Of a DNA stretch of 64,000 nt, positions 1 to 64,000 are shown one piece after another. The notes under the pieces are model-generated. The model saw only the letters and a list, made by a program, of their open reading frames with translations. It did not search any database and had not been told where the DNA came from. The stretch is from Candidatus Gastranaerophilales bacterium (GTDB taxonomy: Bacteria > Cyanobacteriota > Vampirovibrionia > Gastranaerophilales > Gastranaerophilaceae): contig CALUYE010000003.1 of the NCBI GenBank assembly GCA_944324945.1, forward strand, positions 124,001-188,000, written 5' to 3'. Within the stretch, counting starts at the first letter, position 1; each line of letters opens with the position of its first letter. The position numbers and the translations under genes were made by a program.

Positions 1-1248
1 TGCGAATGCGGATGCAGCGAATTTATTAAAGAAAATGACATTATGGATGTCTGGTTTGACTCGGGTTCAAGCTGGAGCGCTGTTGTTGAAGCAAGAAAAG
101 ACGAATTTCAAACAGACGGAAGCGAAGTAATCCCTGTTGATATGTATCTTGAAGGATCAGATCAACACAGGGGCTGGTTTCAATCATCTCTTTTAATTGC
201 ATCTGCAACAAAAAATACAGCTCCATACAAAAACGTTTTAACCCATGGGTTTGTACTTGACGGCGAAGGGCGCAAAATGTCCAAGTCATTAGGTAATGTT
301 GTTGCTCCGCAGGAAATAATAAAAGTCTACGGATGCGACGTTTTAAGATTATGGGCTGCAAGTGTTGATTACAGAAACGATGTTAAAATCGGAGATAATT
401 TAATTAAACAGCTTGTTGAAGTATTCAAAAAAACAAGAAACACAATAAGATTTCTTCTTGGTAATTTGTATGACTTTAACCCTGAAGTTGATTATGTTGA
501 ATATGATAAATTGGAACTGATTGATAAATTTGCACTTTCTAAACTTGCAAAATTAATAAAAAATGTAAACAGCGCATTTGAAAGCTATGAATTTTATAAA
601 TATTTCCAACATCTTCAAAACTTTGCAAGCGCGGATTTAAGTTCATTCTATCTTGATATAGTTAAAGATAGACTCTACACCAAAGGCAAAAAATCATTAT
701 CAAGAAGAGCATGCCAGAGCGTATTATATGAAACGCTATTAACGCTTGTAAGAATTCTTGTTCCCGTTATGCCTCATCAAGCGGAAGATGTTTGGATGAA
801 CATGCCGGGATGTTTAAAAGATGCAAAAAGCGCTCTTTTAACTTCATGGGTAACAGCCAAAGACGAATGGATTAATGACGAACTTGATGAAGAATTTGAA
901 AGCCTTCTAAAAACAAGAGAAATCGTTGCACGTGCAATTGAGCCGCTTCGCTCAAACGAACCTAAAACAATAGGTTCATCCCTTGAAGCCGATATTGTTA
1001 TTTTAAGCGATAATCAAGAAAAATCATCTCTTTTAGAAAAACATAAAGACCTGCTTAGCGATTTATATATAGTATCTCATGTTTACCTTGAAGATATAAA
1101 AGATGATATTTTAAACGAATATTCGCAGGATGAATACACCGTTAAAGTTCTAAAAGCAAAAGGCGAAAAATGCGCCCGCTGCTGGAAATATCGCAAATTA
1201 AACGCTGACGGCATCTGCAGCGATTGCGATGATGCGATTAAACAATAA
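1..1248 (+). CDS. ileS: Isoleucyl-tRNA synthetase, C-terminal part (5' end outside window)
   Basis: Charges tRNA-Ile with isoleucine in the cytoplasm. The reading frame is open from base 1, so only the last 415 residues are present. The visible part starts in the catalytic core with the DVWFDSGSSW block, then the KMSKS signature at visible residues 92-96, the helical anticodon-binding domain, and a C-terminal zinc finger with Cys pairs at visible residues 391/394 and 406/409 (C-x2-C...C-x2-C). That finger is typical of bacterial-type IleS. No frameshift is seen. A strong terminator follows, so it is the last gene of its transcript. Confidence 0.97.
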   Translation, partial: CECGCSEFIKENDIMDVWFDSGSSWSAVVEARKDEFQTDGSEVIPVDMYLEGSDQHRGWFQSSLLIASATKNTAPYKNVLTHGFVLDGEGRKMSKSLGNVVAPQEIIKVYGCDVLRLWAASVDYRNDVKIGDNLIKQLVEVFKKTRNTIRFLLGNLYDFNPEVDYVEYDKLELIDKFALSKLAKLIKNVNSAFESYEFYKYFQHLQNFASADLSSFYLDIVKDRLYTKGKKSLSRRACQSVLYETLLTLVRILVPVMPHQAEDVWMNMPGCLKDAKSALLTSWVTAKDEWINDELDEEFESLLKTREIVARAIEPLRSNEPKTIGSSLEADIVILSDNQEKSSLLEKHKDLLSDLYIVSHVYLEDIKDDILNEYSQDEYTVKVLKAKGEKCARCWKYRKLNADGICSDCDDAIKQ

Positions 1249-1279
1249 CAAATTCGTAAGGAATATAAATATAATACTT

Positions 1280-1320
1280 AATAACCATTTAACTATTTTT
1301 TGTTAAATGGTTATTTTTTT
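1280..1320 (+). terminator. Rho-independent terminator after ileS
   Basis: A perfect 14-bp stem (1280-1293 with 1302-1315) and an 8-base T-rich loop are followed by a T run to 1320. Confidence 0.9.
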
Positions 1321-1414
1321 AATGCATTTTATCGGTGCAATTTACAGGCAATATTTTTAAAAATACGATTTTAACCCAAAAAAGAATATCTGTTTTTAAC
1401 AAAAATTAACAGGT

Positions 1415-1443
1415 TTGAGAAAGTGGATTAAATTAAGTAAAAT
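1415..1443 (+). promoter_or_regulatory. Promoter of the lytic transglycosylase gene, probably leaderless
   Basis: TTGAGA at 1415-1420, a 17-base spacer, then TAAAAT at 1438-1443. The ATG begins at 1450, six bases after the -10 box, which is where transcription would be expected to start. No Shine-Dalgarno sequence lies between. The transcript may therefore begin at the start codon itself. Confidence 0.7.
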
Positions 1444-1449
1444 TTAAAT

Positions 1450-3423
1450 ATGACGGATAATAAATATTTTAAAATCATACTTTCCCTGATATTGGTTTTG
1501 TTTTTGGTTTTTGGTTTAGTTATCTACAGGCTGAATTCTCAAAAATCAGCATCTAAATTGTTTTTACAGGGAATGAAATTATATGGCGAAGAAAAATATC
1601 AGGATGCTTATTATAATTTTTCACAAATAAAAAAAATTTCTTCTTATTACAATCTCTCACTTTTAAAGCAATTTCAGTGTGCCGATAAATTAAAAGATGA
1701 AAAAACAGCTCTTTTAAAACTGGACTCTTTATCCAAAACAACAAAAGACGATTTAATAAGACCTTATGTTTTATATAGCGAGCTTGTGTATAATTTTAAT
1801 TCAGGCAAATATTCAAAAAATAAACTTATATCAAAATTTCAATATATTCAAAAAGAATACCCTGATTCCGATTTTGCAAAAGCAAGCAGCTATTATATTG
1901 CCAAACTTGAAAAAGACAAAAATCCGACATTTGCAAAAGAAAATTTTATAGAATATCTTAAATATGCTCCCTTAGGAAAACACTCTTTAAGCGCGTGCGA
2001 TGAAGTTATCGGGCTTAGCGTTTATTTATCAAAAGAAGATAAAAAAATAATCGCACAGTCGTTTTTAAAAAATTCCAAAAACAATGAAGCGTTAAATTTA
2101 TTAAAAGACTGTGATTTCAGTGATGTCTGGCTTGATATTTCAAAAGCACAAAGAGCTTTAGGAAATTACAACTATGAATATGAAACTCTTCAAAAAGGAA
2201 TAAATCTTAAAAAAACAACAATAGATGAAAAAGAGATATCAAGCGCAATTGAAAGATATATATATTTATCAAAACAAAACAGAAGACAGCTTTTAACTTA
2301 TATGGTAAATACGCATAAAGATGCTTATTGCGCACCAATACTAATATATAAGCTTGCCGAAATAAATAAATCTCTTGCAGCTTATGAATTATATGAATAT
2401 ATTACAAAAAAATACCCCTCATCATACTTTGCGCAAAATTCGACCTGGGAAGTATTCTGGTATAATTACAGCTTAAAAAGATTCAAAAAATCGATTGAAA
2501 TAGCGCAAAATTATATAAATCTTTATCCAAACGGCGATGATATTGCAAGAATTAAATACTGGAGAGCTAAAGCTCTTTTAAAACAAAAACAAAAAACAAA
2601 AGCAAAAGAAGGATTTTATGATGTAATAAATAATTACCCTTTAAGCTATTACGCCTTTTTATCCGCACGCCAGCTTAAAATTTCAAAAGCAAACAGGATT
2701 TTTATAAAAAAAGAAATCCAAAAATACAATATTGATAACGTCATTAAAAAACACATCCCGCAGGATAAAAATCTTTTAACTCTTTTAAAATATAACGATT
2801 TTGAAACAATTGAAGAATTAAAAATAAATGATGAATATATTAAATCCTGGATTTTAAATAAAAAAGAACTGTACCCCGAATCAATAAAAAGCGCAAAAGA
2901 TAAAATCGAAGAAGAAAAAGAAATTGATTTTTCATCTTACAAATTAAAGCTCGCATATCCTGTTGTTTATGAAGATATAATAAATAACTACACAAAACAA
3001 AACGATATAAGTCCTTATTTATTTTTAAGCGTAATAAGAGAAGAAAGTCATTTTAACAAAAACGCAAAAAGCTCGGCAGGCGCCTTGGGCTTATGCCAAA
3101 TTATGCCATCAACCGCAAACTATATTGAAAAAAAACAAATTAACAAAGACATGCTGTTTGATGAAAATGAAAATATAAAAATCGGAACAAAATATTTTAA
3201 ATATTTAATTGATTACTTTAAAGGAAACATCTATCTTGCAATATTATCATATAACGCAGGGCACGGTAATGTTTCAAAATGGCTTTCAAGCCCCGAAATT
3301 GCAAGAAATGAAGTTGATGAATTTGTCGAAAACATTCCTTTTAGCGAAACAAAAAATTATATTAAAAAAATCTTATCCTCATATTGGGTTTATTTAAATA
3401 TTTATTCAAATAAAAACATATAA
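1450..3423 (+). CDS. Membrane-anchored lytic transglycosylase with TPR-like repeats (Slt type)
   Basis: Predicted to cleave the MurNAc-GlcNAc bond of peptidoglycan in the periplasm, forming 1,6-anhydro ends. The 657-residue protein opens with one hydrophobic segment (about residues 8-26) acting as an uncleaved anchor or signal. A long alpha-helical superhelix of TPR-like units follows (about 30-490). The C-terminal lysozyme-like domain has REES with catalytic Glu532, the AxGLCQIMPSTA block and the SYNAG block, all characteristic of family 1 transglycosylases. The architecture matches E. coli Slt70. It is a single-gene transcript with a promoter directly before the ATG and a terminator directly after. 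Confidence 0.9.
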   Translation: MTDNKYFKIILSLILVLFLVFGLVIYRLNSQKSASKLFLQGMKLYGEEKYQDAYYNFSQIKKISSYYNLSLLKQFQCADKLKDEKTALLKLDSLSKTTKDDLIRPYVLYSELVYNFNSGKYSKNKLISKFQYIQKEYPDSDFAKASSYYIAKLEKDKNPTFAKENFIEYLKYAPLGKHSLSACDEVIGLSVYLSKEDKKIIAQSFLKNSKNNEALNLLKDCDFSDVWLDISKAQRALGNYNYEYETLQKGINLKKTTIDEKEISSAIERYIYLSKQNRRQLLTYMVNTHKDAYCAPILIYKLAEINKSLAAYELYEYITKKYPSSYFAQNSTWEVFWYNYSLKRFKKSIEIAQNYINLYPNGDDIARIKYWRAKALLKQKQKTKAKEGFYDVINNYPLSYYAFLSARQLKISKANRIFIKKEIQKYNIDNVIKKHIPQDKNLLTLLKYNDFETIEELKINDEYIKSWILNKKELYPESIKSAKDKIEEEKEIDFSSYKLKLAYPVVYEDIINNYTKQNDISPYLFLSVIREESHFNKNAKSSAGALGLCQIMPSTANYIEKKQINKDMLFDENENIKIGTKYFKYLIDYFKGNIYLAILSYNAGHGNVSKWLSSPEIARNEVDEFVENIPFSETKNYIKKILSSYWVYLNIYSNKNI

Positions 3424-3453
3424 AAAAGCCTGAAATCAATCAGGCTTTTTGTG
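3423..3453. terminator. Bidirectional terminator between convergent genes
   Basis: An 11-bp stem (3423-3433 with 3440-3450) is flanked by A and T runs, so it can serve both the transglycosylase gene and the minus-strand gene ending at 3474. Confidence 0.85.
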
Positions 3454-3473
3454 GAAATTTAATGCTCATTTAT

Positions 3474-4541
3474 TTACGCTGCAAACTTTGCCATTGTCTC
3501 CGTTGCTGCAGATTTAACAGCTTCATCTTGAGAATTTAGCGAATCTTTTAATACTGTTTCAATCGAAGCTTTATCCTGAGGTTCTGCTACATATTGAAGA
3601 GCTTGAATTGCTGCAACTTTTACTTCCGGTCTCGGATCGTTATTTATAACATTTACGATATCGTTATAGCCGATTAATTGGTCAATCGGAAGCGGTTCAA
3701 TCGGTTGTTCGCCGTTTGCTTTTTGCGTTTCTATGTATTGATTTAATTCATCTCTTTGTAATTTTTGAATCATTGCTAGGGTATATAGTGCAAAGATTCT
3801 GTTTTTATTTGCTTTGTCTCTCGGAGATAATTGTTCTGACAGTGCATTTTCTTCAGGAGTTAGCTGTTCACCTTTTGCAATTTTTTCCGCTATTGCAATT
3901 TGTTGATCGGTTGGGCCTTCAAGAGCACTTGTGTCTTCGTTAATTATATTTACAAGAGATTTCATGATTGGTTCGGATACGACTTGAAGCGCTGTTTCGG
4001 GAGTTGATTGAACATATTCCGCTATTTGATTAATTGTTTTTGCTTTTGTGTCGTTATCCGTGCTTTGTAAGCCTTTTGTTAATTCATCAATGTTAATTAC
4101 CTGAGCATTGTTATTGTTTTGAACTTCAGCTACTTCGGGTTGTTGTACTTCTTGCGCTGCAGTTTGTACTTGTTGAGCAGGCGCATTTTGTTGAGCTTGA
4201 TTTGTTTCAGATGCTTGAGCGTTTGAATCGATTACACTGTTTGGCATCATTTGAGGTGCGGGTGCAATCGGTTGTTGAGCAGGAGTTTGCTCAGGTATTA
4301 CCGCTTGTTGAATCGGTTGGTATATCGGATATTGAGCAGGTATTGCCGCTTGAGGTTGATATAGCGATGCTTGAGGCATTGCATAAATCGGATTTTGATA
4401 AGAATAAGGTGCACTTACATTATTATTGGCTCCTTGAGGAACTCCTCCGTATGCTTGAGGATTAAATATGTTAATGCTTACGGCATTCGCACCACTTCCC
4501 TGTGCAGGGTATAATTGTTGAGCATTTGTGGGCTGAATCAT
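3474..4541 (-). CDS. Unknown protein: conserved N-terminal motif, Pro/Gln-rich linker, HEAT-like C-terminus
   Basis: Function unknown, 355 residues. Residues 19-32 (core NAVSINIFNPQAYG) are nearly identical to residues 23-36 of the protein at 5126-5851. A disordered stretch rich in Pro, Gln, Tyr and Ala follows (about 33-150). The rest is helical with HEAT/armadillo-like units, for example NNDPRPEVKVAAIQALQYV. No signal peptide or membrane segment is seen. The start is fixed by an AGGAG site in the proper place. The domain plan suggests a scaffold: a short binding or sorting tag, a flexible spacer and a protein-binding superhelix. The role is inference. Confidence 0.75.
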   Translation of the reverse strand: MIQPTNAQQLYPAQGSGANAVSINIFNPQAYGGVPQGANNNVSAPYSYQNPIYAMPQASLYQPQAAIPAQYPIYQPIQQAVIPEQTPAQQPIAPAPQMMPNSVIDSNAQASETNQAQQNAPAQQVQTAAQEVQQPEVAEVQNNNNAQVINIDELTKGLQSTDNDTKAKTINQIAEYVQSTPETALQVVSEPIMKSLVNIINEDTSALEGPTDQQIAIAEKIAKGEQLTPEENALSEQLSPRDKANKNRIFALYTLAMIQKLQRDELNQYIETQKANGEQPIEPLPIDQLIGYNDIVNVINNDPRPEVKVAAIQALQYVAEPQDKASIETVLKDSLNSQDEAVKSAATETMAKFAA

Positions 4542-4686
4542 TTATTTCTCCTTTTTGTTTATTTCCACAATCTTTATAAGACATGTGAATGTTAATAATT
4601 GCTAGTAATCGTAATATTTTTTGTTATTTTCTTTAAAAGGCTTGTAAATACTGGTTTTTGACTGTTACATATTGTTACAATTCCTA

Positions 4687-5121
4687 TTAAAGCTTTAAGT
4701 GGTCATTCTTTTGAAATATTCCAAGAGAATTAACAACAAAATCATAACCTTCAACAAGCGCAAGTCCTATTGTGCTTATTTTGGATATAAGAGGACTTTT
4801 TGTCGAAAGGGCTGCTATACCAAGGACAAAATTAGGAAAATATCTGGGCGCTGTTTTAATAACACCTTTAAAATAACCTTTTATTTTCCCGAAAACTTCA
4901 CTCGGAGAAGCTAAAAGATTTCTCTCGCTTAACCAGTTTTTCCTTGCTGCATCTTTATATGAAAATGTATCTGATCTTTGAGAATTTATTGAATTTGAAA
5001 CCACAAGGTTTGCTTGAGTTTTTGCTAATTCCTGATTAGAATAAACTACCGCTGTTTTATGAATATCATAAAGAGCCGAACCTAAACTTAGCGTACCTGC
5101 CGTTTTTGATAAAAAACTCAT
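4687..5121 (-). CDS. Small unknown protein with hydrophobic C-terminal half
   Basis: 144 residues, no family recognised. The N-terminal half is polar and helical. Residues about 85-130 contain two moderately hydrophobic stretches (around FPNFVLGIAAL and ISTIGLALVEGYDFVV) that may associate with a membrane. The gene starts four bases after the stop of the upstream HEAT-like gene, with an AGGAGG site inside that gene's end. The two are therefore very probably cotranscribed and functionally linked. Confidence 0.7.
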   Translation of the reverse strand: MSFLSKTAGTLSLGSALYDIHKTAVVYSNQELAKTQANLVVSNSINSQRSDTFSYKDAARKNWLSERNLLASPSEVFGKIKGYFKGVIKTAPRYFPNFVLGIAALSTKSPLISKISTIGLALVEGYDFVVNSLGIFQKNDHLKL

Positions 5122-5125
5122 TTCC

Positions 5126-5851
5126 TTAACCTCCTACCGCTACTTCCTGCGGAGCTGCCATTTTTAACAGTATTTCGGATGCTAATAGTTGGTCTTCTCC
5201 TGTTTTGTCTTTATTTTGTGTTTGAATTTCTTTTAAAATTTGAACCGTTTCATCGTTACCAACACTATAACCTAATTGAAGCGTTGTTAAACCTAAAAAT
5301 CTTACCGCTGCTGAGGTATCTCTTAAAGTTTTATTTAAAAGAGGTATTAAGCTCGGATTATCTTTTCGATTTTCATCTTCTTTAAATCTTTGCATCAATT
5401 CCTTTGCACCGATTAATCTTACTTTCGGATTTGAATCATTTAAATAATTTTCCAAAGATTTAATATATTCGTCATTAAGCGGTACTACTACTTTTTCTTC
5501 TTCTTTATTTTGCGTTTTGTTTTCCTGCGTATTATTTTGCGCATTTAATTCAGGTTGAGGCGTTTTTTGAACCCCGTTATTATCCCCCACCGCATTCATA
5601 CCATTCAATTGAGGATTTTGTTTTTGTTGATAGAACATGTTGTTATAATTTTGCGGATATATGGGCATGCCTTGTTGAATATTAGGGCCGTATAAAGGAT
5701 AGAAACCTTGATTATTTATGGGGTTTGTGGGACATTGCGTATTTCCGTACGCTTGAGGAGAATATATATTAATACTGACCGCATTAGGATTTGAACACGG
5801 TGTATAAGCGCTCATCGGATATTGATTCGTATATAAAGAATTTCCTTGCAT
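5126..5851 (-). CDS. Unknown protein: conserved N-terminal motif, Pro/Asn/Gln-rich linker, HEAT-like C-terminus
   Basis: A shorter relative (241 residues) of the protein at 3474-4541. The 14-residue N-terminal motif (positions 23-36, core NAVSINIYSPQAYG) is shared. A low-complexity Tyr/Pro/Asn/Gln region (about 37-120) follows, then HEAT-like helices such as LNDSNPKVRLIGAKELM. No signal peptide or membrane segment is seen. The start is supported by AGGAG. It heads a two-gene unit with the 144-residue protein. The shared motif between otherwise divergent proteins suggests that the motif, not the linker, is under selection. Confidence 0.75.
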   Translation of the reverse strand: MQGNSLYTNQYPMSAYTPCSNPNAVSINIYSPQAYGNTQCPTNPINNQGFYPLYGPNIQQGMPIYPQNYNNMFYQQKQNPQLNGMNAVGDNNGVQKTPQPELNAQNNTQENKTQNKEEEKVVVPLNDEYIKSLENYLNDSNPKVRLIGAKELMQRFKEDENRKDNPSLIPLLNKTLRDTSAAVRFLGLTTLQLGYSVGNDETVQILKEIQTQNKDKTGEDQLLASEILLKMAAPQEVAVGG

Positions 5852-5953
5852 AATATCTCCTTATATATTATAAAAAAAATTAACAAAAAAAATTGCCCGT
5901 TTTTTTAAAATTTTTAAATTAAGTTAATTATATTTATTACAGCAACTTTTTTA

Positions 5954-5962
5954 TGTTAGAAT
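5954..5962 (+). promoter_or_regulatory. Extended -10 promoter element for gatB
   Basis: TG-T-TAGAAT at 5954-5962, about 20 bases before the gatB ATG. No good -35 box is seen. The expected transcript start leaves a short leader holding the AAGGAG site. Confidence 0.5.
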
Positions 5963-5983
5963 TAAGAAAAACAAGGAGAGAAA

Positions 5984-7429
5984 ATGTCAGACTATAAAGA
6001 TAAATACGAGATGGTAATAGGGCTTGAAGTTCATGCCCAGCTTAAAACAAAAAGCAAAATCTTTGGACGAGAAGGCTGCGAGTTCGGTCATGAACCAAAT
6101 ACCGAAACAGGTCCCGTTACATTAGCACTCCCGGGGGTTTTGCCCGTATTAAACAAAGAATGCGTTAATATGGCAATTTTAACGGGTCTGGCATTGAATT
6201 CAAAAATTCCTTCAAGATGTAAATTCGATAGAAAACAATATTTCTACCCCGATCTTCCGAAAGGCTATCAAATTTCTCAATACGATGAACCGATCTGCCT
6301 TGGCGGCTGGGTGCAAATTTCAAACAAAAAAATAGGAATCACAAGAGCCCATCTTGAAGAAGATGCAGGCAAACTCGTCCATGCCGGCGCAAGTGGTCTG
6401 TATGGCTCAAGTTATTCACTTGTTGATTTAAACAGAGCAGGAACTCCTCTGCTTGAAATCGTATCGGAACCCGATATGAGATCAGCACAGGAAGCAAGAG
6501 AATATGTTGAAAATTTAAGAAATATATTAAGATATATAGGTGTTTGCGACGGTAACCTTGAAGAAGGTTCAATGAGAGCGGATGCAAATATTTCAATTCG
6601 CCCCATAGGACAAAAAGAGTTTGGAACACGTGCTGAAATCAAAAACGTAAACAGCTTCCGCTCCCTTGTTCGCGCAATCGAATACGAATTCATCCGCCAG
6701 GCTGAAATTCTGGAAGAAGGCGGCAAAGTAATTCAAGAGACAAGATTGTGGGATGATAACTCAGGTACAACTTCTTCCATGCGCGGTAAAGAAGATGCGC
6801 ATGATTACAGATACTTCCCTGAGCCTGATTTAATGCCTCTTGAAATTTCCCAAGAATGGATTGATGAAATCAAAGCTAAAATGCCCGAACTACCGCATCA
6901 AAAACTTGAAAGATATCAAAATATCGGTCTTAGCGAATATGACGCAAACGTTCTTGTAAATCAACAAGAAATGGCACTTTATTTTGACAAACTTTTAGAA
7001 AAAGGTGCTGACGCTAAAACCGCATCAAACTTCCTTACAGGCGAAGTTGCAGCATTTTTAAAAGAAGAAAAAATTCAAATTCAGGATTCAAAATTAAGCA
7101 TTGATAATTTTGTAAAATTGCTTGATTTATTAAAAAAAGGTACAATTTCAAACAATATTGCAAAATCCTTAATTGTTGAAATTCTAAAAACAGGTGAAGA
7201 TGCTCAAGCCCTTGTTGAAAAGAAAGGCTTATCCGTAATATCGGATGAAGCATCCATTCTTCCGATAATTCAAAAAATCATTGCTTCAAACCCCGAACAA
7301 GTTGCGGCATATAAAGGCGGAAAAGATAAGCTCTTCGGCTTCTTTGTAGGACAGGCAATGAAAGAAACCAAAGGAAGAGCCAACCCGCAATTGTTAAACA
7401 AATTATTAAAACAAGAGTTGGAAAAATAA
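5984..7429 (+). CDS. gatB: Asp-tRNA(Asn)/Glu-tRNA(Gln) amidotransferase subunit B
   Basis: Subunit B of the GatCAB complex, which converts mischarged Glu-tRNA(Gln) and Asp-tRNA(Asn) to the Gln and Asn forms using ammonia passed from GatA. The 481 residues are full length. The GatB kinase-like core begins with VIGLEVHAQL and includes the ALPGVLPVLN block and the R-x4-PLLEIVSEPD block. The C-terminal YqeY-like tail domain (about 330-480) is complete. AAGGAGAG precedes the ATG. gatA and gatC are not adjacent, as is common outside Firmicutes. tRNA-Leu follows closely downstream. Confidence 0.97.
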   Translation: MSDYKDKYEMVIGLEVHAQLKTKSKIFGREGCEFGHEPNTETGPVTLALPGVLPVLNKECVNMAILTGLALNSKIPSRCKFDRKQYFYPDLPKGYQISQYDEPICLGGWVQISNKKIGITRAHLEEDAGKLVHAGASGLYGSSYSLVDLNRAGTPLLEIVSEPDMRSAQEAREYVENLRNILRYIGVCDGNLEEGSMRADANISIRPIGQKEFGTRAEIKNVNSFRSLVRAIEYEFIRQAEILEEGGKVIQETRLWDDNSGTTSSMRGKEDAHDYRYFPEPDLMPLEISQEWIDEIKAKMPELPHQKLERYQNIGLSEYDANVLVNQQEMALYFDKLLEKGADAKTASNFLTGEVAAFLKEEKIQIQDSKLSIDNFVKLLDLLKKGTISNNIAKSLIVEILKTGEDAQALVEKKGLSVISDEASILPIIQKIIASNPEQVAAYKGGKDKLFGFFVGQAMKETKGRANPQLLNKLLKQELEK

Positions 7430-7457
7430 TTTGTTTATAATATAATCTTTACAAAAT

Positions 7458-7543
7458 GCCGATGTGGCGAAATTGGTAGACGCACCAGACTCAAAATCTG
7501 GCGTGGTTCACCCCACGTGCCGGTTCGACTCCGGCCATCGGCA
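7458..7543 (+). tRNA. tRNA-Leu (anticodon CAA)
   Basis: 86 nucleotides. The 7-bp acceptor stem (7458-7464 with 7536-7542) has discriminator A at 7543. The anticodon stem is 7485-7489 with 7497-7501, and the loop 7490-7496 gives anticodon CAA at 7492-7494. A long variable arm (about 7502-7517) marks it as class II, consistent with leucine. The 3' CCA is not encoded. It lies 28 bases after gatB and may share its transcript. Confidence 0.96.
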
Positions 7544-7558
7544 ATTTAAATAAACAAC

Positions 7559-7588
7559 AAAAAACGAGGTCAACCCTCGTTTTTTTAT
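7559..7588 (+). terminator. Terminator after gatB/tRNA-Leu
   Basis: A stem 7559-7569 with 7575-7585 and a 5-base loop, rich in A on the left arm and ending in a T run. Confidence 0.85.
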
Positions 7589-7661
7589 ATAGACCCCTGT
7601 TTATTTCCAATTAATAGCAGTTTTTATGTTTTAAAATATAAAGCAATTTTAAATAAAAAAG

Positions 7662-7677
7662 GGGAGCAAGTGCTCCC
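7662..7677. repeat. Perfect 16-bp dyad upstream of the S24 repressor remnant
   Basis: GGGAGCA-AG-TGCTCCC, ending 26 bases before the first ATG of the broken repressor gene. It could be the operator the repressor once bound. Alternatively, read on the minus strand it is a hairpin followed by TTTTTT, which would act as a terminator. No minus-strand gene ends there. Confidence 0.45.
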
Positions 7678-7703
7678 TTGAAAAACTGTTATTAAATAAT
7701 AAA

Positions 7704-8321
7704 ATGAAATATTCTAAATTAATATCAATTTTAAAAGAAAAATTGGGATCAGTGCCAAAACAAATTGAATTATGCAAAATTTTATCTCTAAAGCCTGCGG
7801 CATTTTCTGCAAGAGCCCAAAGAGACAGCGATTTTAGCGATAATTAAGTTAAAAAAATTGCAGATTTTTATTCAGTTGATATTAACACCCTTGAATACAT
7901 AAATGTAAATTATTATCCTGATGAATTTTTATCATGTAACAACGGAAAACTAAAATATAGCGATAATTGCATTACATACAGGGTTCCAAGCGAATTTTTT
8001 AAAAATACCGATAAAAAAACAAACTATCTGATGTTTCACACAAAAGAAAATTCAATGTCTCCATTGATTGATTTAGGAGATTTTGTAATTTTAGAAAACG
8101 ATAAAAATAAAAAAATCAACAACGGAAGTTTATATGTTTTTACTTATAACGACAGGATTTATTTAAAAAGATTGAGTGTAAATATTAATCAGGTTGTTGT
8201 TCAATCACAAAACAAGGATTTTTTGACGCAGTATATTGATAGCGAAAATTCTATAGATTTAATCGGGGAAGTAATTTGCCATGGCAAAATGTATGGAGAT
8301 TACCTTGTTAGGAAAGTTTAG
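7704..8321 (+). pseudogene. Phage CI-like repressor with S24 (LexA-type) domain, interrupted by one TAA
   Basis: Reading from ATG 7704 gives 47 codons, an in-frame TAA at 7845-7847, then an uninterrupted frame to the stop at 8321 (205 residues in all). The first part resembles a CI-type helix-turn-helix domain. The second part is an S24 self-cleavage domain: Ser117 in ENSMSP matches the LexA/CI nucleophile and Lys155 in YLKRL the general base. The rest is intact, so inactivation is recent, or the stop is read through, or it is a sequence error. A fragment starting at Met 8031 would lack DNA binding. No other phage genes are nearby. Confidence 0.8.
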
Positions 8322-8382
8322 TTAAAGAACTTTTATTTTTTTAAACATAAAACACTCAATCAAAAATATGATTTAATTCCAA

Positions 8383-8447
8383 TCAGCTACGTATTTTACA
8401 CGATTTTTTAAAAATTTCAAGTGTTTTGTAAAATTTTATGAAGCTGA
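8383..8447. repeat. Imperfect long inverted repeat upstream of the rpoB promoter
   Basis: TCAGCT (8383-8388) pairs with AGCTGA (8442-8447), and ATTTTACA (8393-8400) pairs with TGTAAAAT (8427-8434), around an AT-rich centre. It could form a cruciform or be a regulator site. The function is unknown. Confidence 0.4.
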
Positions 8448-8451
8448 AATC

Positions 8452-8479
8452 TTGACCCGCTTAATTTAGCCCGTATAAT
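8452..8479 (+). promoter_or_regulatory. Sigma70-type promoter of the rpoB-rpoC1-rpoC2 operon
   Basis: TTGACC at 8452-8457, a 16-base spacer, and a consensus TATAAT at 8474-8479. The expected leader is about 115 bases to the rpoB ATG and holds a weak hairpin (GGCTTTT...AAAAGCC) that could serve autoregulation. Confidence 0.8.
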
Positions 8480-8601
8480 TGATAAAGCAAAATGATGCAT
8501 TGTGGCAAAAAATCGGCTTTTAAAGCAAAAACCAAAAAGCCCGCAGTATAAATATTTTGCAGATTTAACGAAATCGTAATTACATAATTAGAGGTATTTA
8601 G

Positions 8602-11600
8602 ATGACAGCAACAAAAAAAGCAAGCCGTATTACTCCTTCGGGCATTCCGGCAACTCGTCTTACAGATTTGCCTGATTTAATCGAAGTTCAAAAGAAATCA
8701 TTTGAACAATTTTTAAAAGAAGGCCTAAAAGAAGAACTTTTATCCTTCAGCCCGATTAAAGATTATACAGGCAGATTAGAATTACACTTTTTGCCTAACT
8801 ATACTTTTGATAAACCAAAATATACAATTGAAGAAGCAAGAATCCACGACGCAACTTACGCTAAACAATTAAGAGTTATGATGCGTCTTGTTAACCGTGA
8901 TTCAGGCGAAATCAAAGAACAAGAAGTTTATATCGGTGATATTCCTACAATGACCGATAAAGGTACATTCATCGTAAACGGTGCCGAACGTGTTATTGTC
9001 TCGCAAATTGTACGCTCACCCGGTATATATTATAAAAAAGAAGTTTCTCCAACGGGTAAACGTTTATATAATGCGACTCTAATCCCCAACCGCGGCGCAT
9101 GGCTTAAAATTGAAACCGATTCTAATGACTTAGTTTATGTAAAAATCGACAAAAACAGAAAAATCTTAGCAACAACCCTATTAAAAGCTTTAGGCATTAC
9201 GCCTGCCGAAATGGAATCATTATTTACTCACTTTGATTTCTTAAAGAAAACTCTTGATAAAGATACGGCAGCAACAACCGATGAAGCTTTGGTTGAAGTT
9301 TATAAAAAATTAAGACCCGGAGACCCTGCTACTCCTGCAGGCGGCCGCTCGATTTTAGAAGCAAGATTCTTTGACGAAAAGAAATACGATATCGGCAAAG
9401 TAGGACGTTACAAATTAAATAAAAAATTAGGTCTTAACTTACCCGAAACACAAAGAACAATCACAATTCAAGATATCGTTGCAGGTATTGAATATTTAAT
9501 CAATTTAACCTATGACGAAGGAACGCTTGATGATATCGACCACTTAGGAAACAGAAGAATACGCTCTGTTGGTGAATTATTGCAAAACCAATTCAGAGTC
9601 GGATTGTCAAGAATTGAAAGAATTGTTAAAGAAAGAATGACACTGCAAGACAGTGAAACTTTAACACCTTTAAATCTTTTAAATACAAAACCTTTGGTTG
9701 CGTCATTAAAAGAATTTTTCGGTTCATCTCAATTATCACAATTCATGGATCAAACAAACCCGCTGGCAGAATTAACTCACAAACGCCGTATTTCGGCTCT
9801 TGGCCCGGGCGGTTTAATGAGAGAACGTGCAGGTTTTGCCGTTCGTGATATTCACCCTTCGCACTACGGTCGTCTATGCCCCGTAGAAACTCCCGAAGGC
9901 CCCAACGCAGGTCTTATCAACTCTCTTGCAACACATGCCCGTGTTAACGATTACGGATTTATCGAAACTCCGTTCTTTGTTGTAAAAGACGGTCAGGTTA
10001 CAGATGAAGTACACTACTTAACGGCAGACGAAGATGAAAACTACCGTGTAGCACCTGCTGATATCGAGCTTACAAAAGACAGAAAGATTAAAGAAGAATA
10101 CGTTCCTGTCAGATACAGAAGTGAATTTACGATGGGTGAATCTTCAAAAGTTGACTATGTCGGCGTTTCACCTATTCAAATTATTTCAGTTGCGACATCG
10201 TTAATTCCCTTTATTGAACACGATGATGCTAACCGTGCACTGATGGGTTCAAACATGCAACGTCAAGCAGTTCCTCTTTTGGTAACTCAAAGACCGGTTG
10301 TCGGAACAGGCTTAGAAGCCCGTGTTGCAAAAGACTCGGGAATGGTTGCAGTGTCTGATGTTGACGGTGTTGTTGTTAAAGTTATGGGTGAAGAAATCCA
10401 TATTAAAGACAAAAAAGGCGACATACACCAATATCAACTTCTAAAATATGTCCGCTCAAACCAAGACACCTGCATCAACCAAAAACCGATTGTATCGGAA
10501 GGCGACGAAGTTAAAGCGGGCGATGTTATAGCAGACGGTGCCTCAACAAACATGGGTGAACTTTCGCTTGGTAAAAACGTGCTTGTTGCGTATATGCCCT
10601 GGGAAGGCTATAACTACGAAGATGCTATTTTATTAAGCGAAAGATGTGTTTATGATGATGTATTTACATCACTTCACATCGAAAAACTTGAAATTGATGC
10701 ACGTCAAACAAAATTAGGGCCCGAAGAAATTACAAGAGAAATCCCCAACGTCTCTGAAGATTCTATAAGACATCTTGATGAAAGAGGAATTGTAAGAATC
10801 GGGGCAAGAGTATATGCAGGCGATGTTTTAGTCGGTAAAATTACGCCAAAAGGCGAATCCGAACATCCGCCCGAAGAAAAATTATTAAGAGCAATCTTTG
10901 CTGAAAAAGCAAGAGATGTTAAAGACAACTCTCTTCGCGTTCCCCACGGAGAAGGCGGAAGGGTAGTCGACGTTAAAGTATTCGACAGAGAAAAAGGCGA
11001 CGAGTTGCCGCCCGGAGCAAATACGGTAATTCGTGTATATATTGCACAAAAACGTAAAGTTTCGGTTGGTGATAAATTATCGGGACGCCACGGTAACAAA
11101 GGTATTGTTTCAAGAATATTACCGAAAGAAGATATGCCTTTCTTGCCTGATGGAACTCCTGTTGATATCGTCTTAAATCCTCTGGGCGTACCTTCCCGTA
11201 TGAACGTAGGTCAAACTTACGAACATTTGCTTGGTCTTGCTTCATACTTAACGGGTAATCACTACGAATCTCCGTTGTTTGATGAAATGTACGGAGCTAA
11301 CCAATCGGAAATCAATACCAAAGCAGAGCTTTTAAAAGGTATTAAAGAAAAAGGCATCGATTGGGTTAGGGAAGACGGAAAAGTTACACTTTATGACGGC
11401 AGAACGGGCGAACCTTTTGACGAACCGATTGCTGTCGGTATTTCATATATCCTTAAACTTGTTCACCTTGTTGATGACAAAATTCACGCACGTTCAACAG
11501 GCCCATACTCACTTGTTACGCAACAACCCCTTGGCGGTAAAGCGCAATTCGGCGGTCAAAGATTCGGTGAAATGGAAGTTTGGGCGCTTGAAGCTTATGG

Positions 11601-11916
11601 CGCAGCTTATACGCTTCAAGAAATGTTAACAATCAAGTCAGATGACGTTAACGGAAGATCAAGAGCTTACGAAGCAATTGTTAAAGGCGACAATATCCCG
11701 AGACCCGGTATCCCTGAATCATTCAAAGTACTGGTTCGCGAACTTCAAAGTATCGGTCTTGATATTGCGGTATCCAAAAAAGGCGGCGAAGAAGTTGATT
11801 TAATGTCTGACAGCGACGACTTAAGAAAATCAGCTCCGAAAAGAGTTCTGTCGGATTTAGACTCGGAACTTCTTAATATCGACTTTTTTGACACAAGCGC
11901 AAGCTTCAAAGATTAA
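8602..11916 (+). CDS. rpoB: RNA polymerase beta subunit
   Basis: Forms one half of the RNA polymerase catalytic cleft. The 1104-residue length is close to cyanobacterial RpoB and shorter than E. coli RpoB (1342), which carries insertions. Recognisable blocks include the rifampicin pocket region ([20 protein letters not shown] then the ALGPGGL segment), the [14 protein letters not shown]-terminal block that contacts beta-prime, and the KFFTR-equivalent region near [12 protein letters not shown]. An AGAGG site precedes the ATG. It is followed after 34 bases by rpoC1. No rplJ/rplL lies upstream, unlike the usual proteobacterial order. Confidence 0.98.
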
Positions 11917-11950
11917 TAAGTTTAAGATTAATAAATTCAAAGGAGAATAA

Positions 11951-13663
11951 ATGTCTACAAGTATTGATTATTTTGATTATATAAGAATTTCAATCGCATC
12001 GCCCGAAAGAATTCTGAAATGGTCATACGGGGAAGTTACAAAACCCGAAACAATTAACTATAGAACACTAAAACCCGAAAGAGACGGATTGTTCTGCGAA
12101 AAAATCTTTGGACCAACAAAGGACTGGGAATGTTTTTGCGGAAAATACAAAAGAGTTCGCCACAAAGGTATTATCTGCGAACGCTGCGGCGTTGAAGTTA
12201 CCGATTCAAAAGTAAGACGCCACAGAATGGGTCATATTAAATTAGCGGCTCCCGTTTCGCATATTTGGTTTTTAAAAGGCATTCCTTCATACCTTGGTTT
12301 GCTTTTGGATATGACATTAAAAGATTTGGAACAAATTATATACTTTAACAACTACGTTGTAGTTGACGGCGCAGACAGCCCCTTTAAAAAATTCCAGCTT
12401 TTAACCGAAGAAGAATATGAAGATTTCATCATGGAAAACGAAGATTCCAAACTGAAAGTAGGAATCGGCGCTGAAGTTATTAAAGAACTTTTAGCTGAAA
12501 TTAACCTTGAAGATCTTGCAAATGAAATCAGAGGCGAGCTTGAAAATGCAGGCGGCTCGGTTCAAAAAAGAGCTAAATTAATCAAACGCTTAAGATTGGT
12601 TGAAAGCTTGATTGATTCAGGAACCGAACCAACCTGGTTTATTATGGATGTATTACCCGTAACACCTCCTGATTTGCGTCCTATGGTTCAACTTGACGGC
12701 GGCAGATTTGCAACGTCAGACTTAAATGACTTATACAGACGTGTAATCAACAGAAACAACCGTCTTTTAAGATTGTTGGAAATGGGTGCGCCCGAAATTA
12801 TCGTAAGAAACGAAAAACGTATGCTACAAGAAGCGGTTGACGCTCTTATCGATAACGGCAGAAGAGGAAGAACGGTAGTAGGCCCCAATTCAAGACCTTT
12901 AAAATCATTATCAAACATCATTGAAGGTAAACAAGGTCGTTTCAGACAAAACTTACTTGGTAAACGTGTTGACTACTCCGGACGTTCGGTTATCGTTGTA
13001 GGACCTCAATTACAATTAAATCAATGCGGTTTACCTAAAGAAATGGCAATTGAATTATTCAAACCGTTTGTTGTTAATAAGTTAATCGAACGCGGACTTG
13101 TACAAAACATTAAATCCGCCAAAAAGAAAATAGAACGCTCGGAAGCTGTGGTATGGGATATACTTGAAGAAGTTGTTGACGGACACCCGGTTATGCTAAA
13201 CCGTGCTCCTACCTTGCACAGACTTGGTATTCAAGCGTTTGAACCTGTCCTTGTTGAAGGCAGAGCAATTCAATTACACCCTCTTGTATGTACAGCCTTC
13301 AACGCCGACTTCGACGGCGACCAAATGGCGGTTCACGTACCGTTATCAATCGAAGCTCAAGCAGAAGCAAGAATGTTAATGCTTGCAACAAACAATATCC
13401 TTGCTCCCGCAACAGGAAAACCGATTATTACACCGACGCAGGATATGGTTCTTGGCATGTATTATTTAACAATCATCAAAGATCCGAATTCTCCGATAAA
13501 AGGTTACTTCCACGATTTCAGCGATGCAATTGCAGCACACTCAACAGGAGTAATCAAGCTTCATGACAGAATCGTTGTAAGAGATGATAACCACAACAGA
13601 ATAGAAACAACCCCCGGTAGAATCATCTTTAACGAAACCGTCAGAAAATCGGTACTTTCATAA
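11951..13663 (+). CDS. rpoC1: RNA polymerase beta-prime subunit, N-terminal part (gamma)
   Basis: Carries the zinc-binding clamp region (CFCGKYKR and CERCGVEV blocks), the lid/rudder region and the catalytic loop NADFDGD at residues 451-457, whose three Asp residues (453, 455, 457) hold the active-site magnesium. The 570-residue protein ends by a normal TAA where other bacteria continue into the bridge helix. This split is the cyanobacterial/plastid arrangement. AGGAG lies before the ATG, and rpoC2 begins 44 bases after the stop. Because both halves carry intact conserved blocks, this is a genuine split and not a frameshift. Confidence 0.97.
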
Positions 13664-13707
13664 AATCGGTAATATAAGATAATTAAACAAAGAGGTAAAT
13701 ATAAATT

Positions 13708-16700
13708 ATGACAACATTAACTACTGAAAGCTCAAAAAAGAAAAAACGCGTTGAGTTTATCAATAAAGTTATGAATAAGAAAGCTCTTAACCAGCTTTTA
13801 TCTCAAGTATATCTTGAATGGGGCGGCGCAAAAACTGCAGAGCTTGCAAACAACCTTAAAAATCTCGGTTATAAATACGCCACAAAATCAGGTACAACAA
13901 TTTCAATCCATGACCTTCAGGTTCCAAAAGCTAAAAGTGAACTTCTTCAAGAAGCACAGGATGAAATTGAACGTTCTACAAGAAGATACTTAAAAGGCGA
14001 AATAACCGAAGTAGAAAGATATACAAAAGTTATTGACACATGGAGCGAAACAACCGCCAAATTAACGGAAAAAGTTGTTGAAGGCTTCGATAAATTAAAC
14101 CCGGTCTATATGATGGCATTCTCAGGAGCCCGTGGTAACTTATCACAAGTATCGCAATTAGTCGGTATGCGTGGTTTGATGGCTGATGCGCAGGGTCAAA
14201 TTATCGACTTACCCATTAAATCAAACTTTAAAGAAGGTCTATCTTGTACGGAATACGTTATTTCTTCATACGGTGCAAGAAAAGGTCTTGTAGATACCGC
14301 GCTTAAAACAGCCGACTCAGGTTACTTAACAAGACGTCTTGTTGACGTTGCACAGGATGTTATTATCAGAGAAGAAGACTGCCATACTGAAAAATACATC
14401 AATTTAACCGCAATTACTGACGGCGAAGATGTTATTGTACCGTTAGAAGACAGACTTCTTGGAAGAACGGTAGCACAAGATATAGTTGATAAAGACGGAA
14501 ATGTACTTGTTACAAAAAATACAACCGTTGATAGAGACGACCTTGAAAAAATTAAAACGGTAGGACTAAAAGAAGTCAAAGTCCGCTCAACTCTTACTTG
14601 CGAACTTGAATACGGAATTTGTCAAAAATGCTACGGCTGGTCAATGACAACACAAAGACCCGTTGATATCGGTGAAGCAATCGGTATTATTGCCGCTCAA
14701 TCAATCGGTGAGCCCGGTACGCAATTGACAATGAGAACATTCCACACAGGCGGTGTATTTAAAGGCTCAGGCGTAACACGTCAAGCAAAATCAACCGTTG
14801 ACGGTGTTGTTCAAACGGAAGTTAAAACAAGAGAACAAAGAACACGCCACGGGGATATTGTACAAATTGCAATCAAAGAAGCCGATGTCGAAATCAAAGG
14901 CAAAGACTATACCGATAAAGTCCACGTGCCTATGGGCGCTAAGGTTTTATGTAAAAAAGGCGACAAAGTTGAAGCAGGACAAGCAATTGCAGAATTTGAA
15001 CCCGCTTCAAAAGGCGACGGTTCACGTTTAACCGAAAAAGCTCTTAAAGATATTACATCGGACATTTCAGGAGAAGTAGTATTCCAAGACTTTGTTGCGG
15101 ACGAAAGAAAAGACAGACAAGGCAACATCTCAAGAATAGCTAACAAACAAGGTATTGTCTGGGTATTGGGAGGAGATGTTTATGCACTTCCTGTCGGTTC
15201 TAAAGTTTTAGTTAAAGACGGACAAAAAATCAAAAAAGGCGAAAAATTAGCTGAAACTCTTATTATTTCGGAACACGGCGGCGAAGTTCGCGTTGGTGAT
15301 AATCTTGAAATAAAAGAAGTTGAATTTGAAGGCAAAAAAATCAAAAAAATCGTTTCAGGTAAAGAATTAACGATTGTTATTGCTTCAATTCAAGCTTCAA
15401 ACGCTATTTTTGAACAAACCAAAAAAGAACAAATCTGGACGGTTCCTGAAACAGGCGAAAAATACGTTGTTAAATCTCCAGTTGATACAACTGTTGAAAA
15501 CGGTATGATAATAGCGGAATTGCTTGATGAAACCTGCAAAGTTGAATCATCCGGCGAAATCAGATACAACGGTTTAGAAGTTGATGAAAACCAAGTTGTT
15601 GTAACACCCGGACAGCTGGTATTTATCCCTGAAGAAATTCATCAAATTTCAAAAGATGCGACTCTTAAACTTGTTGAATCGGGAACTTATGTTGAAGCAG
15701 GCTGCGAAGTTGTAAAAGATATCTATACGCACATCGCAGGTATTGTTGAAATTAAAGAATTCAATGACATAATCCATGAAATCGTTGTTCGCCCAGGCGA
15801 ATTACATACTCTTGATTCAATCAATGACCTAAAAGTCGGCGAAGGCGAAGTAATTAAAGCAGGAACCGTTGTAGCGGGAAAAATCAAAGCAAAAGTTGAT
15901 TCAATCGTTACAATCGTTGAAAACGAAACCGATTTAATGGGACTTGATGATTTAGATGAAGAACTTGATGATACCCTGGAAGATGAAAGTCTTGAAGGCA
16001 AACCCGTTCAAATCTTAATCCGTCCTATACAAACATTTGATATTGAACCAAGAGATGTTTCAATTAAATTCAGTGCAACGGATGATGCTATTGAACTTCT
16101 TCCGATTACTCAAGTTCAATTCAAAGACGGTGCCAGAGTCAGAAACCTTGACGGTGCGGTATTAACAAGAACATCACTTGTTTTATCCATGTCAGGATAT
16201 ATTTCACACCTAAAAGGTATGGTTGAATTAGATTCTAAAGGCGATTTAAAAATTGTAGTTTTAGAAACGCTAATCGTTCGTCGTGAACAAGAAGATTCAT
16301 CACGCGGCTTATCTTCAACTCAAACCGAGCTTCTTGTTAAAGACGGTCAGATAATTGAACCAAAGACTCCCGTTACAAAAACACAGGTTCTTGCAATTAA
16401 CGATTCAATCGCATCAATCAATTCAAAAGACAATGAATTGAGAAGATTATTGCTTGTATCCGACAATTATGAAGAAACAATCAAAACAACGGATAAACCC
16501 ACAGTCAAAGAAGGAGACTATATTACCCTTGATTCAAAAGTTTCCAAAAATGAAACTTCACCGTACTCGGGTAAAGTAGTAAAAGTTGATGCCAAAAGCG
16601 TTACCGTAAGACTTGGCAGACCTCACTTAATTTCTCCCGGGGCATTGTTGCAGGTTGACAATTCGGCGCTTATCTTAAGAGGCGACTTACTTGCCACATT

Positions 16701-17553
16701 GGTCTTCGAAAGACAAAAAACGGGCGATATCGTTCAAGGTCTTCCCCGTGTTGAAGAACTTTTGGAGGCAAGAAAACCGAAAGACTCTGCAATTGTCGCA
16801 GAAGAAGACGGCGTAGCAGTAATCGAATACGAAGATGATATGCCAAGATTGTTTATTGAAAACGAAAACGGCAGAGTTGAAATCAAATATCCGATTGAAG
16901 CTCAAATTATCGTTAACGATAAACAACAAATTAAAAAAGGTGATCCTCTAACTTCAGGCCCGATGAATCCTCATGATGTCATCAGATTAAAAGGTGCAAA
17001 CGCTGCTCAACAATATCTTGTTGACGAGGTTCAAAGAGTTTACCGTTCACAAGGCGTTGAAATTTCCGATAAACACGTTGAAGTTATCGTACGTCAAATG
17101 ATTAAAAAGGTAAAAGTTCTTGATTCAGGTACTACAAAACTATTACCCGGAGAACTTGTCGAGCTTAAAGTTATTGAAGCCGAAAACGCTCAAGCAAGAG
17201 AAAATAACGGTCAAGAAGCAACTTATGAAGCATTATTGCTTGGTATTACAAAAGCTTCATTGAACACCGAATCGTTTATCTCTGCTGCTTCATTCCAGGA
17301 AACAACAAGAATCTTAACGGAAGCTGCCGTTGAAGGCAAAAAAGATATGTTAAGAGGTCTTAAAGAAAACGTTATTATCGGTAGATTAATACCTGCAGGT
17401 ACAGGATATTATCACCTTATTAACGCTTCCGAGGAAAAAGAAAAAGAAGCAATGAAAAGAGCTGCACAAAAACACCAATCAAGAAAACCCTCGGCAATCT
17501 TAGAAGAAATCGAAGGAATGTTCGGCGTGGTCGATCCCGATATGCAGTTATAA
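13708..17553 (+). CDS. rpoC2: RNA polymerase beta-prime subunit, C-terminal part with large trigger-loop insertion
   Basis: Completes beta-prime. The N-terminal part includes the second zinc site (Cys in EEDCH, then CELEYGICQKC) and the bridge-helix/trigger-loop start (GEAIGIIAAQSIGEPGTQLTMR, about residues 320-342). About 650 residues of insertion follow (roughly 350-1000). They are built from repeated short barrel-like units with G-[DQ]-x-[VI]-x-x-G motifs, for example KKGDKVEAGQAIAE and KDGQKIKKGEKLAE, as in the cyanobacterial SI3 sandwich-barrel hybrid array. The C-terminal part resumes at GDIVQGLPRVEELLEAR and ends in the beta-prime tail. Total 1281 residues. Confidence 0.97.
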   Translation: MTTLTTESSKKKKRVEFINKVMNKKALNQLLSQVYLEWGGAKTAELANNLKNLGYKYATKSGTTISIHDLQVPKAKSELLQEAQDEIERSTRRYLKGEITEVERYTKVIDTWSETTAKLTEKVVEGFDKLNPVYMMAFSGARGNLSQVSQLVGMRGLMADAQGQIIDLPIKSNFKEGLSCTEYVISSYGARKGLVDTALKTADSGYLTRRLVDVAQDVIIREEDCHTEKYINLTAITDGEDVIVPLEDRLLGRTVAQDIVDKDGNVLVTKNTTVDRDDLEKIKTVGLKEVKVRSTLTCELEYGICQKCYGWSMTTQRPVDIGEAIGIIAAQSIGEPGTQLTMRTFHTGGVFKGSGVTRQAKSTVDGVVQTEVKTREQRTRHGDIVQIAIKEADVEIKGKDYTDKVHVPMGAKVLCKKGDKVEAGQAIAEFEPASKGDGSRLTEKALKDITSDISGEVVFQDFVADERKDRQGNISRIANKQGIVWVLGGDVYALPVGSKVLVKDGQKIKKGEKLAETLIISEHGGEVRVGDNLEIKEVEFEGKKIKKIVSGKELTIVIASIQASNAIFEQTKKEQIWTVPETGEKYVVKSPVDTTVENGMIIAELLDETCKVESSGEIRYNGLEVDENQVVVTPGQLVFIPEEIHQISKDATLKLVESGTYVEAGCEVVKDIYTHIAGIVEIKEFNDIIHEIVVRPGELHTLDSINDLKVGEGEVIKAGTVVAGKIKAKVDSIVTIVENETDLMGLDDLDEELDDTLEDESLEGKPVQILIRPIQTFDIEPRDVSIKFSATDDAIELLPITQVQFKDGARVRNLDGAVLTRTSLVLSMSGYISHLKGMVELDSKGDLKIVVLETLIVRREQEDSSRGLSSTQTELLVKDGQIIEPKTPVTKTQVLAINDSIASINSKDNELRRLLLVSDNYEETIKTTDKPTVKEGDYITLDSKVSKNETSPYSGKVVKVDAKSVTVRLGRPHLISPGALLQVDNSALILRGDLLATLVFERQKTGDIVQGLPRVEELLEARKPKDSAIVAEEDGVAVIEYEDDMPRLFIENENGRVEIKYPIEAQIIVNDKQQIKKGDPLTSGPMNPHDVIRLKGANAAQQYLVDEVQRVYRSQGVEISDKHVEVIVRQMIKKVKVLDSGTTKLLPGELVELKVIEAENAQARENNGQEATYEALLLGITKASLNTESFISAASFQETTRILTEAAVEGKKDMLRGLKENVIIGRLIPAGTGYYHLINASEEKEKEAMKRAAQKHQSRKPSAILEEIEGMFGVVDPDMQL

Positions 17554-17571
17554 TTGCAATAATACATAAAG

Positions 17572-17604
17572 AAAAAGTCCCGTTATAACAATGGGACTTT
17601 TTTT
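17572..17604 (+). terminator. Terminator of the rpo operon
   Basis: A 10-bp stem AAAAAGTCCC (17572-17581) with GGGACTTTTT (17593-17602), followed by more T. Confidence 0.9.
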
Positions 17605-17685
17605 ATGCAACTAATTTTGCAATGTAAATTACACGCATATTTAACAGTATAAAAATAAAGTGTATATTCAAGCGCCATTTCGAAA

Positions 17686-17691
17686 TATAAT
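17686..17691 (+). promoter_or_regulatory. Consensus -10 box before the small RHH gene
   Basis: TATAAT ends six bases before the ATG at 17698. No -35 box and no Shine-Dalgarno site are seen, so a leaderless transcript is likely. Confidence 0.5.
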
Positions 17692-17697
17692 CGATAC

Positions 17698-17850
17698 ATG
17701 TTCAAGATAGAAAAACAAAAAGAAGAAACGGTAAATAAAACATTCAGGTTTCCCTTAAAATTAATTGAAGAACTGCAAACCATAGCCCAAAATAACGGTG
17801 TGTCTCTGAATTATCTTGTACAAAAATGCTGCGAATATGCGATGCGATAA
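17698..17850 (+). CDS. 50-residue ribbon-helix-helix protein (CopG/Arc-like)
   Basis: The open frame encodes 50 residues. A basic/acidic N-terminus leads into NKTFRFPLKLIEELQTIA, then NGVSLNYLVQKC. This is the pattern of a ribbon-helix-helix DNA-binding protein: a beta strand with alternating residues, helix A, a turn at N-G-V-S, and helix B. Such proteins act as dimers, often as autorepressors or antitoxins. No toxin-like gene is adjacent, since mutS follows. The gene lies alone between the rpo terminator and mutS. The fold is fairly clear by eye; the role is not. Confidence 0.65.
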   Translation: MFKIEKQKEETVNKTFRFPLKLIEELQTIAQNNGVSLNYLVQKCCEYAMR

Positions 17851-17952
17851 AATATATAGAATAATTTTAAATTCTTTACATTCAAGCCTAATTTTATTTT
17901 TTAGTGTAAAATGATTTTGTAGATAACAGGCGGCTGTCGGGAAATTTATAAG

Positions 17953-20268
17953 ATGCTATACGGATATTATCAGGTTGATAAATCAAAAATAAAAGGTACA
18001 AGCCTTTTACAGTATATAAATCTTAAAGAAAATTATAACGACGGCATTGTTTTATATGAAAACGGAGCTTTTTACGACACTTTTTTTGATGATGCAAGAA
18101 CAACAGCAAACATAACAGGCCTTACTTTAAGCATTAAGAGAATGAGCACAATAGGAGAATACCACCAAACAGGCATCCCTAAAACAAACTTTTTTTTATA
18201 CGTTAAAAAATTACTTGATAACAATATTAAAATCTATCTTTGCGAACAGTTGGAAGATAAAGAAGAAGGCTCCATTAAAAGAGAATTAACAAGAATCTTT
18301 ACCCCCGGAACGATTATCGAAAAAGAACTTTTGGATAGTTATGAAAACAACTATATTGCTTCGCTATACTATGATAAAAATATTGTAAAACTTGCCTATG
18401 CAGATGTTTCAACAGGACAGCTTTATAAAACCGAAGGAAAAATTAACGAAATTGAATTTGAAATAGGAAAAATTTCGCCAAAAGAGATTTTAATAAGCGA
18501 AAAGCAGGAAGATTATTTTGAAAAGTTTTTGCAGGATTATTATTTTGTTGCTGTTGAAGAAGAAAATTTCAAAAATTTTAACATTGAAGATGTTATTATT
18601 AATTATTGCGAATTAAATCAAAAGAAATATTTTGCAAAGCTTGATAAAGTAGTTGAATATAAGCTTGAAACTTTTTTAATGATGGATGATGTTACAAGAA
18701 AAAGTCTTGAACTTACAAAAACAAGAAAGCAATCCAAGAAAAAAGGGAGTCTTTTGTGGTTTTTAAATTATACAAAAACCACCATGGGCGCAAGATTATT
18801 AAAAAAATATATAAACGAACCGCTTCTTGATATAAAAGATATTAAAAAAAGACAGTCTTCAGTAGCCGAGCTTTTAAAAAACGAAGATTTATTAAACCAA
18901 TACGAATCAACTCTTGAAAATTTTTGTGATTTATCAAGAATATGTACAAAAATTTCAAACTCCACAATTAAACCAAAAGAACTTTTAGAAATTGCGTCCT
19001 GTTCAAATGTTATAGAAAAGCTTAACGAACTTTCAAAAAACGTAAAATCAAAACTGCTGTATTTAAATAATTCAAAACTAAATGACATCTTAAAACTGTC
19101 AAAAGAAATTAAAAATGCGCTTGATGAAGATGCTTGCGATAAAACTAAAGACGATTATATAATCAAAAAAAACTATAGCGCAGAACTTGATTATTTAAGA
19201 GATAAATTTGAAAATTGTAAAAAAGAAATAAAAGACTATGAAAAAAAATTAAGAAAAAAATTAAATATCGATGAACTTAAAATAGAATATAAAAGAGCTT
19301 TAGGATATTTTATCGAAATTCCTGCAACAAAAAGAATGTATATTTATGAAAAAGACTATATCAAAAAACAAACAACAGAAAATGTTATAAGATATACAAC
19401 AGAAAAACTTTCTGCTTTAGAATCGGATCTCATTATTTTAAAATATAAGATTGATTCGGCACAGGAAGAAATTTATAACAAACTTAAAAAATACGCTGAT
19501 TCTTTTACGCAGAATATAAGAAGTTTATCATCGGAAATTGCAAGAATTGATGTTTTGGTTTCTTTTGCAAGATGTGCTAAAAATAATAATCTTAAAAAAC
19601 CCGAGTTTCAAAATGATGGAATTGAAATTCAAAACGGATTTCACCCGAGTTTGATAAAATTAAATAATCAGGTTATTAAAAACGATACAAATTTAAAAAA
19701 CAATTCAATGATTATCCTAACGGGCGCCAATATGAGCGGTAAATCAACGTATTTAAAATATAACGCAATAATTCCGATTCTTTGTCAAATCGGCTCTTTT
19801 GTTCCTGCGGATAAAACAATTCTTACAATAACGGATAAGATATTTCTAAGACAAGGCTCAACCGACGATATAATAAACAATAATTCAAGCTTTATGGTTG
19901 AAATGAACGATTTAAAATTTATAATCGACAATGTTACAAATAAATCGTTGATTTTATTGGATGAACCTGCCAAAAGCACAAGCACAAACGAGGGCGGGGC
20001 AATTGTTAAAGCATTTTGCGAATATATTCTAAATAATTTTAAAACAAAAACAATAATAGTAACGCATAATCTCGATATAACAAGACTTGAAGAGCAATAT
20101 CCCGACAGAATCTTCAACTATGCAACAGGAAGCAGTGAAAACAATAAAATAAACGACAGAAAAATAAGGCGCGGAACAGCGCAGACAAGTTCTGCCATAA
20201 ATACAGCAATTTTAGCTGATTTGCCTGATGAAATAATTAAAAAAGCAAAAGAATATCTTGAAATTTAA
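17953..20268 (+). CDS. mutS: Divergent MutS-family mismatch-repair ATPase
   Basis: MutS dimers scan DNA for mismatches and signal repair. The 771 residues hold all MutS1 parts: mismatch-binding domain, connector, lever/clamp (about 230-560), and a C-terminal ATPase with Walker A GANMSGKST near residue 600 and a LLDEP Walker B. Two departures from canonical MutS are visible. The mismatch-probing Phe-X-Glu is F40-Y41-D42 in GAFYDTF. The signature after Walker B reads DEPAKSTST, in place of the usual DEIGRGTST. The protein is about 80 residues shorter than E. coli MutS. It may be the sole, drifted MutS1 or a specialised paralogue. The stop overlaps convergent manC by 4 bases. Confidence 0.88.
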   Translation: MLYGYYQVDKSKIKGTSLLQYINLKENYNDGIVLYENGAFYDTFFDDARTTANITGLTLSIKRMSTIGEYHQTGIPKTNFFLYVKKLLDNNIKIYLCEQLEDKEEGSIKRELTRIFTPGTIIEKELLDSYENNYIASLYYDKNIVKLAYADVSTGQLYKTEGKINEIEFEIGKISPKEILISEKQEDYFEKFLQDYYFVAVEEENFKNFNIEDVIINYCELNQKKYFAKLDKVVEYKLETFLMMDDVTRKSLELTKTRKQSKKKGSLLWFLNYTKTTMGARLLKKYINEPLLDIKDIKKRQSSVAELLKNEDLLNQYESTLENFCDLSRICTKISNSTIKPKELLEIASCSNVIEKLNELSKNVKSKLLYLNNSKLNDILKLSKEIKNALDEDACDKTKDDYIIKKNYSAELDYLRDKFENCKKEIKDYEKKLRKKLNIDELKIEYKRALGYFIEIPATKRMYIYEKDYIKKQTTENVIRYTTEKLSALESDLIILKYKIDSAQEEIYNKLKKYADSFTQNIRSLSSEIARIDVLVSFARCAKNNNLKKPEFQNDGIEIQNGFHPSLIKLNNQVIKNDTNLKNNSMIILTGANMSGKSTYLKYNAIIPILCQIGSFVPADKTILTITDKIFLRQGSTDDIINNNSSFMVEMNDLKFIIDNVTNKSLILLDEPAKSTSTNEGGAIVKAFCEYILNNFKTKTIIVTHNLDITRLEEQYPDRIFNYATGSSENNKINDRKIRRGTAQTSSAINTAILADLPDEIIKKAKEYLEI

Positions 20269-21653
20269 CCTATTCTTCCATAGATATCTTTATATCTTAT
20301 AATATCTTCTTCAATAAGTTTATCGCCTTTTTGAACTTCAATTATTTTTAATTCCGCATCGTAAGGATTGGCTAAAGAATGTATTGCTCGAACGGGAATA
20401 TCGATTGATGAACCTGCTTTTAGCATAAAGACTTTGTCTTCTAAAGTAACTCTAGCAGTTCCCGATAATACAACCCAGTGTTCCGAGCGGTATTTATGAG
20501 ATTGAAGGCTTAATTGACCTTTTCTTGAGACGGATATCATTTTTGTTAAATACCCTTCACCCTGATTTAAAACAGTATAATAACCCCAAGGGCGATATAC
20601 GGTTGTGTGGATTCTGTGGGCATCGTTTTTTGTTTCTTTTAATTTTTCATAAATTTCTTTAACGCTTTGAGTGTCATTTCTGTCGCATGCCAATACCGCA
20701 TCCGATGTTTCTACTATTATAACGTTATTTAAGCCGACACCCGTTAAAAGGCGCTCGGATGAATAAAGCATGGAATTTTTACAATTTTTTTCAATAACAT
20801 TTCCGATTTTAACGTTATTGTTTTTATCTTTTTCATTCATGTCATATATGGCATCCCATGACCCTAAATCATTCCAGTCTGCTTTCATTTCAACCATGGC
20901 AATGTCTTTTGCCTTTTCTAAAAGCGCATAGTCAAATGAAATCGACGGATATTTGTTAAATGTCATAAAATCAATATCGTCCTGAACTTTGAAATTAAAT
21001 TTCTGGGTAATTTCATAAATTAAAGGTGCATATTCCTTAAGTGCTTCCATAAGTACCGAAGCCCTAAAGACAAAAATACCGCAATTCCAATAATACGAAG
21101 GGTCTGATAGATATTTTTTGGCTTTTTCAATGTCCGGTTTTTCGACAAAATGAGATACCTTATAGCCTTCGCTTAATTTTTGTCCCGTTTGAATATAGCC
21201 AAAACCCGAGCTTGCATGATCAGGCTTAACGCCGATTGTTACTATATAGCCCTCTTGGGCAACTTTTTTGGCCGTTTCTATTGTTTCTCTGAATTTTTTG
21301 GAATCTTTAATTAAATGATCCGAAGGAACAACAAGAATAATATCGTCTTTATCAAAATCAAGAAGGTATTTTGTTGCAATAGCAATGGCAGGAGCAGTAT
21401 TTTTGGCGCTTGGCTCGGCTAAAACCCTGACATCTTTTGTATATTCGCTTAATTGCATTTTAACGCTCGAATAGTGTTTAGCGTTTGTAATAGCAATAAT
21501 GTTATCTATATCCATTATTCCCATTAAGCGTTCGTAGGTTTTTTCAAGAAGACTTTTATTGGAATTAAGTTTTAAAAGTTGTTTTGGATATAATTCACGA
21601 CTTAAAGGCCAAAGTCTTGAACCCGAACCGCCCGCTAAAATTATTCCATGCAT
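20265..21653 (-). CDS. manC: Mannose-1-phosphate guanylyltransferase / mannose-6-phosphate isomerase
   Basis: Bifunctional enzyme of GDP-mannose synthesis for surface polysaccharides. The 462 residues contain an N-terminal nucleotidyltransferase domain with the ILAGGSGSRLWPLSR signature, the VVPSDH block and the FVEKP block. A C-terminal cupin isomerase domain (about 350-462) has QSHKYRSEHW and the PVRAIHSLAN blocks. Length matches the AlgA/ManC family. The start is preceded by GGGGGTG. It lies 70 bases downstream of rfbD on the same strand and probably shares its transcript, giving a small sugar-nucleotide unit. Its stop overlaps mutS by 4 bases. Confidence 0.95.
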   Translation of the reverse strand: MHGIILAGGSGSRLWPLSRELYPKQLLKLNSNKSLLEKTYERLMGIMDIDNIIAITNAKHYSSVKMQLSEYTKDVRVLAEPSAKNTAPAIAIATKYLLDFDKDDIILVVPSDHLIKDSKKFRETIETAKKVAQEGYIVTIGVKPDHASSGFGYIQTGQKLSEGYKVSHFVEKPDIEKAKKYLSDPSYYWNCGIFVFRASVLMEALKEYAPLIYEITQKFNFKVQDDIDFMTFNKYPSISFDYALLEKAKDIAMVEMKADWNDLGSWDAIYDMNEKDKNNNVKIGNVIEKNCKNSMLYSSERLLTGVGLNNVIIVETSDAVLACDRNDTQSVKEIYEKLKETKNDAHRIHTTVYRPWGYYTVLNQGEGYLTKMISVSRKGQLSLQSHKYRSEHWVVLSGTARVTLEDKVFMLKAGSSIDIPVRAIHSLANPYDAELKIIEVQKGDKLIEEDIIRYKDIYGRIG

Positions 21654-21723
21654 TTAACACCCCCATAACAACATATATACATTTATAAATTAATTATATA
21701 TAAGATATACCATAAGGGCAAAT

Positions 21724-22542
21724 TTAATTTTTAGATGCTAAATATTTTTCAAGAGAATTTTTCCAGTCAGGCAAAATATCGCGGCTGTCTAAAACGCAAT
21801 ATCTCGGCCTTTTAGCGGGGCGCGGAAAATCGCTTTTATCAATTGCCGATACTTCAACATTTCTTTTTTTAAATTCAAATATTTTTTTTGTAAAATCAAG
21901 CCAGCTTGCGCTTCCTGAAGAACTTACATGGTATATTCCATAGGGTGCATTCGTTTTTATTAATTCTATAATTTTTTCAGACACATCATCAGCACATGTC
22001 GGGCAGCCGATTTGATCGTTAACAATTGAAATTTCTTTTCTGAAATTTGAAAAAGTAAGCATAGCGTCAACATACCCGCCCTGGCCGTATAGCCATGAGG
22101 TTCTTAGAATATAGAATTTTTTTGTTGCTTTAATAATTTCTCTTTCACCCTCAAGCTTTGATTTTCCGTAAACATTAATAGGATTTGTAGCATCCGAAGG
22201 TTTATAGGGTGTATTTGATTTTCCGTCAAATACGTTATCCGTACTTACATAAAGTATCGGGATATTGTGTTTTTTGGCAATTGATGCAATATTTTTTGTG
22301 CCCAGGGCATTAACATCAAAAGCTTTTTTAGGGTTATCTTCAGCCTGATCGATATTTGTAAAACCCGCAAGGTGAATAATAAAATCAAGACTTATTTTAT
22401 TCATGATTTCATTCACCATTTTGGTATTTGTTATATCAAAAATTTTGGAATTACATGCCCAGTACTGCCAGCCTTCTCTATCCAATAAAGGACATAGCGA
22501 CTTTCCGAGAAGTCCTGTTGCACCTGTAACCAAAATACGCAT
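21724..22542 (-). CDS. rfbD: dTDP-4-dehydrorhamnose reductase family protein
   Basis: Extended short-chain dehydrogenase of 272 residues, predicted to reduce dTDP-4-keto-L-rhamnose to dTDP-rhamnose with NAD(P)H. Seen: the N-terminal Rossmann motif TGATGLLG, the D-x-x-N/T region after the second strand, the STDNVFDG block, the catalytic Y-x3-K in VYGKSKLEGE, and the RTSWLYG block. These fit the RmlD family. rfbA, rfbB and rfbC are not adjacent, so a related NDP-sugar epimerase/reductase role is possible. manC follows on the same strand. Confidence 0.88.
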   Translation of the reverse strand: MRILVTGATGLLGKSLCPLLDREGWQYWACNSKIFDITNTKMVNEIMNKISLDFIIHLAGFTNIDQAEDNPKKAFDVNALGTKNIASIAKKHNIPILYVSTDNVFDGKSNTPYKPSDATNPINVYGKSKLEGEREIIKATKKFYILRTSWLYGQGGYVDAMLTFSNFRKEISIVNDQIGCPTCADDVSEKIIELIKTNAPYGIYHVSSSGSASWLDFTKKIFEFKKRNVEVSAIDKSDFPRPAKRPRYCVLDSRDILPDWKNSLEKYLASKN

Positions 22543-22600
22543 ATCGTCTTTAACCTTTGAAAAAATTATTCTACTTATGAGTTTTTATATCATTTAATTA

Positions 22601-22609
22601 TGCTAAAAT
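22601..22609 (+). promoter_or_regulatory. Extended -10 element before the peptide-binding protein gene
   Basis: TG-C-TAAAAT at 22601-22609, ending seven bases before the ATG at 22617. No Shine-Dalgarno site is present, so the mRNA is probably leaderless. Confidence 0.6.
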
Positions 22610-22616
22610 CAATATT

Positions 22617-24473
22617 ATGAAGAAAGTTGCTTACAAAATCTTAATATTAATTGTGATTTTTACAATTATTGCTCTTGTTTCGCTTTTAATATTTAAAAAA
22701 GATTACGGATATGATACCGTTCAAAATTTTGAATTTGAAGAAATTCCTTTTGCCGATTCAAAACCGCCTCATCCGATTAACAAAACAATAAACGGGATTG
22801 ATTATCTTGAATCAAGGCTCCCTGTCGGCATTTTTGGAGGAGTATACACTTCAAGCGTTATGGGAGAACCTAAAACGTTTAACCCGTATAACGCTAACGA
22901 TGCAACAAGCGCACAGTTAAGCGAAATTATGTATGACGGATTGGTTCAAACAGATCCTGTTGATGGAAAAGTTATACCAAAACTTGCAAAAAGTTTTGAA
23001 ATTAAAGATGATAAAAAAACATACATAATTCATTTAAGAAAAGGGATAAAATGGTCTGATGGCAAAGAAATAACTTCAAAAGACGTTTATTTTACTTATA
23101 AAACAATAATATTTGAGGGTTTTGGGGAAGGTTCATCAAGAGATGTTATGATGATAGATAACAAATTACCCGAAGTTGAAATAATTGATAAATATACGGT
23201 TAAATTTACTACTCCAAAGCCTTTTGCTCCGTTTTTAAGAAACTTAAGCGCTTCAATTATGCCCGAGCATATTTTTAAAAAAGCAACCGATAAAGGAAGA
23301 GAATATTTTTTAACATTTCAAAGTATAGATACAAAACCTGAAAACCTTGTTATATCAGGAGCTTTTAAATTAAAAAGCTATGTTGCATCCCAAAGAATCG
23401 TATATGAAAGAAATCCTTCTTATTATTTAATAAATAAAGAAGGTAAATCGCTTCCATATATTGATAAATGGGTTCTTTTAATTGCGCCTGATACAAACAA
23501 TGAAACGCTTAAGTTTGAATCTGGCGAAATTGATGTTTTAACCATAAACGGCTCTCTTTTAAACAGATATAGAGAACTTAAAAAACACGGGGATTTTGAT
23601 TTATATAACCTTGGCCCTACAACGAATACGACTTTTATTGTTTTTAATTTAAACAACAGGAAAAATAAGGAAGGAAAATACTACGTAAACCCCATAAAAC
23701 AAAGCTGGTTTCAGGATAAAAACTTTAGAAGCGCAATTGATTGGGCAATCGATAGAGAAAATTTAATTTTAAATATTTTCTCGGGCCTGGCTTCACCCCT
23801 ATATAGCGCTGAAGCGCTAAACAGTCTGTTTTTAAATGAAGAAGTCGCGAAAGGACACAAAAAAGATTTAAATTACGCTTATTCACTCCTTCAAAAAAGC
23901 GGTTTTTACAAAAAAAACGGAGTTTTATACGATAAACACAATAATAAAGTAGAATTTGAACTTTTAACAAACGCGGGAAATACCCAAAGAGAAGCAACAG
24001 GCGTTTCAATTAAACAAGACTTGGAGCAGCTTGGAATAAAAGTTAATTATAAAGCGATTGAATTTAATACTCTTGTAAGCAAAACCATCAATTCGCTTGA
24101 TTTTGACTGCATCATAATAGCGCTGACTTCAAACACTCTTGAACCCAACGCAGGGTATAACGTTTGGACAATAAACGGTGCGCTCCATCTTTTTAACAAA
24201 AGAACAAAAAACGATTTAGCAAACAGCGATAAAATATATCCTTTTGAAAAAAAACTTGATGAAATATTTAAAAAAGGCGCGCTTGAGCTTGATTTTAACA
24301 AAAGAAAAAAAATATACGACGAATATCAAAAAATAATAAGTATTGAAAACCCGCTGATATACCTTTATGCGCCTGTGAATATAAGTGCCGTAAGAAAAAA
24401 AATAAAAAATCTTTACCCGACAAAACTCGGCGGGTTAATATATGATATGGCGGAAATTTATATAAAAGAATAG
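22617..24473 (+). CDS. Peptide-type ABC transporter substrate-binding protein (family 5), membrane-anchored
   Basis: Predicted to capture peptides or similar ligands outside the inner membrane for an Opp/Dpp-type importer. The 618 residues start with a single hydrophobic helix (about 6-26). No lipobox Cys follows, so the protein is likely anchored by this helix and not a lipoprotein. The SBP_bac_5 fold is recognised from ADSLxPAR-like GEPKTFNPYNA, the LAKSFEIKDDKKTYIIHLRKGI-type strand pair and WSDGKEITSKDV. No permease or ATPase genes are nearby, so it is an orphan binding protein using a transporter encoded elsewhere. Confidence 0.87.
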   Translation: MKKVAYKILILIVIFTIIALVSLLIFKKDYGYDTVQNFEFEEIPFADSKPPHPINKTINGIDYLESRLPVGIFGGVYTSSVMGEPKTFNPYNANDATSAQLSEIMYDGLVQTDPVDGKVIPKLAKSFEIKDDKKTYIIHLRKGIKWSDGKEITSKDVYFTYKTIIFEGFGEGSSRDVMMIDNKLPEVEIIDKYTVKFTTPKPFAPFLRNLSASIMPEHIFKKATDKGREYFLTFQSIDTKPENLVISGAFKLKSYVASQRIVYERNPSYYLINKEGKSLPYIDKWVLLIAPDTNNETLKFESGEIDVLTINGSLLNRYRELKKHGDFDLYNLGPTTNTTFIVFNLNNRKNKEGKYYVNPIKQSWFQDKNFRSAIDWAIDRENLILNIFSGLASPLYSAEALNSLFLNEEVAKGHKKDLNYAYSLLQKSGFYKKNGVLYDKHNNKVEFELLTNAGNTQREATGVSIKQDLEQLGIKVNYKAIEFNTLVSKTINSLDFDCIIIALTSNTLEPNAGYNVWTINGALHLFNKRTKNDLANSDKIYPFEKKLDEIFKKGALELDFNKRKKIYDEYQKIISIENPLIYLYAPVNISAVRKKIKNLYPTKLGGLIYDMAEIYIKE

Positions 24474-24520
24474 CAAAAGAATTTATTCAGAGGTTTTATT
24501 AAATAAAAAAGCAAGAGAAG

Positions 24521-25954
24521 ATGAAAACAGGTAAATTAAATTCAAATATAAGTTACGGCTACAATGCGCAGTATCATAAAAAGCTCCACGAAAAATTAAG
24601 CGAGAAAAAAAGAAACAAAGAACTTGCCAATTTTTTAATTGAGCAGGATAAGCTTTCTTTAAAAATTGAAGATGAGCTTGTTGAAATGGAAAAAAGTCCT
24701 AAAAAAACAACAAGCGAACGATATTTTGACTTAGCCGCATATTTAATTGATACAAAAACAGCAATTGCATACACAATTGCAGCTTGTTTTGAGAATTTAA
24801 AATATTGCGATAATTTAATTAAACAGTATTTAAAAGAAATTAAAAATACAAAAAACCCGCAAGGTGTCTATTGGCGAAGAAATTTATGTAAATCATTGGC
24901 AACATATTCAATAAAAAAATATCCCGAGCTTGAAGATAAAAAGAAAATTAAACCCGAAACAAAAAACGAAGAAACAACCCAAACCGCAACACAGCAATTA
25001 ACAGACACACTAAAAAACGTTGCGCAAAATCAAATACAAAATAAAACACAAAATCAAAACATAGTAAAAATGCCAAACATTTTAACCCTGCTTGAACCTT
25101 CAATATCTTCTCCTATGGGGCTTGATGATGTTGTAGGACTCGTTGATAAAAAAAGGGAACTAAGAGAAAGCTTGATTGATTATATAAACAACCCGCAGCA
25201 AGCAGAGCTTGATAATAAAGAATACGGAATTACAAAACCCGCAGGCTATCTGTTCTATGGCCCGCCAGGATGCGGAAAAACATATATAACGCAGGCAATA
25301 GCGGCAGAATCAAAGTGTCCTGTATATAAAATGGATGTTTCAAAAGTGGGTTCAAAATTTGTTAACCAGACAGCAAACAATATTCAAGAAGTTTTTAACT
25401 ATCTTCTTCAGGTATCTAAAAAATCACCAAGACCCGTATTGTTATTTATGGATGAAGTTGACTCCCTTGCAAGAAACAGAAGTTTTAACCAGTCAGGTTC
25501 AGGGGAAGATATTAAAACAACGGCAACTTTATTAAAATTATTGGATGATGCAAAAGATAATAATATAGTTGTAATTGCTGCAACAAATAAATTTGATATA
25601 CTTGATGAAGCGTTTGTTAACCGTTTTGACGGACAATATTATTTCGGGCTCCCCGATCAAGAGCAAATAAAAGGTCTTTTAATAAAACTTTTATCCCAAA
25701 GAACAAAAGGTAATAAATTGGCACTTGATTCTAATGCGCTTGATGAAATTTCAAAAGAGCTTACGGGCTTTTCAAACCGTTCGATTGTTTTTCTTGTTAA
25801 TGAAGCGTCAAAAAATGCCAAGAGAAATTCAAGAAGGGATATTTCAAAACAGGATTTTGATTATGTAATATCTCAAACGGATCTTGAAAAAATCAACGAA
25901 AAAGACTTTATAAAACAATCAAAAAAACATAATCCCATGGGCTTTCAAAAGTAG
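24521..25954 (+). CDS. AAA+ ATPase, Cdc48/FtsH-like, without protease domain
   Basis: A single AAA module (about residues 200-460) follows a charged helical N-terminal region (1-150) and a Gln/Thr/Asn-rich linker (about 150-185). Walker A GPPGCGKT lies at 247-254 and Walker B FMDEVDSLA near 310. Sensor 1 AATN and Arg-finger-type NRFD follow, and the helical lid ends near SKQDFDYVI. The sequence resembles the classic AAA clade (FtsH, Cdc48, spastin, Vps4), but no zinc protease or second AAA ring is present. It probably remodels or unfolds a specific substrate. Its stop abuts the convergent GH13 gene with no spacing. Confidence 0.85.
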   Translation: MKTGKLNSNISYGYNAQYHKKLHEKLSEKKRNKELANFLIEQDKLSLKIEDELVEMEKSPKKTTSERYFDLAAYLIDTKTAIAYTIAACFENLKYCDNLIKQYLKEIKNTKNPQGVYWRRNLCKSLATYSIKKYPELEDKKKIKPETKNEETTQTATQQLTDTLKNVAQNQIQNKTQNQNIVKMPNILTLLEPSISSPMGLDDVVGLVDKKRELRESLIDYINNPQQAELDNKEYGITKPAGYLFYGPPGCGKTYITQAIAAESKCPVYKMDVSKVGSKFVNQTANNIQEVFNYLLQVSKKSPRPVLLFMDEVDSLARNRSFNQSGSGEDIKTTATLLKLLDDAKDNNIVVIAATNKFDILDEAFVNRFDGQYYFGLPDQEQIKGLLIKLLSQRTKGNKLALDSNALDEISKELTGFSNRSIVFLVNEASKNAKRNSRRDISKQDFDYVISQTDLEKINEKDFIKQSKKHNPMGFQK

Positions 25955-28327
25955 CTAATTTACTTTTTTAAATATCAATGTTGCCCTGTTTGAAAGGTTG
26001 ATTGGTTTATTATTAACACCATCGCCGTATATATGGGATTTATTAACATAGCCTGAGCCTTTATATTTTTCATCATCGGTATTTATAATTTCTTCCCATT
26101 CGCCTTTCGGGAATTTTATGTAGTATCTGTCCGCATCTTCTCTCGGGTATTTATAGTCGGAGAAATTTGTTATTGTATAAATTTCATCACCCGATTCATC
26201 ATCCGCAAAATGAAGCGCGATTACTTGAGAACCGTGATGTTTTACTGTGTTTTCATTAACAATTCTGCCGTCCGTTACTGCTTTATTTGAAGATAAGACC
26301 TTATTTAAATCACGCATTAGTTTTTTATATGAATCCTGATATATTATAGCTTCCCCTTTTGGTTTAATCGAATCACTCATTGATTCATTTAAAGCGCTTA
26401 TACCCGGTTTATAGCCTTTTTCGGTATACAAATAAGGCTCTTCTTTTATTGAGTCAAACTGCCTGAAGAATCTGAAAGGAACTAAAGACGCTTCTTCGTC
26501 TCCTTGAAATACCATTTTAGGGCCCTTTTGAGAATACGTAAGAGCATTAGCCATCTTAAAAGTTGAAAATGCTTTATCATACATTACTTTTATTTTTCTC
26601 GGAGTCATATGAGCATCGTTATCTATACCCAAAGGTTTTAAAACTTCATCATAAAACACTTGATAACCTTGATTTTCATATTTATCAAGCTCTCCTTTGA
26701 CATACATTATCATTAATTTTTCGCAAACCAGCTGTGCTTTTTGGAATAAAACGTATTGAAGTGCTTGATTAATATCGTATTTTTTTAATTGAGATAAAGC
26801 AACCGCTCTTGCTCTATCTTCATCATTTAAAATAACATTTTCATTCATATGAAGCATGGGAACAACAAGTTTTGGAATTAATCTGCTTCCTTCATAGTTT
26901 CCTATTTCATCATGGCTCATAACATACTTAACCCTGTCTTGCCCTTGGCGGCAGGCTTGTTCGAATTCATCAAGATTACAATCGCCGTATAAGTTATTTT
27001 TCAATACATGGAAATAATTAAAATCCCACTCTGAATCATATCCTAAACGGGCAATGTTTGTTTGAGCACCCATTGAAAACATTTTATTTATCATATCCGC
27101 ATGGAAATCTTCATCTTTACCTGAAGCCGTTTCATAAGGTCTTAATTTTTGCATAACTCTGGTATCGTGTTTTATGGTACTGTCTTGCCAGAAATTTTCA
27201 CCGTCCGATTTAATTCCGCCTCTGCCGTCTTCCGCAATTAAAAAAGCGTCGGGATTATGATAGTTAATTTCTGCTGCAATTTGCTTCATAGCTGTATCTG
27301 ATTGCATGTATTTTGTCATATCGAATCTTATACCGTCGCAATGATAATTATTAAGCCAGTTTAGCGCGGCATTTACCATAAAATCGCGAACATAAGTTGA
27401 ATCTTTTCCTTCATAATTATAAGCATCGCCAAAATCGTTAGGCCCTTTAATGTATGGCCCTGTTATACCCAATTGAGAACCATCGGGTCCTTGGTGATTT
27501 GGAACCATATCAATTATTACGTTTAAATTTTTTCTATGCGCCATATCGACTAATTTTTTAAATTCATCAGGCCCGCCTAAATATTTTGAAACGGCCAGCT
27601 TATCAACCCCATCATAACCCCAGTTAAATGAAGCAGTATTTTCAACAGGCATTATTTCAATTGCATTAAAACCGTTTTCAACTATTTCATCAAGTTTATT
27701 TATAACCCCTTGAAAATTTCCGTCTTTAGAAAAAGTTGCAACATTAAGCTCGAAAATTTTTGCATCGTTTAATTTTGCCAAGCCGTTTTCTCTGTTTGCA
27801 AGTCTTGAAATTCTGTTTTTGTTATCTTTTTTAAACCAATCTTTATCGCCCCATTTGTATTTTGATTGATCGTATATTACTGATTTTCCTAAAAGTTCAT
27901 CCTGTTTATATGAATAAGGGTCTTTTACGTTAATTATTTCACCGTTTGATTTTTCGATTGTATAAAAGTAGCCGTCTCCATCGGATGCAATTTTTGATGA
28001 AAGAGGTTTTTCAAGCTCAAATATACCGTTTTGTTTATTATTTAGTTCAAAAGTGTGCACTTTTCCGTTCTTTTTTTCTATGGTAACTTTTGCACTTTTA
28101 ACATCGGGGTATGTAAATAATTTAAATGAAACTTCTTTTGTATCAGGATTAACGCTTGCACCCCAGCTTGTATGCTCCTTCCATTTTCTTGAAAAACTAA
28201 CGGGATACGAATTTAAAAGAATAGGATTTTGAGATTTTTGAACGGTTTGATTGTTATTTTTAGAATTATTTTTAACAACCCTTGCGTTATTTGTATTTAA
28301 ATTAATCCCGACAGCACTAAGTTTCAT
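25955..28327 (-). CDS. GH13 alpha-glucan enzyme (branching-enzyme/amylase-like) with unusual N-terminal leader
   Basis: 790 residues. After a 50-residue polar leader rich in Asn comes a beta-sandwich domain like CBM48 (about 50-150), then the GH13 barrel. Its conserved regions are I IDMVPNH (near 272), II DGIRFDMTKY with nucleophile Asp (near 335), III LIAEDGRGG with acid/base Glu (near 363) and IV SHDE with Asp (near 473). A beta-rich C-terminal domain ends the protein. CBM48 plus barrel suggests a glycogen branching or trehalohydrolase-like enzyme; specificity cannot be fixed by eye. No signal peptide is seen; instead PVSFSRKW at 42-49 resembles motifs in three other proteins here. GAGGTG precedes the ATG. 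Confidence 0.87.
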   Translation of the reverse strand: MKLSAVGINLNTNNARVVKNNSKNNNQTVQKSQNPILLNSYPVSFSRKWKEHTSWGASVNPDTKEVSFKLFTYPDVKSAKVTIEKKNGKVHTFELNNKQNGIFELEKPLSSKIASDGDGYFYTIEKSNGEIINVKDPYSYKQDELLGKSVIYDQSKYKWGDKDWFKKDNKNRISRLANRENGLAKLNDAKIFELNVATFSKDGNFQGVINKLDEIVENGFNAIEIMPVENTASFNWGYDGVDKLAVSKYLGGPDEFKKLVDMAHRKNLNVIIDMVPNHQGPDGSQLGITGPYIKGPNDFGDAYNYEGKDSTYVRDFMVNAALNWLNNYHCDGIRFDMTKYMQSDTAMKQIAAEINYHNPDAFLIAEDGRGGIKSDGENFWQDSTIKHDTRVMQKLRPYETASGKDEDFHADMINKMFSMGAQTNIARLGYDSEWDFNYFHVLKNNLYGDCNLDEFEQACRQGQDRVKYVMSHDEIGNYEGSRLIPKLVVPMLHMNENVILNDEDRARAVALSQLKKYDINQALQYVLFQKAQLVCEKLMIMYVKGELDKYENQGYQVFYDEVLKPLGIDNDAHMTPRKIKVMYDKAFSTFKMANALTYSQKGPKMVFQGDEEASLVPFRFFRQFDSIKEEPYLYTEKGYKPGISALNESMSDSIKPKGEAIIYQDSYKKLMRDLNKVLSSNKAVTDGRIVNENTVKHHGSQVIALHFADDESGDEIYTITNFSDYKYPREDADRYYIKFPKGEWEEIINTDDEKYKGSGYVNKSHIYGDGVNNKPINLSNRATLIFKKVN

Positions 28328-28380
28328 TAATTCACCTCATCAACACTACAATATATACAAAACATGTAAAATAAAAAATT

Positions 28381-28417
28381 GCCTGTTTTTTAAAAAAAAT
28401 TAAAATTTTTTTTAGGC
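28381..28417 (-). terminator. Possible terminator of the mrnC-kinase-regulator operon
   Basis: GCCT (28381-28384) and AGGC (28414-28417) close an A/T-rich stem. On the minus strand it is followed by a T-rich stretch. Confidence 0.45.
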
Positions 28418-28442
28418 TTTAAACGTAGATTATACACTTGTT

Positions 28443-29732
28443 TTAAGGAAAATCGTTCAGATACTTTTTAATATAATCCATAATATCATTGATTTCATAG
28501 GGTTTTGGAAGGTATAAATCGGCTCCCGATTTTAATATTTCCTTTTTGTTTAAGTAAGCCGAAGAAAAGATTAATTTTATATTGTCTTTTGAAATTATTT
28601 TAGCTATTTCAAGAGTTTTTGATTTTTTATCTCTTCCCCAATCTAAAACTACAACATCAGGACAAAATTCCCCGTACAATTCCATAAATTCTTCTTCGTT
28701 ATTTACAAGTTTTGCATCAATTTTATTAATCTCGCAAACATTTTTTAAAAGATAAGATAAAGCATTATCGTATTCAAAAATAAGGACTTTATTTTTCTTT
28801 TTCAGGGCGGAAGTTTCGCCTTTTAATTTTATTCTATCCATAACATAGGTTGAATTGGGGGAATTATCGCAGAGTTTAATTAATTCTTCAAGCGAATTTA
28901 TAATGCCCTTATAATCTTTATCTTCTGCTTTTTTTTCAATTGCGGCGATAAAAAGACGCATCAGGTAATCTTTTGCTTCTTGAATATTATCGTCTGATTT
29001 AATTGTAAAATTGTTTTCAAATTCATCGCTTGAATAAAATTTATTTAAAATATTATCAAAAGCAAAAACAAGAAACGCTGCAATTTTTTCCGCTCTTAAG
29101 ATATTTGTAATTAAAATAAGCTCATCTTCTTTAATGTGTCCTATAAAATCATCCGAAGCAAGAGTTGAATTTATTATGGCGCCAAGAGTTTGCAAAACTT
29201 TTTCATAAGCAATTTCACCATGGGTTAATCTGTATTGCTTAATTCCTTTAATTTTAATCAATAAATAAACACTCTCATCATTATTAAAAATGCTTTTATT
29301 AATTGCTTTTATTGTAATTTTTTTATCAAGGAGGTGGGTTAGAGGGTTAATTGAACTTTCCAAATATCTTCTTAAATGCGCCTTAATTCTCATTTGAAAT
29401 TCCTGTTTGGATATTTCTTCTCCTATAAAATCATCGGCACCTGAATCCAATATTTCAAGCTTATCTTTAATATCGCTTGATTTTGAAACCGCTATTATAA
29501 CAGGCCTTGAATTATATGTTAGAATTCTTATTTTTTTAATAAATTCGCTCAGTTTTTCTTTAATAGTATCTGAAATGATTATAAATTCAATTTCATGTTT
29601 TTGAATCAATAAAAGAGCATCGGAAAGATTTTTGGATATAATCGCATCATGGCAAAGATTATCGATTAATTTTTTATATTTAACCGATAGCTCTTTTCTT
29701 GCCGATATTATTAAAAATCTTACTTTATACAA
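28443..29732 (-). CDS. REC - degenerate GGDEF - REC response regulator
   Basis: 429 residues in three parts. An N-terminal receiver-like domain (1-120) has Asp in IIISDT but lacks the usual Lys before Pro near GADDFIGEE. A GGDEF-fold domain (about 130-260) has its active motif degraded to IKEDEL and so is probably not a cyclase. A C-terminal receiver (about 315-429) has Asp in VVVLDWG and Lys in LPKPYE and looks functional. The start is TTG at 29732, placed by a GGAG site in the end of the kinase gene just upstream. Together they form a two-component pair. The output is unclear because no DNA-binding or active cyclase domain is present. Confidence 0.82.
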   Translation of the reverse strand: MYKVRFLIISARKELSVKYKKLIDNLCHDAIISKNLSDALLLIQKHEIEFIIISDTIKEKLSEFIKKIRILTYNSRPVIIAVSKSSDIKDKLEILDSGADDFIGEEISKQEFQMRIKAHLRRYLESSINPLTHLLDKKITIKAINKSIFNNDESVYLLIKIKGIKQYRLTHGEIAYEKVLQTLGAIINSTLASDDFIGHIKEDELILITNILRAEKIAAFLVFAFDNILNKFYSSDEFENNFTIKSDDNIQEAKDYLMRLFIAAIEKKAEDKDYKGIINSLEELIKLCDNSPNSTYVMDRIKLKGETSALKKKNKVLIFEYDNALSYLLKNVCEINKIDAKLVNNEEEFMELYGEFCPDVVVLDWGRDKKSKTLEIAKIISKDNIKLIFSSAYLNKKEILKSGADLYLPKPYEINDIMDYIKKYLNDFP

Positions 29733-29733
29733 C

Positions 29734-30462
29734 TTAAACTCCGATATTTTTTGTTAATTTTTCTACTTCATAAACAGGAAAATAAATTAAAAATTCCGTT
29801 TTTAATTCTTCTTTTGAAGATTTAACTTCAATGTAGCCATTCATTTTATCAATTAAAGTTTTAACTATATAAAGCCCCAACCCGCTTCCTTGCGCGGATG
29901 AAGTTATATAGGAATCAACTCTGTAGAATTTTTCAAAAATTTTCTCTTTGTCTTCTTTTTCAATATAACTGCCGTGATTTACAATCGAAACAAGACAGTA
30001 ATCGTTTTTTAGAGATGTTTTAATTTCGATTTTTTTGGAATTGCGCGAATATTTAGCGGCATTATCAAGAATATTAATTAAAATTTGCTGTGTTTTATCG
30101 CTATCGCATAAGGAATAGAGTTCATGGGGATACTCACTTAATTTAAAATCAAAATCTTTATAATTCATTGAGACGATATTTATGCAATTTTTAATAACTT
30201 TATTTATATCAACCTTGGATAAAATGACTTTATCAAATTCGGAATCAATTTTTGCAACGTTTAAAACATTTTCAACAAGATTTATTAATCTTTGAGATTG
30301 ATTTAAAATGATTGATAAAAATTCTTTCTTTTTATTATCGTCAATTAAATCCCATGAATTTAACATTGTCTGGCAAAAACCTTTAATGCTTGTTAAAGGC
30401 GTTCTTATTTCATGAGAAAGGGTTGAGACAAATTCTTCTTTTATGTTTTTTTCTTTTATCAT
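29734..30462 (-). CDS. Cytoplasmic sensor histidine kinase (HisKA-HATPase only)
   Basis: 242 residues with the dimerisation/phosphotransfer helix pair at the very N-terminus (SHEIRTPL, phospho-acceptor His17). An HATPase domain follows with an N box (ILDNAAKYS), G1-type NHGSYI, an F box (FEKFYR) and a G2 loop (GSGLGLYIVK). No membrane or sensory domain exists, so input must come from a partner protein. It starts one base after the mrnC stop and ends one base before the response regulator, consistent with a single operon and a cognate pair. Confidence 0.9.
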   Translation of the reverse strand: MIKEKNIKEEFVSTLSHEIRTPLTSIKGFCQTMLNSWDLIDDNKKKEFLSIILNQSQRLINLVENVLNVAKIDSEFDKVILSKVDINKVIKNCINIVSMNYKDFDFKLSEYPHELYSLCDSDKTQQILINILDNAAKYSRNSKKIEIKTSLKNDYCLVSIVNHGSYIEKEDKEKIFEKFYRVDSYITSSAQGSGLGLYIVKTLIDKMNGYIEVKSSKEELKTEFLIYFPVYEVEKLTKNIGV

Positions 30463-30463
30463 A

Positions 30464-30823
30464 TTAAAACTTCAATTCTTTTTTTAATAATTCAAATATT
30501 TCATTAAGTCTTTGTTTGTTTTCTAAATACAAATAACCGATTAAAACTTCAAAGGAGGTTGCAAGAGTGTGAATTTTAGGATTTGATTTTTTATTTATCG
30601 AAATTTTTAAATTCCTGCCCCTTTTTTGAATTTCAAGCTCATCATCACTTAATTTATCAAGAATTTTATTCAAAATATCAGCCTGTGCCTGTGCGTTAAC
30701 AAACGATGTCGTTAATTTGTGCATGGTTGATTGAATTTTGGTTTTTTTTATAACCGATTCTCTAATAAACAACTCCCATACACAATCCCCGATGTAGGCA
30801 TAATGTTTTAAATTGTATTCCAT
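30464..30823 (-). CDS. mrnC: Mini-ribonuclease III
   Basis: A small RNase III-fold nuclease lacking the dsRNA-binding domain; in Bacillus it matures 23S rRNA. The 119 residues match the family size. AYIGDCVWELFIRE holds the catalytic Asp of the RNase III signature, KRGRN is the family hallmark, and ATSFEVLIGYLYLEN supplies the second acidic site. Mini-III is typical of Firmicutes, Cyanobacteria and plastids, consistent with the proposed lineage. It heads an operon with a histidine kinase and a response regulator. The promoter (30831-30860) leaves no untranslated leader. Confidence 0.93.
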   Translation of the reverse strand: MEYNLKHYAYIGDCVWELFIRESVIKKTKIQSTMHKLTTSFVNAQAQADILNKILDKLSDDELEIQKRGRNLKISINKKSNPKIHTLATSFEVLIGYLYLENKQRLNEIFELLKKELKF

Positions 30824-30830
30824 ACATACA

Positions 30831-30860
30831 ATAATAAAAAAAAATTTAAATTTTTGTCAA
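30831..30860 (-). promoter_or_regulatory. Promoter of the mrnC operon, leaderless type
   Basis: On the minus strand, a perfect TTGACA (30860-30855), an 18-base spacer and TATTAT (30836-30831). The ATG at 30823 is seven bases after the -10 box and has no Shine-Dalgarno sequence. Confidence 0.75.
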
Positions 30861-30911
30861 TTTTTTTTCATTTTTATACTTTATATAATTACACAGGAGA
30901 AATGTATAAAA

Positions 30912-32015
30912 ATGTCAGCCGAAATTTCAACAACCGCAAATAAAAGTAATATAGCAGGAGAACTTGGCACCTCCGTTATGTTTGGCGGACTTTTAACGGG
31001 TGGCTTTGGCGCAAGAAGCGCCATATCAAGCCATGGCGGCATTAAAAGAGCAATTGAAGCTACAAAAAACAATAATCGAGTCTTAAGAACATACGCGGAT
31101 AAAATTAAAGATTCGGGAGACTCTTTTACAAACAGTTTAAAAATTGCAAATAATTATGAAGTATACACTTCTCTTGCAAAAAAAGAAGCAAAACTTGCAA
31201 AAAAACTGGCAAAAATTAATAAAAAAGGTAAATTACCTTTATTTACAAGAATAACAAACTATTTCAAAAAAGATGAAAACAAAATAACAAAAGAAATACT
31301 TCAAACAAGACATAAAGATGCAAGCAACACCCTTAGAAATGCTAAAGCGCAGCTTGAAAACGGAGAAAACATCTTCGAAACAACAAAAACAACATTTTTT
31401 ACCCATAAAACAAAAAAAACTGCTCTTGGTCATCTTGCCGATGCTAGCAGCTTAAAAGCAAGCTCAAAAGCATTGTTTAAATCAGAACTTAAAGATCCTT
31501 TGGGTATATTTAGCGCAATTTATGAAGCAGGAACAAGATTTACATCGGACGCACTTCCCGCTTTTAAAAATGAAGGGTTCAGCGCAGGTATAAAAGAAAC
31601 AGCAAAAGCCTTAGCAGCAGGCGGCGCAACTCTTGTAAGCGATGCAGGATTCAGCGTATTGTTCAGAACAATAGGAGCATCAATAGGTACAGTTATTGCA
31701 CCCGGTGTTGGAAGCGCCATAGGAAGCATTGTCGGAAATGCTCTTGGTGCATTTGTTTCATGCAAATTCATTCAAAAAATATTTCCTTCAAAAAGCCAAA
31801 CCGAAAAATTAAATAACGAACAAACAGTGCAAAATAGTATAGAACAAACGCAAATTTCTACAAACGAAATTGCACAGGAAGAAAGCAATGCAATTCAAAA
31901 AGATACAACTCAAGAAACCGCTATACCGACATATTACAGAAAAAGAAGCAAATATGAAGGTATGCCAAGCAGATATAAAGGCAATAAAGATACTGCTTTA
32001 AATTTAAATGCTTAA
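30912..32015 (+). CDS. Unknown protein with glycine-zipper membrane segment
   Basis: 367 residues from the ATG at 30912, which follows an AGGAG site; the in-frame extension upstream has none. An N-terminal Gly-rich stretch (about 10-35) is followed by a Lys-rich helical region (60-210). A hydrophobic Gly/Ala-rich segment (about 225-295, including GASIGTVIAPGVGSAIGSIVG) has a G-x3-G repeat typical of membrane-inserting glycine zippers, as in some pore-forming or inner-membrane proteins. The tail is polar and basic. No signal peptide is seen. The function is unknown; pore formation or membrane bending are possibilities only. Confidence 0.7.
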   Translation: MSAEISTTANKSNIAGELGTSVMFGGLLTGGFGARSAISSHGGIKRAIEATKNNNRVLRTYADKIKDSGDSFTNSLKIANNYEVYTSLAKKEAKLAKKLAKINKKGKLPLFTRITNYFKKDENKITKEILQTRHKDASNTLRNAKAQLENGENIFETTKTTFFTHKTKKTALGHLADASSLKASSKALFKSELKDPLGIFSAIYEAGTRFTSDALPAFKNEGFSAGIKETAKALAAGGATLVSDAGFSVLFRTIGASIGTVIAPGVGSAIGSIVGNALGAFVSCKFIQKIFPSKSQTEKLNNEQTVQNSIEQTQISTNEIAQEESNAIQKDTTQETAIPTYYRKRSKYEGMPSRYKGNKDTALNLNA

Positions 32016-32251
32016 TTAAGAGTTGATCCTAACGCCTTAAGATTTTCATAAGGAACGCCTGCTTCCGATAATTCTTCTGCAGATATTCCAAAAAGACTTA
32101 TCATATCTATTGCGTTTTTAAAATCGATATTTCTTTTTGATTTTTTATTTTCTTTTGCAATTATATTGAATATGTTGTTAACAGCCGTTTCTCTTGTCAT
32201 AAAATAAGACGAATTTGTCTTATAAAGAGATCTTTTTTTACACTTTCCCAT
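32012..32251 (-). CDS. Small unknown protein
   Basis: 79 residues with a basic N-terminus and a helical, acidic C-terminal part (FKNAIDMISLFGISAEELSEAGVPYENL). No family is recognised. No Shine-Dalgarno site is visible. An internal Met at residue 18 is an alternative start. The stop overlaps the convergent glycine-zipper gene by 4 bases. The regular amino-acid composition argues for a real gene. Confidence 0.5.
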   Translation of the reverse strand: MGKCKKRSLYKTNSSYFMTRETAVNNIFNIIAKENKKSKRNIDFKNAIDMISLFGISAEELSEAGVPYENLKALGSTLN

Positions 32252-32375
32252 AACTTTTATTGTGCAATATTTTTAATTTTTTGTCCAGAAGTTGTATATA
32301 TTTGTAAAAAAATTTTATTATTATTAACAAATATTTTTTTCAGGGGTTTTAAATAATAGGGCACAGGAGAATATA

Positions 32376-33569
32376 ATGCTAAATATCACTTCATTTACTA
32401 ATTTCAAAAATTATCCGATTAAAAGAGAAAAACAAACCAATACAATAAAACAAAATTCTTTTAAATTTAACGGATATAATTTAAAACCGCTTCAAAAAGA
32501 TACGGTAAGTTTTAGCGGCGTTGTAGAATTTAAAACCGCAATTGATAACGCGGAAATATGCAAACAGTTGCATGAAGATGCAAAAGAAGCGGGAAGCTAT
32601 CTTGACGATGTTTTTTCAAAACATTTTGACGAAATTACATACAATAAAGAAACAAAACCTTACGGGATTGTTGATCCTATTGAAAGCAGAATAAAATCAG
32701 CCGAAAGTATACAGGAAAAAATAGCAGATAAAATAGAAAGAGCATTAAAATCAAACAATATAAAAAAAGATATCTTTTCTCCAACATCAATAGTACAAAT
32801 AAAAGAAAAGCTAAGAGACATCCCGGGGATTCGCATTGTTATGCGAAAAGCCGACGATAGCCATACAGATTTATTAATTAATACACTTTGCGATACAATA
32901 AAAGAAGAAGCTTTAATTATTGACGAAATAAAAAACCATGCCTCACTAAACGAAAATATTAAACCTTATTTTAAACAGGAACATCTTGATAAACTTAAAA
33001 ATGTCGTTAATGAAGTAAGAAAAATAAACGGCCTGTCCCCGATTGAAATCAATACCCATGAAAGAAAATCGGGCTATATGGCACTTCATCTTGATGTTAA
33101 CTTGCAGCACATAGGTAAAAATGCCAAAAACAGAGGCTACCATGGCGAATTACAAATTATAGGATCCGATGTTTCAATGTTGAAAGATATTGAAGACCTT
33201 TGTTATAAATTAAAACAAGGTAAAGCCATAAAAGCGCAACATCTTGCATATACTCCGTTTGAAAAATTCTTTTTAAACGCGTGGAATGATAAAAATTACC
33301 CCGACATAAAAAAAGATTTTGAAACATACACTCAAAGAGCATACGAACACCAAAGAGCAAGAATTCCTTCCGATGACATCTTTAGCGACAAAAAGAACTG
33401 GGCATACAGATATCCAACCATAGAAGAATGCGGACTTAAAGGCAAAATACCGCCTATTCTTGACTTTAACATTCTTGCAAGAATAAAAAGGGATTGTGAT
33501 GATTTGTATAAAATTGAAAACAATTCTCAAGCAATACTTGATTCCATAAAAAACGAACATCCCATTTAA
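32376..33569 (+). CDS. RelA/SpoT-fold nucleotidyltransferase-like protein with N-terminal motif leader
   Basis: 397 residues. The central part matches the (p)ppGpp synthetase fold: SRIKSAESIQEKI (104-116), DIPGIRIV (148-155), KSGYMALH (231-238, compare GYRSLH) and GELQIIG (257-263, compare EVQIRT, keeping the Glu and losing the Arg). No hydrolase, TGS or ACT domain is present, so it is like a small alarmone synthetase with extra N- and C-terminal regions. The first 50 residues are a polar leader with SFKFNG and TVSFSG motifs like those on nearby enzymes. Activity may be alarmone synthesis, pyrophosphorylation of another target, or lost. AGGAG supports the start. Confidence 0.75.
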   Translation: MLNITSFTNFKNYPIKREKQTNTIKQNSFKFNGYNLKPLQKDTVSFSGVVEFKTAIDNAEICKQLHEDAKEAGSYLDDVFSKHFDEITYNKETKPYGIVDPIESRIKSAESIQEKIADKIERALKSNNIKKDIFSPTSIVQIKEKLRDIPGIRIVMRKADDSHTDLLINTLCDTIKEEALIIDEIKNHASLNENIKPYFKQEHLDKLKNVVNEVRKINGLSPIEINTHERKSGYMALHLDVNLQHIGKNAKNRGYHGELQIIGSDVSMLKDIEDLCYKLKQGKAIKAQHLAYTPFEKFFLNAWNDKNYPDIKKDFETYTQRAYEHQRARIPSDDIFSDKKNWAYRYPTIEECGLKGKIPPILDFNILARIKRDCDDLYKIENNSQAILDSIKNEHPI

Positions 33570-33637
33570 CATCTTGTAATTTTAGCTTTTTTGCTTCATT
33601 ATAATTAATGTATTTAATTGTTATGGAGAAAAGTTAT

Positions 33638-34861
33638 ATGACAAATTCAACGGTTGAAGTAGTAAAAAATTGCTGCTCTAATAATTTTGACGAACTGGCA
33701 AAAAAAGCAATAGAAGATATTAAATCGCGCGCAGGAAAAAGCGGACAATTTCTAAACTGGATTAACGTATTAGCAAATATACAGCTTGAAAATATTGATA
33801 ATTTATACGATATGGCACTTAATGCCAAAGGCACAAAATATACCGATCTTGCAATTTTAGGAATCGGAGGCTCCCGCCACACAACCGAAAACATTACAAA
33901 ATTACTTGGGATTGATGAACATGTTCACTTTTTCTCATCGGTTGTACCTGAAAGCTTTAACAGATTTATCTCAAGATTAAATTTAGATAAAACATTATTT
34001 CTTGTGGTATCAAAATCGGGAGGAACGCTTGAAACTACCGTAGGATACGAAAAAACAAAAGAAGTTTTAGAAAAACATTTGAATTCAAAAGACACATCAT
34101 CAAATTTTGTTGCAATGACGGATAAAAATGCCGAAAAATCAGCTCTTAGAAGAATTGTAAACTCGGGCGAAATTAAAGTTTCAGGTTATGTCCATGATGA
34201 TGTCGGCGGAAGATTTTCGATTTTTGACGACGCAACAATTTTTACTTTATTCTTCTTGGGTGCATCAAAACAAGAAGTTAAAGATATGCTAAATGCGTCA
34301 TTAGAAGCTCAAAAAGAATTTTTAAACTCTGATGTTGATAAAAATGAAGCGCTTCAACTTGCAAAATTCAATGTAAAAGCTAAAAACATGGGCAAAAACA
34401 AACACTTTGTGGAATATTTCGGAGATGAATTCTTTGGAACTACACTTTGGGAAAAACAGCTTAAAAACGAATCTCTGAAAGCAAGAATTTCAACAGACAC
34501 AAACGTAGGCCCCGGATATCTTCACTATAACGCAGAAGCCGATTTAGACGTTAATAACACTGATTCATTCTTCACTTTTGTTTACACGGAATCAAACGAT
34601 AAAGTAATGAATGCCGTTATGACAGGCGTAATTAACGCATACAGTGCACAGCACCCTGTTTCAAAAATTGTTTTAAAAGATTTATCAATGAAATCAATTG
34701 CAAGATTTATCGAACTTAAACATTTTGAAACACTTTACACAGGCTATATTTTAAGAGCACAAAAAGGAGATTATACACCGAGCGATACAGCGCTTGATGA
34801 AGTTTTACAGCCAAATGTCGAAAAATATAAAAAAGAAGTAAAGAAAGCGCTAAATAGCTAA
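33638..34861 (+). CDS. pgi: Glucose-6-phosphate isomerase
   Basis: Interconverts glucose-6-phosphate and fructose-6-phosphate in glycolysis. The protein is 407 residues from the ATG at 33638, chosen because GGAG lies nine bases upstream; an upstream in-frame ATG has no site. Two sugar-isomerase (SIS) halves are seen, with the GIGGSRHTTEN and VVSKSGGTLET phosphate-binding loops and a C-terminal region containing VGPGYLHYNAEADLD. It is shorter than E. coli Pgi (549) and resembles the compact bacterial form of Bacillus. It has its own terminator. Confidence 0.93.
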   Translation: MTNSTVEVVKNCCSNNFDELAKKAIEDIKSRAGKSGQFLNWINVLANIQLENIDNLYDMALNAKGTKYTDLAILGIGGSRHTTENITKLLGIDEHVHFFSSVVPESFNRFISRLNLDKTLFLVVSKSGGTLETTVGYEKTKEVLEKHLNSKDTSSNFVAMTDKNAEKSALRRIVNSGEIKVSGYVHDDVGGRFSIFDDATIFTLFFLGASKQEVKDMLNASLEAQKEFLNSDVDKNEALQLAKFNVKAKNMGKNKHFVEYFGDEFFGTTLWEKQLKNESLKARISTDTNVGPGYLHYNAEADLDVNNTDSFFTFVYTESNDKVMNAVMTGVINAYSAQHPVSKIVLKDLSMKSIARFIELKHFETLYTGYILRAQKGDYTPSDTALDEVLQPNVEKYKKEVKKALNS

Positions 34862-34876
34862 AATATTTTATATAAT

Positions 34877-34911
34877 AAACGAGGTACGAAAAACCGTACC
34901 TCGTTTTTTTA
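34877..34911 (+). terminator. Terminator after pgi
   Basis: A 12-bp stem (34877-34888 with 34895-34906) and a six-base loop, then a T run. Confidence 0.9.
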
Positions 34912-34932
34912 ATATTTAGGAGCATAACAACC

Positions 34933-36588
34933 ATGGCAAAAATTAAAGTCTCGTCTTATCTTGTGCGTCAGCTTGAAAAATTGGGAATTGAAGAAATTTT
35001 CGGACTCCCGGGGGATTATAATTTTGAACTTGTAGAAGCAATAGAAAAAAGCGATAAAATCTCCTGGATTGGTTCAACAAACGAACTGAACGGCGGATAT
35101 TGCGCGGACGGTTACGCCAGACAAAAAGGATACGGCGCCCTTTTAACAACATTCGGAGTAGGAGAATTATCCGCAATAAATGCCATAGCAGGATGCGCAT
35201 CAGAAAACATTCCGGTTATGAAAATAACAGGCACCCCTTCAAGCGAACACATTAAAAATAAAACCCTTCTTCACCATAACTTAAAAAACGCTGATTATTA
35301 CGCTTTTTATAAAGCATATCAAAATATAGTCGAAGATTGCGCCTTTTTAACCAAAGAAAACGCAAAAGACGAAATAGACAGATTAATTAATGTAATGGTT
35401 AAAACAAAAAAACCTGTCTATATTGCAATCCCAATGGATGTTGCCGTTTATGAAATTGAAGATGATGAAAACAATATAACAGAACCAACATCTGATATAG
35501 ATAATCTTAAATACGCACTTGATAAAATTATTAATGAAATTAAAAATTCAAGAAACCCTGTTGTTATAGCAGACATCTTAGCGCGCAGATTTAATTCAAG
35601 AGAAGAAATTAATAATTTTTTAGAAAAAACAAAAATCCCGAGCACCTGTTTTTTAAGAGGGCTTGATGTAATTAAAACTTCAACCCCTAACTTTTTTGGC
35701 TGTTATGCAGGAAAAAACGATAATTTTGAATGCTATAACTACACTAATTCTTCTGATTGTATTATTTGTTTTGGGGATGTTATTTCAGATCTTAATACCT
35801 TAGGGTTTGACTTTAAATTTGATATTCAAAATATAATCAGTATTCAAGGAAATTTCATAAACTTTAAAGGTGAAATAATTGAAAATGTTTTAATGAAAGA
35901 TTTAGCGAGAGAATTATATAAAAAAATTGACTATAAATCAGATAAAACAATCGAGAGAAAATTTAAATATAAAAAAACCGATTTCAATTTAGATGAAAAA
36001 TTAAGCGCAAAATATATCTATCCCCGCCTTGAAAAATTTTTAAAAGAAGGTGATATTTATATAAACGAAGTGGGTTTAAGCACTTTTGGCACAATGCCGA
36101 TGATGCTGCCTGATAATATTGATATTAATAACCAGCTTCTATGGGGGTCAATCGGCTGGGCAACACCGTGCGCATTTGGATGCGCCATTGCGCAAAAAGA
36201 AAGAAGGGTTATTTTAATAACGGGAGACGGTGCCCACCAGCTAACCGCACAGGAAATTTCAGCTATGATGCGCTATAAAGTAAAACCTGTTATTTTTGTT
36301 ATAAATAACTCAGGCTACACGGTTGAGAGAATACTTTGCGATAATGTTAATGCAAAATATAATGATATTGCAAAATGGAATTATTCAATTTTACCCGAAA
36401 TTTTTGACGGGGAGTGCTTCTGCGCTAAGGTTGAAACAAACAGGGAATTTGATGAAATTTTAGAAAAAATAGAAAAAATTCAAAAAGAAAAAATGTGCTA
36501 TATAGAACTTTGCTGCGATTATCTTGATATACCAAAACTCGCTCTTTCATCAGCTAAACACCCTGAACAATTAAAAAAAGAGGATTAA
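34933..36588 (+). CDS. Pyruvate/indolepyruvate decarboxylase-type thiamine-diphosphate enzyme
   Basis: Non-oxidative decarboxylation of a 2-keto acid to an aldehyde. The 551 residues match the family. All five catalytic residues known from Zymomonas pyruvate decarboxylase have counterparts: Asp28 in LPGDYN, Glu51 in STNELN, His114-His115 in LLHHNL, and the Glu in NNSGYTVERI (near 463). The ThDP-binding GDGAHQLTAQE motif is near 431. The substrate may be pyruvate (ethanol fermentation), indolepyruvate or phenylpyruvate; this cannot be fixed by eye. AGGAG supports the ATG. It is a monocistronic gene between two terminators. Confidence 0.9.
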   Translation: MAKIKVSSYLVRQLEKLGIEEIFGLPGDYNFELVEAIEKSDKISWIGSTNELNGGYCADGYARQKGYGALLTTFGVGELSAINAIAGCASENIPVMKITGTPSSEHIKNKTLLHHNLKNADYYAFYKAYQNIVEDCAFLTKENAKDEIDRLINVMVKTKKPVYIAIPMDVAVYEIEDDENNITEPTSDIDNLKYALDKIINEIKNSRNPVVIADILARRFNSREEINNFLEKTKIPSTCFLRGLDVIKTSTPNFFGCYAGKNDNFECYNYTNSSDCIICFGDVISDLNTLGFDFKFDIQNIISIQGNFINFKGEIIENVLMKDLARELYKKIDYKSDKTIERKFKYKKTDFNLDEKLSAKYIYPRLEKFLKEGDIYINEVGLSTFGTMPMMLPDNIDINNQLLWGSIGWATPCAFGCAIAQKERRVILITGDGAHQLTAQEISAMMRYKVKPVIFVINNSGYTVERILCDNVNAKYNDIAKWNYSILPEIFDGECFCAKVETNREFDEILEKIEKIQKEKMCYIELCCDYLDIPKLALSSAKHPEQLKKED

Positions 36589-36605
36589 ATTTCCTCTTTT
36601 TTTAA
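36573..36605 (+). terminator. Terminator overlapping the end of the decarboxylase gene
   Basis: A 12-bp stem (36573-36584 with 36592-36603) starts inside the last codons and ends in a T run. Its A/T symmetry could also stop minus-strand transcripts from the tRNA-Arg side. Confidence 0.85.
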
Positions 36606-36620
36606 TCAGAATATATAAAT

Positions 36621-36694
36621 TGCGCCCAATGGGATTCAAACCCATAGTCTTTGGCTTCGGAGACCAATGCTTTATTCGATTAAGCTATGAGCGC
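36621..36694 (-). tRNA. tRNA-Arg (anticodon CCG)
   Basis: 74 nucleotides on the minus strand. The acceptor stem (36694-36688 with 36628-36622) has one T-G wobble and discriminator A. The D stem is GCTT/AAGC, the anticodon stem TTGGT/GCCAA, and the loop CTCCGAA gives anticodon CCG (36660-36658). The T stem is ATGGG/CCCAT. CCA is not encoded. It begins four bases beyond the punA stop on the same strand, so it may be processed from the punA transcript. Confidence 0.95.
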
Positions 36695-36698
36695 AAAA

Positions 36699-37508
36699 TT
36701 AATCAATTTTATGTATCATGCGTTTTATTAAATCAGCAAGTTTTTTGCCTGATTTTTGACCTGTTTCTAATACTTCCTGATGGTTTGGTATGTGTTTGCT
36801 CACGCCTGTTGCATAATTTGTAATTAAGCTGAATGCCGCAATTTTCATTTTTAAATAATTTGCCATAATCGCTTCAGGCACACTCGACATCCCGACAGCA
36901 TCAGCTCCTAAAGTCCTATACGCTTTTATTTCCGCTTTTGTCTCATAACATGGCCCGCTCACAGCCAGATAAACCCCTTTAATAATATCGATATTTAAAT
37001 CACATGCGCAATTAAGGGCAAGATTTTTCAATTCATCACAATAAATATCATCCATGGATGGGAATCTATCGCCTTTTTTATCATGTTTTCCTATTAAAGG
37101 ATTTGTGCCAAGGAAATTTATATGATCATCAAGCATCATAATATCGCCGATTTTATAGTTTTTATTCGTAGCACCTGCCGCATTTGTGATAAATAAATAT
37201 TCAACGCCAAGCTCTTTAAAAACCCTTATCGGATATATTATTTCATCCATCGAATAACCTTCGTAGTAATGAAATCTTCCTTTCATTACTACCGTATCTT
37301 TATTATCAATTTTAGTGAAAAATAATTCGCCCTTATGGCCTTCAACGGTTGACTGGGCAAAATTAGGAATTATTTCGTAGGGAATATTAATGCCATCAAG
37401 TCCATCACAAAAACAGCCCAACCCCGAACCTAAAATAACGGCAAAACGCGGTTTAAAATTGTTGGTTTTTGAATTTATAAAATCAACGGTTTCTTGAATT
37501 TTTTCCAT
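36699..37508 (-). CDS. punA: Purine nucleoside phosphorylase (inosine/guanosine type)
   Basis: Splits inosine or guanosine with phosphate to the base and ribose-1-phosphate for purine salvage. The 269 residues fit the trimeric PNP family. Seen: the VILGSGLG phosphate loop, the VEGHKGEL block, the GRFHYYEGY block, TNAAGATN, the AVSGPCYETKAEI block carrying the purine-site Glu, and the VGMSSVPE signature with the ITNYATG block. It follows a probable rpoZ gene by 29 bases on the same strand. Confidence 0.94.
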   Translation of the reverse strand: MEKIQETVDFINSKTNNFKPRFAVILGSGLGCFCDGLDGINIPYEIIPNFAQSTVEGHKGELFFTKIDNKDTVVMKGRFHYYEGYSMDEIIYPIRVFKELGVEYLFITNAAGATNKNYKIGDIMMLDDHINFLGTNPLIGKHDKKGDRFPSMDDIYCDELKNLALNCACDLNIDIIKGVYLAVSGPCYETKAEIKAYRTLGADAVGMSSVPEAIMANYLKMKIAAFSLITNYATGVSKHIPNHQEVLETGQKSGKKLADLIKRMIHKID

Positions 37509-37537
37509 AAGCTAATTAATATAGATAAAGTTCTAAA

Positions 37538-37783
37538 TTAACCGACCAATCCGTCATCATCAGATTCTGAAGCTTTTACCATTATTGCATGCTGAACCGG
37601 TTTTTCTTTTTTTACATTGGCATCAAAAGGAATTTCAACATCAAAACCAAAGTCGTCTCTGGGTTTTTTAATTTGTGATTCGTCAACTAATTTTTTTGCA
37701 AGTTCTATTAATTCATATACTAATTGATAGCGATTAGGTGCTTTTTCGTTTAAATCCCATGCGGTTTTAGTAATTTGATTCAT
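37538..37783 (-). CDS. rpoZ: Probable RNA polymerase omega subunit
   Basis: 81 residues. APNRYQLVYELIELAKKL matches the core omega helix (N-R-[FY]-x-L-V...A-[KR]-x-[AL]), and EKPVQHAIMVKASE matches the K-P-V-x-x-A-[LI] segment that follows it. Between them sits a longer acidic loop than usual, and the leader is short. Omega wraps the beta-prime tail, here RpoC2, and aids assembly. AGGAG supports the ATG. It is short and divergent, so the assignment is probable, not certain. An rpoZ gene is expected in every such genome, and no better candidate is in the window. Confidence 0.65.
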   Translation of the reverse strand: MNQITKTAWDLNEKAPNRYQLVYELIELAKKLVDESQIKKPRDDFGFDVEIPFDANVKKEKPVQHAIMVKASESDDDGLVG

Positions 37784-37842
37784 AATTTTCTCCTATATAT
37801 TAATCTTACAATGAGAAGAATTTTGATGCAAGAGCAGGGTCT

Positions 37843-38991
37843 TTAAATTTCAATAAAATCTTCCATTTTTAATTTTAATATATTTTTAATTTCGTCTAAG
37901 CTGTCGCATTTTGCAAAAACAATTGCAAAAACAGGGTTGTTTTTATAATCAATTTTTCGCACCACCAAGGGGTTTGAGATATTTTTTAAATATTTTTCAT
38001 AATCTATATTTTTAATTTCTTCATTTTTAATCATTGAAGGAATATCTGCCATTGTGAAATAATAGTAAGAATTATCTTTATCTTTCAGGATATTTTCCCA
38101 GTTTGGCTTTTTTTGATTTAGGAAATATTCATAAACATTTATTCCCCAGGCACTATAAGCCATATCCGTTATGCACCATCCGCAAAAGCGCATGGGGTTT
38201 AGTTCAATCGGGATAATATTATTTTCGTTTGCTCTTAATTCAAGATGGAAAGGGAAATTTTTATATCCGATACAGGAAGAAATTTTATCCAAAACAAGTT
38301 TAAATTTATCGCAGTATTTTTCAATTATTTCCTTATTTGTATAATATGCTCTATCCGATACATCAGACGCATCAAAAAAAGGATGTTTATAGATATTTAA
38401 TATTGTAGCGCATCCGTTATTATCATAATATGCATCAAGTGCAAACTCGTCTCCTTCAATCATCTCCTCAATTAAAAACTTTTGAGTATTTACAACATTT
38501 TCAGGAAAAACGGAAGCAAATTTTTCAATATCTTTATCTAAATTTAATATTACTTTATTCCACTCATCAATATTATTAACAGGATAAACCCCGAAACTTA
38601 AAAAACCTACGCTCGGTTTTAAAATTAAAGGAAATTTTAAATTTTGAGGGTTTAATTTTTTAAGTTCATCTTTTGAAACTTCGCAAAAATAATAATCAGG
38701 ATATATTGATTTTATTGCGTTTCTGAATTTTGCTTTATCTTTACTTATTTTAATAAATTCATTCAATTTTGAATCATGCAAATTTTCATCAATCCAGCTT
38801 ATCGCATTTTCGCTGTTTGTATAGATTAATTCATTTTCGTTTTTATATTTATCAACAGCTTCTTTTGTTGAAATCAAATTTTTAAAAACGGGATAAACCC
38901 TTGCAATTTCGTTATCAAGAACACAAATATTATTTTTGTTAATTGTATCAATTAAAAAATCCGAAACATAAGGTTTTTCTAAAATTATCAT
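37843..38991 (-). CDS. ATP-grasp domain ligase of unknown substrate
   Basis: 382 residues with an ATP-grasp fold. An N-terminal pre-grasp region (1-100) is followed by FPLILKPSVGFLSFGV (adenine/phosphate-binding strand and loop), FLIEEMIEGDEFALDAYY (the E-E-x-x-x-G hinge strand) and FHLELR...IPIELNPMR (metal-binding Glu and Asn). Such enzymes join a carboxylate to an amine or thiol through an acyl phosphate, as in peptide-like metabolites, cofactors or side-chain modification. No partner gene lies next to it, so the substrate is not predictable. AGGAG supports the ATG. Confidence 0.8.
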   Translation of the reverse strand: MIILEKPYVSDFLIDTINKNNICVLDNEIARVYPVFKNLISTKEAVDKYKNENELIYTNSENAISWIDENLHDSKLNEFIKISKDKAKFRNAIKSIYPDYYFCEVSKDELKKLNPQNLKFPLILKPSVGFLSFGVYPVNNIDEWNKVILNLDKDIEKFASVFPENVVNTQKFLIEEMIEGDEFALDAYYDNNGCATILNIYKHPFFDASDVSDRAYYTNKEIIEKYCDKFKLVLDKISSCIGYKNFPFHLELRANENNIIPIELNPMRFCGWCITDMAYSAWGINVYEYFLNQKKPNWENILKDKDNSYYYFTMADIPSMIKNEEIKNIDYEKYLKNISNPLVVRKIDYKNNPVFAIVFAKCDSLDEIKNILKLKMEDFIEI

Positions 38992-39131
38992 AATAACTCC
39001 TTTTAGACAATTTTATCATAAATAAAAATTCAAATTATATAAAACAAAATGTAATTTAATATATAAATACTATTTCCTTTTTATCAATTTTGTAGTAATA
39101 TTTTTTTAAGGAATTCAAAAGAATAGAAACT

Positions 39132-39818
39132 ATGAAAATAAAAGAAAAAAAAGAAGATTTATTGGCAAACATAATTTATGATTTAAAAACACCTACTAAC
39201 GCACAAATCACTGCACTTGAATCATTTTTAAAAACCAGCGGCAAAAAAATTAACTCCGAAGAAAAAGATTTAATCGAACTAACTCTTAATTCATGCCTGC
39301 ATGTTCAAAAATTAATAGATAATTTTAGCAGTGCATACAGATTAAATTTTGAAAATTTAAAATTGAATTATGAAAAATTCGATATTGTAAACATGATAAA
39401 TACAATAATAAAAGAAGCGGATATTCTTTTAAAATATTCTCAACTCAATGTCGATTTTAATCTTAAAGACGAAATTATAATTTATGCCGATAAAGCACAG
39501 GTTCAAAAAGTAATTGAAAACATTTTATACAACAGCATAAACCATGCTTTTAAAGATTCAACCATTGAAATTGCAATTTCAAAAGAAAAAAATTATTTAA
39601 TTTTTCAAACAAAAAGCAAAAGTCCTTATATTGAACCTCAAATTTTGAAAGAAATTTTTGATAAATACAAAACGCACAACACAAACTACAACAAGACAAT
39701 TGTTAATTTAGGGCTTTATTTATCAAAAGAAATAATATGTGCGCATTTTGGTAAAATGATAGCAAAAAGTTTTGATGATAATACAAATATCCTGGGTTTC
39801 AGTATTCCTATAAAATAA
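39132..39818 (+). CDS. Histidine-kinase-like protein lacking the phospho-acceptor His
   Basis: 228 residues. The layout is that of a minimal HisKA-HATPase kinase. The H-box reads IIYDLKTPT, with Tyr16 where the phosphorylated His should be. The N box (IENILYNSINHA) is present. The G1 Asp-x-Gly-x-Gly is replaced by TKSKSPYIEP, and the G2 region is VNLGLYLSKEI. It is probably a pseudokinase that binds or regulates another kinase or a receiver domain, or a decaying gene. The frame is intact, favouring a retained role. No response regulator is adjacent. A terminator follows directly. Confidence 0.8.
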   Translation: MKIKEKKEDLLANIIYDLKTPTNAQITALESFLKTSGKKINSEEKDLIELTLNSCLHVQKLIDNFSSAYRLNFENLKLNYEKFDIVNMINTIIKEADILLKYSQLNVDFNLKDEIIIYADKAQVQKVIENILYNSINHAFKDSTIEIAISKEKNYLIFQTKSKSPYIEPQILKEIFDKYKTHNTNYNKTIVNLGLYLSKEIICAHFGKMIAKSFDDNTNILGFSIPIK

Positions 39819-39820
39819 GA

Positions 39821-39850
39821 AAATACAGGGAAAATATTTTCCCTGTATTT
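39821..39850. terminator. Perfect 30-base palindrome, probable bidirectional terminator
   Basis: Two 15-base arms around AAATACAGGGAAAAT without spacer, between convergent genes ending at 39818 and 39887. Confidence 0.75.
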
Positions 39851-39886
39851 CAGTAATTTAATTAAAGCAGAATGTGGGTGTGTAGA

Positions 39887-41155
39887 TTATGCGAATGTCT
39901 TGAATGTCTTATCAATATTATCGTCTATAACTTTTTGTACGGATTCGACTTCTGTTGTAACCGCACTTCTTTGCGTTTCGATATTATCCAATTCCATTTC
40001 CAATCTCTTATCTTGGGATTGAATTTCATTTTGCAAACGGTCATATTTTGCCTTAGCTGCAGCATCATCAGCATCGTAGTATGTATCTGCTACAGAAGAT
40101 AAGGCATCATAAGAAGTCTTTTTCCAACTTAGCTGGTTAGTGTCTTGATCTGGAGTACCTGATTCAATTAAGTACAATCCGTTTCTTAGACAATCTTGAA
40201 GATAGTTTGCTTCTTCGGTTGTACTTGTACCGCCGCCTTGCAAAGATTCATCAACAACGTATCTGTTTACAACAGAACCGTTTTCATCATAAAGAGTATA
40301 TTTTCCATCACCGCCTAATACAACTCTTCCTTGTGCGGCACCTGATGTTGTTGTTGAATAAGTTTTTGATTCATTTTCCATACTTGCAACCTGAACGGGA
40401 GTTCCGTTTGTTTGATTTGTTCCTGCAAGCTGCGTTAAGTCGGTATCAGTAACACCGTCTTTAATCGTAACTTTGTAATATGAAAAACTTGCACTTCCGT
40501 CGCTTGAAACACCTGCAATAGCAGCACCTGTTCCTGAGCCGTCGTATTTAATAACATAACCGTTTTGGTTTAATACATAGTCTCCATCACTCAATTTTGA
40601 AGAAGGAGTAGCAGTTACGCTGATTTTATTTGAATAAGTAGAGTTAATTTCGGGAGTGCTTATTATAACGCTGTTTTTCTGCGTACTGTCATAATTGAAT
40701 GTTCCGTCATCGTTTGAACTTGAATAGCCGGGGATTTCGTTTGGATCGGAAACTACAATTGCCCCGTCTACATCAACCAGTCTATAGTATCCTGTTACGC
40801 TGAAACCGCCCGAGTTAAAGCTGTCTGCCGCACCGTTTGCAACAATACCGTATCCGTTTGCAATAGCGCTTGTAGGATCGTTGCCGACCGCTTTTGTAAG
40901 ACCGCTTGTTAGCGCAGCATAGGATAAATTGTAATCTTTTGTTGTAGTTGAACCGTTAGCATCAGCACCTCTGGTTGTGATTGTCATAACTCTGTTTGAA
41001 GTTGCTGTTTCATATTCATTTGAAACAGATTCAAGTTGTTGAGATAACAACAATCTTCTTTGTGAAATTTGTTGAGCACGAAGCTCTAAGTCGTTCTTTC
41101 TTGCAGTTAATAATAACATTCTGCCTTGACTTGCCGATAAACCCATTTTTACCAC
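39887..41155 (-). CDS. Ser/Thr/Gly-rich protein with coiled-coil ends (flagellin-like layout)
   Basis: 422 residues. An amphipathic helical N-terminus (about 5-52, starting MGLSASQGRMLLLTAR) and a helical C-terminus (about 365-420) enclose a long, Ser/Thr/Gly/Asp-rich middle of likely beta structure. This plan, with helical ends that could pair and a variable middle, resembles flagellins and hook-associated proteins. No diagnostic flagellin residues are recognised and no flagellar genes are near. No signal peptide is seen. It may be a surface or filament protein exported by a type III-like or other route; that is inference. Confidence 0.65.
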   Translation of the reverse strand: MVKMGLSASQGRMLLLTARKNDLELRAQQISQRRLLLSQQLESVSNEYETATSNRVMTITTRGADANGSTTTKDYNLSYAALTSGLTKAVGNDPTSAIANGYGIVANGAADSFNSGGFSVTGYYRLVDVDGAIVVSDPNEIPGYSSSNDDGTFNYDSTQKNSVIISTPEINSTYSNKISVTATPSSKLSDGDYVLNQNGYVIKYDGSGTGAAIAGVSSDGSASFSYYKVTIKDGVTDTDLTQLAGTNQTNGTPVQVASMENESKTYSTTTSGAAQGRVVLGGDGKYTLYDENGSVVNRYVVDESLQGGGTSTTEEANYLQDCLRNGLYLIESGTPDQDTNQLSWKKTSYDALSSVADTYYDADDAAAKAKYDRLQNEIQSQDKRLEMELDNIETQRSAVTTEVESVQKVIDDNIDKTFKTFA

Positions 41156-41270
41156 CTTTACTTTATTAAATTACTTGCAGATTTAACTATAAATAGCTAG
41201 TTTGCTCTTAATTTTCTAATTCCACTTTTTATTTTTTTATAACAAACTTGAAAAAACAGCTTTACATTTT

Positions 41271-41300
41271 GTAATAAAAAAGCACACTGTTTGTGTGCTT
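41271..41300 (-). terminator. Terminator of the tolC-family gene
   Basis: An 8-bp stem (41280-41287 with 41293-41300) is followed on the minus strand by TTTTTATT. Confidence 0.8.
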
Positions 41301-41324
41301 AAAATTACTGCATCTGTTAAAAAG

Positions 41325-42692
41325 TTAGACTTTTGCGCCCGTTGCTTTATATAAACCAATTTTTGAAATATAGCAATCGGTTTTTGATGTTGCGCTTAGT
41401 TGTTCAATATATAAAAGAGCTTCTTTTTGCTGTAACAAATCAAGTTTTGAAATAACTCCTTCATCAAATTTCTTTTTTGAAATTTGATAGTCTTTATCTT
41501 GAATATCCAAGGCTTTTTTGTTGTTATCCGATTTTTCTTTATTGGATTTTAAATTATATAATGAATCGTTAACTTCCTGCATTGCGCTAAGGTTTGTCTT
41601 TTGGTATTCTTCAAGTATTTGTTGGTAATAATTTTTGGATAATTTTAAATTTGCAATTCTTCTAAAGCCCGTAAATACAGGCAACATTGCGCTCCCGCTT
41701 GCAAATGCAAACGCATTTTTCCAATCCATTCCGCCCGATAAAGAAGAAGCTGCAACAAAAGAAAGCATTCCCAAAATATCAATTGTCGGCAAAAATTCTT
41801 TTTTAGCTACCCTGATATCTATTCCTTTTGCTTCAAGCTGATTTTCTAAAGCTTTATAATCAGGACGGTTAACTATAATTTCAGAGCTTATTTCGGATGG
41901 AATTTCAAAATTATTATCAAGTTCATCAAGAGAAATTCTTTCATATTCTTTTGTATTGTTAGGACTGTCCCCTATTAAAACAGCAAGAGCATTTAAGGCA
42001 TTTTCTCTTGATTTTTTATATTCTATTAAATCATTTTGAGATAAAACGTAATTTTTTTCGGATAAAATCAAGTCTGATGTTGAAGATAATCCCTCTTCAT
42101 TTGAAATTTTCATTAAATCATAAATTTCTTTTCTGTTTGTAACAAGTTCTTCTTGAAGCTCAATTAATTTATCCAATTTGACGATATTATAATAAGTTGT
42201 TCCGACCATTGAAACAATTGCAATATTTGAAACTTGCGCCTGATATTGCGCGCTTTTGGCTATTTTTTTACTCGATTTTGTTTTATCCCAATTTTTCCCG
42301 GAAATATCAAGTTCATAGGAAGCAATTAAAGGAATTGCAAAAGAGCCGTTTGAATTTGTCATGGTTGGGAATTTAGCTACTGCAGGAGAAAAACCTACCG
42401 AAAATTGAGGCAATTGGTTTGAGCGCGTCATTGTAACGTTTAAATTAGCTTCTTCAAGCTTTAATTGCGCTGATTTAATATCATGGTTATTTTCAATTGC
42501 GCGCATGATATAACTTTCAAGATAAGAATCATTTAAATTCTTCCACCAGTCAAGATTTATATCTTCAATTACGCTTGTTTTCAACTCTTGTTTTTCTTTT
42601 TTGGGCTGCTTTTCAACAATTGCAAAAGCAGGTGTTAAATAAAATCCGAAAATAAACAGTGTTGTTAATATGGCAGTAAGTATTTTTTTCAT
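41325..42692 (-). CDS. TolC-family outer-membrane efflux channel
   Basis: Forms a trimeric channel through the outer membrane that receives substrates from a periplasmic adaptor. 455 residues with a clean signal peptide (hydrophobic core about 5-20, AFA cleavage near residue 24). Two repeats of the OEP family, each with long coiled-coil helices, are seen, for example around ALENQLEAKGIDIRVAKKEF and QEVNDSLYNLKSNKEKSDNNKKAL. A lipobox is absent. It is transcribed away from marR-emrA-emrB across a shared 137-base region, so the three parts of an Emr-type pump are coded together. GAGGA supports the start. Confidence 0.92.
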   Translation of the reverse strand: MKKILTAILTTLFIFGFYLTPAFAIVEKQPKKEKQELKTSVIEDINLDWWKNLNDSYLESYIMRAIENNHDIKSAQLKLEEANLNVTMTRSNQLPQFSVGFSPAVAKFPTMTNSNGSFAIPLIASYELDISGKNWDKTKSSKKIAKSAQYQAQVSNIAIVSMVGTTYYNIVKLDKLIELQEELVTNRKEIYDLMKISNEEGLSSTSDLILSEKNYVLSQNDLIEYKKSRENALNALAVLIGDSPNNTKEYERISLDELDNNFEIPSEISSEIIVNRPDYKALENQLEAKGIDIRVAKKEFLPTIDILGMLSFVAASSLSGGMDWKNAFAFASGSAMLPVFTGFRRIANLKLSKNYYQQILEEYQKTNLSAMQEVNDSLYNLKSNKEKSDNNKKALDIQDKDYQISKKKFDEGVISKLDLLQQKEALLYIEQLSATSKTDCYISKIGLYKATGAKV

Positions 42693-42752
42693 TTTTTCCT
42701 CAAACTTTTAAAATTTTTGTTGCTTTTTTAATAATAGAATGGTAGCATATTA

Positions 42753-42770
42753 ATGTTGCAAAAGCAACAT
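42753..42770. promoter_or_regulatory. Perfect inverted repeat, probable MarR operator
   Basis: ATGTTGC-AAAA-GCAACAT, 7-bp arms with a 4-base spacer, lies between divergent tolC and marR. Size and symmetry fit a MarR-dimer site. A related half site ACAACAT follows at 42780-42786. Confidence 0.7.
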
Positions 42771-42781
42771 GTATTTTATAC

Positions 42782-42811
42782 AACATTATAGTTTTTTATG
42801 ATAACATTATA
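42782..42811 (+). repeat. Direct repeat of AACATTATA in the marR promoter region
   Basis: Copies at 42782-42790 and 42803-42811 have start points 21 bases apart, two helical turns, on the same DNA face as each other. They may be additional regulator sites before marR. Confidence 0.5.
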
Positions 42812-42829
42812 AACTATTTAAAGGGGATT

Positions 42830-43285
42830 ATGAAAATAAAATTTGAAGATTCATTATTTTATCAGATAAAAATCAGCGAAAAATTTTTCAGAACTTTATT
42901 TGAACAATTTTTTAAAGAACTGAATCTTGGAATTAGCGCAATAGAACATTTAGCACTGGATATAATCTCACAAACCCCAAACTGTTGCCAAAGAGACTTG
43001 GCAAGAATTATCCTAAAAGACAGAGCAGGAACGGGAAAACTTGCATGTTCTCTTGAAAATAAAGGATTAATTAAAATTGAACTTAAAACAAAACACAACA
43101 GACCCGTAAGAATCTTAAGCATAACAGATAAAGGCAGGGAAATTCTTAAAAAAACAAATGATATCACAAAAACAATATCCCAAAAAATCCAAAAAAGAAT
43201 TTCGCATAATGTAATAGAAGAAACAAGAAAAACCCTGAAAGAATTCAGAGAAATCGTAAAAGACGCAATAATAAATAAAATATAG
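42830..43285 (+). CDS. MarR-family transcriptional regulator of the efflux locus
   Basis: 151 residues with a winged-helix core: QRDLARIIL...TGKLACSLENKGLIKI as the recognition helix region, and NRPVRILSITDKGREIL as the wing. Helical N- and C-termini form the dimer interface. The family represses efflux operons and releases DNA on binding small phenolic or drug-like ligands. It is the first gene of marR-emrA-emrB with 10 bases to emrA, and an inverted repeat upstream is the likely target. AAGGGG precedes the ATG. Confidence 0.9.
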   Translation: MKIKFEDSLFYQIKISEKFFRTLFEQFFKELNLGISAIEHLALDIISQTPNCCQRDLARIILKDRAGTGKLACSLENKGLIKIELKTKHNRPVRILSITDKGREILKKTNDITKTISQKIQKRISHNVIEETRKTLKEFREIVKDAIINKI

Positions 43286-43295
43286 GAGCAGAACA

Positions 43296-44297
43296 ATGTC
43301 CGAAGATATTAAAAACAATAATATTGAAAACAACGAACACGAACACAAAAGAATTAAAAAAAGAAAAATTCTTATACCCCTTGCAATTATTGTTGCATTT
43401 CTTGCAAGCATATACTTTGTCTATGAAAGCCATTTTCAATCAACCGATGACGCTTATGTTGAAGCGGATATAATTCAAGTTACGCCTAAGGTTTCAGGGC
43501 ACATAATCGAAAGTTATATTGAAGATAATAAACCCGTAAAACAAGGTCAGCTTGTTGCAAAAATTGATGATGAAGTATATAAAGAAAAGTATAATCAAGC
43601 TCTTGCAAACTATCAAAAAGCTCTTTTAAACCAAAAGAAAGCAAAAGCAAACTTAAGCGCAACGGATTCTTCAATCAATTTAGCAAAAAAAGATTTAGAC
43701 AGATATACAAAATTATATAAAGACGGTGCCGTTTCAAAACAGGTTCTTGATAAAGCTCAAACAAACTACGATAACGCTTTAGCAAGCTATCAAAACGCGC
43801 AACAAGATATCTTATCCGCAGGAAAACAAAACGTTGCGGACGCGGATTTAAAATCTCTTGAAGCAGCTATGAAACAGGCAAAATTAAACCTTAAATATAC
43901 AAATGTTTTAGCTCCGAACTCGGGAGTTGTTACAAACAGAAGAATAGAAAAAGGTTCTTATGTTTCCGTTGGAGGCCCGTTGTTTGCAATCGTACCGGAT
44001 AAAGTCTGGATTGTTGCAAACTTTAAAGAAACACAAGTAGGAAACATGAAGCCCGGTCAAAGCGTTACAATTAAAATAGATGCATATCCTCATAAAAAGT
44101 TTAAAGGAAAAGTGGATTCAATTCAGCGTGCGTCCGGCGCAAAATCAAGCCTTTTCCCGCCGGAGAACGCGGTTGGGTCATTTGTTAAGATAGTTCAAAG
44201 AATCCCCGTCAAAATCGTATTTGATGAAGAAATAGATAAAAGTAAATACACAATTGTTTCAGGAATGAGTGTTGTACCTAAAGTAAAGGTTAAATAA
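43296..44297 (+). CDS. emrA: EmrA/HlyD-type membrane fusion protein
   Basis: Periplasmic adaptor linking an inner-membrane exporter to the TolC channel. 333 residues: a charged cytoplasmic N-terminus, one membrane helix (about 25-43), a split biotinyl-lipoyl domain beginning at DDAYVEADIIQVTPKVSG, a coiled-coil hairpin (about 95-190) and a beta-barrel ending in VVPKVKVK. AGGAG precedes the ATG. The gene starts 10 bases after marR and ends two bases before emrB, so the three are one operon. Confidence 0.93.
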   Translation: MSEDIKNNNIENNEHEHKRIKKRKILIPLAIIVAFLASIYFVYESHFQSTDDAYVEADIIQVTPKVSGHIIESYIEDNKPVKQGQLVAKIDDEVYKEKYNQALANYQKALLNQKKAKANLSATDSSINLAKKDLDRYTKLYKDGAVSKQVLDKAQTNYDNALASYQNAQQDILSAGKQNVADADLKSLEAAMKQAKLNLKYTNVLAPNSGVVTNRRIEKGSYVSVGGPLFAIVPDKVWIVANFKETQVGNMKPGQSVTIKIDAYPHKKFKGKVDSIQRASGAKSSLFPPENAVGSFVKIVQRIPVKIVFDEEIDKSKYTIVSGMSVVPKVKVK

Positions 44298-44299
44298 AA

Positions 44300-45868
44300 A
44301 TGTCAAGCGAAACAACCTGGAAACCTTCACATAACCCCTGGGCAACATGTATTCCTTTAATGGTTGCCGCGTTTATGTTTGTACTTGACGAAACCATTGC
44401 AAATGTAGCGCTTCCATACATGGCAGGTTCATTCAGCGTCTCAAGACAGGAGAGCACCTGGGTATTAACAAGCTACCTGATTGCATCAGGGATTGTTATT
44501 CCTTCGGTAGATTTTTTCTGTAAATTAATAGGAAGAAAAAACTTTTTCATATTAAGTATAATAACTTTTACCGTAGCATCTTTTCTCTGTGGTATAGCAA
44601 CAAGTCTTCCGATGATGGTTATAACCCGTATTATTCAAGGGTTTGGCGGGGGTGCGCTTTTACCTCTATCACAAGCAATCACTCTTGAATTATTCCCGAT
44701 TGAAAAAAGAGCTCAATCAATGGCGCTATTCGGGCTTGTTGTCGTAATTGCCCCGATTATCGGCCCTGTTTTGGGAGGCTGGATTACAACAAACTGGTCA
44801 TGGCCTTATATATATTTTATAAACATACCCGTTGGAATTTTTGCAGTATATCTTGCTAAAGAATTTATTGAAGATCCGCCTTATGCAAGAAAACAAAAAG
44901 AGGTTAAAATTGATGCAGCGGGCTTTTTCACTCTTACATGCTGGCTTACCTGTATGCAAATTGTTCTTGATAAAGGTAATGATGCCGATTGGTTCGGCTC
45001 AACCTGGGTATGCTGGTTAAGCTTTTTTGCAGCCGTTTTTGCAATATGGTTCTTTTATATTCAAATAACAAAAAAGGATTCTTTAATTGATATAAAAGTC
45101 TTTAAAGACGCCAATTTCTTCCTTGGAACAGTGGTTCAGGTTGTTATGCAGGGGGTTTTATTGGCATCTTTGGCAATTTTACCTCAGTTTCTACAAGGAT
45201 TAATGGGATATGATGCATATTTATCGGGTCTTGCAATGATGCCAAGAGGCATGGGAGCGCTCACAACCGTAATATTTATCGGTACAATAGGAAGTAAAAT
45301 CAACAATAAAATCCTTGTAATAACAGGGCTTACGCTATTGAGCATATCAGGTTTTATGTTGTGCGAACTAAATCTTCATATAGCGCCTGTTAATATTGAA
45401 ATACCTAATTTCATTATGGGAGTCGGTATGGCAATGAGTATGATTCCTATTATTACTCTATCAACCGCAACATTGACAAATGAACAAATGACAAACGCTT
45501 CGGGTGTTCAAAACCTTCTTAAAAATCTCGGAGGCGCAATAGGAACATCAATCGTAACGACGCTTATTTCAAGAAAAGCACAGGTTCACCAAAGTTTCCT
45601 TGTGGACAATTTAACAACACTAAATGACAACTTTCTTGAAAGGCTTCAAGCTTATCAAGCTACATTCAGCTCAATGACAGACCACATAAGCGCAAATCAC
45701 ATGGCGCAAAATCTGCTTTACAATCAAATGCTCCAGCAGGCAAACATGGGAGCGTTCAGAGATACCTTTGAAGCATGTGCTGTTGCCTGTCTTGTGATAA
45801 TTCCGCTTGTACTGTTTATTAAAGGAATTAAAAAAATTAAAAAACAACAACAAAACTCTTCTCAATAA
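44300..45868 (+). CDS. emrB: EmrB/QacA-type drug exporter (MFS, DHA2 family)
   Basis: Proton-driven multidrug exporter of the inner membrane. 522 residues with about 14 hydrophobic helices. DHA2 marks include LDETIANVALPYMA in helix 1 (motif D1), the S-R-Q-E-S-T-W-V-x-T-S-Y block, LIGRKNFF (motif A, loop 2-3), RIIQGFGGG (motif B) and GPVLGGWI (motif C, typical of antiporters). It completes a tripartite pump with EmrA and the divergent TolC. Substrates cannot be inferred; bile acids, hydrophobic drugs and organic acids are typical of the family. Confidence 0.94.
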   Translation: MSSETTWKPSHNPWATCIPLMVAAFMFVLDETIANVALPYMAGSFSVSRQESTWVLTSYLIASGIVIPSVDFFCKLIGRKNFFILSIITFTVASFLCGIATSLPMMVITRIIQGFGGGALLPLSQAITLELFPIEKRAQSMALFGLVVVIAPIIGPVLGGWITTNWSWPYIYFINIPVGIFAVYLAKEFIEDPPYARKQKEVKIDAAGFFTLTCWLTCMQIVLDKGNDADWFGSTWVCWLSFFAAVFAIWFFYIQITKKDSLIDIKVFKDANFFLGTVVQVVMQGVLLASLAILPQFLQGLMGYDAYLSGLAMMPRGMGALTTVIFIGTIGSKINNKILVITGLTLLSISGFMLCELNLHIAPVNIEIPNFIMGVGMAMSMIPIITLSTATLTNEQMTNASGVQNLLKNLGGAIGTSIVTTLISRKAQVHQSFLVDNLTTLNDNFLERLQAYQATFSSMTDHISANHMAQNLLYNQMLQQANMGAFRDTFEACAVACLVIIPLVLFIKGIKKIKKQQQNSSQ

Positions 45869-45874
45869 AAAAAC

Positions 45875-45899
45875 GCTGCATAATTTTTATGCAGCTTTT
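45875..45899 (+). terminator. Terminator of the marR-emrA-emrB operon
   Basis: A 9-bp stem (45875-45883 with 45887-45895) and a TTT loop, with a short T run after it. Confidence 0.7.
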
Positions 45900-45944
45900 G
45901 TTATCTCTTTTATTGCCTTAAAAATGTTATATGGTTGAAAACTT

Positions 45945-46841
45945 TTAATTGATTTTTACTTTTTTTAGTTTTGTTTTTTGAAAAATCATAATATATTCAT
46001 GTTCAAAAATATTAAACCCGCCTGCAAGCGCTCTATAGCGCCATAAATTAGCTGTTTTTCCTTTTGCTTTTTCGTTTCCCGTAATGTTTTTAACAATAAC
46101 CGCTTTTGTAACAAAGCCAAGTTCTTCCATTCTTTTTTGACATTCAAAACCAAGACAGATGTATCTGCTGTTTGCATATTTATCCCCTATAATAAGAGCT
46201 GCAAAGCGGTTTTGTTCAAGTAAATCGTATCCGTTTTTTGCTACTTTTTTAAACAGTTCGTAAAATTCTTCAGTTGTAGCACAATTTGATAAATCTTCTT
46301 TTTTATCCGAGAACTTAATAATATCATCATAAGGAGGATGCAAAATTAAAAATTGCGCGCTTGATGAACCCATAATTTGAAGTCTGTCAAGAATTTTATC
46401 CTTGATTTTAGGGTTTGCGCTGTCTCCTTGAATTATATTAACATCAACAACAAGTTCTTTTGGAGAGAATTTATTTGAAACATAATCTACCATCTCCTTC
46501 TTTAATTCAACTCCGATACATCTTCGGTTCATATTTTTTGCTTCAATACCCGATGTCCCTGAGCCGAAAAATAAATCAAGAACAATATCGTTTTTCTTTG
46601 TGTATCTTTCAAATAACTGAGTTGCAATTTGAGGAATATAGTTACCATGGTAGTCATAGCTGTGTCCGTTTTTCTTCTCTCTTGAAGAAAATTCCCACCA
46701 GGTTCCTGTTTTTATATTTTCGTATAATTTCCAGTTGTTTAAATCAATATCATTATAAGGTTTTGTTTTTAGGGGTTTTACTACCTGTAAATTTGAATTT
46801 GATTTATTATTTATTTTTTTTGTATTATCTTTGGGCGGCAT
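45945..46841 (-). CDS. Orphan DNA methyltransferase (N4-cytosine/N6-adenine class)
   Basis: 298 residues. The SAM-binding motif DLFFGSGTSG is at 89-98, preceded by the NYIPQIATQLFERY segment typical of N4/N6 methylases. The catalytic motif IV reads HPPY (168-171), where [DNS]-P-P-[YFW] is usual. A target-recognition region follows, with the final block YRALAGGFNIFEHEYIMIFQK. No restriction endonuclease is adjacent, so it may be an epigenetic or anti-restriction methylase. The His at motif IV needs care: activity may be altered, though the proline-proline-aromatic part is intact. Confidence 0.85.
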   Translation of the reverse strand: MPPKDNTKKINNKSNSNLQVVKPLKTKPYNDIDLNNWKLYENIKTGTWWEFSSREKKNGHSYDYHGNYIPQIATQLFERYTKKNDIVLDLFFGSGTSGIEAKNMNRRCIGVELKKEMVDYVSNKFSPKELVVDVNIIQGDSANPKIKDKILDRLQIMGSSSAQFLILHPPYDDIIKFSDKKEDLSNCATTEEFYELFKKVAKNGYDLLEQNRFAALIIGDKYANSRYICLGFECQKRMEELGFVTKAVIVKNITGNEKAKGKTANLWRYRALAGGFNIFEHEYIMIFQKTKLKKVKIN

Positions 46842-46925
46842 ATAAATTACTTTTTAAATTAATAACTTTTTAAAGTATAAATAATTAAGCACTTTAAAAA
46901 ATCAACCCAATAAAGTAATTTTAAA

Positions 46926-47612
46926 TTATTTTATACTTCTTTTTCCAAGAGGAATCGTAAATAAATCTTTTTTAAATACACCCTTACTGTCTTTAACACT
47001 ATATACAATATACCCGCAAAGGTTTGATGCATTACGCTCCGAAGGCTCATAATCCTCAGAAGCCGCAACCGAATCGACATCTTCTTTACTTAAAAATTCT
47101 TTAACTTTAATTGATAAAGAACAACTATTGTCATACACAAAACCAGCCACAACATTATTAAAATCAGCACAAACAGCGTTATTTTTATAAGAAGCAATAG
47201 CTGATTTTGCATCAATTACTAAAGTATTACAATTTGTTTTTTGTGCATCGGAATCACCTTTATCGCCGCTTGAATCTTTATCACCATCCTCATCGGATTC
47301 TTCAATAGCTACATTATCAAGAACCTGACCGCCAATATATTTTGCAAAATATAAAGCTAAATCGCTTGAATCAATTTTGCCGTCGCCTGAAGCATCCTCC
47401 ATATTTTCAAGAGTATAATTTCTTGCATTATTTGATAAAATCTCTGTATACGCAGAAGACGCATGAGAATAAAAAGTTGATGAGTATGCCGCAACTTTTC
47501 TGTATCTTGTTTTTGGAGAATTAAAAAGCGTTGTTGTCGTAAGCAGTGTTAAAACAGCTAAAATTATCACTACAATCATTATTTCAGCAAGTGTATATGC
47601 GCTTTTTTTCAT
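46926..47612 (-). CDS. Type IV pilin-like protein with an EF-hand-like calcium loop
   Basis: 228 residues. The N-terminus MKKSA-YTLAEIMIVVIILAVL is a class III signal: cleavage after Ala5 would leave Tyr1 and the conserved Glu5 (Glu10 of the precursor). Ala replaces the usual Gly at -1. Residues 73-84 (D-A-S-G-D-G-K-I-D-S-S-D) fit a calcium-binding EF-hand/dockerin-type loop, followed by LALYFAKYIGG as in dockerin helices. An acidic run follows at 104-121. Four Cys in the C-terminal half may form disulphides. AGGAG supports the ATG. It is probably a minor pilin or pseudopilin; no assembly genes are nearby. Confidence 0.82.
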   Translation of the reverse strand: MKKSAYTLAEIMIVVIILAVLTLLTTTTLFNSPKTRYRKVAAYSSTFYSHASSAYTEILSNNARNYTLENMEDASGDGKIDSSDLALYFAKYIGGQVLDNVAIEESDEDGDKDSSGDKGDSDAQKTNCNTLVIDAKSAIASYKNNAVCADFNNVVAGFVYDNSCSLSIKVKEFLSKEDVDSVAASEDYEPSERNASNLCGYIVYSVKDSKGVFKKDLFTIPLGKRSIK

Positions 47613-47828
47613 TATTATTATTCTCCTTTTTCAAAAACTATAATCATATATTTTATTATTTTAAATCATTTAAAAATATGAAAACAAAAAACATTCAAAT
47701 ATCAGCACAAACATTTCATCTAAACAGATGATTTAATAAAGTCTAATCCGATGGATAATTTTCTAGAAACTAAATGTTTTTATACAGATTTTAGAGAGTA
47801 ATTTCCCCAGAGGCAATACGATACCACT

Positions 47829-49445
47829 ATGACACAAGACACACTGGATAAAGCTACGAAAGCACACCAAAGATATCTGCTTAAGGCAAAAAATGATGAC
47901 TTAACGGAAGCCATCAATTGCTATATTGAAACAATAAGCACAAACCCGAAGGAAACAAGCGCATACTACAGACTTGCCACACTTTTACACAAAAACGGTC
48001 AAATAGGTCTTGAAAGTGCCATCGAACAATGTAAAAAAGCGGTTCAAATTAACCAAAACGATGCAAACGCACATATGTATCTCGGGTACTTTTTATCTTT
48101 GAATTCTAATTTTGAAGAAGCAAAAGAAGAATTTAAAAAAGCAATCAAACTAAAACCTGCAACATCAAGAACAAGACTCGTTCTTGCTCTTACAATGCTT
48201 GAAAAACTTAAAAACAACAATGCCTCTCATAAAAGCTTAAAAGATTTACTTGATGCAATTTATTACGGTATAACCGGTTCCGTTATGAGCCTTTTTGACA
48301 GTGCAAGCGTTAAAATGATATGTCAAAATATCGCGGATGATATCAATTTTGTAAAATATAAAGCGGTGGGAGATTTTTTTGAAACAATTCACTCCGACAA
48401 AAAAGCTTACAATTTATATTTAAATGTTGCCGACAACTCGAAACGCTCAATCGGGCTTTATGAAAGAATGGCGCGTATTGCAATAAAGAAAAACAGATAC
48501 GATATTGCATTTGACTGCCTAAATAACGCCGTAATTTTATCCGATAACGATCCTATGAAAGTGGTTAACGCTATTGAATTTACGGAACAATATCAAAGCG
48601 ATAAAGTAAACGAATTAATAGATTACTATACGATTCTGGCAAACAAATACCCCGAGCTTTCAAAATGCTATTATGAACTTGGGCATTTGTATCTTAAAAA
48701 AGATGAAAAAATTAACGCACTAAGCGCCTTTAAACTTGCGCTTAAGTATGAACCCAACAACCCCTATTATCAAAACTCTCTTGCATATTCATACGTTCAG
48801 CTTGAACAGTATGACAGCGCTATTGAGCTTTATAAAAAAGCGCTTGATGCAAACCCGAACGACGAATGGTCATCCGTTGTAGCACAAGCACTTGCTGCTA
48901 TTTATCATCAAATAAAAGGAAACAGCGAAGCAGCGCTTTCAATGCTTCAAAACAGCTTGCTTTTAACCAAAAACAAAGCTCAAATTTATGAAGCAATGGC
49001 AGATGTTTATTATGATATTGAAGATTTAGATAACGCAATTGATTACTATCAATTAGCTCTAAAAGAAGATTCACAAAACCCCAAAACCTATTCAAGACTT
49101 GCTATGGCATATTGGGAAAAAGACTGCATAGAAAAAGCAATTATTTACTACTCAAAAGCAATAGAATTGGATTCAAGCTATGATATAGCTTATAATAATT
49201 TAGGCGTTGTATTTTTAGACGGTCTTGGAGACGCCCAAAGGGCATCCGATTACTTTAAAAATGCAATCAGTATTAATCCTCAATATGTTCTTGCGCATTT
49301 CAATCTTGCAAGATGTCATGAAATGTTAAATGAAAAAATTGCAGCAGCAAAACAATATCAAAAAGCACTTAATCTGAACCAAAAAAGAAATGAGCTTGAT
49401 TTTAAAATTATAGAAGACAGATTATACAAGCTTTTTGAAACATAA
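47829..49445 (+). CDS. TPR-repeat protein
   Basis: 538 residues composed almost wholly of 34-residue tetratricopeptide units, such as AHMYLGYFLSLNSNFEEAKEEFKKAIKL and PKTYSRLAMAYWEKDCIEKAIIYYSKAIEL in part. A less regular middle lies at about 140-230. No signal peptide or membrane segment is seen, so it is probably cytoplasmic. It serves as a protein-protein interaction scaffold. It is first of three genes, with an 8-base gap to another TPR protein, then a diguanylate cyclase. A weak -10-like TACGAT ends six bases before the ATG. The spacer 47613-47828 before it shows nothing else beyond the pilin ribosome binding site. Confidence 0.88.
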   Translation: MTQDTLDKATKAHQRYLLKAKNDDLTEAINCYIETISTNPKETSAYYRLATLLHKNGQIGLESAIEQCKKAVQINQNDANAHMYLGYFLSLNSNFEEAKEEFKKAIKLKPATSRTRLVLALTMLEKLKNNNASHKSLKDLLDAIYYGITGSVMSLFDSASVKMICQNIADDINFVKYKAVGDFFETIHSDKKAYNLYLNVADNSKRSIGLYERMARIAIKKNRYDIAFDCLNNAVILSDNDPMKVVNAIEFTEQYQSDKVNELIDYYTILANKYPELSKCYYELGHLYLKKDEKINALSAFKLALKYEPNNPYYQNSLAYSYVQLEQYDSAIELYKKALDANPNDEWSSVVAQALAAIYHQIKGNSEAALSMLQNSLLLTKNKAQIYEAMADVYYDIEDLDNAIDYYQLALKEDSQNPKTYSRLAMAYWEKDCIEKAIIYYSKAIELDSSYDIAYNNLGVVFLDGLGDAQRASDYFKNAISINPQYVLAHFNLARCHEMLNEKIAAAKQYQKALNLNQKRNELDFKIIEDRLYKLFET

Positions 49446-49453
49446 TCACCAAG

Positions 49454-50512
49454 ATGTATAAACTAAAAAAAATATTACATTCAACAACAACAAAAATAGT
49501 AAGTATTGTGCTTTTGCTTGCTTTTTTGGGCAGTATTTTTTTATATTTTGATTTTTACAAAAGACAAATAAATAAAATAAGAGGCTATTATTGGGTCTAT
49601 CAAGGGGATAGAGCCTATAAAAAACTTGACCTTCAAAAAGCGGTAAATTGCTATGAACATGCCATTAAGCTTCACCCTAAGCACTATAGAGCAATGTATA
49701 ACCTTGCAAATATTTACGTTGTTTATGAAGATTACTATTCAGCTCTTAAAAATTACGAAAAAGCACTTGAAATCAAGCCTGACTTTGAAGTTGCAAGAAT
49801 AGATTATGCAATTATATTATCTCAAACCTATGAAATAGATAGAGCCATAGAAGAATACCAAAAAGTAATAGAAAATAAACCCGGTTTTATCAAAATCCCG
49901 TTTCTTGTCGACAGCAAAAAGTCATACAAACACAACCGCGGAGTTGCATATTATAACATGGGACTGGCTTATAGAACAAAATCGATGATGGCAGGCTTAA
50001 ATTCAACAATAAAAAGAGCATACTTAAAAAAAGCTTCATCATCTTATGAAAAAGCAACGGAAATTTTAAATTCTTACAATTCAAATTACAATTTAGGCTT
50101 GATTCACCAACTCTTAAAAAACCCCATGCAGGCAGGTTATTACTATTGTAAAGCAATGGAATTATCCCCTCTTGAATATGAATCACATTTTAATTTAGCT
50201 GTTTTATTAAACGATATGAAAGAATACGAAGGCGCTTCAAGTGAATTTAAAAAAGCAGGGCTTTTATTGGATTCAATCGGAGATAACACCAAAACAACTT
50301 ATATTTACAATGTTTTATCCAACGTTAACCAAAAAATTGCAATAAATGCGACAAATGATTATTATAAAAAAATAAAAGAAAAAGAAGAAGAAGCATCATC
50401 AAGACAAAAATACAAAGCAGGAAAACTCGTACTTGATGATTCAAGTGATGAAGAATTAATTGAAAACTTTTCAATTTGTGCCAATAAAGAACTGTTTATG
50501 GGGGATATTTAG
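49454..50512 (+). CDS. Membrane-anchored TPR protein
   Basis: 352 residues. A hydrophobic segment (about 15-32) anchors the protein, which then has TPR units (for example RAMYNLANIYVVYEDYYSAL and SNYNLGLIHQLLKNP) across about 50-290, and a Lys/Glu-rich acidic tail. Orientation is uncertain; the short basic N-terminus suggests repeats outside the cytoplasm. The stop codon is immediately followed by the TTG start of the diguanylate cyclase, with its GGGGGA site inside this gene, so translation is probably coupled. Confidence 0.87.
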   Translation: MYKLKKILHSTTTKIVSIVLLLAFLGSIFLYFDFYKRQINKIRGYYWVYQGDRAYKKLDLQKAVNCYEHAIKLHPKHYRAMYNLANIYVVYEDYYSALKNYEKALEIKPDFEVARIDYAIILSQTYEIDRAIEEYQKVIENKPGFIKIPFLVDSKKSYKHNRGVAYYNMGLAYRTKSMMAGLNSTIKRAYLKKASSSYEKATEILNSYNSNYNLGLIHQLLKNPMQAGYYYCKAMELSPLEYESHFNLAVLLNDMKEYEGASSEFKKAGLLLDSIGDNTKTTYIYNVLSNVNQKIAINATNDYYKKIKEKEEEASSRQKYKAGKLVLDDSSDEELIENFSICANKELFMGDI

Positions 50513-51898
50513 TTGAATTTTCAAACGCTTTACGATTTTTCATACTCACTGATAAAATTTAACGAAGATAATCAAGACAGAGAATCTCTGATTAACTGTC
50601 TTAAAAAAAGTTTGTCGATGTTTTTTAAAATTGAAGAAATTAAAATTTTTTTAATGGATGAATATTCTTACCTTTTAAAAAATTTCGTAAAGCCTTGGGA
50701 AAATATGGGGCAAAATAAAGAATATGATGAAATTAAAAAAATATTTGACGATTTTTTAACCAAAAAAAGCAATTTTAAAATAAAAGGCAGTGTTTTATAT
50801 TTTCCGATTTTACAAAAAAACAAAACACTCGGGATTTTAAAACTTTTCTCAAGAGAAAAAATAAAATCCGATAATGAATTTTTTGAAATTTTACCTTTGG
50901 CAATTAAGCAAATCTCTGCTCTTTGTATGGTTTTAAAAAATCAGGAACAAATAAACACAAGTACAAAATTCCACAAAACCGTAAGAAACATTGCAAAAAT
51001 AACGGAAACTCAATATGAACTTGATTATATTTTACCCATTATGGGAGAAATGATAGACAGTTTTATATCCGAACATTTAATATACATCTTTATAAAAAAC
51101 AAAAATAAAAACGAATATAAACTAATCTGGCCTTCTAACTGTTCCGATAATAAAATTTATGAATACCTTGAAGAAATAACCCCAAAATCAACAACAATAA
51201 TAAAACAGGAAGGAAAAACAGGGATTTTTCCTTTAATTGTCGATTCAAAACCGTATGGCGCAATTGTTGCATACAATCATTTCGATAAAATAACATCAAA
51301 AGAAATTGAATACCTTGAAGAAATAAAATCTCAAGCGCAAGCTACTCTATCCAGAGCGAAATCTTATATAAAAGTTCTTGAATATGCGACGCTTGACGCC
51401 CTTACGGGGTATAACAACCGTCATCAGTTTGAAAAACGCTTAAGAGAAACAACCGCAAGCGCAAAAAGGAAAAACCAGCCCCTGTGTTGTATAATGTCTG
51501 ATATTGATTTCTTTAAAAAAGTAAACGATACGTACGGACATGCGGTTGGCGACTGTGTTTTAAAAACAGTTGCAAAAACAATAAAAAAAGAATTAAGAGA
51601 ATCAGACATCCCTTCAAGATACGGAGGAGAAGAATTTATCTTCCTTCTTCCTCAAACAACTCCCGATGAAGCGCTTATTGTAGCTCAAAGGCTAAGAAAA
51701 GCGGTTGAAAATAAAAAAATTAACATAGAAGAATATAAAATCCCAAACACAAAAGAAATCAGCGTTACAATTTCAATCGGAGTAAGCGTATATAATAAAA
51801 ACGATAAATTAAGCGAAACTCTTTATAAAAACGCCGACAGCGCATTATATGAAGCAAAAGAATCGGGAAGAAACAGGGTTGTTTTATATAAAAATTAA
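50513..51898 (+). CDS. GAF-GGDEF diguanylate cyclase
   Basis: Makes c-di-GMP from two GTP. 461 residues from a TTG start that directly follows the preceding TAG; GGGGGA lies at suitable spacing. The N-terminal half (about 1-280) has GAF-like sensory sequence, perhaps two copies. The C-terminal GGDEF domain begins at LDALTGYNNRHQFEKRL. MSDIDFFKKVNDTYGHAVGD binds metal and GTP, and the active motif is GGEEF (near 371-375). RESD ahead of it is an intact RxxD inhibitory site, so product feedback is expected. The TPR partners upstream may deliver or localise it. Confidence 0.93.
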   Translation: MNFQTLYDFSYSLIKFNEDNQDRESLINCLKKSLSMFFKIEEIKIFLMDEYSYLLKNFVKPWENMGQNKEYDEIKKIFDDFLTKKSNFKIKGSVLYFPILQKNKTLGILKLFSREKIKSDNEFFEILPLAIKQISALCMVLKNQEQINTSTKFHKTVRNIAKITETQYELDYILPIMGEMIDSFISEHLIYIFIKNKNKNEYKLIWPSNCSDNKIYEYLEEITPKSTTIIKQEGKTGIFPLIVDSKPYGAIVAYNHFDKITSKEIEYLEEIKSQAQATLSRAKSYIKVLEYATLDALTGYNNRHQFEKRLRETTASAKRKNQPLCCIMSDIDFFKKVNDTYGHAVGDCVLKTVAKTIKKELRESDIPSRYGGEEFIFLLPQTTPDEALIVAQRLRKAVENKKINIEEYKIPNTKEISVTISIGVSVYNKNDKLSETLYKNADSALYEAKESGRNRVVLYKN

Positions 51899-51920
51899 CC
51901 GCTTAAAAATTTAAGCGGTT
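51888..51920 (-). terminator. Terminator of the ybgC-like gene
   Basis: An 11-bp stem (51897-51907 with 51910-51920) is followed on the minus strand by a T-rich run. It overlaps the last codon of the diguanylate cyclase on the plus strand. Confidence 0.75.
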
Positions 51921-51926
51921 AAAAAG

Positions 51927-52322
51927 CTAAACAAACAATTTTTCAATTTGTTTAGGTAAACTCCTATATAAGGTTCCATCTTTGTGTATCGCAACAACAC
52001 GAAATGTTGCATCGATATACGTCTTTTCTTCGTTTTCATCTTTTATTGTTTGATGAAAATCTATAAAAAATTTACCATGCTGCGAAATTTGCGTTTTGAT
52101 TATTATATTATCGTCTAATCTTGCGGATTGTTTAAATTTAACATTCATTTCACTAACAGGCATAACAATATCTTCTTTTTCAAGCTCTTTTAAAAAAAGA
52201 CCGCATTTTTCACACAAATATACCCGGCCCATTTCAAGCCATCTCAGATAACTTCCATGCCAGACAACACCATAGGCATCCGTATCGGAATAAAAAACTT
52301 TTTGTTTAAAGGCATGTTCCAT
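51927..52322 (-). CDS. ybgC: YbgC-like acyl-CoA thioesterase
   Basis: Hotdog-fold thioesterase of 131 residues. FYSDTDAYGVVWHGSYLRWLEMGR is, in part, the signature of the 4-hydroxybenzoyl-CoA thioesterase/YbgC family, with the catalytic Asp in DTDAYGVVWH (residue 13 or 15). KFKQSARLDDNIIIKTQI completes the central helix/strand pattern. In E. coli YbgC accompanies tol-pal genes; here it is alone, divergent from queD. Likely substrates are short or medium acyl-CoAs. Its -10 box ends six bases before the ATG and no Shine-Dalgarno site exists. Confidence 0.9.
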   Translation of the reverse strand: MEHAFKQKVFYSDTDAYGVVWHGSYLRWLEMGRVYLCEKCGLFLKELEKEDIVMPVSEMNVKFKQSARLDDNIIIKTQISQHGKFFIDFHQTIKDENEEKTYIDATFRVVAIHKDGTLYRSLPKQIEKLFV

Positions 52323-52328
52323 AGCACA

Positions 52329-52337
52329 ATTTTAACA
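52329..52337 (-). promoter_or_regulatory. Extended -10 of the ybgC gene, leaderless
   Basis: On the minus strand TG-T-TAAAAT (52337-52329), with TGTGCT between the box and the ATG (52322). Confidence 0.6.
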
Positions 52338-52378
52338 CAAACACATTGTTTAATTCATTATAGCTTTACATATTTTTA

Positions 52379-52387
52379 TGATAATAT
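52379..52387 (+). promoter_or_regulatory. Extended -10 of queD, leaderless
   Basis: TG-A-TAATAT at 52379-52387; the ATG of queD follows after six bases. No Shine-Dalgarno site. Confidence 0.6.
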
Positions 52388-52393
52388 TAACTT

Positions 52394-52759
52394 ATGTACG
52401 AAGTAAAAATAGAAACACATTTTTCATCCGCGCATCATTTGCTTAACTACAAAGGCAAATGCGAAAACATTCACGGACACAACTGGAAGGTTGAAGTTAT
52501 TGCAAAAGGTGAAAAACTTGATAAATCAAATATTTTAATTGATTTCAAACAGTTAAAATCAATCACAAACGAGCTTATGGAGTATTTGGATCATAAAGAT
52601 TTAAACGAATTAAAAGAATTCAAAAACGAAAGCCCGAGCAGTGAGTTTATAGCAAGATTTATATACACAAAACTAAAAGAAAAAAACAACCTTATATCAA
52701 GAGTTGATGTCTGGGAAACACCGACATCAAAAGCAAGCTATTACGAATCAGGAGATTAA
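52394..52759 (+). CDS. queD: 6-carboxytetrahydropterin synthase
   Basis: Second step of queuosine/7-deazaguanine synthesis, converting dihydroneopterin triphosphate to 6-carboxytetrahydropterin. 121 residues. Zinc ligands are His14, His27 and His29. Catalytic Cys23 sits in C-x3-HGH, the spacing of QueD as opposed to C-x5-HGH of true PTPS enzymes. DFKQLKSITNELMEYLDHKDLNE and the SSEFIARFIYTKL block complete the fold. The other queC/E/F genes are not in the window. uppP follows after six bases. Confidence 0.94.
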   Translation: MYEVKIETHFSSAHHLLNYKGKCENIHGHNWKVEVIAKGEKLDKSNILIDFKQLKSITNELMEYLDHKDLNELKEFKNESPSSEFIARFIYTKLKEKNNLISRVDVWETPTSKASYYESGD

Positions 52760-52765
52760 TTTTAA

Positions 52766-53608
52766 ATGGATACCATACAAGCCGTTATCACGGGGGCAGT
52801 TCAGGGGTTAAGTGAATTTTTGCCGATTTCAAGCTCGGCTCATATTGTATTTTCAAACGAATTATACTCTCTTATAACAAATATGCCGATTGAAAATTCA
52901 ACAAATCAGGAAGAAATATTTTTTAGCATAATGGTTCATCTTGCAACTTTATTTGCCGTTGTTATATATTTCTTTAAAGATTTAAAAACAATTTTTAAGG
53001 GCTTTTTTAACAGTCTAAAAGAAAAAAATTACAAAGATGATAACTTCAAAATCGTATCATACATTGCCCTATCAACAATAATAACGGGAATAATAGGTTT
53101 GGCTTTAAAAGAAAAAATTGAAGCGTTGATTGCGGATCCTAAATTAATATGTATTTTTCTTTTTATAACGGGTTTAATTCTGCTTGGAAGCGAAAAGTTA
53201 TACAAAGGGGATAAAAAAATAGATTTAAAAAAATCAATTATTGTTGCAATAGCTCAAGGTTTAGCCGTTGTCCCCGGGCTTTCAAGAAGCGGTTTAACGA
53301 TTTCAAGCGCGCTTTTTTGCGGGGTGAACAGAATTGAAGCTGCAAGATTTTCTTTTTTAATGAGTATACCTGTTATTATTCTTGCATCTTTAATCTACCC
53401 TTTAATCGAACTTGATTTTTCGCAAATTCTATCCTTCAACCTGAAAGCAATAATCTTAGGCTCCATAGTTTCATTCATTACAGGCTATATCTGTATAAAA
53501 TATTTTATGCAATTACTGGGCAAAATAAGTCTGAAAGGCTTTGGATACTATTGTCTTTTAGCTTCCGTGTTTGTATTTATACTATTTCAATTCGTTTATC
53601 ATCAGTAA
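52766..53608 (+). CDS. uppP: Undecaprenyl-diphosphatase
   Basis: Integral membrane phosphatase (BacA family) recycling the undecaprenyl carrier used for peptidoglycan and polysaccharide. 280 residues with about seven to eight hydrophobic helices. Signature regions are GAVQGLSEFLPISSSAH near the N-terminus and VPGLSRSGLTISSALF in the middle, both forming the active site. Six bases separate it from queD, so they are cotranscribed. Its last 32 bases overlap the convergent 5'-nucleotidase-like gene. Confidence 0.95.
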   Translation: MDTIQAVITGAVQGLSEFLPISSSAHIVFSNELYSLITNMPIENSTNQEEIFFSIMVHLATLFAVVIYFFKDLKTIFKGFFNSLKEKNYKDDNFKIVSYIALSTIITGIIGLALKEKIEALIADPKLICIFLFITGLILLGSEKLYKGDKKIDLKKSIIVAIAQGLAVVPGLSRSGLTISSALFCGVNRIEAARFSFLMSIPVIILASLIYPLIELDFSQILSFNLKAIILGSIVSFITGYICIKYFMQLLGKISLKGFGYYCLLASVFVFILFQFVYHQ

Positions 53609-55121
53609 CAACAAGATTATCTTTGTTTGTAAGTTTAGATAAATGTCTTGCTAAAGTTTCATCTTTATCAAAATCAAAATTTTCAACCGCAAATTTAGGA
53701 GCCAATAAAGGATATTCTCCTCCTTGTTCTTTTGCGACAAAATCATCATAGCAGGCGCTGTATTTAACATCTTGCGAAGGATTGTTTATATCAATCGGGG
53801 AATAGTTTCCGTTTTTATCAAGTATACTCATTTCAAGAAGATTACCTTGTTTATCAATTTTATATTTAGCGCCGCTTACATGTAATAACCCGGGGACTCC
53901 TTCTTTATCGGACATTGTTTCTTTTGCTGCCTGTTTTATTGCATCAACAAGCTGTTTTTGAGTTATTGTTGTTTTAAGAAGTTTGTTTTTCATCGGAGAT
54001 GATTCTTCGATATCTCTTCTTGTTAATTTACCTTCCTGGGGAACTTTTCTTGTATTTGCAGCGTTAACTATTGCAATATCCGTTTTAAGTTCACTTCTCA
54101 TTGAATCAGCAACTAAATCAGTCCAAGCACAGGGTTCGTTTCTTCTGTTTTTGGGCATGGGATCAATTTTATCAATTTGAGCAACCACAGGGCTTTCACC
54201 TAAAGATTTATCTTTGATATATTCAACAGTCGGGCTTTTTTTAGTGTTTATATTTTCAAACAGCTTATTTCCGACTTTTTTAATTATCCCGTTTGAATCA
54301 AATTCAGCTTCCAAAATGCCGTAATATTTGCCGTTTTCTCCTGCCTGAGTAATAATAACTGGTTCATTTGATTTTGACATAACCATATTTTCGTTATTAA
54401 CAGCCCCATCCACAACACTGTGCGAATGTCCGCCAATAATAACATCAACGCCATCAAGCGCTTTTGCAAACTTTTTATCCGTTTCATAGCCGCTATGAGA
54501 CATTAGAATAATTTTATTTACACCCTGTTTTTTAAGTTCATCGATTTCTTCCTGTAAATTTTCAACAGTATCATCAAAATCGTCTATTTCAAGACCCTTT
54601 TTTGAATCCTCTTTTGTTCTCAGTGCAAAATCTAAAGGCATTGTGCCTATAAAACCGTATTTTTGACCGTTTTGTTCTTTTATGATTGATTTTTTAACAA
54701 CGTTATTTAAGGGGTGATTATCCTCAAAATCAACATTTGTTGCAACAAATTGCATCTTTTTATCTTTAATTTCTTCATAAAAACCGTCAGGCGTTGCATC
54801 CATTTCATGGTTTCCGATAGCCGAAACATCAACACCCATCATATTTTGCATTAAATCATAAATAAAGCCGTTTTTGTCATTATTACCGCCTGAGACATTA
54901 TCTCCTGCAGACAATACAAAGCTTACCGTATCTTTATTTAATTGATTTTTTTGCTTAAAAGCCTTGGCGCTTTCCAATAATCCCGCCATTTGATCCGAGT
55001 TTCCATGGGTATCGTTGTAATAATATATACTCAATTTATCGGCAGGTCTAGTTGATAAAACCGCGTTGTTTTTAAAAGTCAGGTCTTTAAATTGTGATAA
55101 AGATAAGAAATTGCTTAACAT
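53577..55121 (-). CDS. 5'-nucleotidase/UshA-like metallophosphoesterase without signal peptide
   Basis: 514 residues. The calcineurin-like domain has all metal motifs: YYNDTHG (36-40), SAGDN (Asp74), GNHE (103-106) and GGHSH (near 212). The C-terminal 5'-nucleotidase domain (about 320-510) includes the NAANTRK block and DIEESSPMKNKL. Relatives are exported and hydrolyse nucleotides or UDP-sugars. Here no signal peptide is seen. The first 30 residues are a short leader with DLTFKNNA (13-20) resembling motifs on GH13, GH77 and the RelA/SpoT-like protein. It closes the pan gene cluster and overlaps uppP by 32 bases. Confidence 0.87.
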   Translation of the reverse strand: MLSNFLSLSQFKDLTFKNNAVLSTRPADKLSIYYYNDTHGNSDQMAGLLESAKAFKQKNQLNKDTVSFVLSAGDNVSGGNNDKNGFIYDLMQNMMGVDVSAIGNHEMDATPDGFYEEIKDKKMQFVATNVDFEDNHPLNNVVKKSIIKEQNGQKYGFIGTMPLDFALRTKEDSKKGLEIDDFDDTVENLQEEIDELKKQGVNKIILMSHSGYETDKKFAKALDGVDVIIGGHSHSVVDGAVNNENMVMSKSNEPVIITQAGENGKYYGILEAEFDSNGIIKKVGNKLFENINTKKSPTVEYIKDKSLGESPVVAQIDKIDPMPKNRRNEPCAWTDLVADSMRSELKTDIAIVNAANTRKVPQEGKLTRRDIEESSPMKNKLLKTTITQKQLVDAIKQAAKETMSDKEGVPGLLHVSGAKYKIDKQGNLLEMSILDKNGNYSPIDINNPSQDVKYSACYDDFVAKEQGGEYPLLAPKFAVENFDFDKDETLARHLSKLTNKDNLVVTDDKRIEIV

Positions 55122-55168
55122 ACCCTAATAAAACCAATCAATAGAAAAAATTGCCATAATTTTAACAA

Positions 55169-56011
55169 CTATTTACATAACTCCATATTATCAATCAATC
55201 TTGTTTTAGTTTCAGGCGTTCTTGCAGCAATCAACATTAAAGTATTATCATTTATTTCATCCTGCAATTTAAAAGTTGTTTTATCCACAAATTCAATATA
55301 TTCAATATCTAATTTTTCCATTAATTTCAGCGAATTGTCTATAATTGCCCTTTTTGTAGCAGTTTTTGTTTTGTATAAATTACATGCTTCAAATAAAGAT
55401 TTTGAAATATTTAAAGCAATTTTTCTCTCATCAAATGTTAAATATTTATTCCTGCTTGAAAGCGCAAGGTTATCTTCGCACCTTACAATTTCACAAGGTA
55501 CTATTTCAATATCGAAATTTAAATCTTTAACCATTTTTTTAATTATAAAAAGCTGCTGGGCGTCTTTTTTACCAAAATAGGCTCTGTTTGCTTTTGTTAA
55601 GTTAAATAATTTAGCAACAACACTGCAAACACCGTCAAAATGCCCGACTCGCGACTTTCCGCACAAAATATTTACAATAGAATAAGGAGGACAAATAAGA
55701 GTTAAATCATCCTTATTATCATCATACATTTCAGAAACCTTGGGAGCAAAAACGATTTTAACCCCGTTATCAGAGCATAATTTATAATCATCTTCCGGGG
55801 TGCGCGGATATTTATCTAAATCTTCATTTATGCCGAACTGAATAGGATTTACAAAAACAGAAACTATGGCGTTATCGTTTTCTTTAACGCAACGTTTTAT
55901 TAAAGACTCATGTCCTTTATGCAGTGCGCCCATGGTAGGGACAAGCCCTGTCGAACCTTTTAAGTTTTTTATTTCTTCTTTTAATTCTTTTATATTATTT
56001 ATGATTTTCAA
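55169..56011 (-). CDS. panC: Pantothenate synthetase
   Basis: Joins pantoate and beta-alanine with ATP to give pantothenate for CoA synthesis. The start is placed at TTG 56011: GGAGG (56021-56025) lies nine bases upstream, and the resulting N-terminus (IINNIKELKEEI) fits the family. The longer ATG-initiated frame would add 31 residues of unrelated sequence inside panB. That gives 280 residues. PTMGALHKGHESLI holds the HxGH motif. SRVGHFDGVCSVVAKLFN and the YFGKKDAQQ block complete the active site. It overlaps the panB end by 17 bases. Confidence 0.96.
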   Translation of the reverse strand: MKIINNIKELKEEIKNLKGSTGLVPTMGALHKGHESLIKRCVKENDNAIVSVFVNPIQFGINEDLDKYPRTPEDDYKLCSDNGVKIVFAPKVSEMYDDNKDDLTLICPPYSIVNILCGKSRVGHFDGVCSVVAKLFNLTKANRAYFGKKDAQQLFIIKKMVKDLNFDIEIVPCEIVRCEDNLALSSRNKYLTFDERKIALNISKSLFEACNLYKTKTATKRAIIDNSLKLMEKLDIEYIEFVDKTTFKLQDEINDNTLMLIAARTPETKTRLIDNMELCK

Positions 56012-56831
56012 GCTCGCACACCTCCTTATATTCAAGCTCGAATGATTCTGAAACATTTGGAAATGAAGCGTTTTCAACATCCACGCAATATTGTTTTGCG
56101 GCATTTAAAATAATATCTTTTAAGCTTACATACTGGCGCGCAAATTTTGGTTTAAACCTGTCATATTTACCGAGTATATCGTCAGATACAAGTATCTGTC
56201 CGTCGCAATCAACTCCTGCACCTATTCCTATTGTCGGGATATTTATTCTCTGCGTTATATATTGCGCTGATTTATCGGGCATCAATTCAAGAACAATTGC
56301 AAAACAGCCTGCTTCTTCAAGGCGTTTTGCCTGATTTAAAATTTCAACGGTTCTTGAAGCGTCTTTTCCTTGAATTCTATGCCCCCCGAGACTGTTAATA
56401 CTCAAAGGCGTAAAACCTAAATGCCCCATAACGGGAATCCCTATTTGAGATAAATGTTTTATGGAATCTATGATAAAATCGCTGCTTCCTTCCATTTTAA
56501 CGGCGTTTGCACCCGCTTTTATTAATTTGCAGGCATTTTTTGCCGTATTTTTAATATCCTCCTGAAAGCTCATAAAAGGCATATCGGCAACAAGAAGCGC
56601 ATTTTTAACCCCCCTTGAAACAGCACGGGTGAAAATAAGCATCTCATCCATTGAAATATCCGTTGTATTTTCAAGCCCCAAAACAACCTGAGATAAAGAA
56701 TCACCGACAAGGATTATATCAACTCCCGCTTCATCTATATATTTTGCGGTTGAATAGTCGTATGCGGTAAGGGCTGTGATTTTTTTGTGTTGAAGTTTGA
56801 AATTTTGAATTTTTTGAATACTATTTCTCAT
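55995..56831 (-). CDS. panB: Ketopantoate hydroxymethyltransferase
   Basis: Adds a hydroxymethyl group from methylene-tetrahydrofolate to 2-oxoisovalerate to form ketopantoate, the first committed step to CoA. 278 residues. ALTAYDYSTAKYIDEAG, ILVGDSLSQVVLG, VKMEGS, VMGHLGFTP and GIGAGVDCDGQILV match the family blocks. It sits between yvcK (11-base overlap) and panC (17-base overlap), so the three are translationally coupled. panE and panD are not in the window. Confidence 0.96.
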   Translation of the reverse strand: MRNSIQKIQNFKLQHKKITALTAYDYSTAKYIDEAGVDIILVGDSLSQVVLGLENTTDISMDEMLIFTRAVSRGVKNALLVADMPFMSFQEDIKNTAKNACKLIKAGANAVKMEGSSDFIIDSIKHLSQIGIPVMGHLGFTPLSINSLGGHRIQGKDASRTVEILNQAKRLEEAGCFAIVLELMPDKSAQYITQRINIPTIGIGAGVDCDGQILVSDDILGKYDRFKPKFARQYVSLKDIILNAAKQYCVDVENASFPNVSESFELEYKEVCELENHK

Positions 56832-58182
56832 TTTTATTTTTGCCGTTTTTCTTTGATGATTTTTTATACCAGTAATATATTGCCTTGGCTACTTTTGAGC
56901 AGTTGTGTCTTACATAGCCTTCTTTATTATTTTCCAATAAATTTCTCTCCACTACTTCAACTTTTAATCTTCTTAATTCCGTAATATCGATTTCAACCGG
57001 GAATGAACCTGCAAGTTCATATTTTTGAGCCAGATTTTGAGGCATGTAGTTATTTACAAGCACGGCATCAATAAAGTTTTTGGTAGAATTAACCGTATTT
57101 TCCCCTTTTACATGATCAAGTATTGTTTTAATATGGTCGGATACCGAGTAATTATCCGTTTCACCAACCTGAGTCATAGCGTTACATACGTATATTTTCT
57201 TAGCTTTTGACTGCCATAGAGCGCGCGTAATATCTTTAACAAGGAAGTTTGAAATAATTGAAGTATATAAGCTCCCGGGGCCCATAATTATTAAATCAGC
57301 TCCAAGTATTGCTTCAACGGTATCAGGAGTAGCCTTACAGTTTGCAGGTTCAGAACATAGCTGTATTATTCTTTTTCCTGCTTCGGGAATATTGCTTTCC
57401 CCTCTTACAATTGAATCGTCTTCCATTTTTGCATACAGCTTCATATCATCACATGTTGCAGGCAAAACCCTTCCTCTTATTGCAAGAACTTTGGAAGATT
57501 CCTTGATAGCGCTTACCATATCACCGCAAATTGCCGTCATTGCAGTAATAAACAGATTACCGAAACTGTGTCCTTCAAGCCCTTCGCCTGTTTTAAAACG
57601 ATATTGAAAAAGTTTTGTAACTATATCGTCATCATCCGCTAAAGCAGCAATGCAGTTTCTTATATCCCCGGGAGGCAAAACCCCCATTTGTTCTCTCAAT
57701 CTGCCTGATGAGCCGCCATCGTCTCCGACTGTTACAATCGCGGTTATATTATTTGTTATTTTTTTAATACCGCGAAGCAGCATGGATAACCCTGTACCGC
57801 CGCCGATTGCAACAATTTTAGGGCCATGGTTTAATTTCATTTTACGATAAAGAATTTCTCCCATGGAATCTTTTTTCTGCATCAAGGCAATGTCATGCCT
57901 GTCAAACATGGAAATATTTGTTTTTTTCCAGGCAAAAATAAACAAAAGCGCACCCAATACTATTAAACCAACCCCGACAAGCTCAGGAGAGGCTTTTTCA
58001 AATATTTTTTTTGAAATTTCAACGATATAATAAAGCGGTTCAAGCTTCAAAATAAATGTAAGGCCGATGGCGGCAAGAACAGAGCCTGTTATGCTGAGTG
58101 CAAACCAACGTTTAATTCTTATGCCCGGGATAAGCCATATTGCATCTTTTGGCATCTTAACTTTTTTATTAAACATCTTCAT
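56821..58182 (-). CDS. yvcK: YvcK/CofD-like protein with two membrane helices
   Basis: 453 residues. Two hydrophobic helices (about 26-45 and 67-85) precede the CofD-like domain, whose nucleotide-binding GGGTG is at 127-131, followed by VTVGDDGGSSGRLR, PPGDIRNCIAALAD and GHSFGNLFI. In Bacillus YvcK (GlmR) binds UDP-sugars and controls carbon flow into cell wall. The added membrane helices are also known in cyanobacterial forms. AGGAA precedes the ATG. pxpA lies 16 bases upstream and panB overlaps downstream. Confidence 0.93.
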   Translation of the reverse strand: MKMFNKKVKMPKDAIWLIPGIRIKRWFALSITGSVLAAIGLTFILKLEPLYYIVEISKKIFEKASPELVGVGLIVLGALLFIFAWKKTNISMFDRHDIALMQKKDSMGEILYRKMKLNHGPKIVAIGGGTGLSMLLRGIKKITNNITAIVTVGDDGGSSGRLREQMGVLPPGDIRNCIAALADDDDIVTKLFQYRFKTGEGLEGHSFGNLFITAMTAICGDMVSAIKESSKVLAIRGRVLPATCDDMKLYAKMEDDSIVRGESNIPEAGKRIIQLCSEPANCKATPDTVEAILGADLIIMGPGSLYTSIISNFLVKDITRALWQSKAKKIYVCNAMTQVGETDNYSVSDHIKTILDHVKGENTVNSTKNFIDAVLVNNYMPQNLAQKYELAGSFPVEIDITELRRLKVEVVERNLLENNKEGYVRHNCSKVAKAIYYWYKKSSKKNGKNKNEK

Positions 58183-58198
58183 TGCAATTCCTGCCTTC

Positions 58199-58837
58199 TT
58201 AGATTTGTTTTTGAACTCTGTTATAATTTATGGGTGTGGGTTTTAATTCATCATAAGCTCTTTTAATATCTTCAAGGGTCTTAAAATGAATTGTATCAGG
58301 TTTTAGCTCCGATTCATCAATTTCTTTTATTGAGCTTTGCGAATTAAATTCAATTTCATAAGCCGATTTTACACCAAAGCTTTGAATGAAATTTTTCATA
58401 TCGTTATTTTGAACTATTATATTAAGCCACGGAGAAACCTTTTTTACAGCTTCAGAAATTACACTTGCAGCATGTTCATCTGTATTTATTTTATCTTTTA
58501 GAGCACCATGGAATCTTACCTGTTCAATTTCTAAATCAAAAGTTTTAGCATAAACTATAAGGGCTGAAAGCTGATAAATTACAACAGCGCTCAATTCTTC
58601 ATCGGATAAATCCATATTTCTTTTGCCAAAACCTTGAATATCAGGGTATCCTATATGAGCACCCGGCGCTATATTATTGCTTGATGCAAATTTTAGCGCA
58701 CCGTGGATCGATAAAGGATCGCCCGCATGGAAGCCTGCTGCTATATTAATCGAGCTTGCATATTTTGCAATTTCAAGTTCCGAATCGTTTTTATAAATTC
58801 CATACCCCTGTGCTACATCGCAATTAAAATCGTACAA
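58199..58837 (-). CDS. pxpA: LamB/YcsF (PxpA)-family protein, shortened
   Basis: Family members form the 5-oxoprolinase A subunit. The start is TTG at 58837, six bases after GGAG (58844-58847), giving MYDFNCDVAQGYG in line with the family N-terminus; the TTG at 58849 overlaps that site. The protein is 212 residues against about 245-250 usually. NIAAGFHAGDP, GAHIGYPDIQGFGKR and VRFHGALKDK keep most active-site blocks, but the E of CDxGExxG is absent (CDVAQGYG) and the C-terminus is cut short. pxpB and pxpC are not adjacent. The activity may differ. Confidence 0.85.
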   Translation of the reverse strand: MYDFNCDVAQGYGIYKNDSELEIAKYASSINIAAGFHAGDPLSIHGALKFASSNNIAPGAHIGYPDIQGFGKRNMDLSDEELSAVVIYQLSALIVYAKTFDLEIEQVRFHGALKDKINTDEHAASVISEAVKKVSPWLNIIVQNNDMKNFIQSFGVKSAYEIEFNSQSSIKEIDESELKPDTIHFKTLEDIKRAYDELKPTPINYNRVQKQI

Positions 58838-58974
58838 ATCATTCTCCAATAATCAAAAAATCTAATATTTATAATTAATTTATAATTATAATAACACAGA
58901 AAAATTATACTATGCTTATTTTTTTCAAGCAATTTTATTTTTTTAGAAGTTTTATACATCCAAAAGGAAATAAA

Positions 58975-60876
58975 ATGAAAATTAATAACATTGCCTCTTA
59001 TAATTTTAAAAGAGCGCTGACCACACAAGAACTTCAATCCTATAAAAGACTCATAAACGACGCACAAAAACAATTAAACATACAAGATACAACGGCAATT
59101 GTTTTTGATTTTAATACCCCCCAAAAAAAAGGCGAAAACACAAGCATCGGAACGACTTTTTCAAATGAAGCGCAAAATTTTGCGCAATTTTTAAAAACCA
59201 TGTTTAATATAACATCAATCCAGCTTGAACCTCAGGGGAAAATTTCTCTTTTTAATACTTCCCCGTACTCAGGGACAAATTTTTCTTTCGGAGAACATAT
59301 AATTGATTTAAAAAAACTTGAAGATTCAGGCTTATTAAAAAAAGGTTATGTTAGAAATTTAGATAACAATTACCCTTTTGATAAAATTCAAAGAGAATAT
59401 AAAACAAATTACGAATATATCCTGCCAAAACAAAAAGAAGCGCTCAAAGAAGCTTATTACACTTTTAAAAAAGGAGATTTTTCAAAACTAAAAGAAGAAT
59501 TTGAAACCTTTAAAAAAGAAAATTATGCTACACTTGAAAGCGAGAGCCTGTTTGAAATTTTAGCCGAAAAATATCAAACGGAAAATTTTGATTTATGGGA
59601 AGAAACGGATAAAAATCTCTATAACCCTCAATTTGACCAAAACAAAAGAAGCCAAAGGATTGAACAGTTAAAAGAAGAAAATAAAGAAAGAATAGATTTT
59701 ATTAATTTTATCCAATTTATTGCTTCAAAACAGCAAAAAGAAGCAAGAAAAGAATTTTCAAACAAAGGAATAAAACTTTACGGGGATTGTTTAATAGGTT
59801 TTTCGCAAAGTGAAATCTGGGCGAATCCCGATTGCTTTTTAAAAGGTCAATATTACGGAGGCCCGGATCCAAACTGCCCTGATGGAATACAAACATGGGG
59901 GCTTGCTGCTCTTGATTATACAAAAATAGGAGATTTTGATAAAGAAAACATATCAAGCCTTAATTGCACGGGCAAATTGCTATATAAAAAATACTCCGAA
60001 TTTTTCAAACGCTATGACGGGGTTAGAATGGATGCGGCATGGCAGTTTGTAGTTCCTTTTGTATATTATAAAAATAACGGCAAATATAGCCAAGTTGAGC
60101 TTCCGGAACTTAATTATAAAATTCTTGATATTGTAAAAAAGGCAGCAAAAGACACTCTTAAAGATAATTATAATCCCGATAACATCATGCTTGAACTTGT
60201 CGGAACTTCGGCAGATAAAAGCAGAGAAATGACAAAAAATATCTACCCTCATTTATACACAACAGCATACTCGCAATACGATGAAAGACCCGAAAAGTTC
60301 CTTCAAAAAGGCTATAGACAGGGTAAATTTTACACGGGCACAGGATGCCATGACAACGATTCTCTTGTTAATATGGCAAAAAATGAAGAACAAAGGAGAA
60401 TTCAAAAACAAGGTTTCAAAGAAGATTTCAAATTAGACCTGAATGATTTTGAATACAAAAACAATCAACAATATCAAAACCAAAACACGGAAGAAAAAGA
60501 GCGTGAAAATTTCAGAAATGCAAAATTAAGCGAAATTTTCACCTCTCAAAAACAATTTTTTACCCTTGTTGATATATTTGGCATGGAAGAAAGAATAAAT
60601 ATCTCCGGAAAACCCTCAAGCGACAACTGGAGCGTTAGAATACCTTCAAACTATGAAGAATTCTACTTTTCGCAATGCGCAAAAGGCTATGGTTTAAACC
60701 TTCCAAAAGCACTGTCCGGAGCGTTTAAAATGAAAAAAATGAATAACGGATTTATATATTCAAAACTAAATGAACTTGCGGATATATTAAGACAAAAAGG
60801 CCCAAACACAACAAAAGAAGCCGATATGGCGTATAACAGAGGAGAACTTGGAAATTTATTTGAATACAGAGCATAA
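58975..60876 (+). CDS. malQ: GH77 4-alpha-glucanotransferase-like enzyme
   Basis: Transfers maltosyl/glucan units between alpha-1,4 chains. 633 residues from the ATG at 58975, chosen for its AAAGGA site over an upstream in-frame ATG. GH77 blocks: YGDCLIGFSQSEIWANPDCF, PDGIQTWGLAALDY, DGVRMDAAW (nucleophile Asp), MLELVG (acid/base Glu) and TGCHDND (stabiliser Asp). A helical insertion rich in Lys/Glu lies at about 150-270. The leader SYNFKRAL (8-15) replaces a signal peptide and resembles leaders on other enzymes here. It probably works with the GH13 enzyme on glycogen or imported maltodextrin. Confidence 0.88.
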   Translation: MKINNIASYNFKRALTTQELQSYKRLINDAQKQLNIQDTTAIVFDFNTPQKKGENTSIGTTFSNEAQNFAQFLKTMFNITSIQLEPQGKISLFNTSPYSGTNFSFGEHIIDLKKLEDSGLLKKGYVRNLDNNYPFDKIQREYKTNYEYILPKQKEALKEAYYTFKKGDFSKLKEEFETFKKENYATLESESLFEILAEKYQTENFDLWEETDKNLYNPQFDQNKRSQRIEQLKEENKERIDFINFIQFIASKQQKEARKEFSNKGIKLYGDCLIGFSQSEIWANPDCFLKGQYYGGPDPNCPDGIQTWGLAALDYTKIGDFDKENISSLNCTGKLLYKKYSEFFKRYDGVRMDAAWQFVVPFVYYKNNGKYSQVELPELNYKILDIVKKAAKDTLKDNYNPDNIMLELVGTSADKSREMTKNIYPHLYTTAYSQYDERPEKFLQKGYRQGKFYTGTGCHDNDSLVNMAKNEEQRRIQKQGFKEDFKLDLNDFEYKNNQQYQNQNTEEKERENFRNAKLSEIFTSQKQFFTLVDIFGMEERINISGKPSSDNWSVRIPSNYEEFYFSQCAKGYGLNLPKALSGAFKMKKMNNGFIYSKLNELADILRQKGPNTTKEADMAYNRGELGNLFEYRA

Positions 60877-60953
60877 CTTTTTTAAAACATTATTGTTTTC
60901 AAATATTGTAGTGTTACAATTAATATTGTAAATAAGGGATTTTGTTTAATACC

Positions 60954-61595
60954 ATGCTCGAAACTCAAAACAAAGAAATATCATTATATTTTCTTGATGA
61001 TAAGCCATATATTAATATGACAAACGCATGCACCAACGCATGTGTTTTTTGCTTGAGAAACCAAAAAGAAGATGTTCAAGGGGCCAAATTGTGGCTTGAA
61101 AAAGATAATATAACATCAAAAGACGTTATAGAGCAAATTAATAAAAACAAAGATAAAATTGCAAAAAATAACGAAATAGTTTTTTGCGGCTATGGTGAAC
61201 CTTTAATTAAAATCAGGGAAGTTGTTGAAGTTTCAAAATATATCAAAGAAAATTTTCCCGATATTAAAATAAGAATTAATACAAACGGGCATGCAAACGC
61301 AATTCATAAAAAAAATGTTGTAGAAATGTTATCACCATACATTGATACAATTTCAGTCAGTTTAAATGCTCAAAATGAAGAAATGTATAATAAAATCTCA
61401 CAGCCTAAAATAGAAAACGCCTACGAAGAAGTAAAACGCTTTATAAGAGCCTGTGTTGAAGCAAAAATTAAAACAATTGCTTCTGTGGTAGATAAAGTAC
61501 CTGATTATCAAATTGATATAAAAAGATGCGAAGTAATTGCAAAATCACTTGGCGCAGATTTCAGAGCAAGAGATTTCATAAAAAACGGATATTAA
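60954..61595 (+). CDS. Radical SAM protein (TatD-linked type)
   Basis: 213 residues from the ATG at 60954; a TTG twelve bases upstream is an alternative. The 4Fe-4S cysteines are C26-x3-C30-x2-C33 in ACTNACVFC, with GYGEPL as the SAM-binding second motif and RINTNGH and VSLNAQ as later strands. Size and the N-terminal layout resemble the small radical SAM proteins often found with TatD nuclease genes. No TatD is in the window. ADP-forming acetyl-CoA synthetase follows after 33 bases. Confidence 0.85.
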   Translation: MLETQNKEISLYFLDDKPYINMTNACTNACVFCLRNQKEDVQGAKLWLEKDNITSKDVIEQINKNKDKIAKNNEIVFCGYGEPLIKIREVVEVSKYIKENFPDIKIRINTNGHANAIHKKNVVEMLSPYIDTISVSLNAQNEEMYNKISQPKIENAYEEVKRFIRACVEAKIKTIASVVDKVPDYQIDIKRCEVIAKSLGADFRARDFIKNGY

Positions 61596-61628
61596 AACAA
61601 TTAAAAATAAAGAGGAAAGGACAATTTT

Positions 61629-63794
61629 ATGCTAAGCAAAATCATGAAACCCAAAACAATAGCTGTTATTGGTGCATCAACCAAAGAACACACTATTGGT
61701 TCCGATATTATGAAAAGATTGCAAGAATATAAATTCAACGGCAAAATATACCCCGTTAACCCAAAAGGCGGCATAATCGAAGGTTTACAAGCCTATACAA
61801 CCGTTAACGAAATTCCTGATGAAATTGATTTAGCTTTGATTGTAGTAAATGCTAAATTTGTTTTATCAACAATAGATCAATGCCACCAAAAAGGCATCAA
61901 AGGCCTTTGCATAATAACTGCAGGCTTTAAAGAAACGGGAAAAGAAGGTGCCGAACTTGAAAAACAACTTCTTGCAAAAGTAAAAGAATACGGTATGAGA
62001 TGTGTAGGGCCTAATTGCTTAGGCGTTGTTAACACTCATCCTGATATCAGAATGGATGCATGTTTTGCAGAATCCCTGCCCGAAAGAGGAAACATCGGTT
62101 TTGTTTCTCAATCGGGTGCATTAGGCGGCGGCATTTTAAATATTTTAAAAGACTTAAATTTAGGTTTTGCCCAATTTATCTCAATAGGCAACCAAGCGGA
62201 TGTTAACGCTGAAACCGCTCTTGAATACTGGGAAAACGAAGAAGATGTCAAACAAATTCTTCTTTATATGGAATCAATTCAAAACCCTGCAAACTTCAGA
62301 AAACTTGCAACGAGAATTTCAAAGAAAAAACCTATTCTTGCTCTTAAAGCAGGAAGAAGTGCCGCAGGAGCTTCGGCAGCATCAAGCCACACAGGCTCTT
62401 TGGCAGGTGCCGATAAAGCGGCTAACGCACTTTTAGCTCAATCGGGGGTTATTAGAGAATATTCTCTTAAAAACCTTTTTGCAACAGCTAAAGTTTTTGC
62501 AAACTGCCCGATTCCAAAAGGAGACAGGGTAGCTATCATTACAAACTCGGGAGGCCCGGGGATTATGGCAACGGATGCCGTTTGCGAATACGGTATGCAA
62601 ATGGCAAAAATATCGGATGAAACAAAAGAAAAATTAAGAAGCTTCCTTCCTTCTGCCGCAAGCGTTAAAAATCCGATAGATATGATAGCTTCTGCCCCCA
62701 TTGAACACTATAAACAAACTCTTGAAACCGTAATCAAAGACGATAATGTTGATATGATTATGGTTATATATCTTCCTTTCTTAGGGTTAAAAGATATCGA
62801 TGTTGCACGTGCGGTTATGGAAATTAAAGCACAAAATCCTTCCAAACCGATAATCGGCGTATTTATGACAAAGAGTGAATTCTTTACAAAATTATCCGAT
62901 ATGGATGTTAATATGCCTTTCTTTATGTATGCCGAAGAAGCAGCAGACGGCTTTAACAGATTAAACCAACAAAGAAAATGGATTGAAAGACCCGAAGGTA
63001 ATATTCCAACCTATAGCGTCGACAGACAAAAAGCATCTCAAATAATAAAACAATCAATCTCTGAAGGCAGAGCCCAATTAACAACAAGAGAATCGATTGA
63101 TGTATTGGATGCGTACGGAATAAGAGTTTGTAAATCGGGCTTTGCAAAAGATATCGATGAAGCTGTTAATATTGCAAATTCAATAGGATACCCTGTTGTT
63201 ATGAAAATGACATCAAAAACAACGTCTCATAAAACCGATGTAGGCGGTGTCAGAGTAAATATTCAATCGGAAGAACAGTTAAGAAATGAATACAGCGACC
63301 TGATTGCAAAATTAAAAGAAAAAAATCTTCTTGAAGGTCTTGAAGGGGTTATTATTCAGGAAATGGTTAAAGGCAACCGTGAAATGGTTTGCGGTATTGC
63401 AACAGATCCTCAATACGGCCCTATGATGATGTTTGGCTTAGGCGGCGTATTTATTGAAGTTATGAAAGATGTAACATTCAGAATCGCGCCTCTTAGTGAT
63501 ATGGACGCTCAAGAAATGATTAAATCGGTTAAAGCTTACAAACTTCTTGAAGGCGCAAGAGGCACAACTCCCGCACAAATGGATCAAATAAAAGAAACGC
63601 TTTTAAGATTATCTCAGCTTGTATCCGATTATCCTTTCATTGATGAATTGGATATCAATCCGCTTTTAATCAGCGAAAAAACAGGCGAAGGCATAGCCGT
63701 TGACGGACGTATCAAAGTACGTCTTGAAGAAGCAATGGATAAACTCGGCGCTTCAAATTGCAGCTGCGGCTCTTGCGCAGGCTGCTGCCAATAA
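61629..63794 (+). CDS. Acetate-CoA ligase (ADP-forming), fused alpha-beta, with Cys-rich tail
   Basis: Converts acetyl-CoA, ADP and phosphate to acetate, ATP and CoA, giving energy in fermentation. 721 residues: CoA-binding domain (IAVIGASTKEHTIGSDI), two succinyl-CoA-synthetase-like domains with catalytic His in SSHTGSLAG (near residue 258), then an ATP-grasp domain (about 480-710) with the KMTSKTTSHKTDVGGV and FGLGGVFIEVMKD blocks. Alpha and beta are fused, as in many bacteria. The last twelve residues (NCSCGSCAGCCQ) contain five Cys and are unusual for the family. GGAAAGGA supports the ATG. Confidence 0.94.
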   Translation: MLSKIMKPKTIAVIGASTKEHTIGSDIMKRLQEYKFNGKIYPVNPKGGIIEGLQAYTTVNEIPDEIDLALIVVNAKFVLSTIDQCHQKGIKGLCIITAGFKETGKEGAELEKQLLAKVKEYGMRCVGPNCLGVVNTHPDIRMDACFAESLPERGNIGFVSQSGALGGGILNILKDLNLGFAQFISIGNQADVNAETALEYWENEEDVKQILLYMESIQNPANFRKLATRISKKKPILALKAGRSAAGASAASSHTGSLAGADKAANALLAQSGVIREYSLKNLFATAKVFANCPIPKGDRVAIITNSGGPGIMATDAVCEYGMQMAKISDETKEKLRSFLPSAASVKNPIDMIASAPIEHYKQTLETVIKDDNVDMIMVIYLPFLGLKDIDVARAVMEIKAQNPSKPIIGVFMTKSEFFTKLSDMDVNMPFFMYAEEAADGFNRLNQQRKWIERPEGNIPTYSVDRQKASQIIKQSISEGRAQLTTRESIDVLDAYGIRVCKSGFAKDIDEAVNIANSIGYPVVMKMTSKTTSHKTDVGGVRVNIQSEEQLRNEYSDLIAKLKEKNLLEGLEGVIIQEMVKGNREMVCGIATDPQYGPMMMFGLGGVFIEVMKDVTFRIAPLSDMDAQEMIKSVKAYKLLEGARGTTPAQMDQIKETLLRLSQLVSDYPFIDELDINPLLISEKTGEGIAVDGRIKVRLEEAMDKLGASNCSCGSCAGCCQ

Positions 63795-63824
63795 AATTTA
63801 ACACACTACTACATAAAAATATGT

Positions 63825-63857
63825 AAGACCTGAATAATTATTCAGGTCTTTTTTTAT
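63825..63857 (+). terminator. Terminator after the acetate-CoA ligase gene
   Basis: A 10-bp stem (63825-63834 with 63841-63850), extended by AT pairs, and a T run. Confidence 0.9.
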
Positions 63858-63859
63858 AT

Positions 63860-63865
63860 TATACT
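63860..63865 (+). promoter_or_regulatory. -10 box before the PHP-domain gene, leaderless type
   Basis: TATACT ends six bases before the ATG at 63872. No Shine-Dalgarno site. The box overlaps the tail of the terminator region and no -35 box is clear. Confidence 0.45.
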
Positions 63866-63871
63866 TATCTT

Positions 63872-64000
63872 ATGAAAGACTTAATTAAAAATTTTAACAA
63901 AGAAGATTACTATTCTAAAATCAATCTTCATATTCATTCAAATATTTCAGACGGCGAATGCGATTTTGACGAACTTATAAAACAGGCGCGCAAGCTTAAT
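63872..64000 (+). CDS. PHP-domain protein, 5' end only
   Basis: The first 43 codons run off the window. NLHIHSNISDGE matches the first metal-binding motif of PHP phosphoesterases ([D/N]-L-H-x-H-[ST]-x-x-S-D-G). Whether it is a phosphatase of the YciV/TrpH type or a longer protein cannot be seen here. Confidence 0.75.
   Translation, partial: MKDLIKNFNKEDYYSKINLHIHSNISDGECDFDELIKQARKLN

Follow-up and report, generated by a model that had tools for sequence, protein, structure and literature searches.

A core gene module of a Gastranaerophilales family encodes two predicted HEAT-repeat proteins with a common, conserved N-terminal motif

Why do two proteins whose linkers are dissimilar in sequence carry the same short peptide near their N-termini? 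This question is raised by a locus from Candidatus Gastranaerophilales, non-photosynthetic gut relatives of the cyanobacteria that are barely cultured and known mainly from metagenomes. In the stretch of DNA that was analysed (64,000 nucleotides, hereafter the window), a first-pass annotation had described two minus-strand genes with a common N-terminal motif and a 144-residue partner coupled to one of them. Both statements were borne out: the two genes, termed A and C, encode NAVSINIYSPQAYG and NAVSINIFNPQAYG, respectively, and the partner, B, is coupled to A, which lies directly upstream of B in 51 of 52 loci, most of them with gaps of -17 to +15 nt. The features are the following.

5126..5851, minus strand: A, 241-residue open reading frame with motif, disordered linker and predicted C-terminal HEAT repeats (ORF list, Pfam, alignment)
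5744..5785, minus strand: motif of A, residues 23-36, NAVSINIYSPQAYG (ORF translation, motif profile, dN/dS)
5153..5482, minus strand: predicted HEAT repeats of A, about residues 124-233 (Pfam and alignment)
4687..5121, minus strand: B, 144-residue helical partner (ORF list, gene order, AF2)
3474..4541, minus strand: C, 355-residue open reading frame with motif, disordered linker and C-terminal HEAT/ARM solenoid (ORF list, Pfam, AF2, structural comparison)
4446..4487, minus strand: motif of C, residues 19-32, NAVSINIFNPQAYG (ORF translation, motif profile, dN/dS)
3477..4097, minus strand: HEAT/ARM-type solenoid of C, about residues 149-355 (AF2 and structural comparison)

In the window, the start codon of B is located 4 nt past the stop codon of A, with a GGAGG sequence upstream of B, and 145 nt separate B from C. 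The trio is flanked by gatB, which is divergent from A, and by a gene for an SLT transglycosylase-domain protein, which is convergent with C. A scan of genome contigs yielded 20 relatives (15 Candidatus Gastranaerophilales, one Cyanobacteria and four uncultured bacteria), and the full A-B-C cluster, both scaffold genes carrying the motif, was present in 18 of them (L023-L040), while one was cut in A and one consisted of A and B only. Run against 289 genomes of the class, a B profile had matches in 184, all within the window's own family, and in no genome of the other families of this sample; only four genomes of the family were listed without B. C was present in 40 of 41 sampled family genomes. 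A, B and C are a core module of the family. The solenoid is a known fold. The families of A, B and C are unnamed in the libraries searched, and none of the papers searched mentions Gastranaerophilales or Melainabacteria in connection with HEAT repeats, in agreement with the earlier view of an unrecognised, lineage-specific family. The near-universal presence also speaks against a mobile or prophage origin of the module. The three-gene cluster, in turn, exists in the window but is not general: in most genera outside that of the window, C is found at another locus than A-B, and the cluster is kept in the window's genus (g1) and in a small number of further genera (26 loci, with 98-166 nt between B and C).

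In the window, the motif common to A and C reads NAVSINI[FY][NS]PQAYG. The 14-residue motif of the first-pass annotation is therefore real in both proteins, but this length represents the version of one genus; its common denominator over 37 sampled genera is [AGS]-V-x-I-x-[IV]-x-x-P. Typical copies are GVNIQIFNPS in A and AVKIDVHNPS in C, and genus g1 mostly has AVSINI in both. Among 50 full-length A proteins the motif was intact in 46, eroded in three and absent in one, and it was present in all 50 C proteins whose N-terminus was contained in the data. A 16-position motif profile gave E 5e-10 and 1e-9 on the two window copies, which had themselves helped to build it, and motif profiles also recovered the pair in dozens of genomes that had not contributed. 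In a sample of the phylum, the motif-only profile (E<=0.1) had exactly two matches in 58 of 62 family genomes; the matching reading frames correspond in size to A and C, and in every case inspected they were A and C. Of the remaining four genomes, one had a single match and three had three or four, the surplus matches being either weak or located in a short extra frame adjoining C. Among the 84 other genomes of this sample two had a match (better E 0.0045), which is no excess over chance. Sharing of the motif by A and C is beyond chance, and within the family it is confined to two proteins per genome rather than spread over unrelated low-complexity proteins, a concern that the annotation had raised. 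At the DNA level, a degenerate pattern of the motif core has three exact sites in the window's own genome. Two of them correspond to A and C; the other was rejected as a motif copy, as its free position is occupied by a stop codon, and sites with one mismatch showed no clear excess over a reversed control.

Some side observations concern such N-terminal peptides. In genera g34 and g41 (L103, L109, L112) the motif of A is changed to Y-[AS]-G-[VM]-x-I-x-C-N; such natural variants can show which residues are important. In a few genomes, short extra frames with a second C-type motif occur just 5' of C (L141 1152-1343, with C at 1450-2574; G181:C6:100340-100381), and these are probably partial duplications. 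Several proteins of the lineage that differ in other respects start with short peptides of the type M-x-I...N-x-x-F-x-G (L028 193-2259, L032 573-2045, L104 4794-5964), possibly another lineage-specific N-terminal tag.

The motif is followed in both proteins by a long low-complexity linker, as the annotation had stated: glutamine, asparagine, proline and tyrosine account for 52% of the first 122 residues of A and 49% of the first 148 of C, and the two linkers are unlike each other. Within the window's genus they also vary in length (43% gaps). We determined dN/dS for this genus by the Nei-Gojobori method on pooled pairs, with synonymous sites near saturation and hence a rough absolute dS, and obtained 0.07 (A) and 0.04 (C) for the motif, 0.44 and 0.53 for the linker and 0.11 and 0.24 for the HEAT part. 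The core V, I, I and P of the motif are invariant within the genus in A and C alike. The motif is under strong purifying selection inside a disordered, drifting tail, and the earlier impression of a conserved motif beside a drifted linker was correct. Past the motif, second conserved islands were observed in both linkers (alignments A1 and A3), namely a block of the type Y-P-x-x-Y-x-N in the A linker and Y-x-x-P-Q-A-x-x-Y and M-P-x-S-V blocks in the C linker; these are likely further docking sites.

The C-terminal parts of both proteins had been described as HEAT-like. Pfam HEAT_2 matched C with E 9e-7, above the cut-off, and A with E 1.3e-5, just below it; among the 20 relatives, it was detected in all C and in 19 A proteins. 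The C-terminal part of A is accordingly assigned to HEAT repeats as a prediction from sequence. For C, an AF2 model of the single chain, built from 20 sequences, displays a helical-repeat solenoid for residues 145-355, mostly with pLDDT >90, so that the tail of C came out as a HEAT/ARM solenoid, and the refuting case named in the annotation, C-terminal parts without predicted HEAT repeats, did not arise. Its best structural matches are designed armadillo proteins, alphaRep proteins, importins and beta-catenin, with Z of about 13-15, which for repeat proteins shows the kind of fold and not kinship. Residues 1-144 of C, motif included, are disordered in the model (pLDDT <50 almost throughout) and contain no strand; the motif is unfolded and does not pack on the protein's own solenoid.

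HEAT tails on both proteins, together with an A-B-C order in genus g1 and family f4 that fits an ancestral tandem, might indicate that A and C are old duplicates and that the motif is a remnant devoid of present function. We regard this as highly improbable: a motif under strong purifying selection next to a fast-drifting linker already speaks against it. Moreover, a comparison of the A-family and C-family profiles aligns the motif region only, and the shared motif is therefore not a by-product of recent duplication.

We propose instead that the motif is a docking peptide on a tether by which two scaffolds, C and the B-associated A, reach one common receptor or site, a reading that we consider quite possible, if short of probable. 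Each scaffold would consist of a C-terminal HEAT/ARM solenoid, a long disordered tether and the N-terminal docking peptide, which, judging from its alternating hydrophobic residues, may extend the edge of a receptor sheet by one beta strand. With the same peptide, A and C would share a receptor or site and could both be recruited there, while the tether would let each solenoid reach its own clients. No receptor candidate for the motif was found in this analysis. Further observations count against this proposal. A few genera keep just an eroded motif in A, and in most genera outside that of the window the motif exists in two subtypes (GVNIQIFNP in A versus AVKIDVHNP in C), which may therefore not bind the same surface. 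Since most genera have C away from the A-B locus, the case for cooperation between A and C consists of the shared motif and their co-occurrence.

The main rival explanation is homotypic assembly, in which the motif acts as a steric zipper or strand swap that joins A to C, or each protein to itself, and gives rise to a co-polymer or condensate in prion-like tails rich in Q, N, P and Y, similar to two-partner amyloid signalling motifs. The occurrence of the motif on exactly two proteins per genome, the V-x-I-x-I alternation, the low-complexity context and the near-identity of the A and C motifs within g1 are all in line with such an assembly. However, the C motif reads VKIDVH in many genera, and a parallel zipper in register is disfavoured where it would stack like charges. 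Furthermore, the similarity between A and C motifs of the same genome is not significantly above that of shuffled pairs (p 0.07 outside g1, p 0.15 within g1), and Pfam reveals HEAT-type families alone, with no NLR or Bell-type domain. Taken together, we consider homotypic assembly unlikely.

The motif also occurs in other families of the class. With the motif profile alone, proteins resembling A, C or both were recovered from families f2, f3 and f4. In f4, where C was confirmed by profile comparison and A has no Pfam match, the A-B-C order is kept, the position of B being taken by a gene whose homology to B is unproven; the B-position genes of f3 and f4 showed no significant similarity to B in profile comparison (Prob about 4%) and are alike in position only. 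Via the motif profile, relatives of C with HEAT repeats were found in f6, and f12 has a motif-bearing, Pro-rich open end. A weak match in f9 (G072) was discarded, as the open reading frame there does not have the N-terminal motif. In two genomes of f11 the motif is present in two adjacent Pro-rich proteins of about 700 and 105-110 residues; the pair has no recognisable HEAT repeats, and the longer protein has no Pfam match. The motif is thus separable from HEAT repeats, and the pairing of the two that the annotation had described holds in the window's family but not in f11. In these f11 genomes, a protein with a RuBisCO large-chain catalytic domain is encoded divergently from both motif genes (L169 3824-5128, L206 3981-5189; PF00016 in L206, E 9e-26).

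Gene neighbourhoods differ between genera. In many genera other than that of the window, the trmD/rimM region adjoins A-B, and transketolase and ftsEX adjoin C; we rejected an assignment of function from neighbours, as these are not constant (gatB and the SLT transglycosylase gene in g1, others elsewhere). The C gene is divergent from a transketolase-like gene, followed by ftsE and ftsX, in many genera (L210 4205-6758, L211 3136-5699, L212 3142-5667), and ftsEX is absent next to C in g1. The proximity of ftsE and ftsX possibly points to a setting in cell division or the envelope. In this regard, the motif might be an addressing or sorting signal for a transport or envelope machine rather than the ligand of a permanent scaffold receptor. 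Its place near the N-terminus independent of the folded domain, its presence on the f11 proteins and the ftsE-ftsX neighbourhood would suit such a role, which we nevertheless judge decidedly unlikely: A and C of the window have no hydrophobic N-terminal stretch resembling a signal peptide, the motif is located anywhere between about 14 and 66 residues from the N-terminus, and the ftsEX neighbour is missing in g1.

Sequence searches with B gave no match in Pfam, NCBIfam, PHROGs or PDB, and its relatives have just scattered single Pfam matches at chance level. The AF2 model of B is all-helical with a mean pLDDT of 75 and had no significant Foldseek match in PDB or among viral models; the best VIA-align Z of 5.7 is uninformative for a helical model. 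All 52 copies of B are basic, with net charges between +1 and +17, and B contains two or three moderately hydrophobic stretches, with a mean best Kyte-Doolittle value of 1.55. The peaks remain below the level of a clear transmembrane helix, and the hydropathy is compatible with a predicted peripheral or shallow membrane helix. Within the docking proposal, gene coupling as well as hydropathy and charge of B suggest that the HEAT domain of A may hold B, perhaps at the membrane surface. Alternatively, the motif could belong to a fold that the module's proteins form among themselves, involving B or the other HEAT solenoid, and without an outside receptor. The co-occurrence of A, B and C would be in accordance with this, and the AF2 models of B and C, being single chains, leave room for it. 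Conversely, motif-bearing C is unlinked to B in most genera, and genomes of f6, f11 and f12 have motif proteins with no B detected in the class sample, and we therefore think such a fold quite unlikely.

Returning to the docking peptide, a broader idea is that of an ancient, class-wide recruitment code, in which the strand motif, recognised either by a single receptor or by its own copies, would organise a lineage-specific structure of HEAT scaffolds (joined by B in the family of the window), indispensable to these gut bacteria with their small genomes and without equivalent in photosynthetic Cyanobacteria. We put this forward as a speculation that is rather unlikely to be true. The module is near-universal in its family; no recognisable form of it was found outside the lineage, and it has no name in the libraries searched. 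It is hence a strong candidate for a lineage-defining cell structure, for which the A/C motif provides a concrete handle towards the receptor.

With regard to known systems, the C-terminal solenoids of A and C resemble those of HEAT/ARM proteins (HEAT_2 PF13646, HEAT PF02985; importin, beta-catenin, designed armadillo) according to Pfam and, for C, also AF2. They differ from these in the long, low-complexity N-terminal tether with its conserved strand-like motif and in having no close family; sequence matches in PDB are mainly engineered repeat proteins. NblB is a HEAT-type protein of cyanobacteria involved in phycobilisome degradation. Its model (NF045915) gave a weak, HEAT-level match to C (E 0.005), and identity with NblB was rejected, as C reached 16.4 bits against a cut-off of 300 and no match was listed for A; in addition, the window's lineage is non-photosynthetic, and A and C have motif-bearing disordered tails. 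In bacterial amyloid signalling motifs (BASS, some of them RHIM-like), a short strand-like motif is common to two proteins per genome (PMC8086366). A and C share this feature. In a BASS pair, the motif is common to an NLR-type receptor and a Bell-type effector; in A and C, Pfam showed HEAT-type families alone, and many C copies have charged residues within the strand. Linear docking by beta strands is a further point of reference, exemplified by the calcineurin PxIxIT motif and the IxI/V motif of small heat-shock proteins. Like these, the A/C motif is a short alternating V/I-x-I-x-I peptide with a proline nearby on a disordered tail, a resemblance of pattern and not homology. As for a strand-docking peptide, it resides in a disordered region and is conserved against a drifting background. 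The A/C motif illustrates clearly, for bacteria, how a linear motif on disordered tails can be deeply conserved.
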